DNA of 64,000 bases from an uncultured Siphonobacter sp. (lineage in GTDB: Bacteria > Bacteroidota > Bacteroidia > Cytophagales > Spirosomataceae), in contig CAJYIW010000024.1 of NCBI GenBank assembly GCA_913775095.1, forward strand, positions 372,001 through 436,000, in the 5' to 3' direction. Made by a program: the position numbers and the translations under genes. The notes beneath the pieces were generated by a model. That model did no database searches. It saw only the letters and a program-made list of their open reading frames with translations, and was not told where the DNA came from. This document shows, piece by piece, positions 1 to 64,000 of the stretch (position 1 is the stretch's first letter; every line of letters starts with the position of its first letter).

Positions 1-410
1 CAGCCATTGATGAAACGCTCAAGAAAAGTAACCTGGGCCGATTACAGGTGGGATCGCTCGTGAATCTCGAACGCTGCATGCAGGCTAATGGTCGTTTTGA
101 CGGTCACATTGTGCAGGGCCACGTGGATCAGACCGCCCGTTGTACCCGGATTCAGGATGAAAACGGAAGCTGGTTATTTGATTTTGAATACGATACTTCA
201 GCCGGAAATGTGACCGTCGAAAAAGGATCTATCTGTATCAATGGCGTTAGTCTCACGGTTTTTAATTCTGAACCCTCTTCCTTCCGGGTTGCCATTATTC
301 CTTACACCTATACCCACACGACCTTTTCACAATTGAAAGCGGGAGATTCGGTTAATCTGGAATTTGACATTGTGGGTAAATACGTCAAACGTTTGCTGGG
401 ACAAGCCTGA
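1..410 (+). CDS. ribE: Riboflavin synthase, alpha chain (5' end outside window)
   Basis: Converts two molecules of 6,7-dimethyl-8-ribityllumazine into riboflavin and a pyrimidine product, the last step of vitamin B2 synthesis in the cytoplasm. The reading frame is open from base 3, so only the C-terminal 136 residues are present; the family is usually about 200 residues with two repeated lumazine-binding barrels. The end of the first barrel (GSLVNLERCM) and the whole second barrel are visible, including GRFDGHIVQGHVD, the GVSLTV strand and the tail GDSVNLEFDIVGKY. A GTG at base 48 is an internal valine codon, not the start. The gene ends 145 bases before the next gene on the same strand. Confidence 0.93.
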   Translation, partial: AIDETLKKSNLGRLQVGSLVNLERCMQANGRFDGHIVQGHVDQTARCTRIQDENGSWLFDFEYDTSAGNVTVEKGSICINGVSLTVFNSEPSSFRVAIIPYTYTHTTFSQLKAGDSVNLEFDIVGKYVKRLLGQA

Positions 411-554
411 TTGAGTCTCAGAAGGTTACAACAATAATCAAATTTATTATTGTCATATTTCCATTTTTGCCTCTGCGATTCATACATTAGCCCGTTCGTT
501 AACTTCTGTGGAATGACACGAAAGTCCGTTTTAGACTTAATACACTAGCTTATT

Positions 555-1427
555 ATGAATCGCAGAAATTTTCTCCATACCTCCCTGGGTTTTGGAGCTC
601 TTTCCCTGGCGGGTCTTGATGCCCTGGCCGCCACGCAAGCCAAATCAGTAGGTCTGCAACTGTTCACCGTACGTGACGATATTCAGAAACAGGGTATTGA
701 AAAAGTACTGGAACAGGTAGCCAAGCTGGGTTATAAGACCGTAGAAAATTTCGGCTATAATCAGGGTAAGTTCTTTGGCAAGACGCCTGCTGAATATACT
801 AAAATCCTGAAAGACAATGGCTTGACGGCGTTTAGCGGTCACTACATGACGGCTCGTTCCACCAAATTTGGAGCGGGCGATGGCTTAACTAAAAACTGGG
901 ACAAAGCCGTTGACGATGCCGCAGCGATCGGTCAGAAATACGCGGTTCTGGCCTACCTCGTAGACGATGAGCGTTCAGCGGAAGATTATAAGGAATTATT
1001 CGGAATCCTGAATAAAAGTTCAGAAACAGCCAAAAAGGCTGGGTTGATCATGGGTTACCACAACCATGATTTTGAGTTCACGCAAAAAATTGACGGCGAA
1101 AAACCGTATGATTTATTGCTGAAGAACACGCCGATACAAATGGAAATGGATTTATACTGGGTAGCAAAAGCCGGAGAAAAACCAGCGGAATATTTTGCCA
1201 AGTATCCCGGTCGTTTCCCCTTATGGCACGTGAAAGACATGGCGAAAACTCCTCAGCAGGAATTCGCTGAAGTGGGTACCGGCAGCATTGACTTCGGAGC
1301 TATCTTTAAACATGCCAAAAAAGCTGGCCTCAAGCAGTATTTCGTCGAGCAGGACGTTTGCAAACGTCCTCCGCTGGAATGCATCAAAACCAGCATTGAT
1401 AATATTCAGAAAGCCAAGTGGGGATGA
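555..1427 (+). CDS. Exported sugar phosphate isomerase/epimerase (TIM barrel)
   Basis: Belongs to the xylose-isomerase-like TIM-barrel family, which interconverts sugars or polyols using a divalent metal; the substrate is unknown. The N-terminus has an Arg-Arg signal (MNRRNF, hydrophobic stretch to about residue 25, DALAA), so the folded protein is probably exported by the Tat pathway. Barrel features are GLQLFTVRDD near residue 33, the metal-site strand GYHNHDFEF, MEMDLYW and WHVKDM. Its length of 290 residues is normal for exported members. A strong terminator follows directly, so it may be a single-gene unit. A second Tat-type TIM-barrel gene lies at 8755, related in family but not a close copy. 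Confidence 0.85.
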   Translation: MNRRNFLHTSLGFGALSLAGLDALAATQAKSVGLQLFTVRDDIQKQGIEKVLEQVAKLGYKTVENFGYNQGKFFGKTPAEYTKILKDNGLTAFSGHYMTARSTKFGAGDGLTKNWDKAVDDAAAIGQKYAVLAYLVDDERSAEDYKELFGILNKSSETAKKAGLIMGYHNHDFEFTQKIDGEKPYDLLLKNTPIQMEMDLYWVAKAGEKPAEYFAKYPGRFPLWHVKDMAKTPQQEFAEVGTGSIDFGAIFKHAKKAGLKQYFVEQDVCKRPPLECIKTSIDNIQKAKWG

Positions 1428-1448
1428 TCCCGAGAAGTTTTTATGACT

Positions 1449-1490
1449 AAAAAAACAGTCGGATGTCTCAAAGCATCCGACTGTTTTTTT
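1449..1490 (+). terminator. Rho-independent terminator after the sugar isomerase gene
   Basis: Perfect 15-base stem (1451-1465 with 1474-1488), 8-base loop, ending in a run of T. It lies 22 bases after the stop codon at 1427. Confidence 0.9.
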
Positions 1491-1714
1491 TATAGACTTA
1501 TTAATCGTCTACAATTTATAATTGGATGGTCATCTACAAAAAGCTCATGTAAATCCTGATAACCAATCGTTTGCCAGACTGTCATCTCCAACGTAGTGAG
1601 AGAACTTCTGTGAGGCGGGCTTTAGGTTATTAATGATAGTTAATATCCTGTCCTGTCTCAAACGCTGCGAGAGCCCTGTTTACGGTCTTCCTATTTTAAG
1701 ACGGACTCTTACCA

Positions 1715-2131
1715 TCACTCCTCATCCAGCTGATCTTTCTTTTCCCACATCGCCCGAAACGTGGGTGCCATGTATAGCATTTCATTCACTTTGCTGCGGG
1801 CGGCATGAAAAAGGTGGTAATTGAAGCCGTGATCCATAATCTGATCGAGTACGTATTCCAGCTGAATCATCTCCCGAATGTTCACTGAAAAATCGCGGAT
1901 GATATACATACTAAACCCCCGGTCTGCTTCATCGGCAAAGTAAAAAGCCAGACAAAAATCCTGATTGGCCAGAAAAGAAGTTACCTGGCTGACGGAAAAG
2001 TCCTGCATCATTTTTCCATGATCGACTAAGGCATCAATGATCTCCTCATCATCATTCGTGATATAAAAATTCGGCGTAAGGTTCCGGGAAATTTTTTCCA
2101 GAACGGGCCGTATGCCGGATGGATGTGCCAT
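1715..2131 (-). CDS. Conserved-looking hypothetical protein, 138 residues
   Basis: I do not recognise this family. The protein is acidic and soluble-looking, with no signal peptide or membrane segment. It begins MAHPSGIRP and has a helical middle containing REMIQLEYVLDQIMDHGFNYHLFH. The reading frame fills the space after the kdsA terminator and has codon use like its neighbours, which supports a real gene. ORFs on the opposite strand here are shorter and overlap it. It reads leftward downstream of kdsA but is separated from it by a terminator, so it probably has its own promoter in the interval 2132-2165. Confidence 0.6.
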   Translation of the reverse strand: MAHPSGIRPVLEKISRNLTPNFYITNDDEEIIDALVDHGKMMQDFSVSQVTSFLANQDFCLAFYFADEADRGFSMYIIRDFSVNIREMIQLEYVLDQIMDHGFNYHLFHAARSKVNEMLYMAPTFRAMWEKKDQLDEE

Positions 2132-2165
2132 AGACGTACCGTTTTCTTAAGAATGAACTCCGCAT

Positions 2166-2196
2166 AAAAAAACCTCGGAGCAGGCTCCGAGGTTTC
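2166..2196 (-). terminator. Terminator of kdsA
   Basis: The stem AAACCTCGGAGC pairs with GCTCCGAGGTTT around 2170-2195. On the minus strand it is followed by a run of seven T. It lies 40 bases downstream of the kdsA stop. Confidence 0.85.
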
Positions 2197-2236
2197 AGGA
2201 TTTCTGACCCAGGGAGTCAGAAAACGTTCAAAATTG

Positions 2237-3088
2237 TTATGCCAGTTCGGGTAACGAGTTACGATACTTGACCTCTACGGCGTGCAATTCAATCAGGGGT
2301 TTCAGGAATTCTTCGAGTAAGCTAATGTCCAGCTGGCTGGCTGCATCACACAGAGCTTCGCTGGGACAGGTATGAGCCTCTACAAACAAACCGTCCACAC
2401 CCGCAGCGACACCCGCCCGGGCTAATACCGGAAGGTATTCACGGGCACCCCCTTTAGAATCTTTGGAAGGAATACCGTATTTACGAATCGCGTGCGTCAC
2501 GTCGAACACCACGGGATAACCCGTACGAGCCATGTGATAGAAGCTCCGGGGATCAACGATGAGGTCATTGTAACCGAATGAATACCCGCGTTCCGTCAGG
2601 ATAATCTGATCGTTACCGGCATCTTCAATTTTCTTCACCGGATGCTTCATGTTTTCAGGAGCCAGGAACTGACCGTGCTTCACGTTCACCACCCGACCCG
2701 TCTGAGCGGCGGCAACCGTCAGCGTAGTCTGCATACACAGATACGCGGGGATTTGGAGTACGTCTACCACGTCGGCTACGGGAGCGGCCTGATCGGGGTA
2801 ATGAATATCCGTTAAAAGTGGGAAGCCGAATTGCTCCTTTACTTTCGCCAGAATTTTGATACCGGCATCCAGACCAGGACCTGAATAATAATCCAGACTT
2901 GAGCGGTTATCTTTCTGGAAAGACGATTTGTAAATGATTTTGATATTCAGACGTTCCGAGATCTCTTTGAGTTTCTCGGCAACGGTCATCATGATTTTTT
3001 CGTCTTCAATAACGCAGGGACCAGAGATCAGAAACAACTCGTCTGACCCACACTCGATATCCCCAACGCGAACAATTTTTTGTGACAT
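2237..3088 (-). CDS. kdsA: 3-deoxy-8-phosphooctulonate (KDO-8-phosphate) synthase
   Basis: Condenses phosphoenolpyruvate with arabinose 5-phosphate to give KDO-8-phosphate, the precursor of the KDO sugar of LPS inner core. Visible motifs are SGPCVIED (residues 22-29), KSSFQKDNRSS, GPGLDAGI, LLTDIHYPDQA, VNVKHGQFLAPENM, LTERGYSFGYNDLIVD and VEAHTCPSEA. The Cys at residue 25 takes the position that is Asn in the metal-independent E. coli enzyme, so this looks like the metal-dependent type (inference from family knowledge). Length 283 is normal. Together with gmhA at 36247 it indicates an LPS outer membrane. Confidence 0.95.
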   Translation of the reverse strand: MSQKIVRVGDIECGSDELFLISGPCVIEDEKIMMTVAEKLKEISERLNIKIIYKSSFQKDNRSSLDYYSGPGLDAGIKILAKVKEQFGFPLLTDIHYPDQAAPVADVVDVLQIPAYLCMQTTLTVAAAQTGRVVNVKHGQFLAPENMKHPVKKIEDAGNDQIILTERGYSFGYNDLIVDPRSFYHMARTGYPVVFDVTHAIRKYGIPSKDSKGGAREYLPVLARAGVAAGVDGLFVEAHTCPSEALCDAASQLDISLLEEFLKPLIELHAVEVKYRNSLPELA

Positions 3089-3145
3089 GATTTTCTTGCT
3101 AAAACGGAATCTTCATTAATGAAATTCAAAAAGAAAATGCTGAGG

Positions 3146-3518
3146 CTAAGAATCAGTTTTTTCTCCTGAATGAATAACGCGGGCCACTTTTTCGGTCAAA
3201 ACAATAAAGTGCTTTTGCGTTATGGGCTCATGGAAAGTCTTCAAAAAGGCTTCCAATATCTTAATTTTGTTAGCGGAGCGTTCATCTTCCAATCGTAATA
3301 AGATCACTCCACAATGTGGTCTTTTTTCTTTAAAAAATCAGCTCCTCAAAGTCCCGATCGTTAGTTACTACAATGAGATTATTCTTTGTAGCATAATCAA
3401 GAACCTGGGTATCTTTCCAGCCGGGTGACTGATCAGCTACTGAATAAGCTTCGTAACTTTGGCTCAATATCCATCTGGCAACTCCGGAGCCCGTACATTC
3501 GTCAATAATAAAACGCAT
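3146..3518 (-). pseudogene. DUF5615 PIN-like toxin, frameshifted at a T6 run
   Basis: The first 62 codons (3518 to 3330) encode a DUF5615 PIN-like nuclease domain with acidic residues D6, D41, D54 and D56 (IIDECTG, VVTNDRDFEEL), then stop at TAA. Shifting +1 at the run of six T (coding strand of 3332-3337) keeps the frame open to a TAG at 3146-3148. It then reads IFKEKRPHCGVILLRL, EDERSANKIKILEAF and HFIVLTEKVARV, which is the expected C-terminal half of this family. The restored protein would be 123 residues, the normal size. Deleting one T repairs it exactly. It overlaps the DUF433 antitoxin by TGATG. It may be a decayed toxin, a phase-variable gene, a sequencing error or a +1 recoding site (UUU UAA A); the sequence alone cannot decide. 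Confidence 0.8.
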
Positions 3519-3751
3519 CAGGCCGCTGTAAAAACGAAATCAGTCGAATTCAAAGCATTTGCGGCAAATTCCAGACAAGCCCGAATGTCTTCATCGGTAA
3601 CATAGGGATACTCTTCTCTTATTTCTTCGAAATTTGCTCCACTTGCTAAAAGACCAACTATAAACTGCACCGAAAGACGAGTTCCCTTGATGACTGGTTT
3701 ACCTGCTAATACTTCTGCATTAATCTCGATACGATTTAGTAGCGATTTCAT
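3518..3751 (-). CDS. DUF433 antitoxin-like protein
   Basis: A small DUF433 protein of 77 residues with a winged-helix-like DNA-binding fold. Recognition rests on the family hallmarks AGKPVIKGTRLSVQFIVGLLASG, read here as separate blocks (GKPVIKGTR, then VGLLASGAN), and EEYPYVTDEDIRACLEFA. DUF433 proteins are commonly encoded just upstream of DUF5615 PIN-like proteins as predicted type II antitoxins, and here the stop overlaps the start of the DUF5615 gene by TGATG. The antitoxin is intact while the partner is frameshifted, the pattern expected if the toxin has been silenced. No signal peptide or membrane segment is seen. Confidence 0.85.
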   Translation of the reverse strand: MKSLLNRIEINAEVLAGKPVIKGTRLSVQFIVGLLASGANFEEIREEYPYVTDEDIRACLEFAANALNSTDFVFTAA

Positions 3752-3864
3752 AAGACTACAATTTTGAAAATCTTTCGACGATTCTTCGCAAAGTTAAGGA
3801 AAAGCCTTCAGGATTAATCTTTGTTTTCCAATCTTCACTACATACTCAACGCGAAGGCAAACCT

Positions 3865-4359
3865 TCAGGCCTGTATCTTCTCTACTTCACTCCTTCTCAG
3901 TTCTACGAAATCAAAGTCATAGGCATGTTTTTCATCTGCTTCATGCTCTTCCCGACTTACCTCTACCCATTCAGCCGAATCCAGCTTGGGAAAAAACGCA
4001 TCCCCCTCCACAGTAGTATGGACTTCGGTCAGGTGAATGATATCGGTTAGCGGTAAGGCCTGATTATATATTTCAGCCCCGCCTATGACGTACACATCGG
4101 CAGCCTTTTGAATAGCTTCTTCCAGCGAAGTAACCACTACACAACCTTCCGCCTGATACGCCGGATTTCGGGTAATGATTACATTGGTGCGGTTAGGTAA
4201 CGGTTTACCAATGGACTCATACGTTTTGCGTCCCATGACGATGGTATGACCCGTGGTGATCTTTTTAAATTGCTTCAGGTCATTCGGTAAATGCCAGATC
4301 AGCTGGTTATCCTTCCCAATAGCCCCATTCTCAGCTACGGCCACGACTAGATGTACCAT
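3865..4359 (-). CDS. folA: Dihydrofolate reductase
   Basis: Reduces dihydrofolate to tetrahydrofolate with NADPH, supplying one-carbon carriers for thymidylate, purine and formyl-methionine synthesis; fmt, a consumer of formyl-tetrahydrofolate, lies 1.6 kb away. Motifs are AVAENGAIGKDN, WHLPNDLK (catalytic acid Asp in the LPxD context), VMGRKTYESIG, RTNVIITR, YVIGGAEIYNQAL and the C-terminal YDFDFVELRR. The 164 residues match chromosomal enzymes. It lies downstream of sdaA with a long inverted repeat between them, so the two may share a transcript. Confidence 0.96.
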   Translation of the reverse strand: MVHLVVAVAENGAIGKDNQLIWHLPNDLKQFKKITTGHTIVMGRKTYESIGKPLPNRTNVIITRNPAYQAEGCVVVTSLEEAIQKAADVYVIGGAEIYNQALPLTDIIHLTEVHTTVEGDAFFPKLDSAEWVEVSREEHEADEKHAYDFDFVELRRSEVEKIQA

Positions 4360-4376
4360 ATGTTGTTTTGAGTTTT

Positions 4377-4431
4377 GAGTTTTGGGTTTTGGGTTTTAAC
4401 TCTAAACATATAAACCCAAAACCCAAAACTC
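4377..4431. repeat. 20-bp inverted repeat between sdaA and folA
   Basis: Bases 4377-4396 are a perfect inverted copy of 4412-4431, with a 15-base loop. The arms are built from alternating TTTTGGG/TTTTGAG units. The right arm ends 2 bases from the sdaA stop codon. No T run follows on the minus strand, so a simple terminator is not obvious; RNA stabilisation or processing is possible. Similar repeats lie at 57841 and 59305. Confidence 0.8.
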
Positions 4432-4433
4432 CA

Positions 4434-5783
4434 TTAACATTCCGTCATGCTCAGGGCCAGCCCGGCTTCGGAGGTTTCTTTGTATTTTTGAGACATGTCC
4501 CGGCCCGTGGCCCGCATGACTTTCAGGACACTGTCCAGGGATATTTTCTGATACGAGGCATCGCTGGAAAGGGCCAGTAAATAGGCATTGTAAGCCTTAA
4601 CTGCTCCCATCGCATTGCGTTCAATGCAGGGAATCTGGACGTAACCGCCAATGGGGTCGCAGGTCATGCCCAGGTGGTGCTCAATGCCGATTTCAGCGGC
4701 CGCTTCTACCTGATTAATGCTTCCACCCGCCGCATAGACCAGCATGGCCGCTCCCATCGCCGAAGCCGAGCCAATTTCACCCATACAGCCCATTTCGGCT
4801 CCTGAAATACTGGCGTTGTGTTTGACCAGGAAACCAACCGCCGCCGCCGCCAGCATACCCTCCCGCATTTTTTGAGGCGAGTAGTGAAAGTGGTGTTTCA
4901 TCAGATAGGTAAGTCCCGGAAAAACGCCCGAGGCTCCCGAGGTTGGAGCAGTCACCACAATACTTCCGGCTGCGTTTTCTTCCGAAGCCGCCAGGCAGTA
5001 GGCATTCAGAAACATCAGAAAACTATCGGACGTTAAGGAGTGCTTTTTGGCCTGTTCGTAAACGGCCGGAGCTTTTCTTTTCAACTGGATTTTTCCGGGT
5101 AAGTTACCCTTGGTCCTCAGGCCGCGTTTGACGGCCTTTTCCATGGCTTCCAGAATAAAATCAAGCTTGCGATTGATTTCCTTTTCACTTAAGCCCGTCA
5201 ATGATTTTTCATTCTCAATCATCAGTGCGGCCAGCGTCAGCCCTGAACTTTTGATCTGTTGCTTCAGCTCGTCCATGTGCTCGTAAGGAAAACGCGGCTG
5301 CGTATCGCGGGTGCCTTCCATCGGCTGACCTTTTCGCTGAATAAAGCCCCCTCCGACTGAATAGTATTCATGTTCCAGCAAGACGTTATGCTCGCCATCG
5401 GTCAGCTTGAGGATCATGGTATTGGGGTGAGGAAAATCCGTCTTGCCCCGATGATACGTAAAATCTTTTTCTCCAACCCAGAGGCCCTGGAGGGGTAACT
5501 CATAGTGTTGCTCGGGACTTTTCATCAGATCCAGCAGAGCCTTCGGATCCACCGTATCGGGCAACCAGCCCAGTAGTCCTCCCAGAATAGCTTTATCCGT
5601 TCCATGCCCTTTTCCGGTCGCCGACAATGAGCCGTACAGATGAATTTCAACGTACTGGCCCGGCTGCGGATGATTTTTAATCTCCCGCAAAAAATCGTAG
5701 GCAGCCTTCATGGGCCCGATGGTATGGGAACTGGATGGCCCAGGCCCCACTTTAAATAGGTCAAAAACAGAGGTCGTAATCAT
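4434..5783 (-). CDS. sdaA: L-serine ammonia-lyase (iron-sulfur)
   Basis: Deaminates L-serine to pyruvate and ammonia using a 4Fe-4S cluster. It is a single-chain enzyme with the beta domain first (SVFDLFKVGPGPSSSHTIGPM) and the alpha domain second. Likely cluster cysteines lie in GCMGEIGSASAM and in MTCDPIGGYVQ/IPCIERNAMGA. The ATG at 5783 is preferred because MITTSVFDLFKVG is where family members begin; the frame is open 14 codons further upstream. That gives 449 residues, near the usual 455. The gene is preceded by about 150 bases without coding signal before fmt. Confidence 0.94.
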   Translation of the reverse strand: MITTSVFDLFKVGPGPSSSHTIGPMKAAYDFLREIKNHPQPGQYVEIHLYGSLSATGKGHGTDKAILGGLLGWLPDTVDPKALLDLMKSPEQHYELPLQGLWVGEKDFTYHRGKTDFPHPNTMILKLTDGEHNVLLEHEYYSVGGGFIQRKGQPMEGTRDTQPRFPYEHMDELKQQIKSSGLTLAALMIENEKSLTGLSEKEINRKLDFILEAMEKAVKRGLRTKGNLPGKIQLKRKAPAVYEQAKKHSLTSDSFLMFLNAYCLAASEENAAGSIVVTAPTSGASGVFPGLTYLMKHHFHYSPQKMREGMLAAAAVGFLVKHNASISGAEMGCMGEIGSASAMGAAMLVYAAGGSINQVEAAAEIGIEHHLGMTCDPIGGYVQIPCIERNAMGAVKAYNAYLLALSSDASYQKISLDSVLKVMRATGRDMSQKYKETSEAGLALSMTEC

Positions 5784-5930
5784 GGCGGTTCGCCGCTTAT
5801 TTATAGATGCTGATGAAGAATACAACTAACTTTCAGGTAATAAAGGATCCTTTCCTGAATATAAACTCTGATTATTCAACTTTTCAGAAATACATTCTTT
5901 AGTACCTGATATGAACCCGCCAAACCGTGC

Positions 5931-6845
5931 TTAAAGTTTCCCCTGCATCCCCCGCAAAAACTCTTCGATACCCATGCGTTTCTTCCCTTCCAGTTGTAAC
6001 TCGTCGATGGAGAGCCAGCCGTTCTGCGTCCTGAACTGCAAATAGGTTTTATGATCCGTACGATACGTTCCCGGCTCGGCTGTTTCAGTTACTTCAGCGA
6101 GGGAAGCCCGGTACACTTTGCAGGTTTTGCCGAGCAGAGTCGTCCAGGCAGCGGGATAGGGCGACAACCCACGAATGTGGTTACGCACCCGTTCGGATGA
6201 ACTAGTCCAGTCAATTTCGCAGGTTTCGCGGAAGATCTTGGGAGCCATTTTAATCTCTTCCGCTTCCGATTGCGGAATCTGTGGATACTGGCCGGATTCA
6301 ATCGCCCGTACGGTTTTTAATACCAGCGTTCCTCCCAGATTCATCAATCGTTCATACACTTCACCGACGGTATCTTCGGAAGAGATGGGTTCTTTTTCCT
6401 GAAAAATCAGTGGGCCCGTATCAATCTCATGTTGCAGAAAGAACGTTGTCACCCCCGTTTCCGTTTCGCCATTCATGATGGCCCAGTTAATGGGAGCCGC
6501 TCCTCGGTACTGGGGTAATAAAGAAGCATGTAAATTAAATGTTCCCAGGGGAGGCATATTCCAGACCACCTCGGGCAACATCCGAAAAGCGACGATTACC
6601 TGTAAATCTGCCTGATAACTTTTCAGTTCTTCCAGAAACTCCGGATTCTTCAGCTTTTCAGGTTGTAATACCGGAATTCCGACGGAAACGGCGTATTGCT
6701 TCACGGGTGATTGATGCAGTTGCTGCCCGCGTCCGGCGGGTTTGTCGGGGGCCGTGACTACGGCTACGACGTTACACTGATTTTCGACCAAAACCCGCAA
6801 GCTTTCGACCGCAAATTCAGGCGTTCCTAAAAATATGATTCGCAT
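5931..6845 (-). CDS. fmt: Methionyl-tRNA formyltransferase
   Basis: Formylates the methionine on initiator tRNA using 10-formyl-tetrahydrofolate. The N-terminal Rossmann-like domain starts MRIIFLGTPEFAVESL. The catalytic region contains FNLHASLLPQYRGAAPINWAI and the SLLPxYRG signature, then GVTTFFLQHEIDTGPL. The C-terminal tRNA-binding barrel includes RNHIRGLSPYPAAWT. The ATG at 6845 is chosen because it begins exactly at the conserved MRIIFLGTP; an upstream in-frame extension to 6917 matches nothing in the family. Length 304. Peptide deformylase, which later removes the formyl group, is at 26753. Confidence 0.95.
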   Translation of the reverse strand: MRIIFLGTPEFAVESLRVLVENQCNVVAVVTAPDKPAGRGQQLHQSPVKQYAVSVGIPVLQPEKLKNPEFLEELKSYQADLQVIVAFRMLPEVVWNMPPLGTFNLHASLLPQYRGAAPINWAIMNGETETGVTTFFLQHEIDTGPLIFQEKEPISSEDTVGEVYERLMNLGGTLVLKTVRAIESGQYPQIPQSEAEEIKMAPKIFRETCEIDWTSSSERVRNHIRGLSPYPAAWTTLLGKTCKVYRASLAEVTETAEPGTYRTDHKTYLQFRTQNGWLSIDELQLEGKKRMGIEEFLRGMQGKL

Positions 6846-6986
6846 ACGTTTCTTTGCCTGTTGTGAAGATAGGTAACGAAAGCTAGGCCAGCTCTTCCTC
6901 ACCGTGCAGGAATACAAACTTAAATACTTTCTGACGTAAGACTCACAGGATTACCTTTTCTACCGGGAAAAGACTTTCTTTTTTTC

Positions 6987-7016
6987 TTGCTTTTGCTGTA
7001 AAATGTGCTAATTTTG
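6987..7016 (+). promoter_or_regulatory. Probable Bacteroidota-type promoter of greA
   Basis: TTG at 6987-6989, 19 bases, then TAATTTTG at 7009-7016. This fits the TTG-N19/21-TAnnTTTG consensus of the Bacteroidota primary sigma factor. Transcription would begin near 7023, about 275 bases upstream of the greA start. Confidence 0.65.
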
Positions 7017-7152
7017 TTCAACCAATTCCTACGAACTCTGTAGGAAAGGAACTTTTCGGCGAGAAGATTGATTCTGCACTCATACCATTGATTTGAGTAA
7101 CCAGGGCGGTCTTGTCACCGTTCTTTTTTTTTGTCATTACGTTAGAAGTATC

Positions 7153-7219
7153 GAAGCACAGGAACACTGAAAAACAGGCTGTTATCTTCCATAACTACCT
7201 GTTTTTTTTCCTGTGCTTC
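7153..7219 (+). repeat. Large hairpin in the greA leader
   Basis: GAAGCACAGGAA (7153-7164) pairs with TTCCTGTGCTTC (7208-7219), and AAAAACAGG (7170-7178) pairs with CCTGTTTTT (7198-7206), giving one long interrupted stem. It sits in the predicted untranslated leader of greA. A regulatory or processing role is only inference. Confidence 0.6.
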
Positions 7220-7297
7220 CTGTTTCTAATTTCATCTAGGGTAGCCGGAGTTAAACGGCTTTTACAAAATTTAACCTATAAATTTAGATTACTGAAT

Positions 7298-7771
7298 ATG
7301 GGAAATATAGCCTATTATACCGAAGAGGGGCTGAATAAGCTAAAAGCGGAATTACACGAACTGAAAACAAAGGGTCGGTCACATATTGCCCATCAGATTG
7401 CTGAAGCTCGCGATAAAGGAGATTTATCAGAGAATGCGGAATACGATGCTGCAAAGGAAGCTCAGGGGCTGCATGAATTGAAGATTAATAAGCTGGAACA
7501 ATTGCTGGCCAACGCCCGCATTCTGGACGAGTCTATCATTGATAGCTCTAAAGTGGCCATCATGTCAACCGTCAAAATTAAAAACAAACGGAGCAATATG
7601 GTAGCAACCTATACCTTAGTTGCTGAAACGGAAGCCGACGTAAAAACGGGCAAGATTTCGGTCCAGTCTCCCATTGGTAAAGGCTTACTGGGCAAACAGG
7701 TAGGCGAATTTGCTGAAATTCTGTTACCCAATGGTAAAGCAGAATTCGAAGTATTGGAAATCAGCCGTTAA
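7298..7771 (+). CDS. greA: Transcription elongation factor GreA
   Basis: Binds the RNA polymerase secondary channel and stimulates transcript cleavage to rescue backtracked complexes. The start at 7298 gives MGNIAYYTEEGLNKLKAELHEL, the normal N-terminus, and 157 residues, the normal length; the frame extends upstream to 7112 but that part is low-complexity and lies inside the leader. Residues 1-75 form the coiled-coil with the acidic tip region DKGDLSENAEYDAAKEAQG. The C-terminal domain ends SPIGKGLLGKQVGEFAEILLPNGK. A promoter-like element lies about 280 bases upstream and a terminator follows, so it looks monocistronic with a long leader. Confidence 0.96.
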   Translation: MGNIAYYTEEGLNKLKAELHELKTKGRSHIAHQIAEARDKGDLSENAEYDAAKEAQGLHELKINKLEQLLANARILDESIIDSSKVAIMSTVKIKNKRSNMVATYTLVAETEADVKTGKISVQSPIGKGLLGKQVGEFAEILLPNGKAEFEVLEISR

Positions 7772-7791
7772 TTGTACGGATACTCATACTG

Positions 7792-7825
7792 ACGAGGCCC
7801 AACGTACTGTTGGGCCTCGTTTTTT
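7792..7825 (+). terminator. Terminator of greA
   Basis: Perfect 12-base stem (ACGAGGCCCAAC with GTTGGGCCTCGT), 5-base loop, followed by TTTTTT. It begins 20 bases after the greA stop. Confidence 0.92.
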
Positions 7826-7907
7826 ATGGCTGTTCTGTTATTTCTGAGTATCTTCTCCTTATTTTTGAAATTCTGGTGATGCTTTATCATCCCTAAACAT
7901 TTGACGC

Positions 7908-8303
7908 ATGGCTTCTATTTTCACCCGAATCATTCAGGGAGAAATCCCCGCTCATATCGTATACGAAGACGATCAGTTTATTGCTTTCCTGGACGTTTCT
8001 CCGCTGGTTCCGGGACATACCCTGGTTGTTCCTAAAAAAGAAGTCGACTATATCTTTGATCTTGACGAAGAGACCCTAAGTGGCTTGATGCTGGTAGCCA
8101 GAAAAATTGCCCCGGCCATTAAAAAAGCCTGTCCCTGCCTGCGGTTGGGCGTAACGGTCATTGGGCTGGAAGTGCCGCATACCCATGTTCACCTGGTACC
8201 GATGCAATCCATGCGGGATATGAATTTTGCGAACCCCAAGCTTCAGCTGCCTGCCGAGGAAATGTCAGCTATTGCCGATCGAATCAAGGCTAATCTGAAT
8301 TAA
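7908..8303 (+). CDS. HIT family nucleotide hydrolase/transferase
   Basis: A histidine-triad protein of the HINT branch, a cytoplasmic dimer that hydrolyses purine nucleoside phosphoramidates or related adducts. The triad HTHVH is at residues 91-95 within VPHTHVHLVPM. The N-terminus SIFTRIIQGEIPAHIVYEDD and the strand FLDVSPLVPGHTLVVPKKE are typical. The C-terminus MNFANPKLQLP is the usual form in Bacteroidota. Length 131. The following YciI gene starts one base after its stop, so the two are very probably co-transcribed. Confidence 0.93.
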   Translation: MASIFTRIIQGEIPAHIVYEDDQFIAFLDVSPLVPGHTLVVPKKEVDYIFDLDEETLSGLMLVARKIAPAIKKACPCLRLGVTVIGLEVPHTHVHLVPMQSMRDMNFANPKLQLPAEEMSAIADRIKANLN

Positions 8304-8304
8304 T

Positions 8305-8592
8305 ATGCAGTATCACATTCAGGCCTACGATTTTACCGACGAGCAGGCTCCCGAAAGACGTCTACAGGCCCGTCCGGCTCATCTGGATCGGATGCGGGAG
8401 CTTAAAGCCAGCGGTAATTTTCTCTTTGGCGGAGCTTTATTGTCGGAAGCAGGACAAATGATCGGTTCCATTGTGGTCATGAATTTTCCCGAAGAATTTC
8501 AGTTAATGAAATGGCTGGAGACGGAGCCTTACCTCATGCAAAACGTCTGGGACCGGGTAGAAATCAAACCATTCAAAGAAGCCATTCTATAG
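8305..8592 (+). CDS. YciI-like protein
   Basis: A small alpha/beta-barrel protein of the YCII/DGPF family. The members are cytoplasmic, with a conserved His-Asp pair, and mostly of unknown activity. Here the His and Asp are adjacent in RPAHLDRMRELK, and the family landmarks GNFLFGGALLSEAGQMIGS and FPEEFQLMKWLETEPYL follow. Length 95 is typical. It begins one base after the HIT gene stops, indicating one operon. The function of the pair cannot be read from the sequence. Confidence 0.85.
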   Translation: MQYHIQAYDFTDEQAPERRLQARPAHLDRMRELKASGNFLFGGALLSEAGQMIGSIVVMNFPEEFQLMKWLETEPYLMQNVWDRVEIKPFKEAIL

Positions 8593-8754
8593 ATTCTCTG
8601 CTGAACAGAATCGGTGGAGGAGGTTTCCGGAGCCAGGAATCATACCAGGGTGAATAACCTTTACGTTTGAAGGGTATAAACGCCTTTTATTTGTCTATGC
8701 TAGTATAGCAGACTTTAGGTCCATTGTTTTTACGTTTCTTTTGATAACCTATTT

Positions 8755-9645
8755 ATGAACAGACGCTCCATGCTGAAGAAAACGGCTTCAGCAGCTACCG
8801 CAGCGGCACTTCCCACGATCGGATCGACGTTGGATGCTTCGGCTTCCGCCCCCCTCAAACTAAAAGGTAATATCAAGCATTCGGTTTCCCGGTGGTGTTT
8901 TGGTTCCATTCCTCTGGATGAGTTCGCCCAGGCCTGTAAGAACATTGGCATCGAGTCGATTGAATTAACGGGTCCCAGCGAATGGCCTACCCTGGCAAAA
9001 TACGGGCTTACCTCTGCTCTGGGTCAGGCCGATAAATGGCCTGATGGAACGGGGTTGACCAGTTTCTTTAATAACCCCAGAAATCATGATAAACTCGTGG
9101 GTTTATACGAGGAGCTGATTCCTCAGGCTAAGGCAGCAGGCGTAACGAATCTCATTTGTTTTTCAGGAAACCGCAATGGGCTTGATGATTATCAGGGCAT
9201 TCTGAACTGCCAGAAAGTACTGAAACGCATCATGCCTACCGCCGAGAAAAACGGTGTAACCCTTACCATGGAGCTCCTAAGCTCACGTCACTCTCACCCC
9301 GATTATCAGTGCGATACAGTTCAGTGGGGTGCTGCCCTTTGCGAAGCCGTGGGCTCAGAACGCTTCAAATTACTTTACGATATTTTCCATATGCAGTCCA
9401 TGCACGGAGATCATATTCGTAATGCTCAGCGTTACGGGCAGTACATCAGTCATTACCACACGGGAGGGATGCCTAACCGGACGGAAATTGACGATCGCCA
9501 GGAAATCTATTACCCTGCTATTGTCAAAGCCATTGTAGCTACGGGTTACAAAGGTTACATCGGTCAGGAATTTGTACCTACTCCGAAAGATAAAGAAGGA
9601 ATGTTAGCGTCCCTTAAGCAAGGCGTGCTCATCTGCGACGTATAG
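8755..9645 (+). CDS. Exported hydroxypyruvate-isomerase-like TIM-barrel protein
   Basis: A sugar isomerase/epimerase-type TIM barrel. The N-terminus MNRRSMLKKTASAATAAALP is a Tat-like signal with an alanine-rich core and a probable cut near residue 30. The mature part begins with KHSVSRWCFGSIPLDEFAQ, which resembles hydroxypyruvate isomerase-like proteins. Metal-site candidates are MELLSSRHSH, the DIFHMQ strand, HYHTGG and the late GYIGQEF. Length 296. The substrate is unknown. A terminator follows. It resembles the protein at 555 in architecture, and both are probably periplasmic enzymes of carbohydrate use. Confidence 0.85.
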   Translation: MNRRSMLKKTASAATAAALPTIGSTLDASASAPLKLKGNIKHSVSRWCFGSIPLDEFAQACKNIGIESIELTGPSEWPTLAKYGLTSALGQADKWPDGTGLTSFFNNPRNHDKLVGLYEELIPQAKAAGVTNLICFSGNRNGLDDYQGILNCQKVLKRIMPTAEKNGVTLTMELLSSRHSHPDYQCDTVQWGAALCEAVGSERFKLLYDIFHMQSMHGDHIRNAQRYGQYISHYHTGGMPNRTEIDDRQEIYYPAIVKAIVATGYKGYIGQEFVPTPKDKEGMLASLKQGVLICDV

Positions 9646-9667
9646 TTCGCCTGTAAGTACTACTGAC

Positions 9668-9694
9668 AAGAGGAACCTTTCGGTTCCTCTTTTT
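9668..9694 (+). terminator. Terminator after the TIM-barrel gene
   Basis: Ten-base stem AAGAGGAACC with GGTTCCTCTT, TTTC loop, then TTTTT. It starts 23 bases after the stop at 9645. Confidence 0.92.
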
Positions 9695-10367
9695 CTTTCC
9701 CTTTTTCGAAAGCCTTCCCTTATCCCGCTGGACGCTGCATGAGGCTTCAGATCCTGTTTCTACTGGCCTGATACTGATTGATATACGGATGTTCTCCTTT
9801 CGGGTAGCTTCCCGGTTCTTTATCAGGTACCTTTCCTATAGCCTTAGCCGTTAATAAATCTCCTGCACGCGATTTAGAACCTTTTTACTGATTGACTTTC
9901 GTTAACCTGTCTTCTTTTACCAAACATCCCCGGTTTTCAACACTTGATCGAATTAGGTGGGATAAAGCCTTTTTTACGCTCCATATTTGTCATGTTCAAA
10001 GGCCATAATTAGTATGGCCTCCCGCACAAATCCCGCCAGATCACGAATCGCCATTCCTGGTCAACGTATCATAAGTACCGTTAAAAGCGTACCCTTTGCT
10101 TTTCCCTCCGCCAGAGGTTCTTACCTGAAGAAGAGCAAGCCATAAAATCCGCCAGAGTCGATTAAATCCGCCAGAGCCCAGGAACTGCATCAGTCCATTG
10201 CTGGACGCTTTCTATGCATTTCCTGACCGCATTCTTCCCTGATTCTCAAAGCATCAGGCAGGAATTACTTTACCCTAAGTTCACTCATACCCTTTTTTTT
10301 CTCGACCGGCCAGCCCGGCCGATTCAGATTTACTATGCCCAAAGGGCTGCCTAACTCTATTATTCGT
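9695..10367. other. 673-bp region without a recognisable gene
   Basis: I find no convincing ORF on either strand. The only structure noted is four copies of CCGCCAGA at 10033, 10108, 10149 and 10168. The DUF4249 gene that follows usually sits behind a TonB-dependent receptor gene, but I could not detect remnants of one here. Confidence 0.5.
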
Positions 10368-11270
10368 ATGAATCGCTTTTCTACCTTCGCTCTGGTGAGT
10401 GCTCTGTTGTGGTTATTGTCTTCCTGCGTAAAAGACTCCTCGGATGTCATCATTGAACACACGCCCAAACTCGTTGTCGAGTGTTATTTAAATCCTGCCG
10501 ATACTGAAATTACGGCCATTGTGAACGAAAACCGTCCCATCGACGGCGAAGGCAGTGGCGACCGCGGCAAGGTTAATCCCGTCGTCAACGCTACGGTGCT
10601 GCTTTCCGATGGAAGCAACGAAGTGGCTCTTTCCAATACCAGGAACAATACTTATAAAATCGCGGCCACCCGTTTCAAACTCGTAGCCGGACGCACCTAT
10701 ACCCTCAAAGTGTCGGCTCCCGGTTTGCCCGCTACCGAGGCCACCTGCACCATTCCCCGGGTGCTGGGAAATCTCTCGGCTCAGGATGGCGGACTTCAGT
10801 ACGAGCGGCTGGATGCCTCTTCTTACCAGGTTTACCGGCAGCGGAGTCTGTCCTGGTCGAATGCCGAAAACAAAAAAAGTACTCAGTATTATCTGGTCGG
10901 TAGTGGCGAAGGCTCCACTTATCAGCTCAAAGCCGCTGCCGGAGATTCGACCTGCATCCGACTCAAAAACGCTCAGGTGGTGGCCTTCCTTGACGATGCT
11001 CAGGCTTCGGGAGCCAGCTTCTCAACCCAGAAATTGAACTTTTTAGTGGGTAAGGCCAGCAGTGCCAGTGATCCCAAAATCACGAGTGCAGCTCCCATGT
11101 ATTCCTTCGTCTACCACGTCGATAAAAATTATTATGAATTTTACCGAAGCGTGAAGATCCAGCGTGAGGTGGGCGATAACCCCTTTGCCGAAGCCATGCC
11201 CGTGTATTCTAATGTCACCAACGGACTGGGCATCTTTGCCGGCTATGTTACTCAGGTGAAACCCCTCTGA
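10368..11270 (+). CDS. DUF4249 lipoprotein
   Basis: A Bacteroidota outer-membrane lipoprotein family. The start at 10368 gives MNRFSTFALVSALLWLLSSC, a lipoprotein signal with Cys at residue 20; an upstream in-frame ATG at 10335 would put 11 extra residues before the signal. Family landmarks are KLVVECYLNPADTEITAIV, VNATVLLSDG, the Ig-like stretch GRTYTLKVSAPG and the C-terminal NPFAEAMPVYSNVTNGLGIF. DUF4249 proteins are usually paired with a carboxypeptidase-regulatory TonB receptor and may help bind its ligand at the cell surface, but no receptor gene is adjacent here. Length 300, slightly short. Confidence 0.82.
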   Translation: MNRFSTFALVSALLWLLSSCVKDSSDVIIEHTPKLVVECYLNPADTEITAIVNENRPIDGEGSGDRGKVNPVVNATVLLSDGSNEVALSNTRNNTYKIAATRFKLVAGRTYTLKVSAPGLPATEATCTIPRVLGNLSAQDGGLQYERLDASSYQVYRQRSLSWSNAENKKSTQYYLVGSGEGSTYQLKAAAGDSTCIRLKNAQVVAFLDDAQASGASFSTQKLNFLVGKASSASDPKITSAAPMYSFVYHVDKNYYEFYRSVKIQREVGDNPFAEAMPVYSNVTNGLGIFAGYVTQVKPL

Positions 11271-11330
11271 TCTGCCCTACTCTGATTTTCCCTTACCCAA
11301 AACTGATTCTTTCCGAAAGCAGGTTATTCA

Positions 11331-11380
11331 TAAGAAGGAAAAGCTCCATCCTGAGTAGAGGATGGAGCTTTTCCTTCTTA
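11331..11380. terminator. Bidirectional terminator between DUF4249 and murD
   Basis: A perfect stem of about 20 bases (11332-11351 with 11360-11379) and 8-base loop between convergent genes. A-rich and T-rich flanks allow it to work for either strand. Confidence 0.9.
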
Positions 11381-11438
11381 TAAAGTTATACATTCTCTCC
11401 GCATCTGCTGTATTTCTGGAGTTTACTTGAATGGTCAG

Positions 11439-12803
11439 TTACAGTTCCTTCGGCTGCTCCCGTAAGATCAATTCCTGAACCTGAGCCCGGAATTGATTCC
11501 CACGATCTTCGTAATTTTTAAATAAATCGAAGCTGGCACAGGCTGGAGAAAGTAAGACCGTGTTCCCATCCATTCCGTATTCAAAACCCCATTGCACAGC
11601 CTGAGCCACATCCTGAGTTTCCAGAATTAACGGTACTTTTCCTTCAAAAAAGGTTTTTAGCTTTTCGTTGTTAACACCCAAGCAAATCATGACTCTGACC
11701 TTCTCCTCTACCAATTTTTCAATCTGCGTGTAGTCATTGCCTTTATCTACGCCACCGATGATCAGAATCAGCGGATCACTGTAACTTCCCAGGGCAAAGA
11801 ATACCGAATCGACATTCGTTGCTTTAGAATCATTCACAAAGCGAATGCCATTAATTTCCCCCACGGGCTCCAGTCGATGGGGAGCATTTTTGAAGGATAG
11901 CAAGCCTTCTTTCAGCTTTTCAGGCGACACGCCAAGGGACAACGCCGCCAGAATGGCACAGGTAGCATTGAGGGCATTGTGCGTTCCGGCAATGGGTAAC
12001 TCGTCTAAAGCAATCTCGAAATTCCCCTGATCGGTAACGGCACGAATGTGCTGATTCAGGATGGATCCACCTTTTTTGAGTAAGGTCTGAGTGGATAGGG
12101 GTAGCTGTTGAGGGATAATGGTCCGTTTGGCTAATTCCTGCTGAATGGCTTCACTTTCCTGCCAGTAAATGAACGTTCCGGCAGCATCCATATTCTGAAG
12201 AATACGGAATTTTGAATCAATGTAATTCTGGAAGTTATACCCGTAGCGATCGAGGTGATCGGGCGTGATGTTCGATAATATGGCTACGTCAGCTTTGAAA
12301 TCAATCATGGAATCCAGCATAAAACTACTGATTTCCAGCACGTAATACTCGTATTTATCGTCGATGACCTGCTTGGCAAAGCTGTCACCGATATTACCCG
12401 CCAGCCCTACGTTCAAACCTGCCGTTTTTAGCAAATGATACGTAAGTAAGGTCGTCGTTGTTTTACCATTAGATCCGGTAATGGCGATGAGCTTAGCCTG
12501 CGTGTAGCGAGCGGCAAACTCTATTTCCCCGATGACCGGAATTCCCTTCTCACGCAAGGACTGAATCAGAGGAACCTGATCGGGAATGCCCGGACTTTTG
12601 ATAACTTCATCCGCTTCAAAAATCCGGAATTCCGTGTGTTGCTTTTCTTCGAATTCAATGTGATGATCCACCAACTGCTGGCGATACTTTTCACCGAGTT
12701 CACTTTTATCGGAAAGGAAAACGTCAAACCCTTTTGCCTGAGCGAGTAAGGCTGCACCTACTCCACTTTCACCACCCCCCAACACTACGATCTTTTGTGC
12801 CAT
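11439..12803 (-). CDS. murD: UDP-N-acetylmuramoyl-L-alanine--D-glutamate ligase
   Basis: Adds D-glutamate to UDP-MurNAc-L-Ala in peptidoglycan synthesis, using ATP. The N-terminal Rossmann-like domain begins MAQKIVVLGGGESGVGAA. The central ATPase domain carries the P-loop ITGSNGKTTTTLLTYHL and the region ISSFMLDS. The C-terminal domain has NDSKATNVDSVFFAL and LSPACASFDLFKNYEDRG. Length 454 is normal. It is not in a dcw cluster here but stands downstream of two mscL genes, with a 52-base gap after the nearer one, so read-through from mscL is possible. Confidence 0.96.
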   Translation of the reverse strand: MAQKIVVLGGGESGVGAALLAQAKGFDVFLSDKSELGEKYRQQLVDHHIEFEEKQHTEFRIFEADEVIKSPGIPDQVPLIQSLREKGIPVIGEIEFAARYTQAKLIAITGSNGKTTTTLLTYHLLKTAGLNVGLAGNIGDSFAKQVIDDKYEYYVLEISSFMLDSMIDFKADVAILSNITPDHLDRYGYNFQNYIDSKFRILQNMDAAGTFIYWQESEAIQQELAKRTIIPQQLPLSTQTLLKKGGSILNQHIRAVTDQGNFEIALDELPIAGTHNALNATCAILAALSLGVSPEKLKEGLLSFKNAPHRLEPVGEINGIRFVNDSKATNVDSVFFALGSYSDPLILIIGGVDKGNDYTQIEKLVEEKVRVMICLGVNNEKLKTFFEGKVPLILETQDVAQAVQWGFEYGMDGNTVLLSPACASFDLFKNYEDRGNQFRAQVQELILREQPKEL

Positions 12804-12855
12804 GTTCTGTTACATCTATTTGAGGCGAATTTAAGGACTCGGTTACGTAGTTCGG

Positions 12856-13290
12856 CTATTTCAACCGCTGATTCTGTTCCCTCAGGGCATCCCGAATTTC
12901 CGTCAGCAGCACTTCTTCTTTACTGGGAACGGGAGGTTCGGCCTTTACTTCAGCTTCCTGCTTTTTCAGTAGTTTCTGAACCAGCGAGCTGAGCATAAAA
13001 ACGATAAATGCCAGAATGAAAAAGTTAATGACTACCGTGACGAAATTCCCCCAGGCAAAAACCGGACCGAGATTACGGGCATCCGCCAGAGCCAGTCCTT
13101 TGGGGACTTTGCTGGAAAGCGGCAGGTAGAGATTACTAAAATCGACGTCTCCGGGAATGCTAACCAGGGGCATAATCAGATCTTTCACTACGGAGTCTAC
13201 AATTTTACCAAACGCCGCTCCAATGATCACACCCACGGCCAGGTCTATGACATTTCCACGTTTAATGAAGCTAACAAAGTTTTTAAGCAT
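12856..13290 (-). CDS. mscL: Large-conductance mechanosensitive channel (copy 1)
   Basis: Pentameric inner-membrane channel that opens under high membrane tension to release solutes after osmotic downshock. The first helix has the signature GNVIDLAVGVIIGAAFGKIV, followed by IMPLVSIPG. The second membrane helix is around VTVVINFFILAFIVFMLSSLV. The C-terminal bundle EEVLLTEIRDALREQNQRLK is complete. Length 144. A second mscL lies 123 bases upstream on the same strand, with a terminator between them. The two differ clearly in sequence, so this is an old duplication or separate acquisition, not a recent copy. Confidence 0.95.
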   Translation of the reverse strand: MLKNFVSFIKRGNVIDLAVGVIIGAAFGKIVDSVVKDLIMPLVSIPGDVDFSNLYLPLSSKVPKGLALADARNLGPVFAWGNFVTVVINFFILAFIVFMLSSLVQKLLKKQEAEVKAEPPVPSKEEVLLTEIRDALREQNQRLK

Positions 13291-13361
13291 ATTGACTAGT
13301 GTTCATTCAGTAAAACAAAGACGGCAAATCAACAAAAACATTTGAACCCGCCCAAATTCAA

Positions 13362-13394
13362 ACAAAAAGGGTTTGTCCTTTCGGCCAAACCCTT
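13362..13394 (-). terminator. Terminator between the two mscL genes
   Basis: AAGGGTTTG (13367-13375) pairs with CAAACCCTT (13386-13394). On the minus strand the stem is followed by CTTTTTG. It lies 20 bases after the stop of the upstream mscL copy. Confidence 0.75.
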
Positions 13395-13413
13395 CAGAAA
13401 TAGAATCGTTCTG

Positions 13414-13755
13414 TTACGCTTTTTCGTCCGCTCTTTTAGCAGTTAATCCGGAATGATTAGCGGCCTTTACCACCAGAAATAATACCCATGCGATGATTAA
13501 AAATTCAATAACAACCTGGAAAAAAGCTCCGTACGTAATGGCAACTTCGGGCTGTTTAGCTGCTTCATCAGCAGCTTTTAACACCCACTTCGCGTCTTTA
13601 AAATCAACACCTGCCAGTAATAATCCGATGGGAGGCATGATAATATTGTTAACCAATGCCGTCGTTATCTTTCCGAAGGCGGCACCAATGACCACGCCAA
13701 TCGCCAGATCAAGGACATTACCCTGAGCAATAAACTGTCTGAATTCTTTTAACAT
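13414..13755 (-). CDS. mscL: Large-conductance mechanosensitive channel (copy 2)
   Basis: Second MscL-type channel, 113 residues. The N-terminal helix is typical (MLKEFRQFIAQGNVLDLAIG, then VVIGAAFGKITTAL). The second membrane helix is FFQVVIEFLIIAWVLFLVVKA. The protein then stops after AANHSGLTAKRADEKA, so it lacks the long C-terminal helix bundle of copy 1. The periplasmic loop differs (KDAKWVLKAADEAAKQPEV). In MscL, C-terminal truncation generally leaves the channel gated but alters pore filtering (family knowledge). It may form channels with a different threshold or mixed pentamers; that is inference. Confidence 0.93.
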   Translation of the reverse strand: MLKEFRQFIAQGNVLDLAIGVVIGAAFGKITTALVNNIIMPPIGLLLAGVDFKDAKWVLKAADEAAKQPEVAITYGAFFQVVIEFLIIAWVLFLVVKAANHSGLTAKRADEKA

Positions 13756-13806
13756 GACAAGAGAGTTTAAGTGTAAAAGAGGACCGTACGCTTATTAAAA
13801 GGTAAG

Positions 13807-14763
13807 TTATTTGAATGTATACAGAAATCCTAAACCCATGGATTGAGCGAACTGAATTTTCATCACCTGATCCTGGTCATACAAAGCAATAAGGTCAAAA
13901 TTAAAATTCAGATAGCGATTAATCTTAGCCGTCAGTTTAGCATCCACCCGGTTATCTATAGCGGCTAAATCGCGAAAACTGGCAAAAGCCTGGTAGCGGA
14001 ACTTAAGGTTTACGTTTTTAGCAATGTCACGATCAAAGTTTGCAACCAGCTGCATAACGGCTACTTCGGTTAATGCTCTTTTGCCGCGGGTTACGCCATA
14101 ATTCATGAATTCGTAAGGCTTGTTGCCTGCTTCCACTTCTGAAGCATTTCGGGCGTCAATGGCCTTGTATAAATCAGGGTTACCCAAAATAGTGTGTCGA
14201 ATGGCTCCGGGATAGAAACTCATCGTAAAAAAGGTTTCAGGTCGCCATTCAAAACCAATTCCTTCGGTCAGGAAAATGGGAGTAAATAACCCGGAAATCA
14301 GCGGTGAAGTTGCATTGGTATACACATAATTATAATCAAAGCCATTGGCAAACTGAGTCAGCATGTTGAAGTTGGCAATGAATGACCACTGAGTATCGGC
14401 ACTAGCTCCCAGTTTTCGTCCGTATTTGGAATCAAAAAACAGTCGGTCAATGCTTTTGCGAAACTGTTGCTTTTCAATTTTCTGAAAGCCAAACTGACTT
14501 TGAAAGTCATTGACCCAGCTGTCGCGGTCTTTGCGAAATTCTCCCTTGGCATTAAAAAAGGATCCTAAGCCAATGTTATTGACTCCCCCTCCCTGCCAGT
14601 TATTACTAAAGGAACCCTGGTTAAAGTTCATCCCAAATTCTTTCTTGGTTTTCCAGTAAGTCGTGTCTTTAATCGCAGGAGTAACGGGGGGATTGGATTG
14701 AGCCAGTGAATAAAGCGATGCACATAAGAAAAGGAATAAATACGTTACTTTCTTAGATACCAT
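13807..14763 (-). CDS. DUF3078 family outer-membrane protein
   Basis: A Bacteroidota family of unknown function, probably a beta-barrel or barrel-associated protein. The start at 14763 gives MVSKKVTYLFLFLCASLYSLAQ, a standard signal peptide cut after Gln; the in-frame start at 14790 is rejected because a promoter -7 element (14788-14795) overlaps it. Landmarks are WKTKKEFGMNFNQGSFSNNW, GGGVNNIGLGSFFNAKGEF and RKSIDRLFFDSKYGRKL. The end LGFLYTFK is aromatic, as expected of a barrel. Length 318. It seems to be a single-gene unit. Confidence 0.82.
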   Translation of the reverse strand: MVSKKVTYLFLFLCASLYSLAQSNPPVTPAIKDTTYWKTKKEFGMNFNQGSFSNNWQGGGVNNIGLGSFFNAKGEFRKDRDSWVNDFQSQFGFQKIEKQQFRKSIDRLFFDSKYGRKLGASADTQWSFIANFNMLTQFANGFDYNYVYTNATSPLISGLFTPIFLTEGIGFEWRPETFFTMSFYPGAIRHTILGNPDLYKAIDARNASEVEAGNKPYEFMNYGVTRGKRALTEVAVMQLVANFDRDIAKNVNLKFRYQAFASFRDLAAIDNRVDAKLTAKINRYLNFNFDLIALYDQDQVMKIQFAQSMGLGFLYTFK

Positions 14764-14787
14764 GAGGATTTTGGATAGGTTATTAAG

Positions 14788-14818
14788 CAAAAGTATTCAG
14801 GTGTTTAATAAACCACAA
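14788..14818 (-). promoter_or_regulatory. Probable promoter of the DUF3078 gene
   Basis: On the minus strand, TTG (14816-14818), 20 bases, then TACTTTTG (14788-14795). It matches the Bacteroidota TTG-N19/21-TAnnTTTG consensus. Transcription would start near 14781, 18 bases before the ATG at 14763. Confidence 0.7.
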
Positions 14819-14892
14819 ACACTACACTAACAAATTCGAAGAAATACAACAACAGGGATTTGACCACGCCAATTCAGCAAGGGGTATAAAAC

Positions 14893-14935
14893 AAAAATGG
14901 AAGTATCTTACGCGAACGCACGATACTTCCATTTT
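14893..14935 (-). terminator. Terminator of tsf
   Basis: AAAATGGAAGTATC (14894-14907) pairs perfectly with GATACTTCCATTTT (14922-14935). It lies 18 bases downstream of the tsf stop and ends the ribosomal-protein transcript. Confidence 0.85.
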
Positions 14936-14952
14936 AAATCAGATCAGGAAAA

Positions 14953-15789
14953 TTAAGCTAAAGCGACACGCTTAAACTCTTTTACCGTTAATCCTTTTTG
15001 AGTTTTCTCTAATAACTGAGCGATAGAGATCGAGCTATCTTTCACGAATTCCTGAGAAAGCAGCGTGTTTTCCTTGTAGAATTTCTCCAGACGACCCTGA
15101 GCAATACGATCCAGGATAGCCTCAGGCTTACCTTCGGCACGAGCCTGCTCACGACCAATTTCAAGTTCTTTCTCAGCTAAAGCGGGATCCACTTCGTCTT
15201 TGCTTACAGCTACGGGTTTCATAGCCGCAATTTGCATAGCGATGTCTTTACCTACTTCCTGAACGTCAGCACCCTGTACGTTATTGAAAGCTAACAATAC
15301 GCCTAACTTACCGTTTGAGTGGATGTAGCTAACTACCTGCTCAGCGTTCACGTTTTCGTACGTAGCGATGATGATTTTCTCACCAATTTTACCAACCAGT
15401 TCAGTGATGGTTTCCTGAATCGTACGGCCATCAGCTAAGGTTAAAGCCGATAATTCTTCGATCGTAGCAGGATTGTTTTCAACTGCCTTGTCGATGATCG
15501 CGTTCGCCAGGTTACGGAAATCTTCCACTTTAGAAACAGGCTCTGTTTCGCAAGCTAAAGCAACCAGTTTACCGTTAGAACCGTCTTCGCTTAATTTAAC
15601 CAGGATCAGACCTTCTGAAGTAGCGTTGTCGGCACGTTTCGCAGCCACTTTCTGGCCAGCTTTACGGAGCACTTCGATTGCTTTTTCAAAATCGCCATCA
15701 GCTTCAGACAAAGCTTTTTTGCAATCCATCATACCCGCACCAGTCATTTGGCGGAGCTTATTCACGTCAGCAGCGGTAATTGCAGCCAT
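14953..15789 (-). CDS. tsf: Translation elongation factor Ts
   Basis: Guanine-nucleotide exchange factor for EF-Tu. The N-terminal UBA-like domain ADVNKLRQMTGAGMMDCKKAL is canonical, followed by KAIEVLRKAGQKVAAKR. Length 278 is normal for Bacteroidota. The conserved core motif that normally reads TDFVAKN reads TEPVSKV here, within ACETEPVSKVEDFRN, although the flanks are well kept. The Asp-Phe of that motif inserts near the EF-Tu nucleotide site in E. coli (family knowledge), so the change is worth noting. The gene is last in the order rplM-rpsI-rpsB-tsf and is 229 bases downstream of rpsB. Confidence 0.95.
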   Translation of the reverse strand: MAAITAADVNKLRQMTGAGMMDCKKALSEADGDFEKAIEVLRKAGQKVAAKRADNATSEGLILVKLSEDGSNGKLVALACETEPVSKVEDFRNLANAIIDKAVENNPATIEELSALTLADGRTIQETITELVGKIGEKIIIATYENVNAEQVVSYIHSNGKLGVLLAFNNVQGADVQEVGKDIAMQIAAMKPVAVSKDEVDPALAEKELEIGREQARAEGKPEAILDRIAQGRLEKFYKENTLLSQEFVKDSSISIAQLLEKTQKGLTVKEFKRVALA

Positions 15790-16018
15790 TGTAGTGAGTT
15801 TGTTTATTTATCGTGAAGTTGGGAGGAATCTCCCAAATAAGAAAATTAAGCTTTTGTTAAGAAGTCTCCCGAAGGTTTAAAGTGTGAGCGTTTGAAATAC
15901 ATTTTCTAATGCTGTCAAACCTGATCATACTTATCAAACCCTTCAAGAATTTCTAAACGGAATAGCCCAAAGCAAAGCTCCGGGCTATTCACAATAGGAT
16001 CAAAGATCTAATAAAAGA

Positions 16019-16819
16019 TTAGGCTTCATCCTCTGTAGTTGCCGCAGGAGCCTCAGCTACTTCAACTCCAGTGTCAACTGCCCGTTTGGCTTCTTCTTCT
16101 TCCTGAACGCGAGCATCATCTTTATCTTGCTTACGCTCCATCAGACCTTCTTCGATCGCCTTACCAATAGCCAGAGTGATCAGGCTGATTGATTTGTAGG
16201 CATCGTCGTTAGCAGGAATAGGGAAGTCAACTAACTCGGGGTTAGAGTTTGTATCGCACATCGCGAATACGGGAATACCTAAACGTTGAGCTTCAGCAAC
16301 GGCAATATGCTCACGCTTCACGTCGATTACGAACAGAGCCGCAGGCAGACGAGTCAGATCAGCAATACCACCTAATACACGCTCCAATTTATCTTTTTCG
16401 CGAGTAAGGACCAGTTTTTCTTTTTTGTTCAGGTTCGCAGACGTAGTCTCATCCTTAAGCATTTTCTCAAGTTGAGTCATTTTCTTCAGCGACTTGCGAA
16501 TCGTCGCGAAGTTCGTCAGCATACCACCTAACCAACGATCAGTTACGTAAGGCATTTTCAGACGACGAGCTTCTTCCGAAACGATCTCCTGAGCCTGCTT
16601 TTTCGTAGCTACGAACATGATTTTGCGGCCTGAACGAACGATTGATTTCAAAGCAGTAGACGCTTCATCCAGAAGGGTTACTGTTTTGTTCAAATCGATA
16701 ATATGGATGCCGTTCTTCTCCATGAAGATGTAAGGAGCCATCTTCGGATCCCACTTACGAGTCAAGTGACCAAAGTGTACGCCGGCATCGAGGAGTTCTT
16801 TATATGATACTTGTGCCAT
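16019..16819 (-). CDS. rpsB: 30S ribosomal protein S2
   Basis: Small-subunit ribosomal protein located between head and body near S1. Landmarks are [71 protein letters not shown] and [20 protein letters not shown]. Length 266, with an acidic C-terminal tail ([19 protein letters not shown]) common in this phylum. The usual rpsB-tsf order is preserved. A weak hairpin at 15961-15989 (AATAGCCC with GGGCTATT) in the gap to tsf has no T run. Confidence 0.97.
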
Positions 16820-16902
16820 TTTGTTGTTAAGTCAAAAAGGATGATGAAAAGTGCTTGATTCTGCGTCGGACACTACAAGCATGAATCAGTGGCGAATACA
16901 TG

Positions 16903-16963
16903 TTGTTAGTTTTTAGTTGATGGTTGTTCGTTCAAAAAAACTAAGAACCAACAACTAAGAACC
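16903..16963. repeat. Imperfect inverted repeat after rpsI
   Basis: An AT-rich imperfect inverted repeat (left arm about 16912-16928, right arm about 16944-16962) made of GGTTGTT/AACAACC units. It starts about 7 bases after the rpsI stop on the minus strand. The architecture is like that of the repeats at 4377, 57841 and 59305. Confidence 0.5.
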
Positions 16964-16969
16964 ACACTA

Positions 16970-17359
16970 TTAACGCTTGCTGAACTGGAAGCGACGACGT
17001 GCCTTGCGACGACCTGGTTTCTTACGTTCAACCATACGATCATCACGAGTCAAGAAGCCAACTTTCTTCAGAGCGGTGTGGTGCTCAGGGTTCAGTTGAT
17101 CCAACGCACGGGAAATACCCATACGCAGAGCTTCTGCCTGGCCAGCTACTCCACCACCATCGAGGTTTGCTTTAATGTCATAAGCACCTACAGTATTGGT
17201 AGTTGTGAAAGGCTGGTTTACAATGATTTGAAGAACTTCAGAAGGGAAGTACTCCTTGAAATCGCGGCCGTTAACCGTGATTGCTCCGTTGCCTGGCGTT
17301 AAGTAAACGCGAGCTACGGCAGTTTTCCGGCGACCGAGAGTATTAATTACTTCTGCCAT
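16970..17359 (-). CDS. rpsI: 30S ribosomal protein S9
   Basis: Small-subunit protein whose C-terminal tail reaches the P-site tRNA. Landmarks are NTLGRRKTAVARVYLTPG, ITVNGRDFKEYFP, GGGVAGQAEALRMGISRAL and the basic terminus KKPGRRKARRRFQFSKR, which ends in the conserved SKR. Length 129 is normal. It follows rplM by 101 bases, the standard gene order, and is presumably transcribed from the promoter upstream of rplM. Confidence 0.97.
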   Translation of the reverse strand: MAEVINTLGRRKTAVARVYLTPGNGAITVNGRDFKEYFPSEVLQIIVNQPFTTTNTVGAYDIKANLDGGGVAGQAEALRMGISRALDQLNPEHHTALKKVGFLTRDDRMVERKKPGRRKARRRFQFSKR

Positions 17360-17460
17360 TGGTTTGGTATTCGTTAACCGTTAATCGTTACCTAGTTTCT
17401 GGAACCTCAGTTTTTGCATCGTTACTGAAACCCCACGAACCATTCACGAGCAACGAATGA

Positions 17461-17904
17461 TTACAATTCGATTTTCTTCGGTTGTTGAGATTCGTGCGGA
17501 TGGTTAGGTCCAGCGTACACGTGCAGGTTCGTAAACAGGCGACGACCCAGACGAGTTTTAGGTAACATACCTTTTACGGCATATTCGATTACCCGAGCAG
17601 GGATTTTCTCCAAAACTTCACGAGGCGTAGCAAAACGCTGTCCACCGGGGTGACCCGTGTGACGCACGTACTGCTTGTCGGTCATTTTGTTACCCGTCAG
17701 ACGGATTTTGTCAGCGTTGATTACGATAACATTGTCACCACAATCGACGTGAGGAGTGTAGTTGGTTTTGTGCTTACCCCGCAGGATAGCGGCGATCTGG
17801 CTGGTCAGACGACCTAAGATCGCGTTTTCAGCGTCAACAACGACCCACTCCTTAGTTACGGTCGCTGCGTTTGCCGAGATAGTTTTGTAGCTTAACTGAT
17901 CCAC
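17461..17904 (-). CDS. rplM: 50S ribosomal protein L13
   Basis: Early-assembling large-subunit protein. Landmarks are SYKTISANAATVTKEWVVVDA, NAILGRLTSQIAAILRGKHK, NYTPHVDCGDNVIVINADKI and VKGMLPKTRLGRRLFTNLHVY. Length 147 is normal. The start is a GTG at 17904; family members start at the equivalent position with Met, and no in-frame ATG lies in the N-terminal part. The gene is first in its operon, with a good promoter match about 70 bases upstream. Confidence 0.96.
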   Translation of the reverse strand: MDQLSYKTISANAATVTKEWVVVDAENAILGRLTSQIAAILRGKHKTNYTPHVDCGDNVIVINADKIRLTGNKMTDKQYVRHTGHPGGQRFATPREVLEKIPARVIEYAVKGMLPKTRLGRRLFTNLHVYAGPNHPHESQQPKKIEL

Positions 17905-17975
17905 GATTAATTGTCTTTGATTGTTTCCTCTTGATTTTCAGATACTTTTGGGCATCATAGCTGAAAAAGGGAGTG

Positions 17976-18006
17976 CAAATATAGCTGGTTTATTACTGTA
18001 TATCAA
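17976..18006 (-). promoter_or_regulatory. Probable promoter of the rplM-rpsI(-rpsB-tsf) operon
   Basis: On the minus strand, TTG (18004-18006), 20 bases, then TATATTTG (17976-17983). It is an excellent match to the Bacteroidota consensus and lies about 70 bases before the rplM start. Confidence 0.75.
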
Positions 18007-18130
18007 AGGTTTATTTGAAAAAACAGAAAAAAAACCATCCTCTCTTGATTATGAAAAACTTAACCTCATCCAAGTTTTTATCCCATCCGCCTTGATTACT
18101 GGGTATTATCTTCCTTGATGACTCAGACTT

Positions 18131-18438
18131 ATGGATAGCTACCGCGTTGCGTTTGCTCCCGGTGTGTACTCAGACCTCGATTTTCTCTAAAGCTCCGAAA
18201 GGCAGGCCTCTGATTATTCAAAGGAGTCTCGGCTAGCCGGGTATATCATTTCGGATCGATTTCGGTGAATCGCATCAAGAAAAATGATGCATACTACGCC
18301 TTTCTTAATAAATGGAAAATGACGTCAGGCACCATGTCCAAATATTACCTTCGCCGGGGTCAGCCTTTCGACGGGCCTTTACAGGACCCGGAGTTACCGC
18401 TGACAGTAAAAGCAAAAACCTCTACCGGCGATTGTTAA
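18131..18438 (+). pseudogene. Decayed 3' end of a family 2 glycosyltransferase gene
   Basis: Three successive reading frames give pieces that join into the C-terminus of a GT2 glycosyltransferase. From 18131 the frame reads SYRVAFAPGVYSDLDF and stops at a TAA (18188). One base out of frame, LKLRKAGL continues, then a TGA at 18211. The same frame then runs to 18438 as LFKGVSASRVYHFGSISVNR, FLNKWKMTSGTMSKYYLRRG and QPFDGPL. The pattern (PGxYSDxDF, LFKGV, RVYHFGS, KYYLRRG, DGPL) is what I know from cell-surface glycosyltransferases of this phylum. One base deletion and one Arg-to-stop change account for the breaks. The 5' part is missing, cut off about 230 bases upstream of rplM. Substrate unknown. 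Confidence 0.65.
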
Positions 18439-18460
18439 GTGTTTTTCATTAGTTATCTCC

Positions 18461-18512
18461 AGACAGAAAGGAAAGAAGCCCGGAAAATTCCGGGCTTCTT
18501 TCCTTTCTGTCT
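18461..18512. terminator. Bidirectional terminator after uvrA
   Basis: A perfect stem of about 25 bases centred on GAAAATTC (18461-18512), overlapping the last bases of uvrA. It separates uvrA from the glycosyltransferase remnant. Confidence 0.9.
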
Positions 18513-21372
18513 AAGCCTGCATCTTTTCTTTCAGGAAGCGGGCAGTATGATTATCGTCACCCAGCTGAATCATTTCTTCGGGTGTTCCGGCGAACGTAAT
18601 CAGCCCTCCGGCTTCGCCGCCATCCGGACCGATGTCAATGATGTAATCGGCACATTTGATTACTTCCGTATTATGTTCAATGATGATGACCGAATCTCCC
18701 TGATTGACCAGAGCGTTGATGGATTTCAGTAATTTCCGGATATCGTGAAAATGTAATCCGGTGGTGGGCTCATCGAAAATGAATAAGGTTTTACCCACGT
18801 TTGGATTGCCTTTTCCCAGAAAACTAGCCAGTTTAACCCGTTGGGCTTCCCCCCCCGAAAGGGAACTGGAAGACTGCCCGAGCGTAACGTAGCCTAAGCC
18901 TACTTCCTGCAAGGGAACCAGTTTCTCATAAATTTTCGGATCGCCCTGGAAGAACAGTACCGCTTCGTCCACGGTCATATCCAGAATCTCCGACACGTCT
19001 TTATCCTGATACTTGACCTCTAAAATTTCGTGTTTAAACCGTTTGCCGTGGCAGGACTCACACGTTAGGTAGATATCGGCCATGAACTGCATTTCTACTT
19101 TCACCTGACCTTCTCCCTGGCAGGTTTCGCAGCGACCGCCATCCACGTTAAAGGAAAAATGACTGGGCTTATACGTCCGTGCTTTGGATAAGGGCTGATC
19201 GCTCATCAGCTGCCGGATGTGATCATAGGCTTTCACGTAAGTAACCGGATTGGAACGACTTGACTTACCAATCGGATTCTGATCAACCATTTCCACAGAC
19301 GCCAGTCCCTTCAGATCTCCTACCAGCTCGGAATACTTACCCGATTCATCCGAATACGTACCCAGCATTTTACCCAGAGCCGGATACAGAATTTTCCGAA
19401 TCAGCGTAGACTTACCCGATCCACTCACGCCCGTAATAACGGTCAGATTGCCCAGCGGGAAACGGGCAGTAATCTCGCGTAAGTTATTCTCACGGGCTCC
19501 TTTTAATTCAATCCAGCCTGAAGGGCGGCGGCGAAACTTAGGAACGGGAATCTGATCCTGTCCCGTCAGGAACGCCAGCGTATGCGACTGGGTTTCTGTT
19601 GCTTCCGAAGGGGTCTCCAGCCGTAAATCTTCAATGGTATTCCAGTCACCGTGAAAAACAACCTGCCCCCCGCCCGTTCCGGCTTCGGGACCAATATCGA
19701 TGATTTCGTCCGCAGCCTTCATTACTTCCTCTTCGTGCTCTACCACGATAACCGTATTTCCTAAGTCACGCAGGGATTTAAGTACGGAAATGAGTCGCTG
19801 CGTATCCCGGGGGTGAAGTCCGATACTGGGTTCGTCCAGAATGTACATGGAGCCTACGAGGGCACTACCCAGGGAAGTTGCCAGCTTGATTCGCTGAAAT
19901 TCACCCCCCGAGAGCGAGTTCGTTAATCGGTTCAGGGTTAAGTACCCCAGACCTACCCGTTCCATATAATCCAGACGGTTCTGAATTTCGGTGAGAATCC
20001 GGCGGGCTACTTTTTCCTGATAGTCGGGCAACTCCAGCGTCCGGAAAAATTCCGAAATTTCTGAAATCGGACGTAACACCAGGTCAACAATGGATTTATC
20101 AGCAATTTTTACGAAACCAGCATCTTTCCGTAAGCGGGAACCGCGACATTCCGGACAGGACGTACGACCGCGATATCGGCTTAACAGTACCCGATACTGA
20201 ATTTTATAGGATTCTCCCTCCAGCATTTTGAAGAAATCATCCAGACCGCCGAAAAACTTATTACCCTTCCAGAGCAACTCTTTTTCGGCAGGACTCAGGT
20301 CTTTATAAGCCCGGTGAATGGGAAAATCAAACCGAATGCCGTTCCGTAGCAGCGGGGTTAACCATTCCCCCATTTTTTCGGTTCGCCAGGGAGCAATGGC
20401 TCCTTCGAAAACGGAAAGATTCCGATCCGGAAAAACCAGATCCGGATCAATGCCCAAAATGGTGCCAAAGCCTTCGCAACGCTTGCAGGCTCCGTAAGGA
20501 TTATTAAAACTGAAGAGGTTCACGCTCGGCTCTTCAAAGAGGATGCCATCGAGTTCAAAACGATCCGAAAACTCACGGCGTTCTCCGCCCAGAATCTGGA
20601 CGAAACACACGCCATCTCCTTCGAAAAAGGCCGTTTGTACGGAGTCGCCTAAGCGAAACTGCGTTTCTTCATCCTCTTTCTTCACCGCCAGACGGTCAAT
20701 GAGAATGTGAAGCGGCTGTGAATCAATTCGGCTGGTAAGTTCGGCATCGTTTAAAACGTCTTCTATCTGAATCGTTTCGTCGGCCGCAACAATCCGCGTG
20801 AAGCCTTTCTGAAGTAATACGTTCAGCTCTTCGGCCAGGCTTCGCTCCCCTTTCCGTAGAAAAGGCGTGGTAATCAGAACCCGCGTCGATTCCTCCTGCG
20901 AAAGAATAAAATCAACGACATCCGTCACGGTATCTTTCCGCACTTCCTGACCGGAAATGGGCGAATACGTTTTTCCGATGCGGGCAAACAATAACTTGAG
21001 GTAATCGTAAATTTCGGTAGTGGTTCCGACCGTCGAACGTGGGTTTTTAGTGCTTACCTTCTGCTCAATGGCGATGGCGGGCGAAACGCCCTTGATCCAG
21101 TCTACTTCGGGTTTTTCCATCCGGCCGAGAAACTGGCGGGCGTAACTACTCAGACTTTCCACGTACATCCGCTGGCCTTCGGCAAAGAGGGTGTCAAAGG
21201 CTAGTGAAGACTTACCGCTACCCGACAAACCCGTGATGACCACCAGCTTATTACGGGGAATCGAAACGTCTATATTTTTAAGGTTATTAACACGTGCTCC
21301 TTTAATGAGAATGTACTGCTTGGGGTCTAAAGATTCGACCGACGGGCGTCCTAGCGTTTCGATTGGATTCAT
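18511..21372 (-). CDS. uvrA: UvrABC excinuclease ATPase subunit A
   Basis: Damage-recognition ATPase of nucleotide excision repair. Two ABC cassettes are complete: Walker [17 protein letters not shown] and signature [12 protein letters not shown] in the first, [15 protein letters not shown] and [16 protein letters not shown] in the second. Zinc modules are visible as [18 protein letters not shown] and [18 protein letters not shown]. The insertion [20 protein letters not shown]-type region is present near residue 130 ([12 protein letters not shown]). The ATG at 21372 starts [20 protein letters not shown]; the frame is open to 21600 but that part has no family similarity. Length 953. A TAnnTTTG-like element (21377-21384) lies only 5 bases upstream. 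Confidence 0.97.
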
Positions 21373-21617
21373 TCGACAAAGATAATTCTCTCCGGGTTGG
21401 GAAGAAAAGATGGTTTTAATGTTTCTATTTCGAGGTAGTACTGGCTCAACGTCGATAAAAAAGACCCGTTCCATCGCGGGAATGAGGTCCGAATACAAGA
21501 ATTTGCGGCAAAGACCGTTAATTTGGGAAACGTAAGCCGGAATCTGGTTGGTGCCAGAGTGATAACCACTATTTTCGCCATCCAGTTCTTTACCATACAA
21601 CTTCTTTTGAGTTGTCC

Positions 21618-22307
21618 ATGAACACTACATCCATGATTCGATCCGTACTGGCTGCTTTATTACTGGTGATTGCCGCTACTCCCTTTGCGTCCGCTCAATA
21701 CGACACCATCCCGCGTCCAACCGACCGGCCGGTCATCATTCAGCAACAGCCTCTTGATGAAAATTACCAACGCGAACTGGAAATGCCCTGGAAGGCCCGG
21801 CCCTTTAAAGATAAACTCCGGTATGGCTTAAATATCACGACGCCTTCGCTGAGTTTTTTCGGTGGTAACAGCTTCTTCAGTTTTGATATTTCGCCAATGG
21901 CTGGTATTCGGGTAACGCCTAGTACTACCGCTGGTATCGGTGCGACTTACAGTTATTTTAGTCAGCCCATTTTTACTAATCAGGGAAGTGTTCGTTTAAA
22001 AGCCAGTTTGTTAGGGGGCCGATTATTTGTTCAGCAACACCTTAATTTCCTGCAAAACACGATCCCAGGGTTGTTTTTATGGGGCGAAGCCGAGCAATTT
22101 CAGATTCTCTCTTATAAGCTAGCCGGAGTTAAACAGGGCCGTGGGCAGTATAACACCGGATTCCTGGTAGGTGGCGGGTACGGTGTTCCGGCGGGAGAAC
22201 CTGGTTTTCAAATTACCTTATTATATCAGGTAAATTATGATGATCAGAATGTGTATTCGTCCAGCGGAAGCCCACTCGTCATTCGTTTTGGGTATTGGTT
22301 TAAATAA
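21618..22307 (+). CDS. Outer-membrane beta-barrel protein, unknown function
   Basis: Has a signal peptide (hydrophobic SVLAALLLVIAATPFASAQ, cut after Ala/Gln near residue 26) and a body of alternating polar and aromatic strands, for example LRYGLNITTPSLSFFGGNSF, GIGATYSYFSQPIF and PLVIRFGYWFK. It ends in an aromatic-basic strand, as expected of barrels inserted by the BAM machinery. The ATG at 21618 is preferred over the TTG at 21612. Length 229. It is divergent from uvrA and has its own terminator. I do not recognise a specific family. Confidence 0.7.
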   Translation: MNTTSMIRSVLAALLLVIAATPFASAQYDTIPRPTDRPVIIQQQPLDENYQRELEMPWKARPFKDKLRYGLNITTPSLSFFGGNSFFSFDISPMAGIRVTPSTTAGIGATYSYFSQPIFTNQGSVRLKASLLGGRLFVQQHLNFLQNTIPGLFLWGEAEQFQILSYKLAGVKQGRGQYNTGFLVGGGYGVPAGEPGFQITLLYQVNYDDQNVYSSSGSPLVIRFGYWFK

Positions 22308-22330
22308 TTCTCGATACCGTAGTAAAGATT

Positions 22331-22368
22331 AAAAGAGACTTTCTGCCGCCCGGCGGGAAGTCTCTTTT
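22331..22368 (+). terminator. Terminator of the outer-membrane protein gene
   Basis: AAAAGAGACTT (22331-22341) pairs with AAGTCTCTTTT (22358-22368), with an inner GCCG/CGGC pairing. It starts 24 bases after the stop. Confidence 0.85.
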
Positions 22369-22461
22369 GCCAGATACACCTTTAAAGACTGGGAGGAGTC
22401 CGGGATTATCCGTTACCTTTAGCCTTTAATTTTTTAATGATTTTTGCCTTCGTACTGTCAC

Positions 22462-23265
22462 ATGCTTACGACTGAATCCTCATCACATTACGACCATCTG
22501 GAAGAAATGACGGTCCGCCAGTTGCTGGAAGGAATTAATAATGAAGATAAAACGGTACCGCTTGCCGTTGAAAAAGCCATCCCTCAGATTGAGGCTCTGG
22601 TCACCGGAATTGTCGCCCGCATGAAACAGGGCGGTCGCTTGTTTTACATCGGGGCAGGGACCAGTGGCCGGCTCGGCATTCTGGATGCTTCGGAGTGCCC
22701 TCCTACCTACGGCGTTCCTTTTGGACTGGTTGTGGGACTGATTGCCGGAGGAGACACGGCCATTCGCAAAGCCGTGGAAAACGCCGAAGACGACGCTGAA
22801 CAGGCCTGGAAAGATTTACTGGAATACGAAATCAATGAACTGGATTCGCTCGTAGGTATTGCGGCTTCAGGCACGACGCCTTACGTAATCGGCGGCGTCA
22901 AGACGGCCCGCGAAAAAGGGATCCTCACGGGCTGTATCGTCTGCAACGCCGGAAGTCCCGTGGCTGCTGTCGTTGAATACCCCGTTGAACTGGTCGTGGG
23001 TCCCGAATTCGTAACTGGTAGTACCCGCATGAAATCCGGCACGGCTCAGAAACTGGCCCTGAACATGATTTCAACCAGTACGATGATTCAACTCGGTCGC
23101 GTGAAGGGTAATCGCATGGTAGACATGCAGTTATCTAACTATAAACTGGTTAACCGGGCCATTCAGATGGTCATGGATGAGCTCCATACCAGTCGGGAAA
23201 TGGCTGAAGATTTACTGGCTCGTCACGGCAGCGTCAGAAAAGCCGTAGAGGCCGGACAACAATAA
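22462..23265 (+). CDS. murQ: N-acetylmuramic acid 6-phosphate etherase
   Basis: Cleaves the lactyl ether of MurNAc-6-phosphate to give GlcNAc-6-phosphate and D-lactate, part of peptidoglycan recycling. It is a SIS-fold enzyme with GRLFYIGAGTSGRLGILDAS, ECPPTYGVP, IAASGTTPYVIGG and TGSTRMKSGTAQKLALNMIS. The ATG at 22462 gives 267 residues, the short form usual in this phylum; a TTG 18 bases upstream is possible. No MurNAc kinase or transporter gene is adjacent. murD at 11439 is the only other murein gene in the window. Confidence 0.94.
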   Translation: MLTTESSSHYDHLEEMTVRQLLEGINNEDKTVPLAVEKAIPQIEALVTGIVARMKQGGRLFYIGAGTSGRLGILDASECPPTYGVPFGLVVGLIAGGDTAIRKAVENAEDDAEQAWKDLLEYEINELDSLVGIAASGTTPYVIGGVKTAREKGILTGCIVCNAGSPVAAVVEYPVELVVGPEFVTGSTRMKSGTAQKLALNMISTSTMIQLGRVKGNRMVDMQLSNYKLVNRAIQMVMDELHTSREMAEDLLARHGSVRKAVEAGQQ

Positions 23266-23394
23266 GTAAGGATTTCGAGTTAATTCAGTCGATTCTTTTG
23301 CATTTATTAACAGAACGTCAGTATAATTTTTTTTACTTTTGCGTTCTAACGATTAAACACAACGAGCAAATTTTTTAATTTTTATACGCTTACT

Positions 23395-23745
23395 ATGAAA
23401 AAAACGCTTTTTCCCATGGTAGGTCTGCTTGCCGCCCTATTCATTGGCACGGAGGCTTCCGCACAAAGTAAAAACGATCCCCCCGCTGAGATTCAGGCTT
23501 TACTGCAAAAAAACATCTGCCTTACCTGCCATAAAGTGAACGAACGCCTGGTGGGTCCGGCTTATACTGAAGTAGCAAAGAAGAAATACAAGCCCGAGCA
23601 AATCGTAGCTCTGATCTATAAACCTGAGCCTTCACACTGGCCCGGTTATCCTCCAATGGCTCCGATGACTCAGGTTCCTAAAGATGAGGCTATGAAAATC
23701 GCTAAGTGGATTGTTTCTCTGAATGGTACTGCCAAGAAGAAATAA
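23395..23745 (+). CDS. Small periplasmic c-type cytochrome
   Basis: A monohaem cytochrome c. The signal peptide is MKKTLFPMVGLLAALFIG with cleavage after EASAQ near residue 24. The haem-attachment motif CLTCH lies near residue 42, and the likely sixth ligand is a Met in PMAPM near residue 87. The fold landmarks NERLVGPAYTEVAKKKY and KDEAMKIAKWIVSL fit the cytochrome c-552 type used as a small electron carrier. Length 116. The partner is unknown. A sequence matching TAnnTTTG (23334-23341) precedes it, but without a well-spaced TTG. A strong terminator follows. Confidence 0.92.
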   Translation: MKKTLFPMVGLLAALFIGTEASAQSKNDPPAEIQALLQKNICLTCHKVNERLVGPAYTEVAKKKYKPEQIVALIYKPEPSHWPGYPPMAPMTQVPKDEAMKIAKWIVSLNGTAKKK

Positions 23746-23766
23746 ATAAGCCATTGCCCCTAACAG

Positions 23767-23800
23767 AAGCCCCGATCTTTTATTAAGGTCGGGGCTTTTT
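23767..23800 (+). terminator. Terminator of the cytochrome gene
   Basis: Thirteen-base stem AAGCCCCGATCTT with AAGGTCGGGGCTT (one G-T pair), 5-base loop, then TTTTT. Confidence 0.92.
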
Positions 23801-23890
23801 CGTGGATATGCTTATCATTGCGTATTTTTGCCTGATTTTCAGTCTACTGAATCTTTCATAACAAACGGATTAAACTGTAAACTTCAATAC

Positions 23891-24808
23891 ATGAGTCTTT
23901 TAGCAATCGGTACGGTGGCCTTCGATGCCCTGGAATCTCCCTTCGGAAAAACGGATAAAATTATCGGTGGTGCCTGTACTTATATTTCATTATCAGCTTC
24001 TTACTTCACCAAACCCATTAATGTGGTAGCGGTAGTAGGTGATGATTTTCCTCAGGAATACATCGAGTTACTCCAGAATCAGGGCGTGGATACGGAAGGG
24101 CTACAGATCAAAGCCGGTGAGAAATCGTTCTTCTGGTCGGGTAAGTATCACAACGATATGAACACCCGCGATACGCTGGTAACGGAGCTGAATGTACTGG
24201 CTGATTTTGACCCGATCATCCCTGAATCGTACCAGAATTGCGAATACCTGATGCTGGGTAACCTGACGCCTCAGGTACAGATGACGGTATTGAACCGTCT
24301 GAAAAATCGTCCGAAACTGGTGGTGATGGATACCATGAATTTCTGGATGGAAATTGCGATGGATGATTTGAAAGAAGTAATGAAGAAAGTGGATGTGTTA
24401 AGCATCAACGACGAAGAAGCCCGGATGCTTTCCGGTGAATATAACTTGCGTAAAGCCGCTCGCCAGATTATGGCTATGGGTCCTAAAACCCTGATTATCA
24501 AAAAAGGAGAGCACGGAGCATTACTGTTCCAGGGCGAAGAAGTGTTCTTTGCTCCCGCCCTTCTGCTGGAAGAAGTGTTCGATCCTACCGGAGCAGGTGA
24601 TACCTTCGCCGGTGGATTTATTGGTTACCTGGCCTCAACGGGTGACATCAGTTTCGAAAACATGAAGCGGGCCATTATTTACGGCTCAGCCATGGCTTCC
24701 TTCTGCGTGGAAAAATTCGGTACCGAACGATTGTTAGGCCTTTCGAAAGAAGAAGTAGACGCCCGCGTTCAGCAATTCGTTGAACTCTCCGGCTTCACGG
24801 TAGCCTAG
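23891..24808 (+). CDS. PfkB family carbohydrate/nucleoside kinase
   Basis: Ribokinase-type kinase that phosphorylates a sugar or nucleoside with ATP. The N-terminus MSLLAIGTVAFDALESPFG sets the start at 23891; the frame is open 21 codons upstream but without similarity. The substrate-side motif is GGACTYISLSASYF. The C-terminal PfkB signature DPTGAGDTFAGGFIGYLA contains the catalytic Asp of GAGD. The motif NDEEARML is typical. Length 305. The substrate cannot be named; some Bacteroidota relatives are annotated as adenosine or sugar kinases. It is followed by a terminator and a repeat-rich gap. Confidence 0.88.
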   Translation: MSLLAIGTVAFDALESPFGKTDKIIGGACTYISLSASYFTKPINVVAVVGDDFPQEYIELLQNQGVDTEGLQIKAGEKSFFWSGKYHNDMNTRDTLVTELNVLADFDPIIPESYQNCEYLMLGNLTPQVQMTVLNRLKNRPKLVVMDTMNFWMEIAMDDLKEVMKKVDVLSINDEEARMLSGEYNLRKAARQIMAMGPKTLIIKKGEHGALLFQGEEVFFAPALLLEEVFDPTGAGDTFAGGFIGYLASTGDISFENMKRAIIYGSAMASFCVEKFGTERLLGLSKEEVDARVQQFVELSGFTVA

Positions 24809-24833
24809 TTAGTTTTGAATGAGCGAATGATAG

Positions 24834-24874
24834 AATGAGTGAATAGGTATGCTCACCTGTTCACTCATTTTTTT
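24834..24874 (+). terminator. Terminator of the PfkB kinase gene
   Basis: AATGAGTGAATAGG pairs with CCTGTTCACTCATT, followed by TTTTT. The outer sequence is repeated in inverted form near 25052-25077 before the neighbouring amidohydrolase. Confidence 0.8.
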
Positions 24875-24910
24875 ATGGATAGTCTATAATTTCGTATGAT
24901 TCGTAGGGTC

Positions 24911-24982
24911 CGCTGCCAGCTTTTTCGCTGGCAGCACCTGGTAAGTTTAAACAACTGCTGCCAGCGAAAAAAGCTGGCAGCG
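24911..24982. repeat. REP-like palindrome pair
   Basis: Two palindromes in opposite order: GCTGCCAGC (24912-24920) with GCTGGCAGC (24927-24935), and GCTGCCAGC (24957-24965) with GCTGGCAGC (24973-24981). The pair also forms one larger inverted repeat around GTTTAAAC. A third copy is at 34307. The spacing and palindromic form resemble REP/BIME elements. No RAYT-type transposase is in the window. Confidence 0.75.
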
Positions 24983-25087
24983 GCCTCTTATATCCTTCGG
25001 TTCAACCGATGATCTTTTGACAAACGAGTACCTAACTCCGTTCTGCTCTTCCTACCATTCACTCATTCAAAATTGAGCAATCAATCA

Positions 25088-26509
25088 TTAAACAGCCGTG
25101 TTTCGAATCGGCAAGCCATTTTCGGCGAGAATCCGGCCTTTGTGATAAGCCAGTTTTCCATTCAGAATCACGGCTTCAATTCCCGCTGAATCGCGATTGG
25201 GATTTTCTACCGTCGCCATTCCCTGAATCTGACCGGGATCAAAAATCGTTAGATCCGCAAGACCACCTTCTCTGATTACCCCACGATTTCGAACCGCCGA
25301 ACCGACTACACTCGCGGGCATCTGCGTCATTTTAGGCAGTATTTTTTCCAGGGGTAACCCTATTTGCTGAGCGTGCTGAAGCGTAGTGGCAAAACAGCCC
25401 GCTCCGCGGGGATGCGAGTTAGCCGCTTCCAGCGAAGCCATGCCGCCATCCGAGCCGATCATGCAGAAATCCGTTTGTAAGGCCAGATCTATGGTACTTT
25501 CAAAAGGCATGGCTCCTTCGGGCACGGCTACCAGATACCCCGGATGCTCCCGGTAATACTGAAAAGATTCTTTGGTAATGCGTTGGCTGGTGCCCACCAG
25601 TTGCAAGTCATTATAATCCAGCTGATACCGCTCCCGCCAGCCTTCATCAAAGCGTTTCGAATGCAGATACGTAGCCCAGTAGGTGTAGGGATAGACACAG
25701 GTGGTAATGTCCAGCCCCGACTGGCGGGCGTTGTCAATCAGATCCAGGGCTTCGGGCATGTGAAAGGTGCCACCCGTGGAATGAATATGATCGATGTGCA
25801 TGTGGACGCCCGTCTCCTGAGCCAGTCGAATGGCTTCTTTCACTCCCGCCAGCTCATTTTCTTTGTTTGAATAACGTAAGTGCAGGAACATGGGCCGTTC
25901 GTAACGCCTGGCCAGCCGGGCGTACGCTTTTACTTCCCAGTAAGGGGTAGGCTGATACTCCAGACTATGCGAAACGCTCAGGGCTCCTTCCGCCAGCATT
26001 TTTTCCACGTGCTTCAGCCGATGGGGCAGATCCTCAGCGAGCCGGATTCCCATGACATAGATTCCTACGCCATAGTTGGTATAGTGCGGCTTCGGATCAA
26101 AGAAGCGATGATACTCACCCGGGTTTTCCCGTCCGCCGTGCAACTGCAAAGTGGTCGTTACTCCGTCCGTTAGTTTAAATCGCTCGAAAACGTGGTAATC
26201 GTCGGTCAGGTTCTTGGGTCCGTCAGCCAGGATATCGATAAACCCCGAACTCACGATCTTTCCTTCCGCCTCAAGCACCTGCCGGGCCACCAGCTTCAGC
26301 GGACTCAGATGCAAGGTTCCCTTTTCAGTAATTCCTACATTGAGCTTCTGAAGCGTTCCTCCCGTGAAAACGGATCCGTTCTGAATGGCAATTGAAAAGG
26401 TTTGTTCCTGACTGGGCGATTGGGTAACCCGGGTTCGATTAAAAGCCCAGCCTGTACACATGGCAACTGAAGCCAACGAAAGTTGGCTGATAGCTTTACG
26501 GCGATTCAT
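25088..26509 (-). CDS. Exported amidohydrolase, N-acyl-D-amino-acid deacylase-like
   Basis: An amidohydrolase of the D-aminoacylase/dihydroorotase branch with an Arg-rich N-terminal signal (MNRRKAISQLSLASVAM). The metal-site strand HMHIDHIHSTG near residue 235, FLHLRYS and the late Asp in MIGSDGGMAS are present. The early HxH motif that normally follows GFID is replaced by GFIDILADGP, so two canonical metal ligands are absent. D-aminoacylases can work with one metal held by Cys and two His (family knowledge), so activity is not excluded. The C-terminus RNRGVIREGGLADLTIFDPG is normal. Length 473. Natural substrate unknown. Confidence 0.78.
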   Translation of the reverse strand: MNRRKAISQLSLASVAMCTGWAFNRTRVTQSPSQEQTFSIAIQNGSVFTGGTLQKLNVGITEKGTLHLSPLKLVARQVLEAEGKIVSSGFIDILADGPKNLTDDYHVFERFKLTDGVTTTLQLHGGRENPGEYHRFFDPKPHYTNYGVGIYVMGIRLAEDLPHRLKHVEKMLAEGALSVSHSLEYQPTPYWEVKAYARLARRYERPMFLHLRYSNKENELAGVKEAIRLAQETGVHMHIDHIHSTGGTFHMPEALDLIDNARQSGLDITTCVYPYTYWATYLHSKRFDEGWRERYQLDYNDLQLVGTSQRITKESFQYYREHPGYLVAVPEGAMPFESTIDLALQTDFCMIGSDGGMASLEAANSHPRGAGCFATTLQHAQQIGLPLEKILPKMTQMPASVVGSAVRNRGVIREGGLADLTIFDPGQIQGMATVENPNRDSAGIEAVILNGKLAYHKGRILAENGLPIRNTAV

Positions 26510-26752
26510 AGAATAGATTCAACAATGGAGAAATTCTATAACAAAAGTAAAAACAAGACGCCATTTCAGTGCATCTCTACCTCATTATCAGTCATAAATT
26601 GACGGACAAGGAACCTTTCCCTTTCTTCAAAAATTTATAATCCCAGCATCAGGTTCGGAAAAGCCATCTGCTTTCGCGAATTTTGCACTTTCAATTCTCA
26701 ACAAACCGTCCTTCAGTCCGTTTAGTACTGAAACGGAAATTTATAACCGATT

Positions 26753-27337
26753 ATGATTCTGCCGATCGTCGCTTACGGAGACCCCGTTTTACGGAAAGAA
26801 GCCGCCGACATTCCTAAAGATACCGATCTCGACCTGAAGCAACTGGTCGATAACATGTTCGAAACCATGTACAAAGCCTCCGGCGTGGGCCTGGCCGCTC
26901 CTCAGGTAGGTCTGAGTGTGCGTTTGTTTGTGGTGGATGGAACGCCTATTATCGACGGCGAGGAAGAAGACAGCGAAGATTTTGATCCGAGTTTAGTTGG
27001 ATTCAAAAAGGCCTTCATTAACCCCGAGATTCTGGAAGAGGACGGCGAAGAATGGGCTTATGAAGAAGGCTGTCTGTCCATTCCCGGCATTCGCTCGGAC
27101 GTGAGCCGTCCTGAACGCGTCAAAATCCAGTATTACGATCTGGACTGGAATCGCCACGTAGAAGAATACGACGGCATTGCGGCCCGCATTATCCAGCACG
27201 AATACGACCACATCGAAGGTGTACTTTTCACGGATTACATGCCCCCGCTGAAACGGACTTTACTGAAGAAAAAACTTTCCAACATTACCAAAGGCGATGT
27301 TCGGGTAGACTATAAAATGAAATTTCCTAAGTTGTAA
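26753..27337 (+). CDS. def: Peptide deformylase
   Basis: Removes the N-formyl group from nascent proteins, acting after fmt-dependent initiation. The three signature motifs are GVGLAAPQVGLS, EEGCLSIPGI and IQHEYDHIEGVLF, whose Cys and two His bind the metal. An acidic insertion (DGEEEDSEDFDPS) is common in Bacteroidota enzymes. Length 194. The stop overlaps the next ATG (TAATG), so the PD40/OmpA gene is translationally coupled. Confidence 0.97.
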   Translation: MILPIVAYGDPVLRKEAADIPKDTDLDLKQLVDNMFETMYKASGVGLAAPQVGLSVRLFVVDGTPIIDGEEEDSEDFDPSLVGFKKAFINPEILEEDGEEWAYEEGCLSIPGIRSDVSRPERVKIQYYDLDWNRHVEEYDGIAARIIQHEYDHIEGVLFTDYMPPLKRTLLKKKLSNITKGDVRVDYKMKFPKL

Positions 27338-28572
27338 TGGGTTGTAAGGAGAAAACCGGCAGTAAAATCATTCGGTATCTAGCGGTGATTTTACTGCCGG
27401 TTTCTTTTGCTACTCAGGCTCAGCTCCCTAATTCGCCGGCGGACGAACTGGCTCCGGTGTTTTCGCCCGGGGGAGATACCTTATACTTTGTCCGGGATTA
27501 CCACGATCAACGAAAACAGGATAGCTGGTTTAGTATTCGCTCGCCACAGGGCTACTGGCAGGCTCCGCAGGCGTTTGCCCTGAATACCAACGAAGATGAT
27601 GTCGTGGTGGCTCAATATGGCTCTCAGCTTTACCTGGCCAATCAATATTTAAGAAAGAGAGTCAGACCGGGTTTGTCGGTTACTACCCGTCAGGAAAACG
27701 GCTGGTCTTCGCCTGAATCCATGGCCATTCCGGGCTTGAATACTTCTTCCGGACACATAGGCTTTCATCTGATTTCTGACACTTTGCTACTCATTGCCAT
27801 GCCCGACTCCCGACGGCTGGACGATGATTTATTCATGACCCGGAAAAATCAATTCGGCGAATGGATGGAGCCGGTTTCTCTGGGCTTAACGATTAATTCA
27901 GAGAATCACGACTTTGCTCCTTTCTGGAGAACTCCTTACCTCTACTTTTCAAGTGACCGCACAGGTAATGCGGATGTGTACCGAAGTAAACGCCTGGATG
28001 ATTCCTGGAAAAACTGGTCAGAACCTGAACCGTTGACGGGCCTTAACACCGCTGGTTTCGAGGCTTATTTTTCCATCCATCCGAAAGATTCAAGCGTTTA
28101 TTATGTGCAGGCTTCCGTCGATTCCGTGCACAGTGATTTGAGGATTACTTCGCTGGCTAAGCTTTTCAGAAAAACGCACTCCATTGATTCTATTCCTTCC
28201 ATTCCCCCACTGTCCACGACGAATCAACCCATTATTTTAAGAAAAAGCACTCTGTTTTTTGATTACCGTTCCTTTGACCTACCGACTGAATCGCAGGAAA
28301 TTTTACAACGCTTACTTCAGCACATCAGTCAGGAAAAACCTTCGCGGATTCGTGTCACAGGATATGCCGACGCGGTGGGAGAATCCGAGCCGAACTTATT
28401 ACTCTCGCAGAAGAGAGCGGTGCAGGTAAAGTTATTTCTGATGCAGGAAGGAAAAGTGAATATCCCGATTGAACTGGAATTCTTAGGCAGTTCTCAGGCT
28501 CAGGTGAATCCCAGCCGCCCCGAAGCAGAACGACAGAAGGATCGGCGGGTGGAGATCATTTTGATTGAGTGA
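27337..28572 (+). CDS. PD40-repeat protein with C-terminal OmpA domain
   Basis: Envelope protein of 411 residues. After a basic start, the hydrophobic IIRYLAVILLPVSFATQAQ is a signal peptide. The middle (residues about 35-280) has PD40/WD40-like blades, seen as FSPGGDTLYFVRDY, APFWRTPYLYFSSDRTGNAD and the like. The C-terminal 110 residues form an OmpA-type peptidoglycan-binding domain with VTGYADAVGESEPNLLLSQK and RKDRRVEIILIE-like ending (QKDRRVEIIL). Such proteins anchor the envelope or join secretion complexes. It is coupled to def by a one-base overlap. Confidence 0.83.
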   Translation: MGCKEKTGSKIIRYLAVILLPVSFATQAQLPNSPADELAPVFSPGGDTLYFVRDYHDQRKQDSWFSIRSPQGYWQAPQAFALNTNEDDVVVAQYGSQLYLANQYLRKRVRPGLSVTTRQENGWSSPESMAIPGLNTSSGHIGFHLISDTLLLIAMPDSRRLDDDLFMTRKNQFGEWMEPVSLGLTINSENHDFAPFWRTPYLYFSSDRTGNADVYRSKRLDDSWKNWSEPEPLTGLNTAGFEAYFSIHPKDSSVYYVQASVDSVHSDLRITSLAKLFRKTHSIDSIPSIPPLSTTNQPIILRKSTLFFDYRSFDLPTESQEILQRLLQHISQEKPSRIRVTGYADAVGESEPNLLLSQKRAVQVKLFLMQEGKVNIPIELEFLGSSQAQVNPSRPEAERQKDRRVEIILIE

Positions 28573-28583
28573 TACTATACAAA

Positions 28584-28621
28584 AGAAAACTTCCCGAAAG
28601 TTTCAGAACTTTCGGGAAGTT
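28584..28621. terminator. Terminator between convergent genes
   Basis: AACTTCCCGAAAGTT (28588-28602) pairs perfectly with AACTTTCGGGAAGTT (28607-28621), loop TCAG. A T-rich tail occurs on the minus strand, so it best serves the DUF1207 gene. Confidence 0.85.
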
Positions 28622-28641
28622 AATAGAGAATTCAATCCTCA

Positions 28642-29487
28642 TCAGAAAGGATTGAGATAAAAGCCCAGTCCAATCCAGTTATTAATCCGCTGTTCGTAAA
28701 CACTGTAAGGTAAAGGCCCTTGAAAGGCCTGGATCGCAATGCTCAACGGTCCACGTTCGGCCTCTCCCAGCTCAATTCCAAACGCAGCCGTTACGCCCGG
28801 ATGAAAATCAGTTTGCTGGATCATGCGGGCATCCAGCCCCGCCCACCAGCGTGCTTTCTGACGATTCGGCTGTTTCCAGACCATTCCCAGTTGTGTGTAT
28901 AACCGCTTGCGTTCCGAAGCAGGCCGCAATCCAATCCCAGCTCCCCCGTACAGTCGAACGCTACGCAGATTTCTGGAGTAGAGAGCGTCGATTTGCTCGT
29001 AATTCACCGCATTGGGGGTAAAGAAATTAAGCTGATTCCGAATCAGATAATCATCTCCCAGGTGAGAGGACAGGTGAAAAATTCGAAACCGCCAGCTGGA
29101 TTCTCCCCGCCTGAGGTTATACATCAATCCCACGCGAAAATCGACGTTATACATGTATCGGCGAAAGCGATCTTCGTCACTGTCGTGAAACATTTCGAAC
29201 TGCGTATTCGCTACGACGTCCAGAGCCAGCTCGGAAGCGTGCCGCTCGTCTTTATTCCAGCGAAAGAAACTCTTCTGAATGCCAATGGAAAAGGGAGCAA
29301 AAAGACCGTCTTTGCTAACGCCATCTTCTGTGCGGCGAATCAGAAACGCACTGGTTTTAGCCTCCAGCGGATCCAGCAGGATCGGCTCAAAGAGGCGACC
29401 TTTGGGGAGAAATTCAGTTTTGGTCTGAGCAAAAGCTCCGGTAATCAGAAGGAAGAAAGCCCCGATCAGGGTAAAGGTCGAACGCAT
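28642..29487 (-). CDS. DUF1207 family outer-membrane protein
   Basis: Probable barrel protein of the DUF1207 family, function unknown. The signal peptide is MRSTFTLIGAFFLLITGAFAQ. Family landmarks are GRLFEPILLDPLEAKTSAFL, FRIFHLSSHLGDDYL and YGGAGIGLR. The C-terminus WIGLGFYLNPF is an aromatic barrel strand. Length 281. It is convergent with the OmpA gene and downstream of the M20 peptidase gene, with a terminator between. Confidence 0.82.
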   Translation of the reverse strand: MRSTFTLIGAFFLLITGAFAQTKTEFLPKGRLFEPILLDPLEAKTSAFLIRRTEDGVSKDGLFAPFSIGIQKSFFRWNKDERHASELALDVVANTQFEMFHDSDEDRFRRYMYNVDFRVGLMYNLRRGESSWRFRIFHLSSHLGDDYLIRNQLNFFTPNAVNYEQIDALYSRNLRSVRLYGGAGIGLRPASERKRLYTQLGMVWKQPNRQKARWWAGLDARMIQQTDFHPGVTAAFGIELGEAERGPLSIAIQAFQGPLPYSVYEQRINNWIGLGFYLNPF

Positions 29488-29494
29488 AGAAAAA

Positions 29495-29529
29495 GTTTAA
29501 AAACCGGAGCTTAGGTAGCTAAGCTCCGG
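29495..29529 (-). terminator. Terminator of the M20 dipeptidase gene
   Basis: CCGGAGCTTAG (29504-29514) pairs with CTAAGCTCCGG (29519-29529); the minus strand continues with TTTTT. It lies 10 bases after the stop at 29539. Confidence 0.88.
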
Positions 29530-29538
29530 CCGAAACCA

Positions 29539-30900
29539 TTACTTGGATAACTCAGCGAAGTGTTTAAAGAACAAAGGAATGGTCTCTATTCCCTTGTAAA
29601 AATTAAACAGTCCGTAATGTTCGTTGGGCGAGTGAATGGAATCTGAATCCAGACCAAAGCCCATTAATACGGTTTTCAGCCCCAACTCTTTTTCGAATAA
29701 GGCTACGATGGGGATACTTCCGCCCCCCCGCGTCGGAACGGGTTTCTTGCCAAAGCTTTCGGCCAAAGCCGCTTCCGCCGCTTTGTAAGCCGCCGATTCC
29801 AGGGGAGTCAGGTAAGGCTGACCACCGTGGTGGGGCGTTACCGTCACTTTCACCGATTTGGGAGCAATGCTCAGAAAATGCTTGCTGAAGAGTTCCGTGA
29901 TCTTGTTCCAGTCCTGATTAGGCACCAGACGCATGGAGATTTTGGCGTACGCTTTCGAGGGTAATACCGTTTTGGCTCCTTCGCCAATGTATCCACCCCA
30001 GATTCCGTTACAGTCCAGTGTGGGACGAATGCTGGCCCGCTCGCGGGTGGTGTAACCGGCTTCACCCTGTACGTCTTCGATCTGTAAATCGGATTTATAT
30101 TCCTCCAGCTCGAAAGGAGCGGCTTCCAGCATGGCCCGCTCTTTTGCCGACAGTTCAATTACATCGTCATAGAAGTTAGGGATGGTAATATGCCCGTTTT
30201 CATCGTGCAGACTGGCAATCATTTTGGCCAGAGCATTGATGGGGTTTGCTACCGCACCGCCGTAAACGCCCGAGTGAAGATCCCGGTTGGGACCCGTTAC
30301 TTCTACTTCCACGTAGCTTAAGCCACGTAAGCCCGTATCAATAGAGGGCACATCGTTCGCGATCATGGCCGTATCTGAAATCAGAATCACGTCCGCCTTC
30401 AGCTTGTCACGATTGGCCGCTACGAAGGTTCCCAGGTTATCGGAGCCTACTTCTTCTTCGCCTTCAATCATGAATTTCACGTTACAGGGCAGCGAATCTG
30501 TGGCCATCATGGCTTCAAATGCCTTCACGTGCATGAAGAACTGGCCCTTATCATCCGCCGAACCGCGAGCGTAGATTTTCTCATCTTTGATGACGGGTTC
30601 AAACGGAGGGGACGTCCAGAGTTCGTAAGGATCGGCGGGCTGAACGTCGTAGTGACCGTACACTAACACGGTAGGCTTGCTGGCATCCACGATCTTTTCG
30701 CCATACACAATGGGGTGGCCTTTGGTTTCGTGAATTTCAGCTACGTCAGCACCGGCTTTTTCCAGGCTTTCCCGGACAAATTCCGCCGCTTTGCGTACAT
30801 CACCCTTGAATTTTGAATCAGCACTGACGGAAGGAATACGTAATAAATCGAGAAGTTCGTCGAGGAAGCGGCCTTTGTTGGCCTCTAAATAATCTTGCAT
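29539..30900 (-). CDS. M20 family dipeptidase
   Basis: A zinc dipeptidase of the ArgE/DapE/CPG2 family. Metal-site motifs are VYGHYDVQPADP (His and Asp), RGSADDKGQF (bridging Asp), MIEGEEEVGS (Glu-Glu) and the late SIHSPNEHYGLFN (His). The dimerisation domain contains DLHSGVYGGAVANP with its conserved His. Length 453 is typical of cytosolic nonspecific dipeptidases of this phylum. No signal peptide. It has its own terminator, and an imperfect TAnnTTTG (30929-30936) lies 29 bases upstream. Confidence 0.93.
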   Translation of the reverse strand: MQDYLEANKGRFLDELLDLLRIPSVSADSKFKGDVRKAAEFVRESLEKAGADVAEIHETKGHPIVYGEKIVDASKPTVLVYGHYDVQPADPYELWTSPPFEPVIKDEKIYARGSADDKGQFFMHVKAFEAMMATDSLPCNVKFMIEGEEEVGSDNLGTFVAANRDKLKADVILISDTAMIANDVPSIDTGLRGLSYVEVEVTGPNRDLHSGVYGGAVANPINALAKMIASLHDENGHITIPNFYDDVIELSAKERAMLEAAPFELEEYKSDLQIEDVQGEAGYTTRERASIRPTLDCNGIWGGYIGEGAKTVLPSKAYAKISMRLVPNQDWNKITELFSKHFLSIAPKSVKVTVTPHHGGQPYLTPLESAAYKAAEAALAESFGKKPVPTRGGGSIPIVALFEKELGLKTVLMGFGLDSDSIHSPNEHYGLFNFYKGIETIPLFFKHFAELSK

Positions 30901-30957
30901 AGAAATATCGTTATCAGGATTTCTTACGCAAAAGTAAAGGAAAGCCGGGATGCAAAA

Positions 30958-30986
30958 GAAAAAACCCGAACGGAAGTCCGGGTTTT
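30958..30986 (-). terminator. Terminator of plsY
   Basis: AAAACCCG pairs with CGGGTTTT around 30961-30986, followed on the minus strand by TTTTTTC. It is 25 bases after the plsY stop. Confidence 0.82.
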
Positions 30987-31011
30987 CTTTATGAATAGGG
31001 TAATTTCTTAC

Positions 31012-31653
31012 TTATCTGCTGCGACGGCGACCAATGGAAACGCGGGATTCTTCACCCCGGAGTAACCGGCCAATGTTTTTCTGGTGGGTATACACGATGA
31101 GCCCAAACAGAATGAATCCGAAGATGGTCAATAAGTTACTTTCCGGTCCGAACAGTTTGAAAACCATAATCAGCGGGAAAGCCAGCGAAGCGACAATCGA
31201 ACTCAGGGAAATGTAACGTGAGGAAAGCATCATTAACAGGAAAACAGCAATACAAACGCCCGCTGCTTCCGGGTGGATACTCAGCACCATCCCCAATAAC
31301 GTAGCCACTCCTTTTCCGCCCTTGAAGTTAGCAAACACCGGGAAGAGGTGACCAATCACGGCAATAATACCAAAGGCCAGCTTCATGCCCACGCGTTCTT
31401 CCAGCGTAATTTCATTCAAGTAAAAAAGAATCAGGGCCAGGTTAGCAGCTAACCAGCCTTTCAGGACATCAATTAACAGAACGATTGTTCCGGCTTTTTT
31501 TCCCAACGTACGAAAGGTATTGGTTGCTCCGGCGTTTCCACTTCCGTGTTCACGCACATCGATACCAAAAAAAGCCTGTCCATACCAAACGGACGTAGGA
31601 ACGGAGCCTAAAAGATAGGCCAGCAGGCCTGCAAACAATACGCTTAACGTCAT
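31012..31653 (-). CDS. plsY: Acyl-phosphate:glycerol-3-phosphate acyltransferase
   Basis: Integral membrane enzyme that transfers the acyl chain from acyl phosphate to glycerol 3-phosphate, the first step of phospholipid synthesis. The three conserved loops are GSVPTSVWYGQAFFGIDVRE with GSGNAGATNTFRTLG, then FANFKGGKGVATLLG, then the segment around YTHQKNIGRLLRGEESR. Five or more hydrophobic helices are visible. Length 213 is normal. A 348-base AT-rich gap lies upstream. Confidence 0.95.
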   Translation of the reverse strand: MTLSVLFAGLLAYLLGSVPTSVWYGQAFFGIDVREHGSGNAGATNTFRTLGKKAGTIVLLIDVLKGWLAANLALILFYLNEITLEERVGMKLAFGIIAVIGHLFPVFANFKGGKGVATLLGMVLSIHPEAAGVCIAVFLLMMLSSRYISLSSIVASLAFPLIMVFKLFGPESNLLTIFGFILFGLIVYTHQKNIGRLLRGEESRVSIGRRRSR

Positions 31654-32001
31654 TTCAGATGATTATAAACCAATTTGAATGGAAAAATTGTAAGACAATT
31701 TTTTACTGGCGTGAAAAACAAAGATACTGGCAATTCACATTTTCGCTACTCCCCTTCTTGTAATAATTAAAAAATTAAGAAGTTTTTAAGAGTTTCGTAA
31801 AACGCCAATAATGATAGATTAAGCAAACAATGGGGTAAATTGTTTAAAAGGGGAGTTATTCATTTCTTTTTACATATAGATGTACGATATTTTAACCCCA
31901 CTGGTTTTCAGTGGGGTTAAAATAGTTATAAACCTTTTTTAAACTTAAAATTTCTTAGAACTAGTAAACAAATATTTACTACCTGTCCGCGTAGAAACCG
32001 G
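31654..32001. other. 348-bp AT-rich intergenic region upstream of plsY
   Basis: No coding signal on either strand. It holds the terminator at 31889-31923 and a TATCTTTG on the minus strand (31719-31726) that could be a -7 element for plsY, though no well-spaced TTG is seen. Confidence 0.5.
31889..31923 (-). terminator. Terminator of the AsmA-like gene
   Basis: Fifteen-base stem ATTTTAACCCCACTG with CAGTGGGGTTAAAAT and a 5-base loop, 78 bases downstream of the stop at 32002. Confidence 0.75.
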
Positions 32002-33675
32002 TTAGGTTTTGAGGACCGAATCGGCCAGACCGGAGCGGATGCTACGCCAGAGAATGCCAAAAAAACTTTCGCCCGGAACCCGTTTATATTCAATTTCCCC
32101 TACCCTTACTTCTTTTTTAGGCATGGGGTTACTTTCATAGGTAAGAATCTTGTTAGCCGCAAAAGTGAAAAGATCCCGAATGCGAAAACGCTTTTTCTCC
32201 TCATCCTTTTTAAGCAGCTTCAATTTCAGGTCTTCATACCGTACAATCCCACTTCCTTTGGTCTGGACATTATTACCAGAGAATTTAAAGTTAAGATGGG
32301 TAACCCTGCCCGATTCAATTTCCAGAAGAGCTAAGGGCTTAAACGTTGGATTCATGGTAACCAGATTGGTAGGACCCAGCTCGGCTTCACAGGTAAATCG
32401 TCCATCGCGGGCGGCCATGTTGAAGCTAAAATGAGTGTTAAGCGAATTAGCACCCATGAACATCGCCTGGAAATGAGCTTTCGCCGTTGGTGATGTCAAT
32501 AGTCGCAGTGAATCAGTAGTCAGGTTGGTGACTACCCCCTGAATATTCCGAAAGTTCACGCCACCAATCTGCTCCGTTTTAGGATTCAGCTCATCATAGT
32601 AAATATCCATTTTTCGGGCTATGACGGAATCAATAGTCAGGTTGATAGGAATTTTCTGAAACTGCTCATGCGGGAAAGGCTTCTTCGCTCCCGACATTTT
32701 GCTATCCCGGTTCCGCACTTCAAAGGCGTCTACGCGTCCACCTTCCAGTTCTATTTGTCTGATCTTAACTTTTTGTTCGGTTTCAAACTGGGAAAGATCC
32801 AGTCCGGTCACGTTAAGCTGCGACAACACTGCCTTTGTATAACTGCCCCCACCCGAACGTCTGACGTATTCCTGACGGGGATAAGCGGGAATAGTTCCCA
32901 GGTTTTCAACGCTCAGAATTTGATCTTTAGTAGAAAGATGCAACTTGCCCACGTGTACCGTTGATAACTGATCTTTGCCCGGCAGGGTCAGGGAATCCAG
33001 ATCTACTTCAATATTTTTGGCATAGAAAACCCGACTTGAGTCCAGATGACTATCGGCCGTAATCAGAATATTACTGATTTCCCAGGACAGCTGGTGAATC
33101 TGGTTGGTTATGGGTTGCTTAGCCGTTTGATCGATATGCTTGATTTTTGCCTCCTCCACGCTGATCTTCTCAATCTCTACTTCTTCAAACTGCTTTTGCA
33201 GAACCTCATAGAGCGTTTTCTTTTCTTCGCTTTTCTTCGGTCCCGAAGAAGGGTATTGGATAAAGGTTAAGTCAGGCTTTGTAAGGGTAATCGCGGATAT
33301 GAACAGTTTTTTGTTGCGGAGATAGGTAAAGAGCTCTGCCCCCTGCAAACTGATTTCCGGAATGGTGCCATCCAGGGTTACATCCGTTACGTCATCGGAA
33401 GGTACCAACTGCCTCCGCCGGGCTGAATCGGCTTTGATTGAAATGCCACTGATTTTCCCCTTTCCGGAGAAAGGATTATAGGTTAAGTCCTGAAAATTCA
33501 GCTGATACAGGCGATCAGACCTTTCATAGACCTTTCGGCTTATCTTATCACCTACCATGGGTTTGAGGAAATAAATACCCACCACCCAGAGACCCATTAC
33601 CAGTAACAAACAGGTAATCAGCACACCGAAAATGACTTTGGCAATCAGGGGAAAACGTTTGGCAGGAGTATTCAT
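32002..33675 (-). CDS. AsmA-like envelope protein, single N-terminal anchor
   Basis: A 557-residue protein with one N-terminal membrane helix (IAKVIFGVLITCLLLVMGLWVVGIYF, residues about 12-36) and a long periplasmic part rich in beta-strands. Phrases such as LNFQDLTYNPFSGKGKISGI and ISLQGAELFTYLRNKKLFIS, read as separate blocks, resemble the repeating beta-taco of AsmA/DUF748-type proteins, which are suspected lipid-transfer bridges. I place it there by architecture, not by a clear motif. It ends GILWRSIRSGLADSVLKT. It appears to be transcribed alone, with a terminator at 31889. Confidence 0.6.
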   Translation of the reverse strand: MNTPAKRFPLIAKVIFGVLITCLLLVMGLWVVGIYFLKPMVGDKISRKVYERSDRLYQLNFQDLTYNPFSGKGKISGISIKADSARRRQLVPSDDVTDVTLDGTIPEISLQGAELFTYLRNKKLFISAITLTKPDLTFIQYPSSGPKKSEEKKTLYEVLQKQFEEVEIEKISVEEAKIKHIDQTAKQPITNQIHQLSWEISNILITADSHLDSSRVFYAKNIEVDLDSLTLPGKDQLSTVHVGKLHLSTKDQILSVENLGTIPAYPRQEYVRRSGGGSYTKAVLSQLNVTGLDLSQFETEQKVKIRQIELEGGRVDAFEVRNRDSKMSGAKKPFPHEQFQKIPINLTIDSVIARKMDIYYDELNPKTEQIGGVNFRNIQGVVTNLTTDSLRLLTSPTAKAHFQAMFMGANSLNTHFSFNMAARDGRFTCEAELGPTNLVTMNPTFKPLALLEIESGRVTHLNFKFSGNNVQTKGSGIVRYEDLKLKLLKKDEEKKRFRIRDLFTFAANKILTYESNPMPKKEVRVGEIEYKRVPGESFFGILWRSIRSGLADSVLKT

Positions 33676-33931
33676 AAGGCGTGCGTGTAACTTTGGTGAA
33701 GTAAAAAGAAATCAGAAGTCAGAGAGTGACTAACGCTAGTCTTTTATTGGGTGAAAAGCCCATTCCACTCACGATTTTTTTACTTCAACAAGCGGTTTTT
33801 CTAATCATTTTCTAATCACAATCAGGGGTATAACATCCGCAACCTGGGTCAGCAAACCCCAGGATTATGCCTGATTCTAAAGGGGATAGTTCTTTTGTCT
33901 GATTACATACGTGTTCAAACATGTAACAGCT

Positions 33932-34207
33932 ATGGAACCTAATAATAATAAAGAAAATAACTGGTCAAAAATGAAACAATGGTGGAGAATCGGATCACTA
34001 TTCCGATGGGCCATCTTATTACTAGTAGTGCTGATGACGGTAGCCATTGGTGGTAGTCTGATTTTTATCAAGGATAAAAAAAGTACCCTTTATCCCGGAA
34101 CGGTTGCCTCGGATACCATTCGCGGAGATACGCTTTTCGAACCCACCAAAACGATTCACTTACCAGCCCGGCCGGAAGATCGCCCCGGATCATCTCAAAG
34201 TCAGTAA
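33932..34207 (+). CDS. Small membrane protein, unknown function
   Basis: The ATG at 33932 gives 91 residues: a polar Asn/Lys-rich start (MEPNNNKENNW), one membrane helix (LFRWAILLLVVLMTVAIGGSLIF in two blocks around residues 23-45), then a short polar tail ending RPEDRPGSSQSQ. A GTG at 33911 in the same frame is a weaker start. I do not recognise a family. A very strong terminator overlaps its 3' end, which supports expression. It is divergent from the AsmA-like gene. Confidence 0.6.
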   Translation: MEPNNNKENNWSKMKQWWRIGSLFRWAILLLVVLMTVAIGGSLIFIKDKKSTLYPGTVASDTIRGDTLFEPTKTIHLPARPEDRPGSSQSQ

Positions 34208-34249
34208 AAGATAAAGCCCGGTCTTCGAAGACCGGGCTTTATCTTTTAC
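34204..34249 (+). terminator. Terminator with a 22-bp perfect stem
   Basis: Bases 34204-34225 pair perfectly with 34228-34249. The stem overlaps the stop codon of the small membrane protein gene and could also end transcription on the minus strand. Confidence 0.9.
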
Positions 34250-34306
34250 TGGTAGCCATAACCTACCATTGCATTGATAATCCGTTTGCCTGTTTGTTAG
34301 CTAAGT

Positions 34307-34329
34307 GCTGCCAGCAAAAAGCTGGCAGC
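34307..34329. repeat. REP-like palindrome, third copy
   Basis: GCTGCCAGC (34307-34315), AAAAA, GCTGGCAGC (34321-34329). The arms are identical to those of the pair at 24911-24982, 9.4 kb away. Confidence 0.75.
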
Positions 34330-34370
34330 GATACTGAAGTCTTTATTTCGTATGACTCACCAAACGAAAA

Positions 34371-36089
34371 TCAATGCGATTCCCGCAGCTTCCAGGTGCC
34401 TGATTTACCCACCAGAAAGTCCATATCGGCTCCCTGGTGCGACTGCTGCACGTGATTCAGGTATAAGTTTGTATAGCCCCGTTCGTATCCCAGTTCCAGC
34501 GGCTTCCAGTTCGCCTTTCGCTGAGCTAACTCCTCATCAGATACGTGCAGGTGCAGACTCCGGTTAGGGACATCCAGCGTAATTAAGTCTCCATTTTCAA
34601 CCAGAGCTAAGGCTCCTCCAATGGCTGCTTCGGGAGAAACGTGTAATACTACGGTTCCGAATCCCGTGCCACTCATCCGGCCATCCGAAATACGGACCAT
34701 ATCGTGTACCCCCTTTTCCAGAATTTTCTTGGGTAATACCATGTTCCCCACTTCCGGCATGCCGGGGTACCCTTTGGGGCCAACGTATTTCAGCACCATT
34801 ACGCAGGTTTCATCAATATCCAGATCCGGATCGTCCACGCGAGCCTTGTAATCGTCAATATCTTCAAAAACTACGGCCCGGCCCGTGTGCGTCATTAAAT
34901 GCGGACTAGCCGCCGAAGGTTTCAGCACGGCTCCGTTTACGGCCAGATTTCCTTTCAGTACCGCCAGACCCGTGCTGGGTTTAAAGGGATTATCCACACT
35001 CGCAATGATCTCCCGATCGTGAGCGTTCGACAGAACAATATTTTCACCCAATACCTGACCTGTAGCCGTTAAGGCATCCAGATTAAGCGAACCGGACAAC
35101 TCTTTCATTACTGCCGGAAGTCCACCCGCGTAATACAGATCTTCGAAAAAGTGTTCTCCCGAAGGCTGAATGTTGGCAATGAACGGAATGTTTTCTGACA
35201 AGCGATCAAAATCTTCCAGATCCAGCTCCACGCCCATCCGGCCCGCAATGGCCATCAGGTGAATAACGAAGTTGGTGGAACCGCCAATGGCGGCGTTGAC
35301 CATAATGGCATTCTCGAAAGCTTTGCGGGTCAGAATTTTAGACATGGTCAGGTCTTCCCGAACCATTTCAACGATGCGGCGGCCCGTCATATGAGCCATC
35401 GTTTTCCGTCGCGAATCTGCCGCCGGAATGGAGGCATTGTCGGGTAAAGTTAATCCTAACGATTCTACCATCGAGGCCATCGTAGAAGCCGTGCCCATTA
35501 CGGCACAGTGCCCCGCACTGCGGGCCATACAACCTTCGGCAACGATGAATTCTTCCTGGGAAAGTTCTCCCATTTTGTAAGCTTCCGCAAAACGCCAGAC
35601 ATCCGACGTACCGATTTTACGGCCTTTGAAATGCCCCGCCAGCATAGGTCCGCCCGAGATAACAATGCTGGGTAAGTCGACGCTGGCTGCACCCATCACC
35701 AGCGAAGGAGTTGTTTTATCGCAACCACACATCAGGACTACGCCATCAATGGGATTCCCACGAATGGACTCTTCCACATCCATACTGGCCAGATTTCGAT
35801 AGAGCATGGCCGTGGGTTTCATCAGGGTTTCACCCAGCGACATGACCGGAAATTCTACCGGAAAGCCGCCGGCTTCCCAAACGCCGCGTTTCACGCATTC
35901 GGCCAATTCCCGAAAGTGAGCATTACAGGGCGTTAACTCAGACCAGGTATTGCAAATGCCGATGACGGGTTTACCCGTGAATTCGTGGTGCGGGAATCCC
36001 TGATTCTTCATCCAGGCCCGGTAAATGAATCCGTCTTTTCCGGTTTTCCCAAACCAGTCCTGCGAGCGATATCTTCTTTTTTCCTCCAT
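34371..36089 (-). CDS. IlvD/Edd family sugar-acid dehydratase
   Basis: Iron-sulfur dehydratase. The sequence RSQDWFGKTGKDGFIYRAWM and NQGFPHHEFTGKPVIGICNT, together with the 572-residue length, place it with L-arabinonate/D-xylonate-type sugar-acid dehydratases rather than biosynthetic IlvD. Cluster-region cysteines are in VLMCGCDKTTPSL and SAGHCAVMGTAST. The signature RISDGRMSGTGFGTVVLH is present near the C-terminus. The product would be a 2-keto-3-deoxy sugar acid. The exact substrate is not decided by sequence. Neighbouring genes give no pathway; a terminator isolates it from gmhA upstream. Confidence 0.87.
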   Translation of the reverse strand: MEEKRRYRSQDWFGKTGKDGFIYRAWMKNQGFPHHEFTGKPVIGICNTWSELTPCNAHFRELAECVKRGVWEAGGFPVEFPVMSLGETLMKPTAMLYRNLASMDVEESIRGNPIDGVVLMCGCDKTTPSLVMGAASVDLPSIVISGGPMLAGHFKGRKIGTSDVWRFAEAYKMGELSQEEFIVAEGCMARSAGHCAVMGTASTMASMVESLGLTLPDNASIPAADSRRKTMAHMTGRRIVEMVREDLTMSKILTRKAFENAIMVNAAIGGSTNFVIHLMAIAGRMGVELDLEDFDRLSENIPFIANIQPSGEHFFEDLYYAGGLPAVMKELSGSLNLDALTATGQVLGENIVLSNAHDREIIASVDNPFKPSTGLAVLKGNLAVNGAVLKPSAASPHLMTHTGRAVVFEDIDDYKARVDDPDLDIDETCVMVLKYVGPKGYPGMPEVGNMVLPKKILEKGVHDMVRISDGRMSGTGFGTVVLHVSPEAAIGGALALVENGDLITLDVPNRSLHLHVSDEELAQRKANWKPLELGYERGYTNLYLNHVQQSHQGADMDFLVGKSGTWKLRESH

Positions 36090-36157
36090 CAGAGTGTTAC
36101 GTTTCTCGTGTAGTGTTTAGAGTAGCCATACTATAATTTTTGCAAGAAAGCGTATTC

Positions 36158-36212
36158 AAACGAAAACACAGAGCCTGCACCGGGATTTTAGTGCGACTCT
36201 GTGTTTTCGTTT
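36158..36212 (-). terminator. Terminator after gmhA
   Basis: AAACGAAAACACAGAG pairs perfectly with CTCTGTGTTTTCGTTT, with a 23-base loop. It lies between the gmhA stop and the dehydratase start. Confidence 0.75.
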
Positions 36213-36246
36213 GACCTCCAACTTCAGGACAGGCTAAGGCAAAACC

Positions 36247-36834
36247 CTAGTAATTCATGCCCACTACCAGCTTCTCAATTAATAAAATGAGAATGTGGAT
36301 GACTTTGATGTGAATTTCCTGGATGCGGTCGGCGTAACCGAAATGAGGTACGCAGATTTCCACGTCGGCCTGTCCGGCCAGCTTGCCACCGTCTTTACCC
36401 GTCAGGATCACGACTTTCATGCCTTTGGCACGAGCCGCTTCTACGGCCTTGATGATGTTAGCCGAATTTCCGGACGTACTGATGCCCAGCAAGACGTCAC
36501 CGTCAAAGCCCATGCCTTCCACAAAACGACTGAACACATAATCATAGCCGTAATCATTGGAAACGCAGGACAAATGACTCACGTCCGAGATAGCAATGGC
36601 AGGCATGGATCGGCGGTCATTCCGATACCTTCCGGTTAACTCCTCGGCAAAGTGCATGGCGTCGCAGTGTGAGCCTCCGTTTCCGCAGGAGATAATCTTT
36701 TTATTATTCTGAATGGCTTGGGCCATTAACTGGGCCGCGGCTTCAATACTTTGTACGTTTTTTTCGTCCGACAGAAAGCGGTTTAATACCTGCTGGGCTT
36801 CCGTTAACTCCTGACGAATAATCGATTCTAACAT
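36247..36834 (-). CDS. gmhA: Phosphoheptose isomerase (sedoheptulose-7-phosphate isomerase)
   Basis: Makes D-glycero-D-manno-heptose 7-phosphate for LPS heptose. SIS fold with [56 protein letters not shown] and [13 protein letters not shown]. The zinc-site residues lie in HFAEEL and [15 protein letters not shown]. Length 195 is normal. It follows the M16 peptidase gene by 27 bases on the same strand, so the two are probably co-transcribed, although no functional link is evident. Confidence 0.95.
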
Positions 36835-36861
36835 TTTCAGTTTTTAGTTTGTAGTCTTCAC

Positions 36862-38100
36862 TTAAGCTGAAGCCCGGTAATATAAGGTTGAACAGTTTTC
36901 GGGACGAAGGATATTCCGGGCCGCGGCCTGAATCAGCTCAGGCGTTACGGACTGAATGCGTTCAGCCTCCTGATTGGCCCATTCGGCGTTACCGGCATTG
37001 GCGGCAAAGGCCAGATTCATGGCCCGGTTCAGTAATTCTACTTCCGAGAAAGCCAGCGTCGCTTCCGCCTGATTTTTCACTTTCAGCACTTCCGACTCCA
37101 GGGGGCCTTTGGCCAGTAACTCTTCAATAATTTCCTGAACGGCGGCTTCGCCTTCTTCAATACTCACGCCCTTATTCAGGTTACCCTGAATGACAAACAA
37201 GCCCGGTTCAAGATTCCCCGTCGGATAGGCATTTATGGAGTTAAAAAGAGCCTTTTCTTTCACCAGTTTCCGGTATAAGCGGGAAGACTTCCCACGTCCC
37301 AGAATGTCGGCCATTAAATCGGCCGGATAAAAACCAGCCTCGTAGCGACCGGGCATATGATATGCTTTGTATAAAGCGTCCAGCGGAACCTTTGCCTCCA
37401 CTTCCAGAAAACGGGCTTCGGTTTGCAGGGGCTCCTGCGGCAGGTTCCGATGGTAAGGCTGCCCCGCCGGAATGGGCTCAAACCATTTCTTCGTAAGTTC
37501 TTTGATCTGATCCACGGTTACGTTACCCGCTACCACCAGCAGAGCATTGTTGGGCACATAATACCGGAAAAAGAAATCGCGGACATCTTCCAGCGTGGCT
37601 TCTTCGATGTGTTTGATTTCCTTACCAATCGTGGCCCAGCTGTAAGCATGGGTGTGGTAGGCCAGTGGACGCAATTTCAGCCAGATGTCGCCGTACGGTT
37701 GATTGAGATACCGCTGCTTGAACTCTTCAATTACCACATTTCGCTGTACCTCCAGCACCTGAGGGTCGAAAGAAAGAGAGAGCATCCGGTCTGATTCCAG
37801 CCAGAAGGCCGTTTCCAGATTCGTAGCCGGAAGCGTAATGTAATAGTTCGTAATATCCGCTGAAGTAAACGCGTTATTCTCTCCACCCACCCGTTGCAGG
37901 GGGGTATCGTAATCGGGAATGTGCTTTGAGCCACCGAACATTAAATGCTCGAACAGGTGGGCAAACCCGGTTTTTTCCGGATTTTCATCCCTCGAACCCA
38001 CATTGTATAAAATATTAACGGCGGCCATGGGTGTCGTGGCATCTTCATGCACGTATACCTGCAAGCCGTTATCCAGTGTAAAAGTCTGATAGTCAATCAT
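36862..38100 (-). CDS. M16 family zinc peptidase
   Basis: Insulinase/pitrilysin-type protease. The inverted zinc motif is HLFEHLMFGGS (HxxEH) near residue 46, with the third ligand Glu in RNVVIEEFKQRY. The substrate-binding Arg/Tyr region is LGRGKSSRLYRKLVKEK in the second half. Length 412 is the single-module size. Such active subunits usually pair with an inactive partner encoded next door; none is adjacent here, so it may work as a homodimer. There is no signal peptide. Confidence 0.93.
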   Translation of the reverse strand: MIDYQTFTLDNGLQVYVHEDATTPMAAVNILYNVGSRDENPEKTGFAHLFEHLMFGGSKHIPDYDTPLQRVGGENNAFTSADITNYYITLPATNLETAFWLESDRMLSLSFDPQVLEVQRNVVIEEFKQRYLNQPYGDIWLKLRPLAYHTHAYSWATIGKEIKHIEEATLEDVRDFFFRYYVPNNALLVVAGNVTVDQIKELTKKWFEPIPAGQPYHRNLPQEPLQTEARFLEVEAKVPLDALYKAYHMPGRYEAGFYPADLMADILGRGKSSRLYRKLVKEKALFNSINAYPTGNLEPGLFVIQGNLNKGVSIEEGEAAVQEIIEELLAKGPLESEVLKVKNQAEATLAFSEVELLNRAMNLAFAANAGNAEWANQEAERIQSVTPELIQAAARNILRPENCSTLYYRASA

Positions 38101-38255
38101 AGTCAGGAGACGGATTTACTTTTTCCAAGCCATTTGCCAAATCATCCGTTTCATTCCGGCAAATCTACAGCACTGCATGAAATGCTTCCTATCTTTAGGG
38201 CTTCAATATTCGTTAATTTTATAACGATTCATCTGAATCGTCGCATACATCAGCC

Positions 38256-39383
38256 ATGAAAAGTCGTATTTATTCAACCTTCTGGATTTCGATCCTGTTT
38301 TATTTTTCCTTCCCTTCTGAAGTAAAAGCCCAGATTTTAAACGATGCCGATACTAAAGAGCAGGTCATTCACGCCCTCAAGCACATCTATAACTTTGAGT
38401 TCAAAGAAGCCGAGCCCTATCAGCAACGCATTCGTAGCAAATACCCGGCCCACCCCGTCAATCCCCTACTGGAAGCCATTCAGACGTTCTGGCAATACCT
38501 GCCCGTTGTTGAAAACGGAGTGGCAGCCACTCGGTATCAAGGTTACCTGAATCAGTCCCTGCAACAGGCTGAAAAGCTGAAAGCCGTCAATAAGCACGAT
38601 ACGGAAGCTACCTTCTTTTTACTGGCTACCCACAGTTATCTGGCCATGCTGGAATCGGACCGGGGCGAGTTTATGAAGGCCGGAGCCGAAGCGAAACGTA
38701 CGTATAGTTATATGCGTAAAGGTTTTAAACTCGTGGAACAAAACCCCGAGTTCTACTTCTCTACGGGACTCTATAACTATTACCGGGAACAATACCCCCA
38801 GGATCACCCCGTAGTGAAGCCTATTATGTTCTTTTTCCAGGATGGTAATAAAACCCTGGGTTTAAAACAGATGGAGACGGGGTATCAGAAAGGCATTTTT
38901 ACCAAAACCGAAGCCGCCTATTACCTGACTTATGTGCTGATTAAACATGAAAATAATCCGGTAAAAGCCCTCAGTTATTCCACGCCTTTGTACAAAGAAT
39001 ATTCAGAAAATCCGGTTTACACCACCCGGCACGCCGAGGCTCTAACGCTTTCCGGCCGTTACGGAGATGCGGAACCCCTGGCTCAGCAACTGGCTCAGAA
39101 AAAACATTACGTTTTCAAAACGGCCGGGGAGGTATTCATTGGTTTGATTCTGGAAAAAGGAAAGAAAAACGACGCTGCCGCCCATGCCTATTACCAGAAG
39201 GCGGTGCTTAACAAAATGAGCGAACAATACACGCAGGATTATCACGCAATGGCTTACTGTGGCTTAGCCCGAATTGCGGAAAGAAACGGTCAGTCCAAAC
39301 AGGCAAAAGACTATTATCAGAAGGCTCAGAAACTGGCCGAATACAGCAGTACGCTTCAGGAAATTAAACGAGCTTTGAAGTAA
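38256..39383 (+). CDS. Exported TPR-like repeat protein
   Basis: A signal peptide (ISILFYFSFPSEVKAQ, cut near residue 26) is followed by a helical protein with tetratricopeptide-like units, for example YNFEFKEAEPYQQRIRSKYP, HAEALTLSGRYGDAEPLAQQ and CGLARIAERNGQSKQAKDYY. Length 375. TPR proteins act as protein-binding scaffolds; no specific role is visible. It is divergent from the M16 peptidase gene. Confidence 0.75.
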   Translation: MKSRIYSTFWISILFYFSFPSEVKAQILNDADTKEQVIHALKHIYNFEFKEAEPYQQRIRSKYPAHPVNPLLEAIQTFWQYLPVVENGVAATRYQGYLNQSLQQAEKLKAVNKHDTEATFFLLATHSYLAMLESDRGEFMKAGAEAKRTYSYMRKGFKLVEQNPEFYFSTGLYNYYREQYPQDHPVVKPIMFFFQDGNKTLGLKQMETGYQKGIFTKTEAAYYLTYVLIKHENNPVKALSYSTPLYKEYSENPVYTTRHAEALTLSGRYGDAEPLAQQLAQKKHYVFKTAGEVFIGLILEKGKKNDAAAHAYYQKAVLNKMSEQYTQDYHAMAYCGLARIAERNGQSKQAKDYYQKAQKLAEYSSTLQEIKRALK

Positions 39384-39581
39384 AGCTCCCCGTAGAGACG
39401 TCGATTCATTGCATCTGGGTAGAGGCGGGTTTCTTTGCCTTTCAATCATCTCCATTACCCGGCGGAAAGGCCATTAATGGACGTTTCTACCTGTTTTAAG
39501 CATGGACAGATTAGGAAGTTACAAGGTTGATTTACATCTTCGCATTTCAACGGATTGTATCCTCCACCATTGTCCACTTTT

Positions 39582-40217
39582 ATGAAAAAACTAGTTACCC
39601 TCAGCTTGCTTTGTCTGTTGGGTCTTTCGGCCTGTCAGCGATCTCCTTATCCCTATTTTGCTAAATCAACCATGCCCGCTTTTGAGCGTAAGCAGGTAGC
39701 CATTACCGAGGCTAAACCCACTCTTCTTCCCTCCGATTCAACGGCCACTGAATCGGCATTTACAGCTTCGTCAACGGCCGTTTTACCGCTGGTTACTTCG
39801 GTAACTGCCCAGAAAAATGCGTCCAATACCCCTATCACGTCAGTTCATGCGAACCGGAAGAAAACCAGTTTCCAGCAAAAGCTGATTACTAAAGTAGTGC
39901 TCAAAAAAGCCCAGAAACTGGAAAGAAAAATCAGACGTGCGGGGGACGTTCGTAAGACAGATGCTATCTCGGTGGTTGCTTTTGGTGCTGGATTTTTAGC
40001 TTTACTCGATATTCTTCTTATCGGCTCTGGAATCCTCTTTCTGTTAGGACTGTTAACGGCAATCATTTGTGGATTTGTGGGCTTAGGCCGAATTAATCGT
40101 CATGAAAGAGAGCTGAAAGGCCGTGGATTCGCCATTACTGGCCTGATTTTAGGTTTTCTGGGACTTCTGATTTTAATCATAGGCCTTATCTTCATTGCAA
40201 GCTGGGGATTTAGTTGA
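39582..40217 (+). CDS. DUF4190-like lipoprotein, first of a pair
   Basis: The ATG at 39582 gives a lipoprotein signal MKKLVTLSLLCLLGLSACQR with Cys at residue 18. A polar Ser/Thr/Pro-rich stretch (residues 19-115) follows, then a basic helical segment, then two membrane helices at the C-terminus (GFLALLDILLIGSGILFLLG; AITGLILGFLGLLILIIGLI) separated by GLGRINRHERELKGRGF. That arrangement is typical of DUF4190 domains. A lipid anchor plus two C-terminal helices is unusual topology. A related gene lies 268 bases downstream. Confidence 0.7.
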   Translation: MKKLVTLSLLCLLGLSACQRSPYPYFAKSTMPAFERKQVAITEAKPTLLPSDSTATESAFTASSTAVLPLVTSVTAQKNASNTPITSVHANRKKTSFQQKLITKVVLKKAQKLERKIRRAGDVRKTDAISVVAFGAGFLALLDILLIGSGILFLLGLLTAIICGFVGLGRINRHERELKGRGFAITGLILGFLGLLILIIGLIFIASWGFS

Positions 40218-40246
40218 TTGCTTTCCTGAAACCTGAATAAACAGTA

Positions 40247-40280
40247 CACAAAAGCTTGTCCCAGTGGACGAGCTTTTGTG
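40247..40280 (+). terminator. Terminator after the first DUF4190-like gene
   Basis: CACAAAAGCTTGTCC pairs with GGACGAGCTTTTGTG (one G-T pair), 4-base loop, 30 bases after the stop. Confidence 0.75.
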
Positions 40281-40485
40281 TAAGTAATAAACAATCAAAA
40301 GTCTACTCATTATTCCTGCCTTTTCCGGATTCACGGGCGTCCTCAGCGTGGACGTTTCCCTGTGAACTCAACAGTACTCTTCAACTTAGTTGGCTTTAAG
40401 ATACCCCTGCCAGTAAGTTACGAATCCATTCCTTAGCTAACGCTATGCTCAACCCCTTCTAACCTACCCTTAAACTACCTGACTT

Positions 40486-41091
40486 ATGAAGTATCTTCTT
40501 TATCTGTTGGCGAGCATTTTATTGTTAACTTCTTGTCGTAAAGTCACCTATACGCCCTTTTTAAAGACTAATCTAGCTCTTACTTCTGCCAGCGAACCTC
40601 AAAAGTACTTAAGTGCCCACGCAGACTCCTCTGGTTTACAAACGCCTCTGGTAGCTGAACCTCTTACTGCGAATTATATTACTAAACCTCCTCTGTTAAG
40701 TCATAAAGAATTGGATTTCCCTGTACTTCAGGAGGTGCAGAAAAACCTTCTGACCCGGAAGGTCATCCATCAAGTAAACAAGCTTCAAAAAAGGGAAAAG
40801 CAAGAACCCGATCCCCGCAAACTGGAACCGCTTGCCGTTATTAGTACGGCACTGGCAGGGTTATCACTCCCCCTGCTTTTACTTCAGACCGGCCTTACCG
40901 CCTTCATCCTTTTGAACGTAGCTGCCATTGGTACGGGCATCATCTCTGTAACTAAAATTCGAAGGAATAAAAGCATTTATAAAGGGAAAGGCTGGGCTAT
41001 TACAGGCATTTCATTAGGGATTTACCTGCTGGTAGGTACGCTCTTAATGTACCTGCTTATCAGAAATTTTGTTAATAGTTTTTTTAGATAA
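40486..41091 (+). CDS. DUF4190-like lipoprotein, second of a pair
   Basis: A diverged relative of the preceding gene. The signal is MKYLLYLLASILLLTSCRK with lipobox Cys at residue 17. It shares the order: polar linker, basic segment (NLLTRKVIHQVNKLQKREK against LITKVVLKKAQKLERKIRR), then two C-terminal helices (STALAGLSLPLLLLQTGLTA and ISLGIYLLVGTLLMYLLI) with KGKGWAITGISLG matching KGRGFAITGLILG. Length 201. The pair is probably an old tandem duplication. Function unknown. Confidence 0.7.
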   Translation: MKYLLYLLASILLLTSCRKVTYTPFLKTNLALTSASEPQKYLSAHADSSGLQTPLVAEPLTANYITKPPLLSHKELDFPVLQEVQKNLLTRKVIHQVNKLQKREKQEPDPRKLEPLAVISTALAGLSLPLLLLQTGLTAFILLNVAAIGTGIISVTKIRRNKSIYKGKGWAITGISLGIYLLVGTLLMYLLIRNFVNSFFR

Positions 41092-41102
41092 AATGACCTA
41101 TA

Positions 41103-41137
41103 GTTCAAAAGCTCACCAAATTGGTGAGCTTTTGAAC
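41103..41137. terminator. Bidirectional terminator before the efflux operon end
   Basis: GTTCAAAAGCTCACCAA pairs with TTGGTGAGCTTTTGAAC, between convergent genes ending at 41091 and 41159. Confidence 0.8.
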
Positions 41138-41158
41138 GGGCTATAAATCCTTCAGAAT

Positions 41159-42349
41159 CTATTCGTTTTTCTTACGTTCGGCTTCCAGAGCCAGAATGTT
41201 CTTATTGGCTACTTTCATGCCGGAGGGCATTTTCTCCAGAATCTTTACCTGCACATACTCATCCCCTTCCCGCTCGATTTCCACTTTTGTTTTGCGTAGA
41301 GGAATTTTAGAAGCATTGGGCTGACTCGTAGCAAAGATGTATAAGCCTTCCCCATCGTCCAGAATGGCCGTGCGAGGCAAAGTATTCGAGCTTTTCGTTT
41401 CTGTGGAGCCGACTACCCGGGCCCGCACGTTCATGTCTGAGAAAATGGTTTCTTTGGTCTGCGGACGTTTGAAGTTCACGTATAGGGTGATGGCACCATT
41501 TTGTATATCAAGAGCACGGGCTACGCTGGCCACCTTTCCCTGAACGGCCGGAATGGCCTGACTGGGAAAGGTTAACTCTACGGGCTGGCCTTCCTGAATC
41601 ATATCCACGTCTTTTTCGTACACGTAAACCTGAGCCTGAAGCTGTTCCGTACTGATGATATCCACCAGTGGATCGGTTGGGGTGGCCAGTTTACCCAGAT
41701 TCTGATACACTTTAAACACTGAACCACTAATGGGAGCCCGGATGATGACCACGGGAGAAATCTCGGCTTTGCGAATGTTACTTAACTGATCCGTATTGAA
41801 CCTCAGCAAGCCCAACTTCGCCTTTAGAGCCTTTTCTTTCCCAATGGCAGCATTGAGTTTAGATTCGGTGGCCTGAAAATCGGCCAGTACGCCGACGTTG
41901 CTTTTCTTCAGTTCCGTCTGGCGTTTGAATTCAATCTCTAGGAAGTCGGCTTCGCTTTTAGCCGCAATGTACTGGTTCTGTAACTCCAGAAATTCCATGC
42001 TGGTTAGCTTCAGTAAAGGCTGCCCTTTCTTCACGAACTGGCCTTCCCGAACGTAAATCGCGTCGACGTGCCCTTCTACTTCGCTGTGGACTTCAGATTT
42101 GCTATCGGGTAAGATTTTGATCTTGCCGTTCGCATTAATCACCGGACGTAGCTGACGGTCTTCAAAGCCGACCAGTTCTACATTAACCGACTGCAACTGT
42201 TGCAGAGACAGGTTCAGAGAATCCGCACTCTTGGCAACTTCCCGTTTTCCTTCCTCCTTTTCCTTGGATTCCGCTTCGCTTTCAGAACAACTGGATAAGG
42301 ATACACTGACTATCGCAAGTGCCAGCAGGGGCAAAAATGTCTTTTTCAT
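41159..42349 (-). CDS. RND efflux periplasmic adaptor (CusB/CzcB-like)
   Basis: Membrane-fusion protein that joins an RND pump to its outer-membrane channel for heavy-metal export. The N-terminus FLPLLALAIVSVSLSSCSES is a lipoprotein signal, followed by a charged linker. The barrel-sandwich hybrid is seen in NANGKIKILPDSKSEVHSEV, GHVDAIYVREGQFVKKGQPL and RAPISGSVFKVYQNLGKLA, with an alpha-hairpin between. Length 396. It starts 4 bases after the CusA-TolC fusion gene ends, a tight operon. No extra His-rich N-terminal metal-binding stretch is present in this adaptor. Confidence 0.93.
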   Translation of the reverse strand: MKKTFLPLLALAIVSVSLSSCSESEAESKEKEEGKREVAKSADSLNLSLQQLQSVNVELVGFEDRQLRPVINANGKIKILPDSKSEVHSEVEGHVDAIYVREGQFVKKGQPLLKLTSMEFLELQNQYIAAKSEADFLEIEFKRQTELKKSNVGVLADFQATESKLNAAIGKEKALKAKLGLLRFNTDQLSNIRKAEISPVVIIRAPISGSVFKVYQNLGKLATPTDPLVDIISTEQLQAQVYVYEKDVDMIQEGQPVELTFPSQAIPAVQGKVASVARALDIQNGAITLYVNFKRPQTKETIFSDMNVRARVVGSTETKSSNTLPRTAILDDGEGLYIFATSQPNASKIPLRKTKVEIEREGDEYVQVKILEKMPSGMKVANKNILALEAERKKNE

Positions 42350-42353
42350 TGAT

Positions 42354-45300
42354 TTATTCTCCTTTGAGATATTGAATCGTAATGATCGAATTATTCACGT
42401 TATGGATCGCTTCGAGATGTTCGGCCCGAATGCGAAAGGCTTCCTGCAGGTTCAGCAAAAAGTTATAATACCCGATACTTCCCAGCCGGTAACTATCCTG
42501 GGCAGCCTTGATGATCTCGTTGGCCTGGTTAAGCCCGAAGGACTCGTAATAGTCCAGAGCTTCGCTGTACGCCCGGTAGTCAGAGGCCGCCTTATCGTAC
42601 GAACCCCTGAGTTCATAACTGTTCAGCGAGATCTGCTGCTGGGCAATTTCTATGTCCTTTCTCGCTCCTGCCTGTCGTGATTTATACTGCCATTGCCAGA
42701 GCGGCACGGTTAAGCCAAATTCCCATCGGTAACGCACGTTAGTTTCGGCACTCCCCTGATTCATATACCCAAACGAAATACCAGGCAAGGCACGACTTTT
42801 CTCGACCTTCAGCAGACTTTCGTTCAGCTTCCGGTTTTGCTCGTAAAACGCTAGTCTGGGGTTGGAAGAAAAGGACGTATCGGCGGCAGAAATGGCCGAA
42901 CCATACGTGAGACGTTTGAAATCTCCCAGAATGGTCCGGGTACTATCCGGGGCTAAGCCCGTCAGAATCCAGAGCTGAATACGGGCCCCGCGAAGCCGGG
43001 CCTTGGACTGACGGAGGTAGATGGCATTTTCCCGATACTGAGCCTCGGCATTCAGACGCTCAATCCGGGAAATCTGCCCTACATTCAGCCGAACCTCGGT
43101 TACTCTCACAAAGTTGGCCAGCAGACTATCCTGCTGCTGGTAATTGGTAATCATCCGGTTGTAATACAGGATATCGTTATAAATGGACCGTACCTGATAG
43201 GATAAGTCATTGAATACGACTCCTTTTTCGGCTTCATTCAGTTTAATCTGCTGACGCTGGGCCTGCCGCTGATTGGTGTAAACCGTTGGAAACTGGATGG
43301 TCTGCAAAAATCCCAGCCGATAGTCCGTTCCGCTCGGAGCCTGCGTATACAGTCGGGGAGCTTCCAGATTGAAAGTAGCCGGTAACAAAACCCTTTCTTT
43401 CTCAATCCGCAGATCGGCCAGCCGCGTTTGCGGGTTTCCTTTTTTGGTTAACTCCAGAGCTTTTTCCAGGGTTAACTCCCGCACGTCTTCTACTTCTGGC
43501 ACTTCCGGTTTGGTTTGAGCAGAAACCGGCGTAGCCAGGAAGGAAGCTCCGATCAACAGAGCCCATACCGCCGTTGCGGGAATAGCCTTTGCTGATGCTT
43601 TTTTGGACTTCCCTGCGAAAATGGCGTACAGAATGGGTAATACGATCAGCGTCAGTACGGTCGCCGTCAGCAGACCGCCGATGACTACCGTCGCCAGCGG
43701 TTTCTGTACCTCCGACCCTACGCTCGTGGAAAGAGCCATGGGCATAAAGCCCAGAGCCGCCACGAAGGACGTCATCAGAATCGGACGGAAGCGTTCTTCA
43801 ATGCCTTTCATCACCCGCTCATTTGGATCTTCGATGCCTTCGTCACCCAAAGCATTGAAGTGACTGATCAGCAGAATTCCGTTCAGTACCGCCACTCCGA
43901 ACAAGGCAATGAACCCAACCCCAGCCGAAATACTGAAATTCATATCGCGTAACAGGAGCGAGAAGACCCCACCGACCGCCGATAAAGGAACGACGGCGTA
44001 AATCAGGAAACTGTCGCGGAAGTTGCGGAAGGTCAGGAAAAGTAACCCGAAAATAACCAGCAGGGCAATGGGCACCACGATGGACAGGCGGGCCTTGGCA
44101 CGGCCAAAGTTCTCGAAATCCCCGCCATAGTTAATCTCGTAACCTTTCGGCAGTTTCACTTTGGCATCCACCTGCTTGATTACATCATCTACAACGGATT
44201 GCAAATCCCGGCCACGCACGTTAAAACCCAGGTTTACTACCCGTTTCATATTTTCATGCACGATCTCGGAAGGCCCGACGCTTTCCGTGATCTTTGCGAT
44301 TTCACGCAGGGGAATCGGGTTATTATTTTGATCGTTAATGAGCAGGTTTTCAATGTTTTCCGGACGGGTACGGTCTTCTCCCGTTAAGCGAAGTGTTACG
44401 TCAAAGCGACGGTCATCTTCGTAAACGACGCCAGCCGTTGCCCCACCGAAAGCCATCTGAACGGCCCGGTTGACCTGCTCTACCTTAATGCCGTGAACGG
44501 CCATTCGCTGACGGTCGTAGTTGATATTCAGCTGCGGCAGACCGAACACTTTACTACCTTTGACATCCACCGCACCATCAACATTCCGGACAATCTGAAT
44601 GATCTGTTTGGTTTTCGCTACCAGCGTATCCAGGTCGGTTCCGTACAACTGCACGACTACCTGCGTCCGGGCACCGGAGATCATGTCATTCACCCGGCTT
44701 TCAATGGGCTGGGAAATGGCATATAAGGGTCCAGGGAACTGAGCCATGTATTCATTCACCTTGATGGCTAATTCCTGTTGATTAGTGGCTTTCGTCCAGT
44801 ATTTTTTATCCTTCAACTCCACGTAAACCTCCTGTGATTCCAGGGGTAATGGATCGACTTTTACCTCGGATGTACCAATCTTGGAGACAATCCCTTCTAC
44901 TTCATCGGGAAATTCCTTCATGATTCCTTCCTGGAAAATCTGACTTTGCCGGATCGATTCAGACAGCGTCGTTCCGACGGGTAAGTCCATATCCACCACC
45001 ATGTCTCCTTCCTGAATCTGAGGCATGAACTCGCCGCCAATTCTTCCAAAGCCAATAATCCCCGCAGCCAATACCACCAGAGCAAACGCGATGACGGCAA
45101 ATTTGAACCGCAGCCCCAGGCGAACCACCGGGCGTAAACCTTTGAGGAAAAACTGAACAATCTTCTCGGAAAAACCGTCGTGATGGACGGACTTCGGCGG
45201 ACGTAATAATACGGCACACATCATGGGCACATAAGTAACGGCCAGAATCAGAGCCCCGATGATGGCAAACGCTACCGTTTTCGCCATTGGGGAGAACATT

Positions 45301-46721
45301 TTTCCTTCAATTCCCTGAAGTGTCAGAATGGGAACGTACACAATGAGGATAATTAATCCCCCGAAAATCACGGATTTCTTGACTTCCGCTGCCGCCGAAA
45401 TCACCACTTCCTGACGATCCGTATAGGTCATCTTTTTACCGGAAAATTTGCTGAGCGAAAGAGCCAGAAACAGCACGGCGGATTCCACTACGATAATGGC
45501 GGGATCGACCAGTAAACCGAAGTCGATGGCCCCGAGACTCATGACGTTACCGACTACCCCAAATTCTTTCATCCAGATAAAGGCGAAGAGCATGGCCAGC
45601 GGAATCACCGACGCCGCCAGCAAACTGGCCCGCCAGTTACCCAGGAATACCAGAATCACGATCATCACGATGATGGCTCCTTCCACCAGGTTTTTAGCTA
45701 CCGTTGAAATGGCCGCATTGACCAGTTTGGAGCGATCCAGGAAGGGCTCGATGGTTAGGCCCGGCGGTAACTCTTTCTGAATTTCGGCGAATCGTTCTTT
45801 CAGGCGGGTAATCACCTCATTGCCATTGGCTCCTTTCATCATCAGAATGGATCCACCCACTACTTCGCCTTCGCCGTTATTGGATAAGGCTCCGAAACGC
45901 AGGGCATGGCCAAATTCCACGTCGGCCACGTCTCTGACCAGAATGGGAACACTGCCATTTTTCTTGATAACGGCGTTCTCAATGTCCTCCAGCGACTGGG
46001 CCAGACCAATCCCACGAATGGTAAAGGCTTTGTTATCTTTTTCGATGTAGGCCCCACCGGTATTACTGTTTCCTTTGTTCAGGGCTTCGTACAGTTCATC
46101 CACACTCACGCTCAGGGCTTTCATCCGATCGGTCTTGATCTGAGCCTGGTATTCTTTCGCATACCCACCGTACCCACTGACGTCAGCCACGCCGGGTAAG
46201 CCCAGTAATTTACGCCGTACGACCCAGTCCTGAATGGTCCGAATTTCCGTAAGCGTATAAGGACTATTATTTAAGTCTTTGGGACGAATGACGTACTGAT
46301 AAATCTCCCCCAGACCCGTTGAAACCGGGCCCAGAATGGGTGTTCCCGCTCCTTCCGGAATTTCGGCCTGCACCTGAGTCAAGCGTTCAAATACCTGCTG
46401 ACGAGCCCAGTAGATGTCCGTATCGTCGGTGAAAATGAGTTTAACAACAGAGGAGCCAAATTTGGAATACGAACGAGCTTCCACCAGGCCGGGAATATTA
46501 GCCATGGCCATTTCCAGGGGCGTGGTGATGTAACGTTCAATCTCAAGGGAGGATAAATTCGGGGAGTTAGTGATGACGTCTACCTGTTGATTGGTAACGT
46601 CGGGTACAGCATCAATGGGAAGGGTTTTCAACGAATACCCACCCCAAATTGCCATTACCAGCACCAGAAGACCAATGGTAAAAGGACTTCGGACGCTAAA
46701 TGCAATTAGATTATCAATCAT
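42354..46721 (-). CDS. CusA/CzcA heavy-metal RND pump fused to a TolC-type outer-membrane channel
   Basis: Residues 1 to about 1040 form a heavy-metal RND pump: MIDNLIAFSVRSPFTIGLLV at the start, VDVITNSPNLSSLEIERYIT in the porter domain, TM4 motif DFGLLVDPAIIVVESAV, and QEGDMVVDMDLPVGT. Then SFLATPVSAQ (Q at residue 1069) forms a signal-peptide-like junction, followed by about 380 residues of TolC/CusC family (LTLEKALELTKKGNPQTRLA; QAFRIRAEHLEAIHNVNN-type coiled helices). Total 1455. CusA-TolC fusions are known in Bacteroidota. If translated as one chain, the junction must be processed or span the periplasm. The usual Gly after DFGLxVD is Pro here. Likely substrates are Co/Zn/Cd/Ni or Cu/Ag; sequence does not choose. 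Confidence 0.92.
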   Translation of the reverse strand: MIDNLIAFSVRSPFTIGLLVLVMAIWGGYSLKTLPIDAVPDVTNQQVDVITNSPNLSSLEIERYITTPLEMAMANIPGLVEARSYSKFGSSVVKLIFTDDTDIYWARQQVFERLTQVQAEIPEGAGTPILGPVSTGLGEIYQYVIRPKDLNNSPYTLTEIRTIQDWVVRRKLLGLPGVADVSGYGGYAKEYQAQIKTDRMKALSVSVDELYEALNKGNSNTGGAYIEKDNKAFTIRGIGLAQSLEDIENAVIKKNGSVPILVRDVADVEFGHALRFGALSNNGEGEVVGGSILMMKGANGNEVITRLKERFAEIQKELPPGLTIEPFLDRSKLVNAAISTVAKNLVEGAIIVMIVILVFLGNWRASLLAASVIPLAMLFAFIWMKEFGVVGNVMSLGAIDFGLLVDPAIIVVESAVLFLALSLSKFSGKKMTYTDRQEVVISAAAEVKKSVIFGGLIILIVYVPILTLQGIEGKMFSPMAKTVAFAIIGALILAVTYVPMMCAVLLRPPKSVHHDGFSEKIVQFFLKGLRPVVRLGLRFKFAVIAFALVVLAAGIIGFGRIGGEFMPQIQEGDMVVDMDLPVGTTLSESIRQSQIFQEGIMKEFPDEVEGIVSKIGTSEVKVDPLPLESQEVYVELKDKKYWTKATNQQELAIKVNEYMAQFPGPLYAISQPIESRVNDMISGARTQVVVQLYGTDLDTLVAKTKQIIQIVRNVDGAVDVKGSKVFGLPQLNINYDRQRMAVHGIKVEQVNRAVQMAFGGATAGVVYEDDRRFDVTLRLTGEDRTRPENIENLLINDQNNNPIPLREIAKITESVGPSEIVHENMKRVVNLGFNVRGRDLQSVVDDVIKQVDAKVKLPKGYEINYGGDFENFGRAKARLSIVVPIALLVIFGLLFLTFRNFRDSFLIYAVVPLSAVGGVFSLLLRDMNFSISAGVGFIALFGVAVLNGILLISHFNALGDEGIEDPNERVMKGIEERFRPILMTSFVAALGFMPMALSTSVGSEVQKPLATVVIGGLLTATVLTLIVLPILYAIFAGKSKKASAKAIPATAVWALLIGASFLATPVSAQTKPEVPEVEDVRELTLEKALELTKKGNPQTRLADLRIEKERVLLPATFNLEAPRLYTQAPSGTDYRLGFLQTIQFPTVYTNQRQAQRQQIKLNEAEKGVVFNDLSYQVRSIYNDILYYNRMITNYQQQDSLLANFVRVTEVRLNVGQISRIERLNAEAQYRENAIYLRQSKARLRGARIQLWILTGLAPDSTRTILGDFKRLTYGSAISAADTSFSSNPRLAFYEQNRKLNESLLKVEKSRALPGISFGYMNQGSAETNVRYRWEFGLTVPLWQWQYKSRQAGARKDIEIAQQQISLNSYELRGSYDKAASDYRAYSEALDYYESFGLNQANEIIKAAQDSYRLGSIGYYNFLLNLQEAFRIRAEHLEAIHNVNNSIITIQYLKGE

Positions 46722-46831
46722 AGCGGTTTCAGGTAAAACAAAGACAAAAGCCCCTGTTTACCAACAGTTTACAGTAAGTAAATAGATCTTGTTTTCAGAT
46801 GAATAATCTGAAATTCAGGTAAGAAAGGAAA

Positions 46832-47206
46832 TCAGGCCTGAGGGGGCGGGGTATTCAGAATGGCCTCAATGGATTGATAAAAATTGCGGGCGGGGAAATG
46901 AAAACGCTTCAGCAGATACCAGATCCAGACCCTACGATCGGTAGAAGCGGGTAAGGTAGCATCCAGGTGTTGCGGATACCACTCATGATGGCTGTGATGA
47001 TCATCCTGCGGATCTGCTTCGAAGAAAAATTCATCGCCCGAATCATCACTGCGGAACGATTTAATTTTAAGACTACCAGAGGTCTCGTCTGCCTTAATAA
47101 TCGAAATATTTCTATCTAAAGTACAATTATTTTCTACCCATACCGGAATCGAAAATGCTGTCTGCACACATAGAATGAACAATATTAGACACAGCGGTAT
47201 TCTCAT
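46832..47206 (-). CDS. Small exported protein with a His-rich patch
   Basis: A 124-residue protein with a signal peptide (MRIPLCLILFILCVQTAFS). The centre contains an acidic and His-rich run DPQDDHHSHHEWYPQHLD, a plausible metal-binding site. It lies 110 bases upstream of the heavy-metal efflux operon on the same strand, so a metal-sensing or periplasmic metal-carrier role is a reasonable guess. I do not recognise a named family. A segment close to the C-terminus (RRVWIWYLLKRFHFPARNFY) is hydrophobic and aromatic but too polar for a clear membrane helix. Confidence 0.7.
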   Translation of the reverse strand: MRIPLCLILFILCVQTAFSIPVWVENNCTLDRNISIIKADETSGSLKIKSFRSDDSGDEFFFEADPQDDHHSHHEWYPQHLDATLPASTDRRVWIWYLLKRFHFPARNFYQSIEAILNTPPPQA

Positions 47207-47401
47207 TACTGTTCTGCTGTCTTAATCTTCTTTAATGAAATTTCAGTAACAAAACAGTTCAAAGGAATTAAATTTTCATTAGAATTTCAAGAAAAAAACC
47301 TGATTAAATCCGATTATCGCTGGAAAATGCGACGAAGGATATAATTTCTGATAGATATCCGAATAGCATTTGCGGCTTGACACCTCTTGCCCAAACGACA
47401 T

Positions 47402-47434
47402 AAAAAAAAGGGAGAAGCCGTAGCTTTTCCCTTC
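47402..47434 (-). terminator. Terminator of the trehalose gene
   Basis: AAGGGAGAAGC pairs with GCTTTTCCCTT (one mismatch), followed on the minus strand by a run of eight T. It is 22 bases after the stop at 47456. Confidence 0.85.
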
Positions 47435-47455
47435 TTAAAAATGTGCTAGTTTGCT

Positions 47456-49717
47456 CTAGGCGGAAGCCAGTTCAGGATTGGGCGTTAAATCAATGTTATC
47501 GCCATTATTTCCGATTCCCGTGAAGCGTTGCAGGAAAGTTAATACAGCTCCCGTATCGGGCAGACTATAACGAGCCAGCGTTTTCTGCTGCCCTACTTTG
47601 ATCGTCAACGCCCGATCGGAAAGGGCACGGAACATATCTTCATCGGTACGGTCATCCCCAATGGCCATAATAAAGTCATAACTGCCCTCGGACGCAATGC
47701 GGCTTGCCACACTGCCCTTATCCACCCCGGAAACCCGCACTTCCACAACTTTATTTCCATCAATGACCTGCAACTGGTGCCCGGTCAGGCCCTGAAGCGT
47801 ATCAATTAAATCGCGGGAACGGGCAAAGCCCAGATCATCAGCAGTATTACGATAATGCCAGGCCAGCGAATGCGTTTTTTCTTCGATGAATGTGCCCGGA
47901 CAACGCTGTACGGCCAGGTTCATAGCCTGTTTGATATTGGCTCTCCATTCGGGATGAAAAGCCTCCGGATTTTCGTGCCAGCTGCCGTCTTCCTGCCGAA
48001 CGGCGGCTCCGTGTTCAGCGACCAGCTGAATGGCAAGCGAACCAAACCAGCTTTCCAGCGTTTGCTTATCCCGACCGCTGATAATCACTACCTGATTTTG
48101 AGAAACAGCGGCCAGTTCGTTCAGTAATTCAACCACGCGTTCGCTGGGCCGAGCCAGCTCCGGGAATTTAGCAAAGGGAACCAGGGTCCCGTCGTAATCC
48201 AGTAGTAATAGTCGCTTTTGAGCGTTTTGGTACTTTTCCATAATTTGTTTTCGCAGGCCAGCATTTAATATTCTTACCTCCCATTGATGCTGCTGCGATT
48301 TCGCGTTGAATAATTGAGTTAAAAAGTCATCGGCCCATTGTACCACGTCATACTCCCGGATTCGGGTTTGCATTAATTGCATACGCTCGCTCTGATCTTT
48401 CTCAGGCATGGATAAAGCCTTTTCAATCGCCTGAGCCATTCCTTCCCGATCCGTCGGGTTGATGAGCAAGGCTTCTCCCAGTTCAGCGGCCGCTCCGGCT
48501 ACTTCACTGAGAATCAATACTCCCTGCCCGTCCTGACGCGTGGCAACGAATTCTTTTGCCACCAGATTCATACCATCGCGGATGGGGGTAATAAGAGCCA
48601 CATCGCACGCGGTATAATAGGCACATAGTTGCTCAAACGAGAGGCTACGGTATTGATAAACAACAGGTTGCCAACTCATGGTAGCAAATCGTCCATTGAT
48701 ACGTCCGGTGTTTTCCTCAATCATCTGCTTCCGTTCGCCGTACGAAGAGATTTCACTTCTGGACGGTACCACGACCATCACAAATGAAATTCGTCCGTGC
48801 CATTCCGGGTGTCTTTCCAGGAATTTTTCATAGCCCTGTAAACGATTCAATACGCCTTTGGTATAATCCAGACGATCTACGGAGAATAATAATTTACTAC
48901 CCTGCAACTGCTCCCGGATGTTATTCCGCTCTTCGACCACCTGTGGTAAAGCATAGGCCGAATTGAACCGCTCGTAGTCAATACTAATGGGAAAGAGATC
49001 CACTTTGACCGGACGGTTACCTACCTGAATGGAGCGTAGCTTGCTTTCATTACCGATCAGCCGGTGAACTGATTTTTCAAAATGCTGAACGTAATCGTTG
49101 GTATGAAACCCAATGAGATCCGAACCGAGCATTCCGTTCAACAGCCCTTCCCGCCAGGGTCCTGGCAGCATCCGGTATATCTCGAACGAAGGAAAGGGAA
49201 TGTGTAAAAAGAACCCAATAGTAGCATCCGGGCGGCGATCCCGAACTAGCTTAGGCACTAACATTAAGTGGTAATCGTGAATCCATAGAACGTCACCGGG
49301 TTGATAGAGGTCAGCTAAACGGTCGGCAAATACTTCGTTGGCCTGCTGGTAGGCCTGCCAGTCCGAATCTTTATAGGTGGCAAAGGTGGGAAAGTAATGA
49401 AATAAAGGCCAGATGGTTGAGTTGGAAAGACCATTATAGAAGCCATCATTTACTTCGTTGTCCAGCCAGAGCGGAGCAATTTTGAAGGTACCCGTGGATT
49501 GACGGGTCTGGTTAAATTCCTCCCAGAGTTCCGGTGAAAAATCAGCATTCCCTACCCAAATTACTTCTTCAGGATTAAAGGAAGAACGATCCTGAGCCTG
49601 TATGTAACTTTTCAGAGCAGTAGCAAGACCTCCGGCACTTTCCAGTAACTGAATACCGGATTCCTGCTGCAACAGTTGAATGGGTAACCTATTCGATACA
49701 ATCAAAAGTCGTTTCAT
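47456..49717 (-). CDS. otsA-otsB: Bifunctional trehalose-6-phosphate synthase/phosphatase
   Basis: Makes trehalose from UDP-glucose and glucose 6-phosphate in two steps on one chain. Residues 1 to about 480 are a GT20 glycosyltransferase: RLLIVSNRLPIQL, VIWVGNADFSPE, DVLWIHDYHLMLVPKLVRDR, FFLHIPFPSFEIYR, DRLDYTKGVLNRL and RDGMNLVAKEFVA. Residues about 500-753 are a HAD phosphatase beginning LLLLDYDGTLVPF (catalytic Asp at 507), with VVIISGRDKQTLESW and AIGDDRTDEDMF. Both halves look complete. Trehalose protects against osmotic or drying stress. No trehalase or transporter lies nearby. Confidence 0.95.
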   Translation of the reverse strand: MKRLLIVSNRLPIQLLQQESGIQLLESAGGLATALKSYIQAQDRSSFNPEEVIWVGNADFSPELWEEFNQTRQSTGTFKIAPLWLDNEVNDGFYNGLSNSTIWPLFHYFPTFATYKDSDWQAYQQANEVFADRLADLYQPGDVLWIHDYHLMLVPKLVRDRRPDATIGFFLHIPFPSFEIYRMLPGPWREGLLNGMLGSDLIGFHTNDYVQHFEKSVHRLIGNESKLRSIQVGNRPVKVDLFPISIDYERFNSAYALPQVVEERNNIREQLQGSKLLFSVDRLDYTKGVLNRLQGYEKFLERHPEWHGRISFVMVVVPSRSEISSYGERKQMIEENTGRINGRFATMSWQPVVYQYRSLSFEQLCAYYTACDVALITPIRDGMNLVAKEFVATRQDGQGVLILSEVAGAAAELGEALLINPTDREGMAQAIEKALSMPEKDQSERMQLMQTRIREYDVVQWADDFLTQLFNAKSQQHQWEVRILNAGLRKQIMEKYQNAQKRLLLLDYDGTLVPFAKFPELARPSERVVELLNELAAVSQNQVVIISGRDKQTLESWFGSLAIQLVAEHGAAVRQEDGSWHENPEAFHPEWRANIKQAMNLAVQRCPGTFIEEKTHSLAWHYRNTADDLGFARSRDLIDTLQGLTGHQLQVIDGNKVVEVRVSGVDKGSVASRIASEGSYDFIMAIGDDRTDEDMFRALSDRALTIKVGQQKTLARYSLPDTGAVLTFLQRFTGIGNNGDNIDLTPNPELASA

Positions 49718-50568
49718 AATTTTTCAGATGCGGATGGAGTTTTAGAGCTAGCTATTCTTCTCATGCCCCTTACGCAGGCACATTGGGAAAAAATGAGAAA
49801 TAACTTTCCGTCGTTTCCGAAGTCAGCTATAGCTCTTTCAAGAGTTAGTTTTATTGAATATTCCTTTGAAACAGGCTCAGCATTGAGTCTTACCTGAACC
49901 TATTCCGCAAGATTCAGGCACGCTCAGCAATACTGCTTTTAGTGGTTTCAGATGGAATACTATAGTCAGCCGGGTCCTTACCAGACTAAAAAGAAGAAGA
50001 AAAGATTGTTACGCTACTCCTTCCATTATCAGCAGGTACATAAGGCCTGCTACCAAGGTAATAACGCCTAATAGAGGTGAGCTTTCAGAAGTGGGAAGCA
50101 GGCGGAGGTGGCGTATTTTCCGACGGCGGAGCCTAGACCAGGCTAATACATGAATCGGTTCGACTATCATGGTGTACTGGTTTGGTGCTAAGACAAATTT
50201 ACGTCTGAAGCCTTAGCTTCACCTTAACGAATCATTAAAAAGTACTTAAGTGGCGAGTGCAGTATAGGGCGTTTAAGAGTACATACCTTCGTTGTCTTCT
50301 CACCATTCCGTCTGAAACGAACCTATTCCTGAGCTCACGCTCTCCAGGTTTCGGCTCATGGCCCAAAGCGTGGGTATGCAAAAGCCAATCCAACGTAACT
50401 TCCCGTTTAAAAAACTTTCTACCGCTATGATCCTGACTTCTCCGAATTCAGAATCATAGCGGCGATTCTATTCTTTTCGTCTTCTGTAAGGTATAAGTAA
50501 ATTATCGTTCCTTTGTCGGTGGCTGGCCTTTATCTTCTAATTTGCGGGCCTATTAACCTAATCAATGT
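49718..50568. other. 851-bp region with no assured gene
   Basis: Upstream of the trehalose gene and the DUF952 gene. The only coding candidate is the short minus-strand ORF at 50009-50170. A TAATTTG near 50539 could be part of the DUF952 promoter. I see no repeats or RNA gene. Confidence 0.5.
50009..50170 (-). CDS. Possible 53-residue single-helix membrane protein
   Basis: ATG at 50170 to TAA at 50009. The translation has a basic first half (WSRLRRRKIRHLRLLP) and a C-terminal membrane helix (LLGVITLVAGLMYLLIM). The positive-inside arrangement looks natural for a small inner-membrane protein. No family recognised and no promoter seen, so it may be chance. Confidence 0.35.
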   Translation of the reverse strand: MIVEPIHVLAWSRLRRRKIRHLRLLPTSESSPLLGVITLVAGLMYLLIMEGVA

Positions 50569-50865
50569 ATGCTCTATCACCTGGTTAAAGTGGATTACTG
50601 GAAAGCTCACGAAATCCAGACCGCCTACACTCCCGAGACCTATTCTGAAGAAGGGTTCATTCATCTGAGCACCCAGTCGCAGGTGGCTGGTGTGCTTGAA
50701 CGTTACTATCAAAACGTCAGGCCTCTGCTGCTGCTGCACCTGGATGAAACCCGTTTTACCGCTCCTTTAAGATTTGAGCCGTCTACTAATGGCGAGTTAT
50801 TCCCGCACCTGTACGGCCCCCTCAATCGTGACGCCATTGTTACCGTGGAAGAAATAAAGGAGTGA
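50569..50865 (+). CDS. DUF952 domain protein
   Basis: A small cytoplasmic family of unknown enzymatic role. Landmarks are MLYHLVKVDYW, EEGFIHLSTQSQV, LLLLHLDETRF, and the signature FPHLYGPLNRDAIV. Length 98 is normal. The conserved His, Arg and Asp suggest an enzyme related to ADP-ribosyl-type folds, but this is inference. It is followed 47 bases later by the Gfo/Idh/MocA gene on the same strand. Confidence 0.88.
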   Translation: MLYHLVKVDYWKAHEIQTAYTPETYSEEGFIHLSTQSQVAGVLERYYQNVRPLLLLHLDETRFTAPLRFEPSTNGELFPHLYGPLNRDAIVTVEEIKE

Positions 50866-50912
50866 TAGGTACGGCTTTTTTGCGGGCTTACTTACCAACA
50901 ACTTTCTAATCC

Positions 50913-52031
50913 ATGCTTTCCCTTCCCTATGAAACGCTCCGACTCGGTGTAATCGGCATGGGCGGTTTCGGCCTTTTTGCCACGCAACATTTCCTTCAGG
51001 TCCCGGATACTCAGCTTATGGCTATTGCAGGAACCTTCCGCGAACAGTCTCAGCAGGCCGCTCGCCGATTCAAGGCAGATATTCTCGAAACGCCGGAAGA
51101 ACTGGTTCGCCGGAATGATATTGACGTCGTATATCTGGCTACGCCACCCGCTTTGCATTACCAGCAGACACTGTTATGCCTGCAGCACGGTAAGCACGTG
51201 ATCTGCGAGAAACCGCTGGCCCTGACGCCTGACCAGGGGCGGGAGATGCTTGCTCTGGCGAAAGAAAAAGGTCTGTTAGTCATCACGAACCTGATGCAGC
51301 GATACAATCCCATGATTGGTCGGGTGCAGCAGATCATCAAGCGTAATATTCTCGGAAAACCCCTTCACGGCTATTTTGAAAATTACGCCAGCGATGAAGG
51401 ACTGAGTCCTTCACACTGGTTCTGGAATCGTGAGATCAGTGGTGGTATTTTCATTGAGCACGGCGTTCATTTCTTCGATTTATTCGACTACTGGCTGGGT
51501 TCGGGTAATGTCGTAGCCGCTCAGCGGGTGCTTCGTCCCGGCAGTGGTCTGGAAGAACAGGTACAGGCTACGGTTCGGTATGAAAATGACGTCTTCGTTA
51601 ACTTTTACCACGGTTTCACTCAACCCGGGCGACTGGACCGTCAGGAATTACGAATCGTTTTTGAACACGGAGATATTACGCTGGAAGAATGGGTACCTAC
51701 CCGACTGAAACTGCGTGGTATTGTGAACGAAGAACAGATGCAACAGCTGGTGGACATTTTTCCGGGAGCTGGTTTTGACATCTCCGCCGTCTATGCGGGG
51801 GCCGATCGCAGGCAACGCGGCCGTCATCAGGACTTCGAAGCTTTCCAGAAAGTGGAATTGCATTTTGGACACGAAACCGACAAACAACACCTGTACGGAG
51901 AGCTGCTGAGAAACTTCTTTACTGAACAATCTGATTACCTCCGGGGACGCATCGAGAAACGCCGAAGCACCGAAGAAAACGGACTGCGTTCGCTGGAAAT
52001 GGCGTATCAGGCTAGTTTAATGGCTTTGTAA
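50913..52031 (+). CDS. Gfo/Idh/MocA family oxidoreductase
   Basis: NAD(P)-dependent oxidoreductase acting on a sugar or polyol. The Rossmann domain has LGVIGMGGFGLFATQHFLQV and the motif EKPLALT (HVICEKPLALTPDQG), whose Lys is catalytic. The C-terminal half contains GGIFIEHGVHFFDLFDYWLG. Length 372. No signal peptide, unlike many Bacteroidota paralogues. Substrate unknown. A strong terminator follows. Confidence 0.9.
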   Translation: MLSLPYETLRLGVIGMGGFGLFATQHFLQVPDTQLMAIAGTFREQSQQAARRFKADILETPEELVRRNDIDVVYLATPPALHYQQTLLCLQHGKHVICEKPLALTPDQGREMLALAKEKGLLVITNLMQRYNPMIGRVQQIIKRNILGKPLHGYFENYASDEGLSPSHWFWNREISGGIFIEHGVHFFDLFDYWLGSGNVVAAQRVLRPGSGLEEQVQATVRYENDVFVNFYHGFTQPGRLDRQELRIVFEHGDITLEEWVPTRLKLRGIVNEEQMQQLVDIFPGAGFDISAVYAGADRRQRGRHQDFEAFQKVELHFGHETDKQHLYGELLRNFFTEQSDYLRGRIEKRRSTEENGLRSLEMAYQASLMAL

Positions 52032-52080
52032 TTGTTACTGGTTGTTCGTTGCTGGTCATTAGAGATTTTCGAGTAATCAT

Positions 52081-52117
52081 ACAGGGGACGTCTTATATCG
52101 CATAAGACGTCCCCTGT
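52081..52117. terminator. Bidirectional terminator
   Basis: ACAGGGGACGTCTTAT pairs with ATAAGACGTCCCCTGT around a 5-base loop, between convergent genes ending at 52031 and 52133. Confidence 0.88.
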
Positions 52118-52132
52118 CATTTCTATACATGC

Positions 52133-53206
52133 TTATTCTTCATCCAGCCTGGGGTAATCAATGTATCCTTTCTCTCCGGGTGTATAAAAAGTAGAAGGAT
52201 CGGGCTTGGCCAAAGGTGCATTTTGCAAAAAACGCTCGGGCAAGTCAGGATTAGCAATGAATAATTGTCCAAATGAGATAAGATCCGCTTTTTCTTCCGT
52301 TACATCCGCTTCGGCTTTTTCTTTGGTGTAACCGCCGTTTAAGATCAGAGTTCCGCTGAAATGCTGACGGAAATACGTTTCCAGTTCCTGCGTTTCCTCT
52401 CCTTTACTGATCAGATGTACATACGTAACCTTGTCGGACAGATGATCGGCGAGGTGCGTATAAATCACATCATAGGCCGGATCGTAGGGCATGTCGTTGT
52501 TTTCGCCGTAAGGAGCCAGCTTCACTCCCAACCGATCCCTACCAATGACGTCAGCGACCTCTTGGGCTACCTCCAGCAGGAAACGGGCATGGTTTTCGGT
52601 ACTTCCTCCGTACGCATCCGTACGTGTATTGCTACTGGGACGAAGGAATTCCTCAATCAAATACCCATTGGCCCCATGCAATTCCACGCCGTCGAAACCG
52701 GCAGTAATGGCATTGGTGGCAGCCTGCACAAACTCCTTAACGGCATCCTGAATTTCGCCCGCCGTCATTTCCTCAGGAACGGGATACCCCTGCAGACCTT
52801 CCTGATCGGTCTGAATCGTTCCCTTGGCCTGAATAGCGGAGGGAGCTACAATTAAACCGCCTTCGGGCATGTTCAGGGCGTGAGAAGCCCGGCCCGTGTG
52901 CATGAGTTGCACGAAGATCTTCCCTCCCCGCTCGTGGACGGCATCCGTTACCTTCCGCCAAGCCAGAATTTGCTCTTCGTTCCAGAGGCCGGGAATGCGG
53001 GCATACCCGCAGCCATTGATGGAAGGGCTGGTTCCTTCCGTGATGATTAACCCTGCCGAAGCTCGCTGAGCGTAATAGACGGCTACGGCTTCAGTAGGGA
53101 CGTGATTGACCGTAGCCCGGCTACGCGTCATGGGCGACATCACGATTCGGTTATTGAGTTCAATGGCCCCCAACGGAGCCGTAGAAAAAAGGATTGATTG
53201 GGGCAT
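52133..53206 (-). CDS. Old Yellow Enzyme family alkene reductase
   Basis: FMN-dependent NADPH oxidoreductase that reduces activated C=C bonds or nitro groups (NemA-like). Landmarks are LNNRIVMSPMTRSRA, YYAQRASAGLIITEGT, VQLMHTGRAS, GFDGVELHGANGYLIEEFLR (with the HxxN substrate-binding pair), NTRTDAYGGSTENHARF and FGQLFIANPDLPERF. Length 357 is normal. It is divergent from the GNAT gene, sharing a 125-base intergenic region, which may hold both promoters. Confidence 0.94.
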   Translation of the reverse strand: MPQSILFSTAPLGAIELNNRIVMSPMTRSRATVNHVPTEAVAVYYAQRASAGLIITEGTSPSINGCGYARIPGLWNEEQILAWRKVTDAVHERGGKIFVQLMHTGRASHALNMPEGGLIVAPSAIQAKGTIQTDQEGLQGYPVPEEMTAGEIQDAVKEFVQAATNAITAGFDGVELHGANGYLIEEFLRPSSNTRTDAYGGSTENHARFLLEVAQEVADVIGRDRLGVKLAPYGENNDMPYDPAYDVIYTHLADHLSDKVTYVHLISKGEETQELETYFRQHFSGTLILNGGYTKEKAEADVTEEKADLISFGQLFIANPDLPERFLQNAPLAKPDPSTFYTPGEKGYIDYPRLDEE

Positions 53207-53331
53207 AGATAAGTAGTGCTAGAAGTCCATTCCCGAAAAAAGTTGAGCCAGTTATCCGAGAAATGCCCGATCTTTTCTAAATCGCATCCGTTAACTTTCA
53301 TTGAGATTTTCTGATTTTCGCTAACGAATGT

Positions 53332-53841
53332 ATGGACGTACGGATTCGTTCCTTTTTGCCTGAAGATGACGTGGAGCTGGCCCGGCTGGCTAACAATCAA
53401 CTCATCTTCAATAATGTCAGAGATATTTTTCCTTTTCCTTATACTCTTGAAGATGCTCAGGCCTGGATAGAATTTGCCACCAGCCGGAAAAAACCGCATA
53501 CCAATCAGGCCATTGTGGTCAATGGAAAGCTGGCAGGCTGCATAGGGTCCGCTCCCGGCCATGACATCCACCGGATCAGCGTAGAAATAGGCTATTGGCT
53601 CGGGCAGCCTTACTGGGGTCAGGGCATCATGACGCGGGCTCTGCAAAGCTGGGTCCAGCAGGTCTGGATCGATCTACCTCAGGCTCATCGCCTCTGGGCG
53701 GGTGTCTTTGCCTACAACCAGCCTTCGATGCGGGTTCTGGAAAAAGCCGGGTTCCGGGAAGAAGCCGTTTTGCAGCAGGCCGTTATTAAAAACGGGCAGA
53801 TATGGAATGAACACATTTACGCTTTGGTACGCCCTTCATAA
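53332..53841 (+). CDS. GNAT N-acetyltransferase (RimJ/RimL type)
   Basis: Transfers acetyl from acetyl-CoA to an amine, perhaps a protein N-terminus or a small molecule. Landmarks are VRIRSFLPEDDVELARLANN, the strand IGYWLGQPYWGQGIMTRALQ containing the acetyl-CoA pyrophosphate loop (QPYWGQGI), and YNQPSMRVLEKAGFREEAVL. Length 169 is typical. Substrate unknown. Confidence 0.88.
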   Translation: MDVRIRSFLPEDDVELARLANNQLIFNNVRDIFPFPYTLEDAQAWIEFATSRKKPHTNQAIVVNGKLAGCIGSAPGHDIHRISVEIGYWLGQPYWGQGIMTRALQSWVQQVWIDLPQAHRLWAGVFAYNQPSMRVLEKAGFREEAVLQQAVIKNGQIWNEHIYALVRPS

Positions 53842-53874
53842 AAAATGCCCGCTTTCGAGCGGGCATTTTTTATG
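53837..53874. terminator. Terminator with TTCG tetraloop, shared by convergent genes
   Basis: A perfect 17-base stem, CATAAAAAATGCCCGCT with its complement, around TTCG. It overlaps the GNAT stop and abuts the oxidase subunit III stop. Confidence 0.92.
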
Positions 53875-53876
53875 AA

Positions 53877-54524
53877 CTATCGCCGGTGGTTATACACCAT
53901 AAACGCAAAAAGCAGGAGCCAGAGGATGTCGACAAAATGCCAGTAGAAAGACATCAGTCTGATTTTTAACTGGTTCGGCGGATTTACGCTGTAGACGTAT
54001 GAATCCAGGTATTTATGGTTTCGTACGGCCTGCCACAAGTTACGGGCCATAAAGACCAATCCTCCCAGAATGTGCACTACGTGTAATCCAGAAATGATGT
54101 AAATAAATCCTTCTGCGACGTGGTCCTGAATGGTTGCACTGCGTTGGAACATTTCCCGCCAGCCAATGACCTGAAAAATCACAAAAGCAATCCCCAGAAC
54201 CATCGTCAAACCAAGCATGATGCGATAATTCAGAAAATGCTCTTTCTGAAAAGCCTTACCGGCTGAATGTAAGGTCAGGCTACTGACCAGTATGACGGTT
54301 GTGGAAAACCAGAAAATTCGCGGCAGAGTTACTTCACTCCACTGATCGTCTCCGTGACGGCGAAGCAGGTAAGCCACCAGAATAAACAGAAAAAGAATAA
54401 CGCTCCCCATCATCGACAGGCGAAGCATAAATCCCAGGGGTTCTCTACGTTTGGTAAGCCAGGTCATAGAATCACTTGAACGTTTTTCGTCCGAGGCTTT
54501 TACTTGTTTTCTCGCGTCTTTCAT
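53877..54524 (-). CDS. Haem-copper oxidase subunit III-like protein
   Basis: Five predicted membrane helices: GSVILFLFILVAYLL, FWFSTTVILVSSLTL, LTMVLGIAFVIFQVIGW, FIYIISGLHVVHILGGLVF and VDILWLLLFAFMV. The signature YWHFVDILWLLLF near the C-terminus is typical of cytochrome oxidase subunit III, and HVVHILGG is also conserved. The start at 54524 (MKDARKQ) is an ATG; the upstream start at 54545 is a GTG. About 215 residues, the short five-helix form. No subunit I or II gene is nearby, so it is an orphan here. Confidence 0.87.
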   Translation of the reverse strand: MKDARKQVKASDEKRSSDSMTWLTKRREPLGFMLRLSMMGSVILFLFILVAYLLRRHGDDQWSEVTLPRIFWFSTTVILVSSLTLHSAGKAFQKEHFLNYRIMLGLTMVLGIAFVIFQVIGWREMFQRSATIQDHVAEGFIYIISGLHVVHILGGLVFMARNLWQAVRNHKYLDSYVYSVNPPNQLKIRLMSFYWHFVDILWLLLFAFMVYNHRR

Positions 54525-54583
54525 AGGTAGCAGGTGGATAAACACTTCTTTCCTTTTGAATGAAAACGAATGGTCTGAACGTA

Positions 54584-55387
54584 TTATAATTTTCCTTTCC
54601 AGACGGTAAAACCGGCTCCAAGCTCTTCCGGAATTTCTCCATCGAAAATACCAAACACCGTTGATCCTGAGCCTGACATACTTGCGTAACTGGCACCGGC
54701 TTCGTAAAGCTGTTGCTTGATGGTTCGTAACTGAGGATACAGAGGAAATAAAGATGTTTCGAAATCATTACGAATGAGATCTTTCCAGGCGGCAGGGGCT
54801 TGTCGTAACACTTCTTTCCAGTTCGTCGGAGCGGGCTGAGGCTGAATACCGGCATAGGCCTCGGCCGTCGAACTATGAATATCTGGATAGATTAGAATAA
54901 TGGACTTTCCAGCTAAATTAAGCACGATTTCCGAGAATTCATCCCCTTTTCCAAGGCATAATTTTGATTCATTCCGAATAAAGAAAGCACAATCGCTTCC
55001 CAAAGGCCGGGCGTAACTCTCCAGCTGGTCTGCGTTAAGTTTTAAATCAAAAAGCTCATTCAGCATTTTGAGCGTGAAAGCCGCATCGGAAGACCCTCCC
55101 CCCAGTCCTGCACCAATCGGAATCACTTTGTGTAAATGAATCCAGACGGGTGGTAATGAAAAATCTTTTCTCAGACTTTCATAGGCTTTCAGACAGAGAT
55201 TGGTAGAGGTATCACCGGGAATAAGTATTCCTGAACTACGAAAACTGGTTTCTTCCTCGGGAAGTATCTCGAGCACATCCGTCCAGCCCACAGGCATAAA
55301 AACCGATTCCAGATTATGAAATCGATCCGGCCGTCTTTCGGTGATGTAAAGCCCCAGGTTAATCTTGGCGTTGGGAAATGCAATCAT
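54584..55387 (-). CDS. ispE: 4-diphosphocytidyl-2-C-methyl-D-erythritol kinase
   Basis: GHMP-fold kinase of the MEP isoprenoid pathway. Motifs are FPNAKINLGLYI, RRPDRFHNLESVFMPVGWTD (RxDGYHxL-like), the ATP loop PIGAGLGGGSSDAAF and the C-terminal SMSGSGSTVFGIF. The ATG at 55387 gives MIAFPNAKINLG, the canonical start; the codon at 55393 is a TTG. Length 267. It lies 47 bases downstream of the small lipoprotein gene that ends the tubulin/actin/stator operon and may be transcribed with it. Confidence 0.94.
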   Translation of the reverse strand: MIAFPNAKINLGLYITERRPDRFHNLESVFMPVGWTDVLEILPEEETSFRSSGILIPGDTSTNLCLKAYESLRKDFSLPPVWIHLHKVIPIGAGLGGGSSDAAFTLKMLNELFDLKLNADQLESYARPLGSDCAFFIRNESKLCLGKGDEFSEIVLNLAGKSIILIYPDIHSSTAEAYAGIQPQPAPTNWKEVLRQAPAAWKDLIRNDFETSLFPLYPQLRTIKQQLYEAGASYASMSGSGSTVFGIFDGEIPEELGAGFTVWKGKL

Positions 55388-55434
55388 GGTCAAGACGACT
55401 GGCGGGGCCGTCCTTTTAGTTGATAATGTGATAC

Positions 55435-55554
55435 TTATGAGCCACTGATCCGCTGCGTAGAGTCCGCTCCGTGCCGGTGGTTACCCGTTTTGGAACAACC
55501 CGCACAACTGCTTAAACCCGCTAAGAGTAACAGTGAAAAATAATAGATTTTCAT
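55435..55554 (-). CDS. 39-residue lipoprotein, translationally coupled to the stator gene
   Basis: An overlooked small gene. The start ATG (55552-55554) overlaps the TGA of the MotB/ZorB-like gene as ATGA, the classic coupling signal. The product begins MKIYYFSLLLLAGLSSCAGC, a complete lipoprotein signal with lipobox LSSC (Cys 17), and then 22 polar residues ending in Ser before TAA. Such short lipoproteins often anchor or regulate envelope complexes. It is last in the tubulin/actin/stator operon. Function is inferred from position only. Confidence 0.72.
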   Translation of the reverse strand: MKIYYFSLLLLAGLSSCAGCSKTGNHRHGADSTQRISGS

Positions 55555-56195
55555 AGGGACTTCCCGACTTTGGAGGTGATCTGTATGGTAAACCGTCGAT
55601 TGGAATTTTCGTTCCGGGGATCTCTGGATTTCCCAAAGTGTCCACTTCCAACGATTAATACCTCACAGTTCTTGAACTGGTCAAAGTTAATACCATTTTG
55701 CTTCCAGAAATCCACCAGAGCCAGGGCCCGACGATAACTTAATTCATACCCGTTTTGTCGCCCGAACGCACTCTGCCAGTTGTCATTGGCCCGCTGGGCA
55801 TTTCCTTCCACCACCACCATGTAACTCACGTCGGGGTTTTCTTTAGCGACTTTCCTGATTTTGCCGAATAATACGCGGCCCGCCTCCAGTAATTCCCGAC
55901 GGGTGCGGCCATCCAGCTCTTCCATATCGGCCTTATTGGGCCGGAAATTGACGTCTACGCCCAGTCGGAAACGTTTATTATTTTCGTCATACCTGAAGTA
56001 CGTTCCGTTCAGTTCCTGCAGGGCCCGCTCAATGGTCTGAATTCGCTGATACTTCAGGGCATCACTCAGATACCCTTGTTCTTTGGATTTCAGGATAGCG
56101 ACGGTCAGCACATACAGTACCAGCATGACGAAAAAGAGGCTCGTCATTAAGTCCGTATAACTGGGCCAGAAAAAATCGGAATGTTTGCTTTTCAA
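55551..56195 (-). CDS. MotB/ZorB-like stator subunit with OmpA domain
   Basis: Small membrane protein with one N-terminal helix (residues about 18-35) preceded by FFWPSYTDLMTSLFFVML. Asp15 in YTDLMTSL sits where MotB and ZorB carry the ion-conducting Asp. The rest is an OmpA-type peptidoglycan-binding domain, with VVVEGNAQRANDNWQSAFGR, LSYRRALALVDFWKQNGINF and NSNRRFTIQI. Length 214. The start is a TTG, three codons after an in-frame stop, so no earlier start is possible. It follows the MotA-like gene by 31 bases and overlaps the lipoprotein gene. It would form an ion-driven stator anchored to the cell wall. Confidence 0.85.
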   Translation of the reverse strand: MKSKHSDFFWPSYTDLMTSLFFVMLVLYVLTVAILKSKEQGYLSDALKYQRIQTIERALQELNGTYFRYDENNKRFRLGVDVNFRPNKADMEELDGRTRRELLEAGRVLFGKIRKVAKENPDVSYMVVVEGNAQRANDNWQSAFGRQNGYELSYRRALALVDFWKQNGINFDQFKNCEVLIVGSGHFGKSRDPRNENSNRRFTIQITSKVGKSL

Positions 56196-56226
56196 TGAAT
56201 ACTAACTTAAAGAAGTAATAATTTTA

Positions 56227-57822
56227 TCAACTTTTCGCGGAAAACATTCGTCCCCAGGTTCCCTTTTCCAATCGTTTTACCATTCGTTCAATCAGTTGCA
56301 GCGTCTGAGCCTGCTGACGACCCAGAGCCTCCAGCTGCTGTCGGATTTGCTCCTGCCGCATGGCGTCATCCCGCTGATAAGAAGTAGCATTTCGCTCGAG
56401 TAACTCCAGATAATCCAGTTTACTAAGCTTATCCCGATTCTGGGTAAAATACTCGTCCGTAGCATTGATTTCACGAATTTTAATATCCTCAATGCTCTTC
56501 AGCTGGTTATGGATGGTACGATCCAGTGATTTTAAACTCTGATCGATCAGGTCGTCGTACTGCCCTACTTTGTTGTTAAAGGCCTGTCCGTGCTGATCAA
56601 GGTGTTTGAAATGACTGGTCAGGTACAGATATAAATCCTGCGACTGTTGAAGCGACTTGGAAATCTGAACCGAAATATCTTCTACATTCTGCGTCCGCTC
56701 CACAATTTTCTGCGTGTTCTCGACCAGTCCATTGAGTTGATTCAGGTAATATCCAAATTTCTCCAAAGCACTCAAACTGCCATCCAGCTGACTCAATACC
56801 TGCACATTGAAGCTTGCCACCCGGTTCAGATCCACCTGTTGCAGCATGTCCAGAGCTTTCTGCTGGGCCATGAGCGAGGCGTGATTTTTATCGACCATTC
56901 CGCTCAGTTCCTGCACATTATCCCGAAACGAAGCACTGAAATCCTGAATACTGCGATTAAGGGTCGTGAAAATGCCCGTGTTTACGCCTTCCGACAAGAT
57001 GGGTAATAATTCCGTTTGAAGGAAAGAGAAAAAATCCTGTTTCTGAGCTTCCAGCGTAGATTTCGCATCGCGGAAAGACCAGTTATTGAGTACCGTCAGT
57101 AATAACCCTGCCAAACTCGCCAGCATGGCTATTTTTACGCCGCCAATGAGGTTATTCAAGCCATCACCCTGTAAAAAGCTGGCGGATCCTACGTTGGGCA
57201 TGGCGAATAACCCGATCACGATTCCGGCCATGGTACCCATTAAACCCAGGTAAAGCGGGATAGGCATGGTCAGGCTGATGCCTTCTTCTTCGGCGTCCAG
57301 ATTGCGATCCGTTATGTCCCGCAACAGGTTAAAATCGGCCAGCGACGTACGGTTACGGATCAGGTAGGTATTGATACTTTCCAGAATTTTGCTTATTCCC
57401 GCTGACTTATCTTTCGAGAGAACTAATGGAACCTCAATTATTTCCCGGCTGGGGTGCATGGTTTTAAAATTCCAGAGGTCTTCCCGAATCTGACGCAACT
57501 CCTCTTCGGCTTCCTGACGCAGAACCTCGTGTAACTCGTTCGACAGCAAGACTACTAACTGATCTTCGCGACGGGTTAATTCTTCAAGCTGGAGATTGGT
57601 TACCTGCGTGCGTTGCGAAAGACTGTCGATCTGCTTCAGTACTTCACGCGTGGAAAGTTGCTCCAGGTCCTGCCGTAAAATCCGGTATCGTTGTAAAGTA
57701 AAAGCAGATCCTTCGGGTATTAACTCGCGAAACCGTTTGATTTTTCCCCGCGTATTCTGCCAGACCCAGGCCTGAGCTGCCAGAATTCCCAGAATGATAA
57801 CGATTTCAATAATTTGAACCAT
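56227..57822 (-). CDS. MotA/TolQ/ExbB/ZorA-like proton-channel protein with long cytoplasmic tail
   Basis: A 531-residue inner-membrane protein. TM1 is IIEIVIILGILAAQAWVW (3-20). After a 160-residue cytoplasmic, coiled-coil-rich section come TM2 (IPLYLGLMGTMAGIVIGLF, 188-206) and TM3 (IGGVKIAMLASLAGLLLTVL, 226-245), which are the MotA/TolQ/ExbB core. The tail (250-531) is a long run of heptad-like helices (e.g. YDDLIDQSLKSLDRTIHNQL) with no known domain. MotA-type domain plus a very long cytoplasmic tail is the architecture of ZorA in Zorya phage-defence systems, but the effector genes of Zorya are absent. It pairs with the next gene. Confidence 0.83.
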   Translation of the reverse strand: MVQIIEIVIILGILAAQAWVWQNTRGKIKRFRELIPEGSAFTLQRYRILRQDLEQLSTREVLKQIDSLSQRTQVTNLQLEELTRREDQLVVLLSNELHEVLRQEAEEELRQIREDLWNFKTMHPSREIIEVPLVLSKDKSAGISKILESINTYLIRNRTSLADFNLLRDITDRNLDAEEEGISLTMPIPLYLGLMGTMAGIVIGLFAMPNVGSASFLQGDGLNNLIGGVKIAMLASLAGLLLTVLNNWSFRDAKSTLEAQKQDFFSFLQTELLPILSEGVNTGIFTTLNRSIQDFSASFRDNVQELSGMVDKNHASLMAQQKALDMLQQVDLNRVASFNVQVLSQLDGSLSALEKFGYYLNQLNGLVENTQKIVERTQNVEDISVQISKSLQQSQDLYLYLTSHFKHLDQHGQAFNNKVGQYDDLIDQSLKSLDRTIHNQLKSIEDIKIREINATDEYFTQNRDKLSKLDYLELLERNATSYQRDDAMRQEQIRQQLEALGRQQAQTLQLIERMVKRLEKGTWGRMFSAKS

Positions 57823-57840
57823 AATTATTTTGAGTTTCGG

Positions 57841-57915
57841 GTTTAGCGTTTTGAGTTTGGAGTATATGTTATGATAGCAATACTAAACCCAAACACCAAA
57901 CTCAAAACGCTAAAC
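57841..57915. repeat. 20-bp perfect inverted repeat
   Basis: GTTTAGCGTTTTGAGTTTGG (57841-57860) pairs perfectly with 57896-57915 around a 35-base loop. It lies 4 bases after the stop of the coiled-coil gene and 18 bases before the channel gene start. No T run follows on the minus strand, so RNA stability or attenuation is more likely than strong termination. Confidence 0.8.
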
Positions 57916-57919
57916 TTCT

Positions 57920-59269
57920 CTAGTTTTCAAAGCGAATGATCGCTTTGTATTGTAGTTCCCAACGATCGGATTCGAGGTCGGGTTTCGTTAACTTACCTTT
58001 GGCTACAGTTTCAATACTGCGGGCTCCGAACTGAATGCCTCCGCCGTATTCACAAACGGGATCCAGAAAGGTTTCGGGATACCGTAAAGCTTCACTAACC
58101 AGTGCCGGATCATTCACAAATTCAAACTCCGCACTGTAAGGACCCGTAATCCGAACGTGATACAAGGACTGCGAAGGGTCAAAATGAGCACTTCTTAAAT
58201 CCCGGAAAGATCCGTCTTTATTGGGCGTTGAAAGGTAAAATTCCGCCGGATTTCTGTCATTTGTCTCTACGTCTTCTACTGCTGCTGATTCGGCCGGAAC
58301 AGGTTCTTCCGGCAAAGGTTCCTGCGTAGGTTCTTCCGCGGAAGGTCGTTCTTCAGGTTGTTGCTCAGCAACGGGCAGGACGGGTATCACCGCAGGAATT
58401 TCCGGAGCCTGGGGTGGATTTGGAGTAGCCGGCGTCTCGTGAACCGGGGGTTTCGTCATGGAAGCCTGAAGGTTCTGAACTTCCTGTAACCAGCGTTTTC
58501 GCTCTGTCTCGCCCTGCTCCTGACTGTGTTTCAATGCTCGTTCGTACTCTTCGATTGCTTTTTCGTATTCTCTGATCTTTGTAATCAGCTGAGGCACCTG
58601 TTTTTCCAGTTGCTGCATCTTTACGAAACTCTGGCTGGCCTGACTGGACGTGTTAAGCATTTGCCGCTCCAGATGATCCCGCTTTTTCTTTTCGTCCCAG
58701 TATAAATAACCCAGTCCAAGGGCAGCCAGAATACTGATTCCTGATACTACCCACCAAACCCAGGGCGAATCACTGGATTTGTTGACAATGAAAGGTACGC
58801 CATCCATGGCCGAATGCGTAGCGGTATCCGGCATGACCTCCGTGCCATCTGCCAGCGTTGTATCACTGTCCAGCATGGCTGCCTCTTCGGTTTCCAGATT
58901 GGTTCGCAGATTTTCGACGAAACTTCCCAGCCCGACTCTGGTTTTCAGAATTGATACTTTCTGACCCTTCTCGTCTTTTTCGGTAAGATTTTCCAGGTCA
59001 TTCAGGATTTTAGTCACTTTTATTTTATCCTGATCGGTAAGGGGCTTTTTCAGGTACGGCTCCAGCTGATTCAATAAGCCGGAAACATTGGGAAGAGCCT
59101 TACTGCCTTTGAAAAAAGCACTTAGTTTTTTATGAAAATCGGCATACGTAGCGGTGGTAGATTTCCCACCTGACTCCTTGAAAGTATCTTTCTGACTGGC
59201 CAGAGGTGTTTGAGCGAAGGTCAGGGTCGCGTAGCACAAAGCCAGGGTTAATAGCAATAATCGACGCAT
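57920..59269 (-). CDS. Membrane-spanning coiled-coil protein with C-terminal cytoplasmic domain
   Basis: A 449-residue protein of unknown family. Residues 1-20 are a cleavable signal (LLLLTLALCYATLTFAQ). Residues 21-165 form a mainly helical, presumably periplasmic part (DFHKKLSAFFKGSKAL). One membrane helix follows (WVWWVVSGISILAALGLGYL, 170-189), then a coiled-coil at 192-270, a Pro/Glu/Ala linker (about 271-335) and a folded C-terminal domain ending LESDRWELQYKAIIRFEN. The C-terminal half would lie in the cytoplasm, next to the two NTPases, while the N-terminal half faces the envelope. It could join the cytoskeletal proteins to the stator; this is inference. Confidence 0.7.
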   Translation of the reverse strand: MRRLLLLTLALCYATLTFAQTPLASQKDTFKESGGKSTTATYADFHKKLSAFFKGSKALPNVSGLLNQLEPYLKKPLTDQDKIKVTKILNDLENLTEKDEKGQKVSILKTRVGLGSFVENLRTNLETEEAAMLDSDTTLADGTEVMPDTATHSAMDGVPFIVNKSSDSPWVWWVVSGISILAALGLGYLYWDEKKKRDHLERQMLNTSSQASQSFVKMQQLEKQVPQLITKIREYEKAIEEYERALKHSQEQGETERKRWLQEVQNLQASMTKPPVHETPATPNPPQAPEIPAVIPVLPVAEQQPEERPSAEEPTQEPLPEEPVPAESAAVEDVETNDRNPAEFYLSTPNKDGSFRDLRSAHFDPSQSLYHVRITGPYSAEFEFVNDPALVSEALRYPETFLDPVCEYGGGIQFGARSIETVAKGKLTKPDLESDRWELQYKAIIRFEN

Positions 59270-59304
59270 CTGTTCTAAGAATTGAGGTTGACTGTTTTAA
59301 TTTT

Positions 59305-59359
59305 CAGTGGTCAGTTTTCTGTTTTCAGTTGCTAACTGAAAACGGAAAACTGACCACTG
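59305..59359. repeat. 26-bp inverted repeat
   Basis: Bases 59305-59330 pair with 59334-59359 with one G-T mismatch and a 3-base loop. The right arm ends 2 bases after the stop of the 1184-residue ATPase gene. It is followed on the minus strand by AAAATTAAAAC and not by a T run. Confidence 0.85.
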
Positions 59360-59361
59360 CA

Positions 59362-62300
59362 TTAATTAGCCGCTTCCCAGGCGAGCTGATTGAGGGCCCC
59401 CACAAGTGGGTAAAAGAACAGCGTTTCTTCGATGGGCGTATTTGGGTTTTCCAGCCCTTCCCGCCGCATTTCCCAGCCACTGTGCACGTTCTGCAGGAGA
59501 TTTCTTAATAGCGTGCTTTTGTACTGCTCCAGTCGGCCTTCGTTGACACCGAATTTGCCGCTAAAGGAGAACTCCAGACTGAAAAGCATTTCCACGAATA
59601 CCCGAACTTCGTCGGCTACTCCCTGTAATACTTCATTATCAATCTTCTGATACGTGTCCCCACGCACCACCAGACGATCTTCTTTCGTACCCAGCAATAC
59701 CGTCTTGATCTTATCCATTTCCGCTTCCAGACGACCGTCGTCTTCACGGGTAAAGTTCAGACCCGGCATTTTCAGACCACCCTTGCAGGTGGACTCCTTC
59801 GGTGAGTTACGTTCGCGTACGATGTCCAGTCCGTCGGCATGGTAAGGCTGATCGTAGACTTTTTCGAAGATCAGCATCGCCAGATCGGACAGGGCTACGT
59901 TACGGGGCGTAAGAATATCCAGCACTTTCGAACCCGTTCCACTGAAGGCAATGTACCGGGGCATATCCTTGCCTTTGGCCTTCATCAACCGGGCCAGATG
60001 GTAGATCTGAGCGGTATAAAACACCAGCGGCACAATCTTCAGATCCGAGTCATTCGCCAGTCGGTCGTTGAAATCGTAGGCTGCTTTTTCGCGTAAATCC
60101 CGGTTGTTTTTCAGCGAGAAATAGAAGGCTACAATGTCCTCCGAACGATTATTATCCTTAATGGCCTTATACGCCGCTCCCAGATTGCTGAAATTGGCGG
60201 ATAAGTGAGCCATTACCTCCGGATCGTATTTCTTAACATATCCATTCCGGGCGGCTGCTCCGTCCCGGGCAAATCCATCCCCGAAGACTGCATTACCAGC
60301 GAAACGAACGGAGGTCAGTAAATTAGGCTGATTCTTCTCAAAAACAACCACGTCTGCCGTCCCCCCTCCGATGTCAATCAGAGCCGTGGGGTAAATGTTG
60401 GAATCAATGGGCTGACTGCTTCCACCTCCCCGACTATACCAGTAAAACGGAGCAATACTTTCGGGTACCTTTCGGGGCATCCGATCCTTACTGATCGTCT
60501 CGGCGTAGAGTTTGTTCCAGAGGCCTTCGAAGTAATTACGCTGATTTTCAGCCATACTCAGCGGATAAAACCAGAGTAACTCCGTATGAGCGAGGTTACC
60601 ACCGTTGATCAGAACCTTGTTACGGATCAATAGTAATAAGGATTGCAAAAAGCCTTCAATGCGTTTCTGAGCTTTCACATTCTTACTAAAATCCGACCAT
60701 TTCAGGTTCGTTGAAACGGTATAATCATCTTTCGGAATATTCCGTTTTTCGTACAGGAATCCGATGTTGAAATCACCGAACCCGTACAGGTTTTCTCCCG
60801 AAAAATTAGGTCGGTTTTCAATTAAGGCCGTTCGTTGCGGAAACTTGCACAGATACGCTTCGCCCAGATGTTCGGGCATTAGCTCCTGCGGCACGAGTTC
60901 CGTGATATCATTCGCCCGAATGCTGTTGAGAGCTTCCGTGCTGTTGGGATCAATCAGGGTGGCGATCTGAACGTCATCATCGATGGTGAACGCCCGCGGC
61001 TGCCGATCTTCCGAGGTCGTGTACTCCACGTGCGTGTTGGTCGTACCAAAATCAACCGCAAAGGTGAAGACGGTATCGTTCATTTCACGGATTTCGAACT
61101 TCGGTAAAATCACCCCCCGATGCCCGGCTACTTCAACGGTAACGCGTTCAAAGTCAGCATCAACTACCTGTATTTCTGATTTAGCCCCTTTGTTTAAATC
61201 CTTCTGACTACGGGGACGAATTCGGTTTTGAGGGACGGGAATCAACTGATTCTTTTCGTCGTAAAAGCTCAGTCTGTATTCATTCTTGAAACTTTGAGCC
61301 GATACATCCCGATCCACCAGATGTACGCGGTACATGGGCTTGAAGTCAGGAATATTCACTCGTTTCATTTTCACGAATGGGAATACCGTCAGTCCAAACT
61401 GATGCTCGGCAATGACGCCTTCGTTTTTCTCCTCACTCGGCGTTTTCGTAGGATCATCGTAGTACATCCGGGACAGCTTCAGGCTTCGTCCCGTGGGAAT
61501 GACCTTCTGCTGGGAAACATCCCACCGTCCTAATGGAATCTGAAGAGTGACCCGTACGGAGCCGCCCGCCCGCTCTTCCATCTGAATGCTGACTTCCCCA
61601 CCCCGCATCAAATCCTGAGCCGAGAAAAACTCAAAAAAATCGGGTTTTAACGGTAACAGATAGCTTTTCTGAACATGGCGAAGACCGCCATCAAAGAAGC
61701 GTTGGGAGTTAATCGGATACACCAGCCGGATCAGGTAAGGCTCCAGAAAATCGCTGGTAGTCAGATACGGATAAAAATCAGCCTGACCGGGTAACTGCCG
61801 CTGGTTGCTTCGCCAGTCTTCCGGCACGTAATGCTTCACCTCAATCGTATCCCGCCAGGGAATCCGGGTATAAGGAATGGGTTCGAAAAAGTCTTTCGAT
61901 AGTACCATTGGAGCCGGACGGTCGGTATATCGCTGCTGGCGAACGCCGTATTCGTCCAGTTCTTCGGTGGGACTGATCAGGAAATGGCTTAATCCCTGAA
62001 TAACTTCGGGTCCTGAGGCGGCCTTCCGCATTTTAAATGCGGGTCCGGACGATAATGAAGCGAACTCTACGATGGAATTGGTATCAAACTCCAGTTCGGG
62101 GAAGTCGGCGTTCCAGGTTTCTTCGCGAAGGTTCTGACCATTCGCTCCGATGCGTTGCCAGGTTTCATAATCGCGGGTATGCAGTAATTCCAGGCTTCGG
62201 CTCAGGTACTCGGAAACCTCCGGATACATATCCCGGAAACCGGGCATGAAGCGTTTAAGTCCGTGCCAGAATACCTGGTATTCAATGTCCCGCTCATGGA

Positions 62301-62916
62301 GAGGAACGGGGTTATTGCGATCAAACACCCGGTGATTGCCAAAGTGAATGTCAACGAAATCCAGGTTATTGGGGGCATTGAAAAAGAGTGTCGCCGGAGA
62401 AGTTCCTCCGATTACGCCCGTTCCCTGCCGGCTTTGGTAATGCAGAATAAAGAGTTTCCGCAGACCCGTGAAGTTATAACTGGCGGCGTCTTCCCGCAGG
62501 TACAGATCCAGGGCCGATCCCAGCCGCTGATGGTTCCGGGAACCACTTTGTAAGGTACGCAGGGCCTGCTCCCGATCCCAGGTAATGATGCGAAGCGGAC
62601 CTTTGGGAGACTTGAATTTATCGAAATTGAAAAAGATTTCACCTACGTCAAAACAGGCCGAAACCAGTCGTTCGTCGTTGAGCGAGCCTTTCAGATTACT
62701 GTATAAAATCAAATTTCGAAAAGCCGATTTTACTAAATCGAAACGGGCAAAGGGGCTGGGAATCGACGTGGGGTCTTTCTCCGTGTCACCTTTGGCTTTA
62801 TCGTCGATGGCTTCGATTAAATCGGTAGTATAAGGTTGCGAAACGAACCAGTGACCATCGACAGAAGCCGAACGGTCGTGCAGGTTAAGTTCGCGTTTAA
62901 GGGACTGATCAGCCAT
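59362..62916 (-). CDS. Large actin/Hsp70-fold ATPase with unknown N-terminal half
   Basis: An 1184-residue protein. The actin/Hsp70 (ASKHA) ATPase core is in the second half: phosphate-1 motif DFGTTNT at 622-628, phosphate-2 motif DIGGGTAD at 848-855, and adenosine motif FSGTGSK at 991-997. These three are in the right order and spacing for a complete nucleotide-binding fold. The N-terminal 610 residues are beta-rich and unfamiliar, with no signal or membrane helix. SrfB-type virulence-associated proteins have a similar overall form, but I cannot confirm that family. It is the second gene of the operon, 90 bases after the tubulin-like gene. The protein likely binds ATP and may polymerise or act as a chaperone. 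Confidence 0.8.
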   Translation of the reverse strand: MADQSLKRELNLHDRSASVDGHWFVSQPYTTDLIEAIDDKAKGDTEKDPTSIPSPFARFDLVKSAFRNLILYSNLKGSLNDERLVSACFDVGEIFFNFDKFKSPKGPLRIITWDREQALRTLQSGSRNHQRLGSALDLYLREDAASYNFTGLRKLFILHYQSRQGTGVIGGTSPATLFFNAPNNLDFVDIHFGNHRVFDRNNPVPLHERDIEYQVFWHGLKRFMPGFRDMYPEVSEYLSRSLELLHTRDYETWQRIGANGQNLREETWNADFPELEFDTNSIVEFASLSSGPAFKMRKAASGPEVIQGLSHFLISPTEELDEYGVRQQRYTDRPAPMVLSKDFFEPIPYTRIPWRDTIEVKHYVPEDWRSNQRQLPGQADFYPYLTTSDFLEPYLIRLVYPINSQRFFDGGLRHVQKSYLLPLKPDFFEFFSAQDLMRGGEVSIQMEERAGGSVRVTLQIPLGRWDVSQQKVIPTGRSLKLSRMYYDDPTKTPSEEKNEGVIAEHQFGLTVFPFVKMKRVNIPDFKPMYRVHLVDRDVSAQSFKNEYRLSFYDEKNQLIPVPQNRIRPRSQKDLNKGAKSEIQVVDADFERVTVEVAGHRGVILPKFEIREMNDTVFTFAVDFGTTNTHVEYTTSEDRQPRAFTIDDDVQIATLIDPNSTEALNSIRANDITELVPQELMPEHLGEAYLCKFPQRTALIENRPNFSGENLYGFGDFNIGFLYEKRNIPKDDYTVSTNLKWSDFSKNVKAQKRIEGFLQSLLLLIRNKVLINGGNLAHTELLWFYPLSMAENQRNYFEGLWNKLYAETISKDRMPRKVPESIAPFYWYSRGGGSSQPIDSNIYPTALIDIGGGTADVVVFEKNQPNLLTSVRFAGNAVFGDGFARDGAAARNGYVKKYDPEVMAHLSANFSNLGAAYKAIKDNNRSEDIVAFYFSLKNNRDLREKAAYDFNDRLANDSDLKIVPLVFYTAQIYHLARLMKAKGKDMPRYIAFSGTGSKVLDILTPRNVALSDLAMLIFEKVYDQPYHADGLDIVRERNSPKESTCKGGLKMPGLNFTREDDGRLEAEMDKIKTVLLGTKEDRLVVRGDTYQKIDNEVLQGVADEVRVFVEMLFSLEFSFSGKFGVNEGRLEQYKSTLLRNLLQNVHSGWEMRREGLENPNTPIEETLFFYPLVGALNQLAWEAAN

Positions 62917-63006
62917 GGATTCTTCAAAATTAGGGTATTAACCTCATTTCATTACCTGATGAACAGGATAGGCAGCACTCGGGAGTTACCCCGATTGAAC
63001 GGACTA

Positions 63007-64000
63007 TTACTGAGCCGCCAGCTGCGGGTATTCTTTCTGGATGAATTCCTCGGTACAGGTATTCATCAGATTCAGAAACTTATCCTCTGGGGTTACGTAG
63101 GTCTTGCCTTTGGACTCGGCGTTCAGGTATTCATCGAATTCGCCTTTGTTCATTTCGATTTCTACGTCAACTGTCTTGCCGAAAAAGTTCTTTTTGGTTC
63201 GCTCAAATCCCGGAATGAATTTCCCCAGATCTTCCGTAGCCAGATTGAACGGCCGAAACGTTCGCTTGTTGAAGATGTTTCGGTCGTGGTCATTCATTTC
63301 GGCTAACCAGCTCCGGTAGTTCTCATTAAAATCATGCAGATTCCGGTAGAATTTCGTCTGTTTGAAATCAGAGCCAATCCTGGGCGTTTCCTTGCTCGTC
63401 CAGGGAGCACTGTTGCTTCCCAGTATCCCATCGCGTTCGACACGGGTTTTCAGGTATTGACTCAGAATAGTCAGCTTGGTCAAGGGCTGGGCAAACACCT
63501 GACGGGTCCGGTCTACGAAGTCGGAGAAATTGAGTCGGGAATTGCTCGTACCCAAACCAAATTCTGCGTAACGGGGGTTCCGGGCAATGACCTGCCCATC
63601 CCGAACCGTGCATTCCATTTCACTGGTGTGCTCACAGAAATCAACAATCGACAGAGCCGATACCAGTTCCACGTAATGAGCATCGTTCTGCTGACCGCCC
63701 GCTCCCGGATCGTACTCATACGGACTGCGGTAACTCTCCGCGATGTAATACAAAGCGTTGAGTTTGGGATATTCCTTATTGGATAAACTGTTCTGGTAAT
63801 ACCCTAATGCGGCTTTCGTTTTGGAGATAAACGTTGCGTTATCAATGGCCTTATCCTGAGCTCCAGCCGAATAGACATCAAAATAGGGCTGCACGGAAAC
63901 TGCTCCAATGCGGGCTTCGCGGACGTCCTTGGCATCAGAGCCCCCGTAACCTCTGATGTTTTTCAGGATCAAAGGGAAACCTGAAGCTCCCGTTCCACCA
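63007..64000 (-). CDS. Tubulin/FtsZ-superfamily protein (5' end outside window)
   Basis: The frame is open to the window edge; 331 residues are present. At the edge it reads GGTGASGFPL, which aligns with the FtsZ G-box GGTGTGAAPV (T4 loop), followed after a helix by the strand IGAVSVQPYFDV (FtsZ: VAVVTKPF). KLNALYYIAES matches the tubulin segment that contacts the base (NEALYDIC). GGQQNDAHYVELVSALSIVDF, read in two blocks, sits where the T7 loop lies (tubulin: GQLNADLRKLAVNMV). The catalytic acids of the usual NxDxxD/E pattern are displaced here. A GGTGASG motif alone could suggest an SDR enzyme, but the later segments fit tubulin better. It is first among the visible genes of the operon. Confidence 0.7.
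   Translation of the reverse strand, partial: GGTGASGFPLILKNIRGYGGSDAKDVREARIGAVSVQPYFDVYSAGAQDKAIDNATFISKTKAALGYYQNSLSNKEYPKLNALYYIAESYRSPYEYDPGAGGQQNDAHYVELVSALSIVDFCEHTSEMECTVRDGQVIARNPRYAEFGLGTSNSRLNFSDFVDRTRQVFAQPLTKLTILSQYLKTRVERDGILGSNSAPWTSKETPRIGSDFKQTKFYRNLHDFNENYRSWLAEMNDHDRNIFNKRTFRPFNLATEDLGKFIPGFERTKKNFFGKTVDVEIEMNKGEFDEYLNAESKGKTYVTPEDKFLNLMNTCTEEFIQKEYPQLAAQ

Follow-up and report, generated by a model that had tools for sequence, protein, structure and literature searches.

The minus strand at the right end of the window (the whole 64,000-nucleotide stretch of an uncultured Siphonobacter sp. analysed here) carries an eight-gene operon, six ORFs in the window and two more just right of it, in which a predicted tubulin-like protein, a giant ASKHA-fold protein, a vWA-type lipoprotein and a putative ion motor are inherited as one envelope unit. 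We see about an even chance that the products form a single trans-envelope machine that would couple NTP-driven assemblies in the cytoplasm to the wall, often via the motor.

Organization of the operon

All six ORFs from which the first-pass annotation assembled a six-gene operon are real and lie at the claimed positions and on the claimed strand (Table 1); the set, however, comprises eight genes. Reading on past the right edge of the window showed two further genes on this strand that extend the operon ahead of the tubulin gene, one for a 3-TM protein and one for a vWA-type lipoprotein, with a one-base overlap between them. The reported spacing of 31-97 bases is confirmed by the coordinates (gaps of 31 bases for MotB-MotA, 97 for MotA-coiled-coil, 92 for coiled-coil-ASKHA and 90 for ASKHA-tubulin), as is the 4-base ATGA overlap of the mini-lipoprotein and MotB genes at the MotB stop. 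The sole long terminator-like stem on the operon strand is at L003 12804-12772, upstream of the vWA gene; terminator-stem evidence is weak because the stem scan gave fewer sites (8) than expected from shuffled sequences (14.1).

Table 1. Genes of the operon, in window coordinates (window-equivalent coordinates beyond position 64000)
Product	Position	Strand	Remarks
Mini-lipoprotein	55435..55554	-	39 aa, CAGCSKTGNHRH...
MotB/ZorB-like	55551..56195	-	one TM helix, OmpA-type wall-binding domain
MotA/ExbB/ZorA-like	56227..57822	-	three predicted TM helices, long C-terminal helical tail
Coiled-coil protein with signal/TM segment	57920..59269	-	conserved C-terminal domain
ASKHA-fold ATPase	59362..62916	-	1184 aa
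Tubulin-like protein	63007..64000, gene to 64545	-	C-terminal part (~330 codons) in window; complete in L003 9008-10546, 512 aa
3-TM membrane protein	64752-65177 (L003 10753-11178)	-	141 aa; outside window
vWA-type lipoprotein	65177-66538 (L003 11178-12539)	-	453 aa; outside window

The predicted nucleotide-binding folds

The ASKHA protein possesses the two phosphate loops and the adenosine loop typical of the actin/Hsp70 fold, and the motifs DFGTTNT, DIGGGTxD and FSGTGSK are conserved in 6/6 cases. MreB structures are the best fold matches of its predicted structure (7.1e-8, probability 1.00), which also matches Hsp70; the N-terminal region of ~600 residues had no fold match in the structure comparison. 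These results support the predicted MreB-like ATPase core, and with it the earlier assignment of the protein as an ASKHA ATPase.

The tubulin-like protein contains the loop SSIFGGTGAxGFP, whose GGTG is invariant in 12/12 members. Its predicted structure matches CetZ and FtsZ at probability 1.00, with TM-scores of ~0.3, a single match at E<=0.001 and Rossmann reductases from rank 5. The window protein scores 26.9 bits against Pfam Tubulin_2 (cut-off 27), which is matched by 10/14 members at E<=0.1 and, above the cut-off, by the cyanobacterial member L122 (40.8 bits); Pfam Tubulin is matched by 14/14 members, only at E<=0.1 (best 7.9e-6). Single-sequence profile comparison with the FtsZl1 protein of the same genome gave E 0.13. 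Predicted structure thus backs a tubulin/FtsZ fold less strongly than it does the MreB-like core of the ASKHA protein; nevertheless, the invariant loop, the CetZ/FtsZ matches and the score of L122 sustain the proposed membership in the tubulin superfamily. The first-pass annotation had staked its reading beforehand on both folds, and in structure prediction both hold.

Envelope components and the putative motor

In profile comparison, the vWA-type family lines up with genuine vWA proteins at the three MIDAS loops (E 5.7e-4, with an hhalign probability of only 30%), against E 0.11-0.6 for four control families. The classical DxSxS occurs in two cyanobacterial members (L122 and L124); Pfam vWA matches none of the 24 members, and a PDB search with the profile returned one chance-level row (E 0.45). 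This lipoprotein is part of the core of the system and ties it to published FtsZl1-vWA operons. The coiled-coil protein is the fastest evolving among the seven larger genes.

The MotB TM helix bears an invariant Asp (FWxSxxDLMT), and this Asp and the wall-binding domain are found in 13/13 MotB members. The MotB profile aligns over its length with a MotB-related protein of solved structure (3e-10) and also matches ZorB (1.6e-6). The OmpA domain is weak in the window MotB (18.3 bits, cut-off 27.2) and strong in the divergent L071 (61.3 bits). The MotA pore region retains an invariant Thr and Gly, and its match to solved ZorA (E 0.038 over the pore region) ranks below many coiled-coil matches; Pfam scores of the MotA/MotB-like proteins are below cut-off. 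At the sequence level, therefore, the features of ion-driven MotAB/ExbBD/ZorAB-type motors are present, namely pore residues in the TM helices of A and a TM Asp plus wall domain in B, as the claim of a ZorAB-type motor had it. Versions of the mini-lipoprotein of 36-41 aa accompany the operon in 6/6 genomes of the window genus. Its start resembles that of a lipoprotein aspartyl protease at locus L017.

Distribution and co-inheritance

Distant Bacteroidota and cyanobacterial plasmids share a core of five genes (vWA, 3-TM, tubulin, ASKHA and coiled-coil), and several Bacteroidota families have them in the same order; outside this phylum, the survey drew on plasmid, phage and viral records. The operon is present in 6/6 genomes of the window genus, and each of the seven larger genes has a match at the equivalent locus in 5/5 other genomes (G001-G005), the tubulin ORF of G002 being only 416 aa long. 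The tubulin profile matches 13/395 Bacteroidota genomes, 12 of which also have the ASKHA gene, and tubulin is present in all 11 genomes with an accepted ASKHA match. A count of 181/395 phylum genomes for the ASKHA profile was set aside because nearly all the weak matches listed cover the DIGGGT loop alone. Most of these listed matches are ORFs of about 420-490 aa, which we read as FtsA-type.

A contig profile scan gave at least 14 loci. The 28 loci compared were gathered through ASKHA, which is therefore present in 28/28 by construction; family counts use a threshold of E<1e-5 and profiles that were themselves derived from those loci by iteration, of which L033 and L068 are identical and L003 and L016 belong to one genus. 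Pairwise distances correlate with those of ASKHA for tubulin (r 0.95, n 26), vWA (0.89, n 24), 3-TM (0.79, n 21), coiled-coil (0.81, n 24), MotA (0.97, n 15) and MotB (0.89, n 13), values reached by 0/2000 permutations for any gene. The motor diverges in step with the core, and co-divergence can also come from common vertical descent. In genome G016, moreover, the set is split over three places and all seven families are kept, MotA and MotB included. Given the recurring gene order, the co-occurrence and this split genome, we reject chance adjacency; together with the distance correlations, gene order and co-occurrence bear out the claim of one co-inherited envelope unit. The expectation that the genes stay together in relatives holds for the tubulin-ASKHA core, but the motor comes and goes.

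Relationship to known systems

The full gene set was earlier thought to lack a characterised counterpart, and we found no description of it in the open-licence papers that were searched. The closest precedents are FtsZl1-vWA-OmpA operons, GTPase-tubulin-vWA conflict systems and Zorya, and in every one of them some parts are missing or added. The FtsZl1 (Pfam Tubulin_2)-vWA-GTPase-OmpA operons, predicted to act in membrane remodelling and without an experimental function (Makarova and Koonin, 2010, PMC2875224), have in their main-text description a Tubulin_2-type protein, membrane proteins, a vWA protein (often with a signal peptide) and, in several cases, an OmpA-family protein; here the counterparts are the vWA-type lipoprotein (profile comparison E 5.7e-4) and the MotB-like wall domain, and the tubulin-like protein comes just short of the Tubulin_2 cut-off (26.9 against 27 bits). 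By the same description, most FtsZl1 proteins have a long coiled coil and a distinct P-loop GTPase or Ser/Thr kinase is frequent, whereas the tubulin here (~510 aa) has no such coil, neither enzyme is encoded by the seven larger genes of the window operon, and a giant ASKHA ATPase and a MotAB pair are added. This main-text description sets the system apart, and overlap with neighbour families unnamed there is possible. On plasmid L124 a kinase gene lies two genes past the operon, on the other strand.

The GAP1-N2 GTPase-centric conflict systems (Kaur et al., 2020, PMC7159879) resemble the operon in their membrane setting and in two of their themes, one that pairs tubulin with an extracellular vWA and another that includes HSP70. 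They contain a TRAFAC GTPase and GAP1, and the passages on them mention no motor; by contrast, tubulin and ASKHA occur here together in 12/13 surveyed genomes, with a motor in addition and no GTPase. Since profile searches detected no GTPase family among the seven larger products, membership was not adopted.

SrfB is ASKHA-like, and the SrfABC system shares with ours a large ASKHA-type protein. Only 1/15 ASKHA members, however, matches Pfam SrfB (E 0.05), and SrfABC membership was likewise not adopted.

Proposed function and alternatives

We favor the one-machine reading, at the even chance given above, because of the conserved gene order across families, the tubulin-ASKHA co-occurrence, the retention in G016 and the co-divergence, and also because of the MotB Asp and wall domain, the MIDAS-loop alignment, the cyanobacterial plasmid cores, the ASKHA tree described below and the hydrolase lipoproteins that end some operons (aspartyl protease, trypsin-like, SNase). 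In this machine, the vWA-type lipoprotein, outside the inner membrane, might use a metal site of the MIDAS type to sense or grip a ligand; the signal would cross the inner membrane by way of the 3-TM and coiled-coil proteins; and the tubulin-fold GTPase and giant ASKHA ATPase would build an NTP-controlled assembly at its cytoplasmic side. In many lineages, including that of the window, a wall-anchored ZorAB-like motor could contribute either torque powered by ions or a gate set by wall tension, with the long MotA tail as the transmitting part. The machine might serve in the response to envelope stress or invaders.

Against this reading stand vertical descent as a source of co-divergence, the absence of Pfam vWA matches, the patchy hydrolases and a weak defense signal. 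Hydrolases were found behind only some loci (part of the downstream genes was searched), and 10/16 motor-bearing loci have no same-strand ORF of 60 aa or more within 150 bases downstream. At 1e-3, 8/10 flanking proteins from 5 loci had no match in a defense library; both matches are at L069, an SNase-type gene beside MotB on the other strand and an upstream gene matching a CARF-type model. The system was not found in phage records, and two viral contigs in all have matches, one of them full-length. These few matches, presence throughout the window genus and housekeeping neighbors make for a weak defense signal. Rather doubtful is the more specific proposal of a mobile envelope-defense device of Bacteroidota and cyanobacteria, in which an obligate pair of tubulin-fold and actin-fold NTPases beneath the membrane would read an outside vWA sensor and, in many lineages, be powered or gated by a rotary ion motor anchored in the wall.

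A substantial minority possibility is that the tubulin and ASKHA proteins are non-polymerising NTP switches or chaperones that relay signals in the manner of the MoxR-vWA and GTPase-tubulin conflict systems. The Hsp70 match, a DnaJ-domain protein within the same gene run in L022 and the report that T6-H7 elements could not be identified in FtsZl1 proteins (PMC2875224) are in its favor, although MreB structures top the ASKHA fold matches, which tells little about polymerisation. This alternative overlaps with the one-machine reading.

Rather unlikely is a vertically kept envelope-building machine, in which the tubulin/actin-fold pair would set where the wall or outer membrane is synthesised and the motor would drive the movement of this machine, by analogy with rod-complex or gliding motors. 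It would fit the neighbors in the window genus (genes for a GHMP kinase, by our reading IspE, a COX3-like protein, ferritin and a glycosyltransferase-4), the L,D-transpeptidase at the L070 end and purifying selection: dN values of 0.02-0.44, from four genomes of the genus and all seven larger genes, are well below dS where estimable, dS being saturated (1.2 or more) and often not computable. It is, however, at odds with the plasmid-borne cyanobacterial versions, the restriction of the tubulin profile to 13/395 sampled Bacteroidota genomes and the ASKHA tree, which rejects a single clade for the window's family (AU test, p 5e-11; group named after the tree was seen, L034 placed by adjacency to L020, and L068, L071 and L072 excluded). 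Therefore, the system spreads or is anciently duplicated.

It is improbable that the motor is an unrelated neighbor and the system the five-gene core only. MotA occurs in 16/28 loci and MotB in 14/28, with at least four gains or losses on a tree built by a quick method, with long branches, and scoring L071 as motor-less despite its divergent MotA-/MotB-like genes. MotA of this protein family is absent from 11/27 scorable loci, L071 among them (its MotB matched at 3e-5 in one profile search and was missed at 1e-3 in another), and from three mapped cyanobacterial plasmids. Yet the MotA-ASKHA correlation (0.97, n 15), the retention of MotA and MotB in G016 after the operon broke up and the same position of the motor in several lineages all link it to the core. 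Of the earlier claim of one envelope machine, the co-inherited unit stands, with the ion motor an optional addition to a core that also occurs without it in cyanobacteria.

Finally, a new type of Zorya defense system is very improbable: ZorAB resembles the pair here in the long cytoplasmic tail of A and the TM helix and wall-binding domain of B (PMC11890865, in the parts describing ZorAB), ZorB models match at 6.2e-10 and solved ZorA is matched over the pore region, but the seven operon proteins scanned yielded no ZorA at E<=1 and no ZorC, ZorD or ZorE, NCBIfam ZorB1 scores 18.4 bits against a cut-off of 400, and the tubulin/ASKHA/vWA core exists without the motor, so membership was not adopted.

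Implications

Should the products work jointly, NTPases of tubulin and actin type would be united with an ion-driven motor, and the operon would offer a tractable way to study how cytoskeletal folds and such motors communicate. Furthermore, the published prediction of FtsZl1 membrane remodelling takes the form of a defined core of five genes that can be tested, with a power module as an option, and is joined by a large, so far uncharacterised family of ASKHA proteins.

Organization and distribution of the operon

The operon, given as six genes in the first-pass annotation, is cut by the window's end, and its remaining genes were read from the source locus that extends to the right (L003; window position = L003 position + 53999).

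Genes of the operon, in order from the first gene
Gene	Product	Reference	Position	Strand
1	vWA-type lipoprotein	L003	11178-12539	minus
2	3-TM protein	L003	10753-11178	minus
3	tubulin-like protein	L003	9008-10546	minus
4	ASKHA protein	window	59362-62916	minus
5	coiled-coil/TM protein	window	57920-59269	minus
6	MotA-like protein	window	56227-57822	minus
7	MotB-like protein	window	55551-56195	minus
8	mini-lipoprotein	window	55435-55554	minus

Among 28 loci collected through the ASKHA (actin/Hsp70-fold) gene, the tubulin-like gene is present in 27, the vWA-type and coiled-coil genes in 25 each, the 3-TM gene in 22, MotA in 16 and MotB in 14, some absences reflecting contig ends (L023, L034). One genome (G016) carries ASKHA-coiled-coil-MotA, vWA-3TM-tubulin and MotB in three distant places. 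The MotB profile was run against nine genomes: seven with MotB-less loci have no copy elsewhere at 1e-3, and the other two have an in-locus copy (G008) and the distant copy of G016. On the ASKHA tree, built by a quick method, the motor label requires 5 changes, at least 4 of them by well-supported branches.

The ASKHA gene occurs in 10 of 19 genomes in the search of relatives, including all 6 of the genus. Across 395 Bacteroidota genomes, the tubulin profile matched 13 and the ASKHA profile at least 11 accepted among the matches listed, all 11 of which have the tubulin too; G301 has a divergent ASKHA adjoining its tubulin, and in G407 (13% contamination) the tubulin is split, MotA follows directly and ASKHA was not found there. 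Hosts among the matches listed are Hymenobacter, Solirubrum, Christiangramia, Maribacter, Pedobacter, Prevotella, Sodaliphilus and Rudanella. A locus from a contaminated genome (L088 7925-13414), with a split tubulin, short MotA and MotB, and ASKHA and coiled-coil genes not found, is apparently a decayed or misassembled copy.

A relative of ASKHA is encoded on 5 cyanobacterial plasmids among 72,556 plasmid records. In the three that were mapped (L122-L124) the core operon is plasmid-borne, with profile E-values of 2e-18 to 3e-18 for the vWA-type gene (on the opposite strand in Gloeothece), 8e-61 or better for tubulin, 5e-42 or better for ASKHA, and 3e-10, 8e-8 and, in Gloeothece, only 2e-3 for the downstream coiled-coil/TM genes; the membrane protein was assigned from position and helices without a profile match, and the MotA and MotB profiles matched nothing. 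The core is also present in a 1.77 Mb Prevotella record catalogued as a plasmid. The phage records searched gave no matches. An IMG/VR contig (L121 815-15272) has the core next to a gene whose phage baseplate-type match is weak and below cut-off, and this operon may flank a prophage.

Fold assignments

Taken alone, the library model scores are weak for the window operon proteins, all four falling below cut-off: Tubulin_2 (26.9 bits, cut-off 27), FtsA (19.4, 31.8), MotA_ExbB (13.6, 22.9) and OmpA (18.3, 27.2). Family profiles and predicted structures help to strengthen the putative fold assignments beyond these models. The predicted ASKHA structure (mean pLDDT 75, pTM 0.67) has 166 PDB matches at E ≤ 0.001, led by MreB (7.1e-8), with Hsp70, exopolyphosphatase, ParM and actin ranking lower; its N-terminal ~600 residues account for no match seen in this search. 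In Christiangramia, the Hsp70-fold ASKHA gene shares its gene run with that of a 769-aa DnaJ-domain protein (L022 18769-21078).

The tubulin-like structure was predicted on the Hymenobacter member (L025; pLDDT 81, pTM 0.88). The single match at E ≤ 0.001 is a chain of a TRiC-tubulin complex, followed by tubulins, CetZ and FtsZ with probability up to 1.00 yet TM-scores of about 0.3; from rank 5 on, Rossmann-fold reductases appear among them. The tubulin assignment draws on this ranking together with the GGTG loop (12 of 12 sequences), matches of all 14 members to Pfam Tubulin at E ≤ 0.1 (best 7.9e-6) and a cyanobacterial relative that scores above the Tubulin_2 cut-off.

With respect to the motor, the MotB family profile matches a solved MotB-related protein (3e-10) and ZorB (1.6e-6); the MotA profile reaches ZorA at 0.038 and TolQ at 0.056, with many coiled-coil matches ranking above both. 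The invariance of the membrane-helix Asp of MotB (13/13 sequences) and of one Thr and several Gly in the MotA pore region (15/15) makes ion flow through the predicted MotA/MotB pair likely. A genus genome (G002) has a 90-aa same-strand ORF between the two genes (L118 16963-17235).

None of 24 members of the vWA-type family matches Pfam vWA. Profile-profile comparison with 20 vWA proteins of 8 genomes gave E 5.7e-4 over 99 columns at only 30% probability, pairing ExSxS with DxSxS and aligning the T and SD, against E-values of 0.11 to 0.6 for four control families. DxSxS is present in two of the three mapped cyanobacterial members; the third's annotated start falls beyond the site.

Operon-terminal genes

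The terminal gene differs between loci: lipoproteins with a retropepsin-type aspartyl protease (L017; L032; truncated in L088), accompanied in L032 by an SNase-type lipoprotein; trypsin-like and SNase-type lipoproteins (L022); an L,D-transpeptidase (L070); WG-repeat proteins (L017, L065); a TM protein that weakly matches a zinc ribbon (L021); and a prolyl-oligopeptidase gene 102 bases after MotB (L025). Ten of 16 motor-bearing loci lack a same-strand ORF of ≥60 aa within 150 bases downstream. The lipoprotein of the window genus (36-41 residues) starts with CAGCSKTGN, resembling CSGCSRSGS of the L017 protease, and as a lead may be a leftover of such a protease lipoprotein or a working small lipoprotein. 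Beside MotB at L069 is an SNase-type gene on the opposite strand, and a gene lying upstream has a CARF-type defence-library match (4490-5053 and 15254-17500). Elsewhere, L004 2088-13874 (G000:C1, about 157-169 kb) encodes another Tubulin_2/FtsZl1 protein, 1013 aa long and scoring 191.7 bits, in a run with a caspase-domain and a papain/DUF4384 protein; this looks like a separate, peptidase-linked system.

Functional implications

Makarova and Koonin (2010; PMC2875224) proposed FtsZl1-vWA-GTPase-OmpA complexes, and a reviewer of that article asked how cytoplasmic FtsZl1 would reach periplasmic partners; in the present operon, a possible answer lies in the coiled-coil and MotAB proteins, which span the membrane. 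Kaur et al. (2020; PMC7159879) describe GTPase systems that contain either tubulin and vWA or HSP70; the word 'tubulin' is absent from the main text of a study on MotAB evolution (PMC12505986). Zorya depends on the tail of its A subunit, on wall binding and on ion flow, and in type II Zorya ZorAB brings the effector ZorE to the membrane (PMC11890865). By analogy with Zorya, the MotA tail could have the coiled-coil protein, ASKHA or tubulin as its target. Since the core exists without the motor, it must have an activity of its own, and the motor would contribute power, wall sensing or anchoring on top of it.

In the window genus, the operon's housekeeping location points to a steady envelope task. 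A response to stress or invaders is suggested by the lipoprotein hydrolases that some relatives carry and by a spread that is patchy and in part plasmid-borne; we rank this response slightly above the steady task.
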